Below are positions 1 through 7,743 of a DNA stretch of 7,743 nucleotides, piece by piece. A program made the position numbers and the translations under genes. Source of the DNA: Candidatus Syntropharchaeum sp. GTDB lineage: Archaea; Halobacteriota; Syntropharchaeia; Alkanophagales; Methanospirareceae. Where the stretch lies: positions 1-7,743 of the forward strand of contig JADHYP010000064.1 of assembly GCA_016782355.1 (NCBI GenBank). The letters run 5' to 3'. Every line of letters begins with the position of its first letter. The stretch's first letter is position 1. The notes under the pieces are model-generated. The model had not been told where the DNA came from, ran no database searches, and saw only the letters and a list, made by a program, of their open reading frames with translations.

Positions 1-1
1 T

Positions 2-1058
2 GAATGCGGCACCAGAATGAACCGTAACGGCTACAACAGCTACGGCAAAATAGGCTTGGGTAGTGTCAAGATCGGGAGGTATATCTGTCCCTCTTGCGAG
101 GAAACCAGCGAAGAAGAACGTAGCTTCCGGGAAAAACTGAAAGGCGAATTCTTTGGTGTCATAGGGGTGATTTACCAGCTTATGAGGCTTCACCAGGTCT
201 CATATCAAGGAATCTCTTCGATAATGGAACTCATTTACCCACGAGGAAAGGATACCATCTTCAACGCGTTCAACGACTCAGTTGAGAAAACCGCTATTCC
301 GCCCGTAGAAGATATTCGGATTGTTCTCTACGACGAACAGCATCCGAAGGTGGGCAGAACACAGAAATACCGCCTGACCCTGCTGGACGGCGTTACAGGT
401 CAGCCGATCGCCGAGGAACTTTACGACACGAAAGACCCCAAGACCATTGAAGTCTTTCTTGCGAAGTATCTGGACCCGACGAAGCGCACGTTTGTTGTGA
501 CTGACCTCTACCCGAGCTATCCCGGGATATTTGAGGAGTTCTTCGGTGAGAACTTGATTCATCAGTTCTGTCTCCTTCACCTGAACAAGTTAATCGTCGG
601 TGATTTTCCAAAGAACACGACTATCGAGCAGGAATTGATGAAATACCGGCTGTTAAACATTTTCTATAACAGGGATGCGGAAATCGAGGTCTTGAAGGGC
701 ATGGCGGAAGAAGAGCAGGTGATGAAGCAGAGGGAATGAGAAGGCGTACCGGGCATGGCTCAAAAAGCAGAAGGCTATTTTCAGGGAATTTCTACACGAT
801 CAGGAGCTAGAACGTAGGCGTAAGGATGAGAATTTAGAGCAGAGATCTTATATTGAGGCTTTGGGGGTATTTAAAGAGTTGATGGAGGAGATAAAGTCTT
901 TTGATAAGCCCGTGCAGAAGCGGTTGAGAACGATCGAGAAGAACTGGGAGCATTTCACGGCGTTCTATTTCGTGAAAGGTGCACCGGCAACGAACAATTG
1001 GCTCGAGAACTACTACTCAACGAGCCTGAAGACGCTCAGGAAGGCGTTAACAGGGTGA
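2..1058 (+). pseudogene. DDE transposase, frameshifted, 5' end outside window, 3' truncated
   Basis: The reading frame is already open at base 2, so the Met at 17 is internal. The first visible residues (ECGTRMNRNGY, then RYICPSC) look like the second half of a zinc ribbon. A DDE nuclease core follows: D in LYDEQHPK (332-334), D in VVTDLYPSYP (503-505), and E in NNWLENYYS (1005-1007), in a +1-shifted frame. The first frame stops at 737-739. The downstream frame (from about 735, NEKAYRAWLKKQK) continues the protein without a gap, so one base was lost or gained near the G run at 732-734. The second frame ends abruptly (LRKALTG) at 1058, where related transposases usually continue past this point, and no terminal inverted repeat is visible. 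The fold resembles ISL3/IS6-type enzymes, but I do not assign a family. Probably a dead IS remnant. A programmed frameshift or an assembly error at the G run is the alternative. Confidence 0.85.
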
Positions 1059-1467
1059 GGAACACCGTGCTTACAATCATGCATATCGCTAACGCAGAAA
1101 TTACCGACCCAATACCACCTATTAATTCCAATCCATTATATACCATGAATTTCACACCACCGACAATTGCAACGAATGCGAAAGTTGCACAGATAGCGAG
1201 GAATAAACCTTTAATAAGCGATTTCAAGTTCTGTTTACCTTTGCTCTTACTTTTGCCTTTCGATTGGTAAAACACGGTGAAAATAATGAAGAAAATAGCG
1301 AGGATTAAGAAGATGAAGGATTTTGGAAGTGCGTTCCCACCCTTTGCAAAAAACATCAAGCCGAAAGCTATGTAGAGCATGAGAAAAGCGAGTGCGGTTG
1401 ATAGAACAAGAGTTTTTAGATATTTCTTATACTCCGCCATTCCTTTTAGTTTTGCTATCAAGCTCAT
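1036..1467 (-). CDS. Four-helix integral membrane protein, unknown function
   Basis: 143 aa with four clear hydrophobic segments at about residues 20-41, 50-67, 86-110 and 113-140. A strongly basic loop (QSKGKSKSKGKQ, about 68-79) lies between helices 2 and 3, and the N-terminus is basic, so the loop and both termini probably face the cytoplasm. No catalytic motif is seen and I do not recognise the family. The ATG at 1467 is supported by a TATA-like element about 30 nt upstream, implying a leaderless or very short-leader mRNA. The 3' end overlaps the last codons of the transposase remnant on the other strand (1036-1058), so the C-terminus (LTLLTPS) may have been altered by the IS-associated rearrangement. 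The downstream neighbour of the original locus is probably lost. Confidence 0.7.
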   Translation of the reverse strand: MSLIAKLKGMAEYKKYLKTLVLSTALAFLMLYIAFGLMFFAKGGNALPKSFIFLILAIFFIIFTVFYQSKGKSKSKGKQNLKSLIKGLFLAICATFAFVAIVGGVKFMVYNGLELIGGIGSVISALAICMIVSTVFLTLLTPS

Positions 1468-1489
1468 AATCGTATTAATAGAAACTTTA

Positions 1490-1508
1490 TGGTATTTATA
1501 TTTGTCGT
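1490..1508 (-). promoter_or_regulatory. TATA/BRE-like promoter of the membrane protein gene
   Basis: Read on the minus strand, ACGACAAATATAAATACC contains an AT-rich TATA-like core (AAATATAAAT) preceded by a purine-containing BRE-like stretch. It is centred about 30 nt upstream of the ATG at 1467, the spacing expected for an archaeal leaderless transcript. Inferred from sequence only. Confidence 0.45.
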
Positions 1509-1529
1509 ATTTGTATAATCTTGTGGTTA

Positions 1530-1569
1530 TAAAAGAAGTAAAACAAAGTGCGCTGCGCGCTCACAGCGC
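1530..1569 (-). terminator. Hairpin plus T-rich tract ending the HhH-like gene
   Basis: On the minus strand a 6-bp inverted repeat GCGCTG / CAGCGC (1564-1569 with 1550-1555, 8-nt loop) spans the stop codon of the 1561-2118 gene. A T-rich run (TTTGTTTTACTTCTTTT) follows it. Archaeal termination depends mainly on T tracts, so the tract alone may suffice and the hairpin may protect the 3' end. Confidence 0.4.
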
Positions 1570-2118
1570 CTCCCACCCCCCTTTACCCATATCCGATTCC
1601 CTCAACCATATCGCCCAGCAAATTAATATCTGCGAATATCCTATTTCTTTCGATAACCGTTCCATCTCTTCGATAAACGATAAATCGTCCGGTGCGTTAA
1701 TCCCCCATTCTCGCTCCACCACTCGTTTTATTATCTTATCCGGCATGCTCGTATCAACTCCTGCTTGCATTCGCAGATACTGAAATGTAATCAGTCCGAC
1801 ACCGTTAATCCGTCCTATTTCATCCTTTTCCCACTCTCTATGGTTCGCACGCACCGCCCAATACCGCAATGCGTCAAGATCACTATCTAAATCCTTACCT
1901 TCTCTTATTTTATCCAAAACACGACTTGTGTCTACGTAATCACCGTAAAACCTCTTAACCCTCGGCACAACTATCTTGAAGTAGTTCAGTCCAATCGAAT
2001 CCAACGACGCATCTACGACAATCAATACGGCGTTCGCATCCCACCTCTTTCCATTGAAACAGCGCAGTTCGCCTTCTTTTGCCGAGTCCAGCACGTCTTT
2101 AAATCTTTCTTCAAACAT
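1561..2118 (-). CDS. HhH-GPD / endonuclease III-like fold protein, hypothetical
   Basis: 185 aa, soluble, mostly helical. Residues about 102-134 (GRINGVGLITFQYLRMQ, then MPDKIIKRVVER) resemble the helix-hairpin-helix plus catalytic-Asp region of the HhH-GPD base-excision glycosylases: a GVG hairpin, then a helix, then an Asp (D117) placed like the Asp in the LDGNVKRVLAR motif of MutY. The 4Fe-4S cysteine loop of Nth/MutY is absent, and the MutY/Nth catalytic Lys is not evident. It may therefore be a diverged DNA-binding or repair protein rather than a proven glycosylase. The N-terminal half (residues 1-100, with LRYWAVRANH at about 84-93) is not recognised. The ATG at 2118 opens the longest frame and follows an A-rich leader. 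It is transcribed divergently from the oxidoreductase gene. Confidence 0.6.
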   Translation of the reverse strand: MFEERFKDVLDSAKEGELRCFNGKRWDANAVLIVVDASLDSIGLNYFKIVVPRVKRFYGDYVDTSRVLDKIREGKDLDSDLDALRYWAVRANHREWEKDEIGRINGVGLITFQYLRMQAGVDTSMPDKIIKRVVEREWGINAPDDLSFIEEMERLSKEIGYSQILICWAIWLRESDMGKGGWEAL

Positions 2119-2153
2119 TTTTTCTTTTTAAGATTCATAAAGGTTTGTGTGAA

Positions 2154-2163
2154 ATTATAAAAG
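2154..2163 (+). promoter_or_regulatory. TATA-like box of the oxidoreductase gene
   Basis: ATTATAAAAG preceded by GTGAA lies in the 109-bp divergent intergenic region. It is about 65-70 nt upstream of the ATG at 2228, which predicts a leader of about 40 nt. That fits the clear Shine-Dalgarno AGGAG at 2219-2223, 4 nt before the start. Confidence 0.45.
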
Positions 2164-2227
2164 GAGCTAAACAATAGCATATGTTATTTATTAGAAATAG
2201 AGTTTATAGCGAAGAGATAGGAGAAAA

Positions 2228-3769
2228 ATGAAAATAAATTCGCGTATTTGTCCTGGATGCAGCATAGGGTGCAGCTTGTATTTGATGGAGTCCGAAGTCG
2301 AAGAAGAAGCAAAGGAAAAAATAAAAGTACTGCACAGGAAGACAGGAGCAGTGAATGAGGGTAAATTATGCAAGTTCGGCACGGGTTTGCATGCGTATTA
2401 CGAAAGGAAAGCGTTGAACAATTCAGTAGATGGTAAGGCGGTGAAGCAGGAAGAGGCGATAAAAGAAGCAAAGGAAAGTTTGAATAGCATGAAACCGGAA
2501 GAACTCGCGTTCATCGCACTGCCGAGCACAATAACCAATGAGGAAATAGTGTCTTTTGTTTCTTTAGCGTCTGAGTTTGGCTGTGAGAACGTATCCTTTG
2601 GGTTCGAGCGATTTTTCAATGGAATCCCGGAGGAGGCAGATTATATTATCGAGAAAGGATTGCCATTTACCGAAGTGGAGGGAGCATCGAAGATAATACT
2701 TTTTTTCATTGACCCTTTCGTGCATTATCCGCTGCTCGCGAGAAGGATATTAAAGGCAAAGAAGAATGGAGCAAAGGTAATAGAGGTGTCTTTTGCGAAG
2801 AACGAGCGCGGGATAGCAGATGAGACGGTTTTGGTGGAGCATACGGAGGTCGAGATATTAAAGGAAAAGAAAGAGCTATTTGAGGAGTCGTTGATTATTG
2901 GCGAGTTAACGCCTTATACGAATCCGCAATTTTTATCGTTGATGCTCTGGCTAAAAGCATCTACCTCATCGAGGCTATTTCTTTTGAAGCCGTTTTTGAA
3001 TTCCACAGGTGCTTTTTTGCTCGGAGGGAACGGAAAAGAAGCGAGGAAGAGAAAAGATTTGTTTGAAATTCTTGAGGGTGTGGAAAAAGGGGAGATAAAA
3101 GCGCTTTATTTGCTTGAAACGGACCTCGCAGGAGTAATGTTTGAAAGTGAAGAGGTCGCTAAGACAATTTCAAAACTGGACTTGCTGATAGAGCAAAATG
3201 CTTTTAGAACTGCATTGTCCGACGATGCCGATATAACGATTTGCTCAGAGCCATTTTATATGAAAAAAGGAACGGTAGTCAACATAGAAGGTAGAGTATT
3301 AGAAATTGGTGGAGAATCGGAAAAAGGGCTGCGGATAATGGAATGTATAGGAAAGGGGAGGAAATATGAGGAAGTTCATGAAGCGGCAAAGGAAAGGTTA
3401 GGGTTGGGAAAAATAAGTGAGTTTGAAATTGCAGTGAAGAGAGAAGAAAGGAATTTTAAAGTGGATGAGCCAAAAATAGAAATGGAGAAAGGAGAAGGAG
3501 AAGAGGGATATTACCTCTGGTATAAAACAAATCCGTTCTTCTGGAGTGGTGTTACGGATAAGAATTTTGTGGAGATAAGCGCAGCAGCGATGAGAAAGCT
3601 CGGTCTGTTTAGAGGTGACGAGGTGGATATTGTGCAGGGAGAGAGGAAAGAACGAATGGGATTTAAGATTTCGGAATTACCTGATTATTTGTTTTTATCG
3701 GAGGCGAAGCTGGCGATTAAGCCCTTACAGGGCTTGCTGACGAGGGTGGCGATGAAGAGGGCGGAATAA
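2228..3769 (+). CDS. Molybdopterin oxidoreductase-family protein (FdhA/NuoG-like), probably without the metal-ligand Cys/Sec
   Basis: 513 aa, shorter than typical FdhA (about 670-700). The N-terminus has the 4Fe-4S motif C8-x2-C11-x3-C15 and C48 in NEGKLCKFG, as in formate dehydrogenase alpha and NuoG domain I. Residues about 90-180 follow the FdhA layout, including LARRILKAKKNGAKVIEV (nucleotide-binding half). A NuoG-like stretch (KKGTVVNIEGRVLEIGG, about 343-359) resembles the GTFxNxEGR region. About 425-513 is a molybdopterin-dinucleotide-binding C-terminal domain (FVEISAAAMRKLGLFRGDEV). Where FdhA has the Cys/Sec metal ligand (after NNVDHCARLC in the family) this protein has ENVSFGFERFFNG, with no Cys, Sec or opal codon. 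The lysine normally two residues after the fourth Cys is also displaced. Likely an electron-transfer or structural subunit rather than an active formate dehydrogenase. It stands alone, with no FdhB, FrhB or ferredoxin neighbour. The start is set by AGGAG at 2219-2223. Confidence 0.8.
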   Translation: MKINSRICPGCSIGCSLYLMESEVEEEAKEKIKVLHRKTGAVNEGKLCKFGTGLHAYYERKALNNSVDGKAVKQEEAIKEAKESLNSMKPEELAFIALPSTITNEEIVSFVSLASEFGCENVSFGFERFFNGIPEEADYIIEKGLPFTEVEGASKIILFFIDPFVHYPLLARRILKAKKNGAKVIEVSFAKNERGIADETVLVEHTEVEILKEKKELFEESLIIGELTPYTNPQFLSLMLWLKASTSSRLFLLKPFLNSTGAFLLGGNGKEARKRKDLFEILEGVEKGEIKALYLLETDLAGVMFESEEVAKTISKLDLLIEQNAFRTALSDDADITICSEPFYMKKGTVVNIEGRVLEIGGESEKGLRIMECIGKGRKYEEVHEAAKERLGLGKISEFEIAVKREERNFKVDEPKIEMEKGEGEEGYYLWYKTNPFFWSGVTDKNFVEISAAAMRKLGLFRGDEVDIVQGERKERMGFKISELPDYLFLSEAKLAIKPLQGLLTRVAMKRAE

Positions 3770-3803
3770 AAACAATTCGCAGCTAACGTGAAAAAATAGA
3801 AAA

Positions 3804-3820
3804 ATTCTTATGTGAAGAAT
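3804..3820 (+). terminator. Small dyad downstream of the oxidoreductase gene
   Basis: ATTCTT and AAGAAT form a 6-bp inverted repeat with a 5-nt spacer, 35 nt after the stop at 3769. It could be a weak transcription-end structure or an operator for the next gene. No T tract follows, so it is a weak call. Confidence 0.2.
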
Positions 3821-3840
3821 AGGGATAAGGTTCACAGGTC

Positions 3841-4152
3841 ATGCGAGAATTGAAATGGCAAAGAATGGAAATGAGAGCGGGGAATTGCCCAATTTGTGGT
3901 AGAGATATATGCCATTATATCAGTTATACTGCGCTTGCAGTGAAGAGAATAGCGGCGGGTAGGGGATTAAAGTTGGAGAAACATGGCGCTATATGGTCTT
4001 TCGTGAGCAGGCTTTCGAGGGAGAGCAGGGATAATGAGCTTATTCTACTTTTTCACGCGGCAAATGGATTACATAAAAACTTCTACGAAAATGAACCGGA
4101 CCGAAAAGCGGTAGAAATTTGTTTGGAATCGTATCGTGTAGTACAAAAATAG
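3841..4152 (+). pseudogene. Chimeric half-copy of a PaREP1-family gene with a Cys-rich N-terminus
   Basis: 103 aa. Residues about 29-96 (TALAVKRIAAGRGLKLEKH through AANGLHKNFYEN) align without gaps to the C-terminal two thirds of the PaREP1 protein at 4879-5367, and the DNA is also clearly similar there. The N-terminal PaREP1 part (ALPQ..., the Yxx-AKELL helix and the EKFWGAS motif) is missing. Instead there is an unrelated 28-residue stretch with CPICGRDIC, a possible rubredoxin-knuckle-like Cys cluster. The homology break is sharp at about 3925. The frame upstream is closed by a TAA at 3826-3828, so this is not just a misplaced start. The last 14 codons lie in the 74-bp repeat shared with 7670-7743. 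Probably a recombination product; whether it is expressed is unknown. Confidence 0.6.
4109..4126 (+). repeat. 18-bp exact repeat, copy 1 (also at 4796-4813)
   Basis: CGGTAGAAATTTGTTTGG occurs identically at 4796-4813 and with two changes at 7669-7686. Here it is read as (A)VEICL; at the other sites it is read as VGRNLFG in another frame. The conservation is therefore of DNA, not protein. Confidence 0.9.
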
Positions 4153-4183
4153 AGAAGAATATATAAAAGTAAAAGACATAACT
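4110..4183 (+). repeat. 74-bp direct repeat, copy A
   Basis: Matches 7670-7743 base for base at a constant offset of 3560, with three mismatches (4121, 4130, 4165). It covers the end of the chimeric PaREP1 ORF, its stop codon, and the TATA box of the gene starting at 4202. Copy B reaches the window edge, so the repeat may be longer. Confidence 0.95.
4158..4169 (+). promoter_or_regulatory. TATA box carried inside repeat A
   Basis: AATATATAAAAG is a good archaeal TATA element about 36-40 nt upstream of the ATG at 4202, giving a predicted leader of roughly 12-15 nt. The same element is in repeat B (7718-7729), just before the window ends, so another gene probably starts shortly downstream. Confidence 0.6.
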
Positions 4184-4201
4184 ATTATAAGTGGTAGAAA
4201 A

Positions 4202-4354
4202 ATGGCTAAAAAACTTACCGAAGAGGAAATGCGAAAAGAGGTATTAAAAGATCCAGAAATAAGAAAGGTTTGGGGTGCTTTGAAGGATATAGTCCCAGAA
4301 GCGGTTGCAGAGTACAAGAAGAAAAGAAAGCATGAGTGTTCTACTGATAGCTGA
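4202..4354 (+). CDS. Small charged protein (50 aa), possible antitoxin partner of the PIN-like gene
   Basis: ATG at 4202, TGA at 4352-4354. The product starts MAKKLTEEEMRKEVLKDPEI and ends with a basic EYKKKRKHECSTDS tail. It is highly charged, predicted helical, has no membrane segment, and is rich in K/E. It sits directly behind the TATA box in repeat A and overlaps the next gene by 23 nt in another frame, a layout common in toxin-antitoxin pairs. No family is recognised; the antitoxin idea is inference from size, charge and overlap with a PIN-like gene. Confidence 0.55.
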   Translation: MAKKLTEEEMRKEVLKDPEIRKVWGALKDIVPEAVAEYKKKRKHECSTDS

Positions 4355-4871
4355 GACTAATTGGCTGGAAAACCTTGTACTGGTGCAAGATTCTACATCT
4401 GCGTATCTAATGAGGCTTGCACGAACGGAGAAAATTGATATTGCAGTTCCAGAATACTCATTCTATGAGGCGGATGGCTCTTTGAACAGGAAACTCATAA
4501 AACGTGCAGAGAGAATTGATGAGGCTTTGTCATTGCTTGGGCAAATATCGCAGACTGAACATTACGCAGAATTGTGTGAAATCGGTAGAGATAGCTTAAA
4601 AGAGCTCAAAAGATTGACATTGAGCGACAAAGCAGAAATGAAAAAGGTGCATGAACCGGGAATTAAGGAATCGTTCATACATAGACCTGGACCTTCTGAG
4701 GATGCAATTGCAATAATGAGCGTGAACGGATTAACAAAGAAATTGGCGATTGTGGGTGTTGGTCTGCATCCAAAGCTGAATATTGACTGCCTTGTCGGTA
4801 GAAATTTGTTTGGCGAGATAGACGTTCATTTTATATGCCATTATAACAATCATAATATAGGAGGAGAATAA
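4332..4871 (+). CDS. PIN-like domain protein, putative
   Basis: 179 aa from the ATG at 4332, chosen over an upstream TTG at 4305 because it puts the PIN-type first strand (MSVLLIAETNWLENLVL) at the N-terminus. PIN nucleases usually open with D-[ST]-N; here it is E8-T9-N10. Further acidic candidates are E46 (PEYSFYEA) and E123/D124 (PSEDAIAI), the latter matching the usual DA-I helix. The segment CLVGRNLFGEIDVHF could correspond to the final PIN strand, yet it contains the 18-bp repeat (4796-4813), so the C-terminus may have been swapped. If active it would be a metal-dependent RNase, with the 50-aa ORF upstream as the possible antitoxin. The Glu-for-Asp change leaves activity uncertain. Stop TAA at 4869-4871. 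Confidence 0.55.
   Translation: MSVLLIAETNWLENLVLVQDSTSAYLMRLARTEKIDIAVPEYSFYEADGSLNRKLIKRAERIDEALSLLGQISQTEHYAELCEIGRDSLKELKRLTLSDKAEMKKVHEPGIKESFIHRPGPSEDAIAIMSVNGLTKKLAIVGVGLHPKLNIDCLVGRNLFGEIDVHFICHYNNHNIGGE
4796..4813 (+). repeat. 18-bp exact repeat, copy 2
   Basis: Identical to 4109-4126. Downstream in the same gene, TATATGCCATTATA (4832-4845) also recurs at 3906-3919 in the chimeric PaREP1 ORF, so two patches are shared between these genes, in opposite order. Confidence 0.85.
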
Positions 4872-4878
4872 TCAAATC

Positions 4879-5367
4879 ATGGGTGCTGCTTCTATCGCAT
4901 TGCCGCAAAGGCTTGTGGTGAAATTAAGGGAAAAAGCAGAGGAAACTGATTCACTGCCAGAGGAATTAGGGGTTGAGCTACTGCAAAAGAGTTTGAATGA
5001 AGAGCTTGACCCGGAAGAACTTGTAGAACATTATCAATCAATGAGCGAGAAATATCTTGCCGAGGCGAAAGAACTTTTAAGTGAAGGAGATGTAGCACAA
5101 GCATCGGAAAAGTTTTGGGGCGCATCTGCACTTGCAGTGAAGAGAGTGGCGGCGAGCAGAGGACTGAAGTTGGAAAAACACAGAGGTTTGTGGGATTTTG
5201 TGAATGAACTTTTGAAAGAGAGCGGAGATAGAGACATTATTAGATTTTTTAATGCTGCGAACAGCTTACATAGAAATTTCTATGAAGACCAGATGAGCAA
5301 AGAGTCGTTGGAAATCGTGGCAGAAGATATTGAGCAGTTAATAGAAAAATTGAGGATGATTTCGTGA
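4879..5367 (+). CDS. PaREP1-family (HEPN-like helical) protein
   Basis: 162 aa, full family length. A short N-terminal segment (IALPQRLVVKLREKAEE, about 6-22) is followed by a DPEEL/Y-x-x linker, the helix YLAEAKELLSEGDVAQASEK, then the family signature EKFWGASALAVKRVAASRG, the H-x-x-L-W region (KLEKHRGLWDFV) and the closing AANSLHRNFYED. This matches the archaeal PaREP1/PaREP8 family, first seen as multicopy genes in Pyrobaculum and related to HEPN-type helical bundles. The biochemical role is not established; HEPN relatives are often RNases or nucleotide-binding modules. GGAGGAG at 4860-4866 serves as the ribosome binding site. Its stop overlaps the next start (TGATG), so it is translationally coupled to the DUF2283 gene. 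A degenerate partial copy lies at 3841-4152. Confidence 0.85.
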   Translation: MGAASIALPQRLVVKLREKAEETDSLPEELGVELLQKSLNEELDPEELVEHYQSMSEKYLAEAKELLSEGDVAQASEKFWGASALAVKRVAASRGLKLEKHRGLWDFVNELLKESGDRDIIRFFNAANSLHRNFYEDQMSKESLEIVAEDIEQLIEKLRMIS

Positions 5368-5594
5368 TGCAGATAAAATATTCGCCTGATGCTGATGTTT
5401 TAATGGTGCAGTTAAGGGAAGGAAAACTCGTTGATTCGGTAGATATTGTAGGAGGATTGATTGCTCATTACGCAGAGGACGGCAGCGTGCTTGAAATAGA
5501 GATATTGGATGCGTCAAAGGTTGTGGAACGGAAGGATTTGAGTTTTTCATCGGAAGGTATGCTTGCGGATAAGGCATCGAATAGTGGAGGTTGA
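5367..5594 (+). CDS. DUF2283 family protein
   Basis: 75 aa from the ATG at 5367 (a GTG at 5364 would add one residue). The sequence opens MQIKYSPDADVLMVQL and contains GGLIAHYAEDGSVLEIEILDAS, which is the DUF2283 pattern (Y-x-P-x-A-D-x-L ... D-x-x-G-x-x-x-x-I-E-I-L-x-A-S). These are small beta-rich proteins often coded next to toxin-like or HEPN-like genes. The start overlaps the PaREP1 stop by one base, so the two are almost certainly co-translated and may form a complex. The tail after residue 55 (FSSEGMLADKASNSGG) looks non-conserved and may be extended into flanking DNA. Function unknown. Confidence 0.85.
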   Translation: MQIKYSPDADVLMVQLREGKLVDSVDIVGGLIAHYAEDGSVLEIEILDASKVVERKDLSFSSEGMLADKASNSGG

Positions 5595-5597
5595 AGT

Positions 5598-5708
5598 ATG
5601 AAGAAGATTAATCTGGTGTTTGTTTTGGCGATTGCATTTGCTTTGTTCGTTTGCGCGAGTGGGGTTGCTAGTGCGAAGACGAAACAAATATATATGCGAA
5701 AAACTTAA
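5598..5708 (+). CDS. Signal-peptide mini-gene, intronless copy
   Basis: 36 codons, not conserved with any family I recognise. It encodes a textbook Sec signal peptide: basic start MKKIN, a hydrophobic core (LVFVLAIAFALFVCA) and a likely cleavage site after VASA. Only about 10 residues remain (KTKQIYMRKT). It begins three bases after the DUF2283 stop. The copy at 6122-6918 has the same length after intron removal. Differences are synonymous or hydrophobic-for-hydrophobic in the core, plus one R/P change in the tail. It is either a real tiny secreted peptide or the 5' stump of a larger secreted protein that now works as an upstream leader carrying the next gene's promoter. Confidence 0.55.
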   Translation: MKKINLVFVLAIAFALFVCASGVASAKTKQIYMRKT

Positions 5709-5740
5709 ACACGATATAGGCGATAAAATTGAGAAAGAAG
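5604..5740 (+). repeat. 137-bp direct repeat, copy 1 (mini-gene plus promoter)
   Basis: Aligns without gaps to 6814-6950 (offset 1210) with about 11 mismatches. It contains nearly all of the mini-gene and the TATA-containing region ahead of the next gene, ending at about the start of that gene. Confidence 0.95.
5682..5695 (+). promoter_or_regulatory. TATA/BRE-like promoter inside repeat copy 1
   Basis: AAACAAATATATATG lies about 50 nt upstream of the ATG at 5742, within the coding part of the mini-gene. The preceding CGAAAC is BRE-like. It predicts a transcript start near 5715-5720 for the HEPN-like gene. The same element precedes the DUF5678 gene at 6892-6905. Confidence 0.5.
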
Positions 5741-5741
5741 A

Positions 5742-6125
5742 ATGAGCGAAGAGCAGTTGCATTTGGAAGATGCGAAGAAGTTGTATCAAAAAGCGGTTGA
5801 GGAGTTTGAAATAGCGAGGGGGAAGTATGACCGTGTTTTTCTGTGCGATGTTTGTGCAAAGGGTTGGCTTTCTGCAATAGAAGCCACTTACGCACTCTTG
5901 CTCAAAAAAGGAGTAAAAGAAGAGGAGTTGCACAGAACAGATTGGGGGAGAAGATACATGGTGCACAGATATGCGGAGAAGGAGCTTGAATGGTTATATT
6001 TTTCGCTACGGGATAACCTGCATATAGAATGCTATTATGAGCGGGCATTGGATTTCGATGAGGTTCAGATACGATTGGATGACCTCAAATATTACATTGA
6101 GAAGATTGAAGAGGTAAGGGGATGA
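5742..6125 (+). CDS. HEPN-like helical protein
   Basis: 127 aa, all-helical pattern: an N-terminal amphipathic helix (LEDAKKLYQKAVEEFEIARG), then a central SAIEATYALLLKKG helix, RTDWGRRYMVHRYAEKELEWL, RDNLHIECYYE and a final DDLKYYIEKIEE helix. The arrangement resembles archaeal HEPN/PaREP1/DUF5618-type bundles. The expected RNase motif R-x4-6-H is not exact: RDNLH gives R-x3-H, while RYMVHRYAEKE offers another R/H pair. Catalysis is therefore uncertain. It has its own promoter in the repeat upstream. Its stop codon TGA (6123-6125) overlaps the ATG at 6122-6124 of the second mini-gene, and the group II intron begins on the very next base. The intron's presumed IBS1/IBS2 target lies in this gene's last codons. 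Confidence 0.6.
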   Translation: MSEEQLHLEDAKKLYQKAVEEFEIARGKYDRVFLCDVCAKGWLSAIEATYALLLKKGVKEEELHRTDWGRRYMVHRYAEKELEWLYFSLRDNLHIECYYERALDFDEVQIRLDDLKYYIEKIEEVRG

Positions 6126-6918
6126 GTGTGCCGAGCAAAATTCATAATAGCCAGTTGGTGAAAATCCAACCTGAGGAAAGGTTAGCCGCCACCTCAGAAC
6201 TGAACCTTGCATTCTGTCCGGTGACAGGCAGTGGTGAAGCCAAGGGGATGGGATACTGGGCTGCAACGCAAGTGAAGGGATTGAGCCCCGAAATACACGT
6301 TGTCTCGGTGGTCGACGTTGTTCATTTGACGGAAGACAGCACTCTCACCGCCGTTAGTCCGAACCTCCGGTCTTGGAATATAGCAGGGAGCGCTGGAACA
6401 TGGCGAGGCGATGAGAGCCCGACGGGGTCTGAGACCGTGGCACGGTATCAAATGGATGTTGTGGGAACTCGGGAGAGCCAGAGTGTTCTCTTTACTGGAG
6501 TATGTAATGTCAAGCCTATAAACGGTAAGATATTACAGATGACACCCTGGGGGTCGGACCAGCTCATAGTACCGATGAAGCAGGGTAATGCCTATGGAGG
6601 GAAGGGGCTGTCGGTTGAACCGTTGGGTCAGGGACACATCCACCGCACAAAGAGGCGGGTTAAGGATGGTAACAAAACTGGACTCATAACCTATCTCGAA
6701 AATGGTAGGGAGGTTCTTCTGAAGAGCCGGATGAGGGAAAACCTCAAGTCCGGTTCTGTGAGGGGGCTCATAGCAGCTTCCGGGAGGAGGTGGCTATGAG
6801 CTCTACTCGACAAAAGATTAATCTGGTGTTTGTTTTGGTGATTGCGCTTGCTTTGTTCGTTTGCGCGAGTGGAGTTGTGAGTGCGAAGACGAAACAAATA
6901 TATATGCCAAAAACTTAA
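6122..6918 (+). CDS. Signal-peptide mini-gene, copy split by a group II intron: join(6122..6125, 6812..6918)
   Basis: Joining ATGA (6122-6125) to AAAAGATTAATC (from 6812) gives ATG AAA AAG ATT AAT, that is MKKIN, exactly as in the copy at 5598. The joined ORF is 111 nt including the stop, identical in length to the other copy. It has the same signal-peptide design (core LVFVLVIALALFVCA, cleavage site VVSA) and tail KTKQIYMPKT. Without splicing, an in-frame ATG at 6796 inside intron domain VI could still give a 40-residue version beginning MSSTRQ, which keeps the hydrophobic core. Start and stop of the upstream gene overlap (ATGA), so translation is probably coupled. Confidence 0.7.
6724..6756 (+). 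ncRNA. Group II intron domain V
   Basis: A 33-nt hairpin: GAGCCGGA pairs with TCCGGTTC, a 2-nt AG bulge follows, and TGAGG/CCTCA forms the distal stem with loop GAAAA. The catalytic triad AGC is at 6725-6727. Position and fold match the most conserved element of group II ribozymes. Confidence 0.92.
6760..6808 (+). ncRNA. Group II intron domain VI with branch-point A6805
   Basis: GAG(6760-6762)/CTC(6806-6808) and GGGG(6763-6766)/CTCT(6801-6804) flank a single bulged A at 6805. Above them the stem CTCATAGC/GCTATGAG and a CTTCC-ggga-GGAGG cap close the hairpin. A6805 is the seventh base from the intron end, the canonical lariat position. A 3-nt joiner separates it from domain V. Confidence 0.9.
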
Positions 6919-6950
6919 ACAGGATATAGGCGATAAAAATGAGAGAAGAC
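6814..6950 (+). repeat. 137-bp direct repeat, copy 2
   Basis: Second copy of 5604-5740. It lies immediately 3' of the intron and ends within the first codons of the DUF5678 gene. In this copy the base change T to A at 6939 creates the ATG used as that gene's start. Confidence 0.95.
6892..6905 (+). promoter_or_regulatory. TATA/BRE-like promoter inside repeat copy 2
   Basis: Identical element to 5682-5695, about 35-45 nt upstream of the ATG at 6939. It predicts a short leader for the DUF5678 / retropepsin-like operon. Confidence 0.5.
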
Positions 6951-7133
6951 TATGAGTGGTTCATAAAGACGGATTTTAGTAAATATGCGGGAAAATGGAT
7001 TGCAACGATAGGTAAAAAGGTCGTGGCAGAGGGAGACGATGCAGAAGTAGTTTATAAAGAAGCAAAGGATAAATATCCGGGTAAGAAGCCATCATTGGCT
7101 AAAATACCGACTGGGGATACTCTGATATTATGA
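6939..7133 (+). CDS. DUF5678 family small protein
   Basis: 64 aa. The sequence runs FIKTDFSKYAGKWIATIG, then KKVVAEGDDAEVVYKEAKDK, then a proline/lysine-rich end KYPGKKPSLAKIPTGDTLIL. This is the DUF5678 pattern (Y-x-G-K-W-[IV]-A, then V-[AV]-x-G, then a helix with K-x-[YH]-P). The function of the family is unknown. In archaea these short ORFs often sit directly before small aspartyl-protease-like genes, as here: the stop overlaps the next start as ATGA (7130-7133). The promoter and the start codon context come from the 137-bp repeat. Confidence 0.8.
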   Translation: MREDYEWFIKTDFSKYAGKWIATIGKKVVAEGDDAEVVYKEAKDKYPGKKPSLAKIPTGDTLIL

Positions 7134-7546
7134 CCATAGAGTTCAGATACCGTGAGGAAGAATCGGAAATAACCGGAACGATACTTCGTCCGGTTGCAGC
7201 TCTGGAATTCAAGAGCAGGAGCGGCGAATGGATTGAAATACGCATGTATATTGATTCCGGAGCAGATATGACTTTAATACCTCTCTCTTTTGGCAGATTG
7301 CTTGGTTTGGAGCTGAGAAAGGAGGATATTAAACATCTTCGTGGCGTGGGTGGTGGAGAGGTGCCGGTGATCGTTGCAAGGGTAGATATTAGGATGGATG
7401 ATGTTGAATTTCCAATTGACGTTGCATGGGCACTTGAAGAGGATGTTCCACCTTTGCTTGGGAGAACCGATATATTTGATAGATTTAAGATTATGTTTAA
7501 TCAAGGTTCGCGGAGTATTATATTTGAGGAGTCGAACAAAACATAG
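7130..7546 (+). CDS. Retropepsin-like aspartyl protease-fold protein
   Basis: 138 aa, beta-rich, no signal peptide. Active-site motif Y40-I-D42-S-G-A-D46 followed by MTLIP matches the D-[ST]-G-A loop of retropepsin-like (single-lobe) proteases. GVGGGEVPV (72-80) could be the flap region, and VPPLLGRTDIFDRFKIMF (106-123) matches the hydrophobic-hydrophobic-G-[RN] second motif. Length fits a one-lobe enzyme that must dimerise. The gene is coupled to the DUF5678 gene by a 4-nt overlap, which may provide a partner or substrate. Proteolytic activity is inferred from the motif; the physiological target is unknown. Stop TAG at 7544-7546. Confidence 0.8.
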   Translation: MTIEFRYREEESEITGTILRPVAALEFKSRSGEWIEIRMYIDSGADMTLIPLSFGRLLGLELRKEDIKHLRGVGGGEVPVIVARVDIRMDDVEFPIDVAWALEEDVPPLLGRTDIFDRFKIMFNQGSRSIIFEESNKT

Positions 7547-7555
7547 GTGATTAAA

Positions 7556-7732
7556 ATGGAAGAATTTGCGGTATTTAAAAGCATGGAGAATGACTTAGAA
7601 GAGAAACATCCGCATAAAGTTGTCGCAATTCATAAGGGAAAAATCATTTCAAAGAAATTTGAGATTGTGGGTAGAAATTTATTTGGAATTGTATCGTGTA
7701 GTACAAAAATAGAGAAGAATATATTAAAGTAA
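7556..7732 (+). pseudogene. DUF5678-like N-terminus fused to repeat sequence (chimeric ORF)
   Basis: 58 aa from the ATG at 7556, chosen because AGGTGA (7545-7550) is an appropriately spaced ribosome binding site. The GTG at 7547 lies inside that site. Residues 1-35 (MEEFAVFKSMENDLEEKHPH, then KVVAIHKGKIISKKF) resemble the first half of DUF5678-type proteins, with the usual V-A-I-H-x-G-K core. From about 7669 the DNA switches to the 74-bp repeat and is read in a frame different from the PaREP1 copy (VGRNLFGIVSCSTKIEKNILK would be the new tail), so the C-terminus is not the original one. Probably a recombination-truncated gene; it could still be translated after the retropepsin-like gene. Confidence 0.6.
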
Positions 7733-7743
7733 AAGACATAACT
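7670..7743 (+). repeat. 74-bp direct repeat, copy B (runs to window edge)
   Basis: Matches 4110-4183 with three mismatches. It includes a TATA element (7718-7729) without its downstream gene, which must lie beyond the window. Confidence 0.95.

Follow-up and report, generated by a model that had tools for sequence, protein, structure and literature searches.

An ATGA-targeting group II intron family of ANME-1 archaea with a putative substitute translation start in domain VI

Group II introns of bacteria and archaea are generally thought to limit the harm they cause either by splicing or by landing outside genes, and introns without an RT gene are a known form. In the yeast mitochondrial introns aI1 and aI2, reading of the intron ORF begins in the upstream exon, in the same frame, and passes through the 5' domains of the ribozyme; unlike the introns described here, they lie within cox1, away from the start codon, and are not known to have a substitute start in domain VI. 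The groEL intron of Azotobacter vinelandii is inserted at a translation signal, but this signal is a stop codon and a single gene is concerned. For C.te.I1 of Clostridium tetani, the available part of the report gives the unspliced RNA as the main transcript, at about 75-95% (PMC3919590). However, C.te.I1 belongs to class B, has no IEP, joins coding frames by means of a shifted 5' splice site, and has four alternative 3' ends, and the same part of the report describes neither start-codon targeting nor a stop-free ribozyme frame (PMC3919590). The TeI3 introns of Thermosynechococcus elongatus include RT-less introns mobilized in trans, as would be the case for the copy analyzed here, and some of them are found in the ORF of another intron, between two of its start codons; this site is in an intron ORF and not at host gene starts, and the available sections mention no substitute start (PMC2882425). 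The introns UA.I6-UA.I8 likewise come from uncultured ANME-1 archaea and, in the available text, are described by IEP similarities only (PMC7923331). Among the literature titles and abstracts searched, with few full texts and with subscription journals mostly outside the search, no start-codon-targeting group II intron with a substitute start in domain VI was found.

We consider it probable that the intron analyzed here belongs to a family whose target is ATGA, frequently where translation starts, and whose domain VI provides a replacement Shine-Dalgarno motif and start codon; the interrupted gene would then likely be translated whether or not the intron is spliced out. The window, i.e. the whole stretch of DNA analyzed (7,743 nucleotides), is one entire 7.7-kb contig of a methane-oxidizing archaeon, whose 1.0-Mb genome is 61% complete. 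According to the initial annotation, a group II intron begins one base behind a start codon. A search of Rfam bore out the intron: RF02005 (D1-D4-6) matched positions 6161-6437 with 119.3 bits (E 3.9e-34; cut-off 49), and RF00029 (D5-D6) matched positions 6722-6811 with 53.6 bits (E 1.2e-8; cut-off 40). Domain V had been expected near 6724-6756, and the RF00029 match covers this segment and stops exactly at the claimed 3' end; the proposed check with a domain I model is answered by the RF02005 match. The intron is 686 nt long, its ends (GTGTG..GAC) agree with a GUGYG 5' end and an AY 3' end, and the fold of domains V and VI has a z-score of -8.1. In the predicted domain VI, A6805 is unpaired and bulged, and it is presumed to be the branch point; intron ends, domain V, domain VI, and branch A are thus mutually consistent, as had been claimed. 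Domain IV contains no RT/maturase. Family copies share the 5' end GTGTGCCGAG.. and the 3' end ..CTACTCGAC while their flanks differ, so both intron boundaries are fixed independently. Positions 6126-6811 are a real group II intron, which is predicted to self-splice.

Table 1. Coordinates of the intron, its domains, and the surrounding features in the window.
Feature	Position	Strand	Evidence
Group II intron without RT gene, GTGTG...CTCGAC	6126..6811	+	Rfam matches and family junctions
Domain I and start of the D2-D4 basal part	6161..6437	+	RF02005 match
EBS1 UCAUUU, pairing with GGATGA (two G-U)	6322..6327	+	Covariation, 30 copies
Domain V with flanking bases	6722..6757	+	RF00029 match, fold
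Domain VI, enlarged hairpin predicted to pair the Shine-Dalgarno motif and AUG	6759..6809	+	RF00029 match, fold
GGAGGTG, Shine-Dalgarno motif within domain VI	6786..6792	+	
ATGA, putative substitute start (6796-6798) that shares bases with TGA (6797-6799), where the frame from 6122 stops	6796..6799	+	
ORF from the domain VI start, MSSTRQKINLVFVLVIALALFVCASGVVSAKTKQIYMPKT	6796..6918	+	
F0, frame open across the intron from the host ATG (225 codons and a stop)	6122..6799	+	
Upstream ORF, 127 aa, TGA stop (6123-6125) overlapping ATG (6122-6124)	5742..6125	+	
GAGGT, Shine-Dalgarno-like, six bases 5' of the ATG at 6122	6111..6115	+	
ATGA, start codon of the host gene and the base after it; end of the 5' exon; final four bases of IBS1	6122..6125	+	
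3' exon, remnant of a signal peptide merging into promoter-like sequence of the DUF5678 gene at 6939	6812..6918	+	
Intronless paralogous repeat of the 3' exon	5598..5740	+	

Excision of positions 6126-6811 joins ATGA to AAAAGATTAATCTGG, and the repeat at position 5598 reads ATGAAGAAGATTAATCTGG, with a synonymous AAG/AAA difference. The claim that excision restores the start of a mini-gene with one synonymous change therefore stands, and the ATGA doubles, as had been stated, as the stop of the upstream gene, which terminates at the TGA inside it; the upstream ORF had no Pfam or NCBIfam match. The splice sites had also been regarded as proved by the repeat. Here the boundaries were right, as the family alignment shows, but the copy at 5598 is a paralogous repeat that alone is insufficient for the 5' splice site, because the sequence 5' of the intron shares little with it beyond ATGA; the family alignment is the better evidence. 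In a relative (L036), the signal peptide of the mini-gene leads on to a secreted protein of 525 codons; the version in the window is cut short and passes into a promoter-like stretch that belongs to the DUF5678 gene. Judged by its sequence, the window mini-gene is only a truncated signal-peptide remnant joined to this promoter-like stretch, so that regulation of a working mini-gene by the intron, which had been suggested, is unlikely. The window copy probably sits in front of a remnant, and the biology rests on the family. Genes near the intron encode two proteins of the PaREP1 family and one that resembles an aspartyl protease (window 3841-4149, 4879-5364, and 7130-7543). The window also contains a broken ISL3-like transposase (17-1058; NF033550, 22.6 bits, far below the cut-off) and a direct repeat at 4125-4195 and 7680-7743 (ggaatcgtatcgtgtagtacaaaaatagagaagaatat..), which spans the end of a gene and the promoter-like sequence that follows.

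The intron is a member of a multicopy ANME-1/Methanophagales family. The source genome holds one further copy (C16:6853-8819), which is 87% identical to the window copy over intron positions 1-565 and 83% over positions 580-686 and carries in domain IV an RT that matches TIGR04416 with 372 bits (cut-off 300). Intron DNA was matched in 35 of 51 genomes of the source genome's family, and most of the named relatives (33 loci) belong to ANME-1/Methanophagales, several contigs carrying bacterial labels. ATGA-type copies occur on contigs labelled Dehalococcoidia, 'bacterium', and Elusimicrobia (L064, L070, L071, and L073; L070 lies before an MTHFR gene), which would reflect either transfer across domains or mis-binning. 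Spread by viruses was considered and rejected, as exact patterns searched in viral_contigs gave no match for the tail and two contigs for the 5' pattern; spread by plasmids was likewise set aside, the 15 matched plasmid records covering only 6-9% of the query.

When the 79 distinct 5' junctions were read, 38 were found to end in xTGA (34 ATGA, 3 GTGA, and 1 TTGA). The remaining junctions belong to introns with GAGTG ends at varied sites, to introns with GCGTG ends after ..CAG, to a CCAA type, or to single or decayed sites. In the window copy, EBS1 pairs with IBS1 (GGATGA, 6120-6125) with a score of 5.0 of 6, including two G-U pairs. Across the family, the EBS1 loop covaries with the site (ACATGA with UCAUGU, CTATGA with UCAUAG, ..CACAG with CUGUGU, and ..CCAA with UUGGUU). 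Among the 30 of 79 copies whose EBS1 loop matched a pattern, pairing with the own site averaged 4.62 of 6, compared to 3.08 for permuted sites, and none of 10,000 permutations reached as high a value. All 11 copies with UCAU were located at [AGT]TGA (10) or ATGG (1). Misfits to the site occur elsewhere, as in L084, an ATGA site with CGUUUU, and L009, GGGGGG with UUGGUU. On the evidence of this covariation, EBS1 (UCAU) pairs with ATGA and recognizes the site in this way. A Shine-Dalgarno-like motif lies 5' of 12 of the 38 xTGA sites (9 of them strong) and is missing from the other 26, compared to 12.7% (4.1% strong) among 6,653 ATGA occurrences in the same loci, a background pool that includes true starts and overlapping loci, while on the side of the sites L119-L121 represent one homologous site. 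An 'ACCTCC' near 6365 was considered as a means for EBS2 to recognize the Shine-Dalgarno motif, but the candidate region gave no established pairing. Two copies (L007 and L014) resemble insertions at stop codons. Nine of the 38 xTGA sites (L015, L023, L025, L026, L031, L106, L109, L111, and L117) share a flank like GAAAACCGAAGCGACTATGA, and the copies there are mostly decayed.

The ATGA arrangement of the host site recurs at the other end of the intron, so that a stop and a start overlap both at 6122-6125 and at 6796-6799. The second ATGA is located 16 bases before the intron end, behind GGAGGTG. Because one codon base is left of the junction in both situations, the domain VI ATG and the spliced ATG read the exon in the same frame, and unspliced RNA read from the domain VI ATG would give MSSTRQKINLV... 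The initial annotation held that the downstream start works only after splicing; this is not supported, given the Shine-Dalgarno motif and in-frame ATG (6796-6798) in the 3' end of the intron, from which the interrupted gene would likely be translated even when the intron is not removed. Among the 62 listed 3' junctions, whose tails all share descent, the domain VI ATG has the phase of the spliced start in 60 (the exceptions being L136, at 1044, without an ATG, and L082, one base short), and 49 read ATGA, most of the others ATGG. The predicted fold places the Shine-Dalgarno motif and AUG inside the domain VI hairpin, in which ATGAG would pair with CTCAT. The apical part of domain VI varies between lineages, most ATGA-type tails keep AGGAGGTGG(G)CTATGAG, and the ATGA is also present in subfamilies with other targets. 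Domains V and VI together measure 90-104 nt in the window family compared to 70-78 nt in 24 archaeal introns with a short domain VI; a Shine-Dalgarno motif followed by ATG was found in domain VI of none of the 17 of these that were readable (7 of 24 were unreadable).

The genes that follow the tails were examined at 50 of the 62 3' junctions; those dropped had less than 300 bases of room or identical first 14 exon bases. The longest downstream frame was that of the domain VI ATG in 18 of 32 distinct ATGA-type tails (one third expected, p 0.006), and among ORFs of 100 or more codons this held for 9 of 12 (p 0.004), two PorB-like cases being orthologues; these p-values are optimistic because the copies are related. 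The control tails gave 2 of 11 and 2 of 7. That all ATGA sites are gene starts was ruled out, since the start frame was not favored in 14 of the 32 tails. The genes 3' of tails include a SufC-like ABC ATPase (207.5 bits, just under the 212.8 of TIGR01978), PEMT/ICMT, Csm5, MTHFR, a cohesin domain, and a TPP enzyme that is nearest to PorB models but below their cut-offs.

Some of these tails belong to remnants. In L027, only half of domain V and domain VI remain before a PorB-like gene, with no Rfam match left. The gene reads MNSTRQIGPIKSIKDLP.. (MNSTRQ..), its first codons lying inside the intron tail; no ATG, GTG, or TTG was found between the tail and the conserved core TPTCAGCGG, and the sole other nearby start candidate is a GTG two codons earlier, likewise in the tail. 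In its orthologue L107, 74 nt from the 5' end of the intron survive beside a foreign insert and a domain VI that lacks domain V, and L107 reads MNSTREIDSIK..; on its minus strand, at about 2000-2400, a small nucleotidyltransferase-like ORF was noted by eye between the 5' remnant and domain VI. PorB-like genes were compared in 11 of 12 close orthologues (L173, whose motif was unmatched, was left out). Eight of the 11 have no tail. L165 and L166 read ATGGAGATAGAG.. at the matching place, and L167 has upstream sequence in common with L027 but not the Shine-Dalgarno-ATG tail. In L132, L134, and L104, no domain I match was obtained, domains V and VI are kept, and a gene follows in frame, although in L132 and L134 a downstream ATG could serve as the start instead. 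Two further remnants without a domain I match (L025 and L114) have no long ORF in the frame of the domain VI ATG. In the remnants that lead into a gene, the tail is the apparent start. Trans-splicing of split introns is conceivable where domains V and VI are kept, but hardly for L027 or L107.

The frame that enters the intron from the host ATG (F0) is stop-free up to the TGA of the domain VI ATGA, whereas the other two frames of the window copy contain 17 and 14 stops. In the C16 copy, F0 has no stop for 652 codons; it crosses D1-D3, the RT, D5, and D6 and closes at the corresponding TGA. A stop-free F0 was found in 10 of the 37 xTGA copies with 520 or more nt after the junction; the copies with a closed F0 are mostly truncated or decayed, except for L034 (85% identical), L015 (one stop), and L084 (a frameshift, and an EBS1 that misfits its own ATGA). 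For a test that takes into account that the window itself is stop-free in F0, changes were reconstructed on a tree and substitutions were reshuffled per branch, frameshifts being outside the count. It comprised 53 of the 79 5' junctions (28+9+16), the others having fewer than 390 aligned positions. In the 23 copies whose identity to the window is 82% or more, 8 stops were gained in F0 compared to 26.8 expected (0 of 300 reshufflings as low), with 28 against 30.6 in F1 and 22 against 24.3 in F2, and the set of 28 copies (77% identity), of which the 23 are a subset, gained 12 in F0 compared to 41.8; both sets were picked by identity to the window, which favors intact copies, and not by frame. 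No clear depletion was seen in the GCGTG subfamily (8 compared to 11.4; nine copies, including L075 at an ATGA site) or in decayed copies (63 compared to 73.5). As reconstructed in this way, intact copies show frame-specific avoidance of stops. That F0 encodes a conserved protein was ruled out: the 225-aa frame had no Pfam match, and no excess of changes at third codon positions was found in 19 of the 79 copies, selected for an open F0 (0.136, 0.127, and 0.111 for the three positions). Lacking the codon-position pattern of a conserved protein, F0 appears to be kept for its readability and not for its encoded content.

Selection for readability could alternatively serve the RT or avoid polarity. 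If the open frame existed for RT expression only, with translation of the RT beginning either at the host start or at an ATG in the 5' end of the intron, much as in mitochondrial intron ORFs that are fused to the exon, the domain VI start would be incidental. This reading draws on the RT starts: all six RT copies of the GCGTG subfamily, where F0 is closed, have GAGGTGGG..ATG just 5' of the RT, whereas the nine other RT copies, whose frame is open or once was, offer just a GTG that no clear Shine-Dalgarno motif precedes. Upstream of this GTG, the frame continues for 167-196 codons more in five copies and to the edge of the available sequence in L002 and L047, while in L015 and L020 a stop lies 47 and 29 codons upstream. 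It also draws on the GAGTG-type copies, in 7 of 12 of which an in-frame ATG comes immediately after a TAA at the 5' end (TAA-CTG in 2 of 12, neither in 3 of 12). However, RT-less copies also keep the frame: 8 of them gained no stop in F0 compared to 11.8 expected (1 compared to 14.7 when the frameshifted L071 is included), and five that share one domain IV deletion gained none compared to 5.4 (5/1000). This result favors coupling or polarity over the RT alone, and with PorB-like remnants that start inside the domain VI tail it makes RT expression as the only purpose unlikely.

We regard as somewhat less probable still that the ATGA and Shine-Dalgarno motif of domain VI are structural parts of the hairpin, that start use in remnants is accidental, and that ATGA is one EBS1 choice among several. 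The predicted ATGAG-CTCAT pairing and its retention in subfamilies with other targets fit this explanation, as do the 26 of 38 ATGA sites that have no Shine-Dalgarno-like motif. It accounts poorly for the mostly retained AGGAGGTGG(G)CTATGAG under a varying apex, for a downstream frame bias limited to ATGA-type tails, for the frame-specific depletion of stops, and for strong Shine-Dalgarno motifs at 9 of 38 sites compared to 4.1% of the background occurrences. The initial annotation had viewed the intron as a switch that keeps the downstream gene off until splicing; although codon 2 is indeed split and the folded domain VI is predicted to pair the Shine-Dalgarno motif and AUG, this is very improbable, as the in-frame Shine-Dalgarno-ATG at the intron 3' end runs directly into the exon and is kept before genes in core-less remnants that look unspliceable.

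For an ATGA-targeting family with a substitute start, the following course is proposed. EBS1 (UCAU) pairs with the ATGA of the site, as the covariation shows, and the intron carries, behind GGAGGTG, an AUGA in the phase of the interrupted start, whose use as a start is suggested by the remnants. Ribosomes from the host ATG may then read stop-free through the ribozyme, and in RT-bearing copies the RT would be made as a fusion via the same frame. A ribosome is predicted to stop at the UGA overlapping the domain VI AUG, to restart there, and to open the hairpin that pairs the Shine-Dalgarno motif and AUG. Ribosomes traversing the ribozyme should be expected to disturb its folding, which counts against read-through. 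Splicing would restore the original start, and where the catalytic core is lost, the tail may stay as the new start and N-terminus of the gene, as the sequences of the PorB-like genes suggest. The window copy presumably depends for its mobility on an RT in trans, e.g. that of the C16 copy.

More broadly, and with about even confidence, we propose that this is a retroelement whose niche is start codons, which it finds by EBS1, where it would be readable as a cistron of an operon, and where it would return the start that it breaks; after decay of the ribozyme, the remaining tail would provide genes like PorB with a portable ribosome-binding site and an N-terminus (M-[S/N]-S-T-R), and translation starts of ANME-1 would be rewritten in this way. 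Beside splicing and landing outside genes, the family suggests a third way of limiting harm, namely to target start codons and bring a spare along; the host gene would then survive even when the intron is not spliced out. It offers a testable case of translation across a ribozyme, as well as sequence fossils in which intron ends have apparently turned into the starts of metabolic genes. It is also a warning that gene callers may annotate D1-D3 of such introns as proteins.

The ATGA of domain VI is itself a fitting target for introns of the family. At three 3' junctions (L008, L090, and L146), the last 8-23 bases of an intron tail occur once more directly behind the tail, as if domain VI of one intron had received another intron or had recombined with it.
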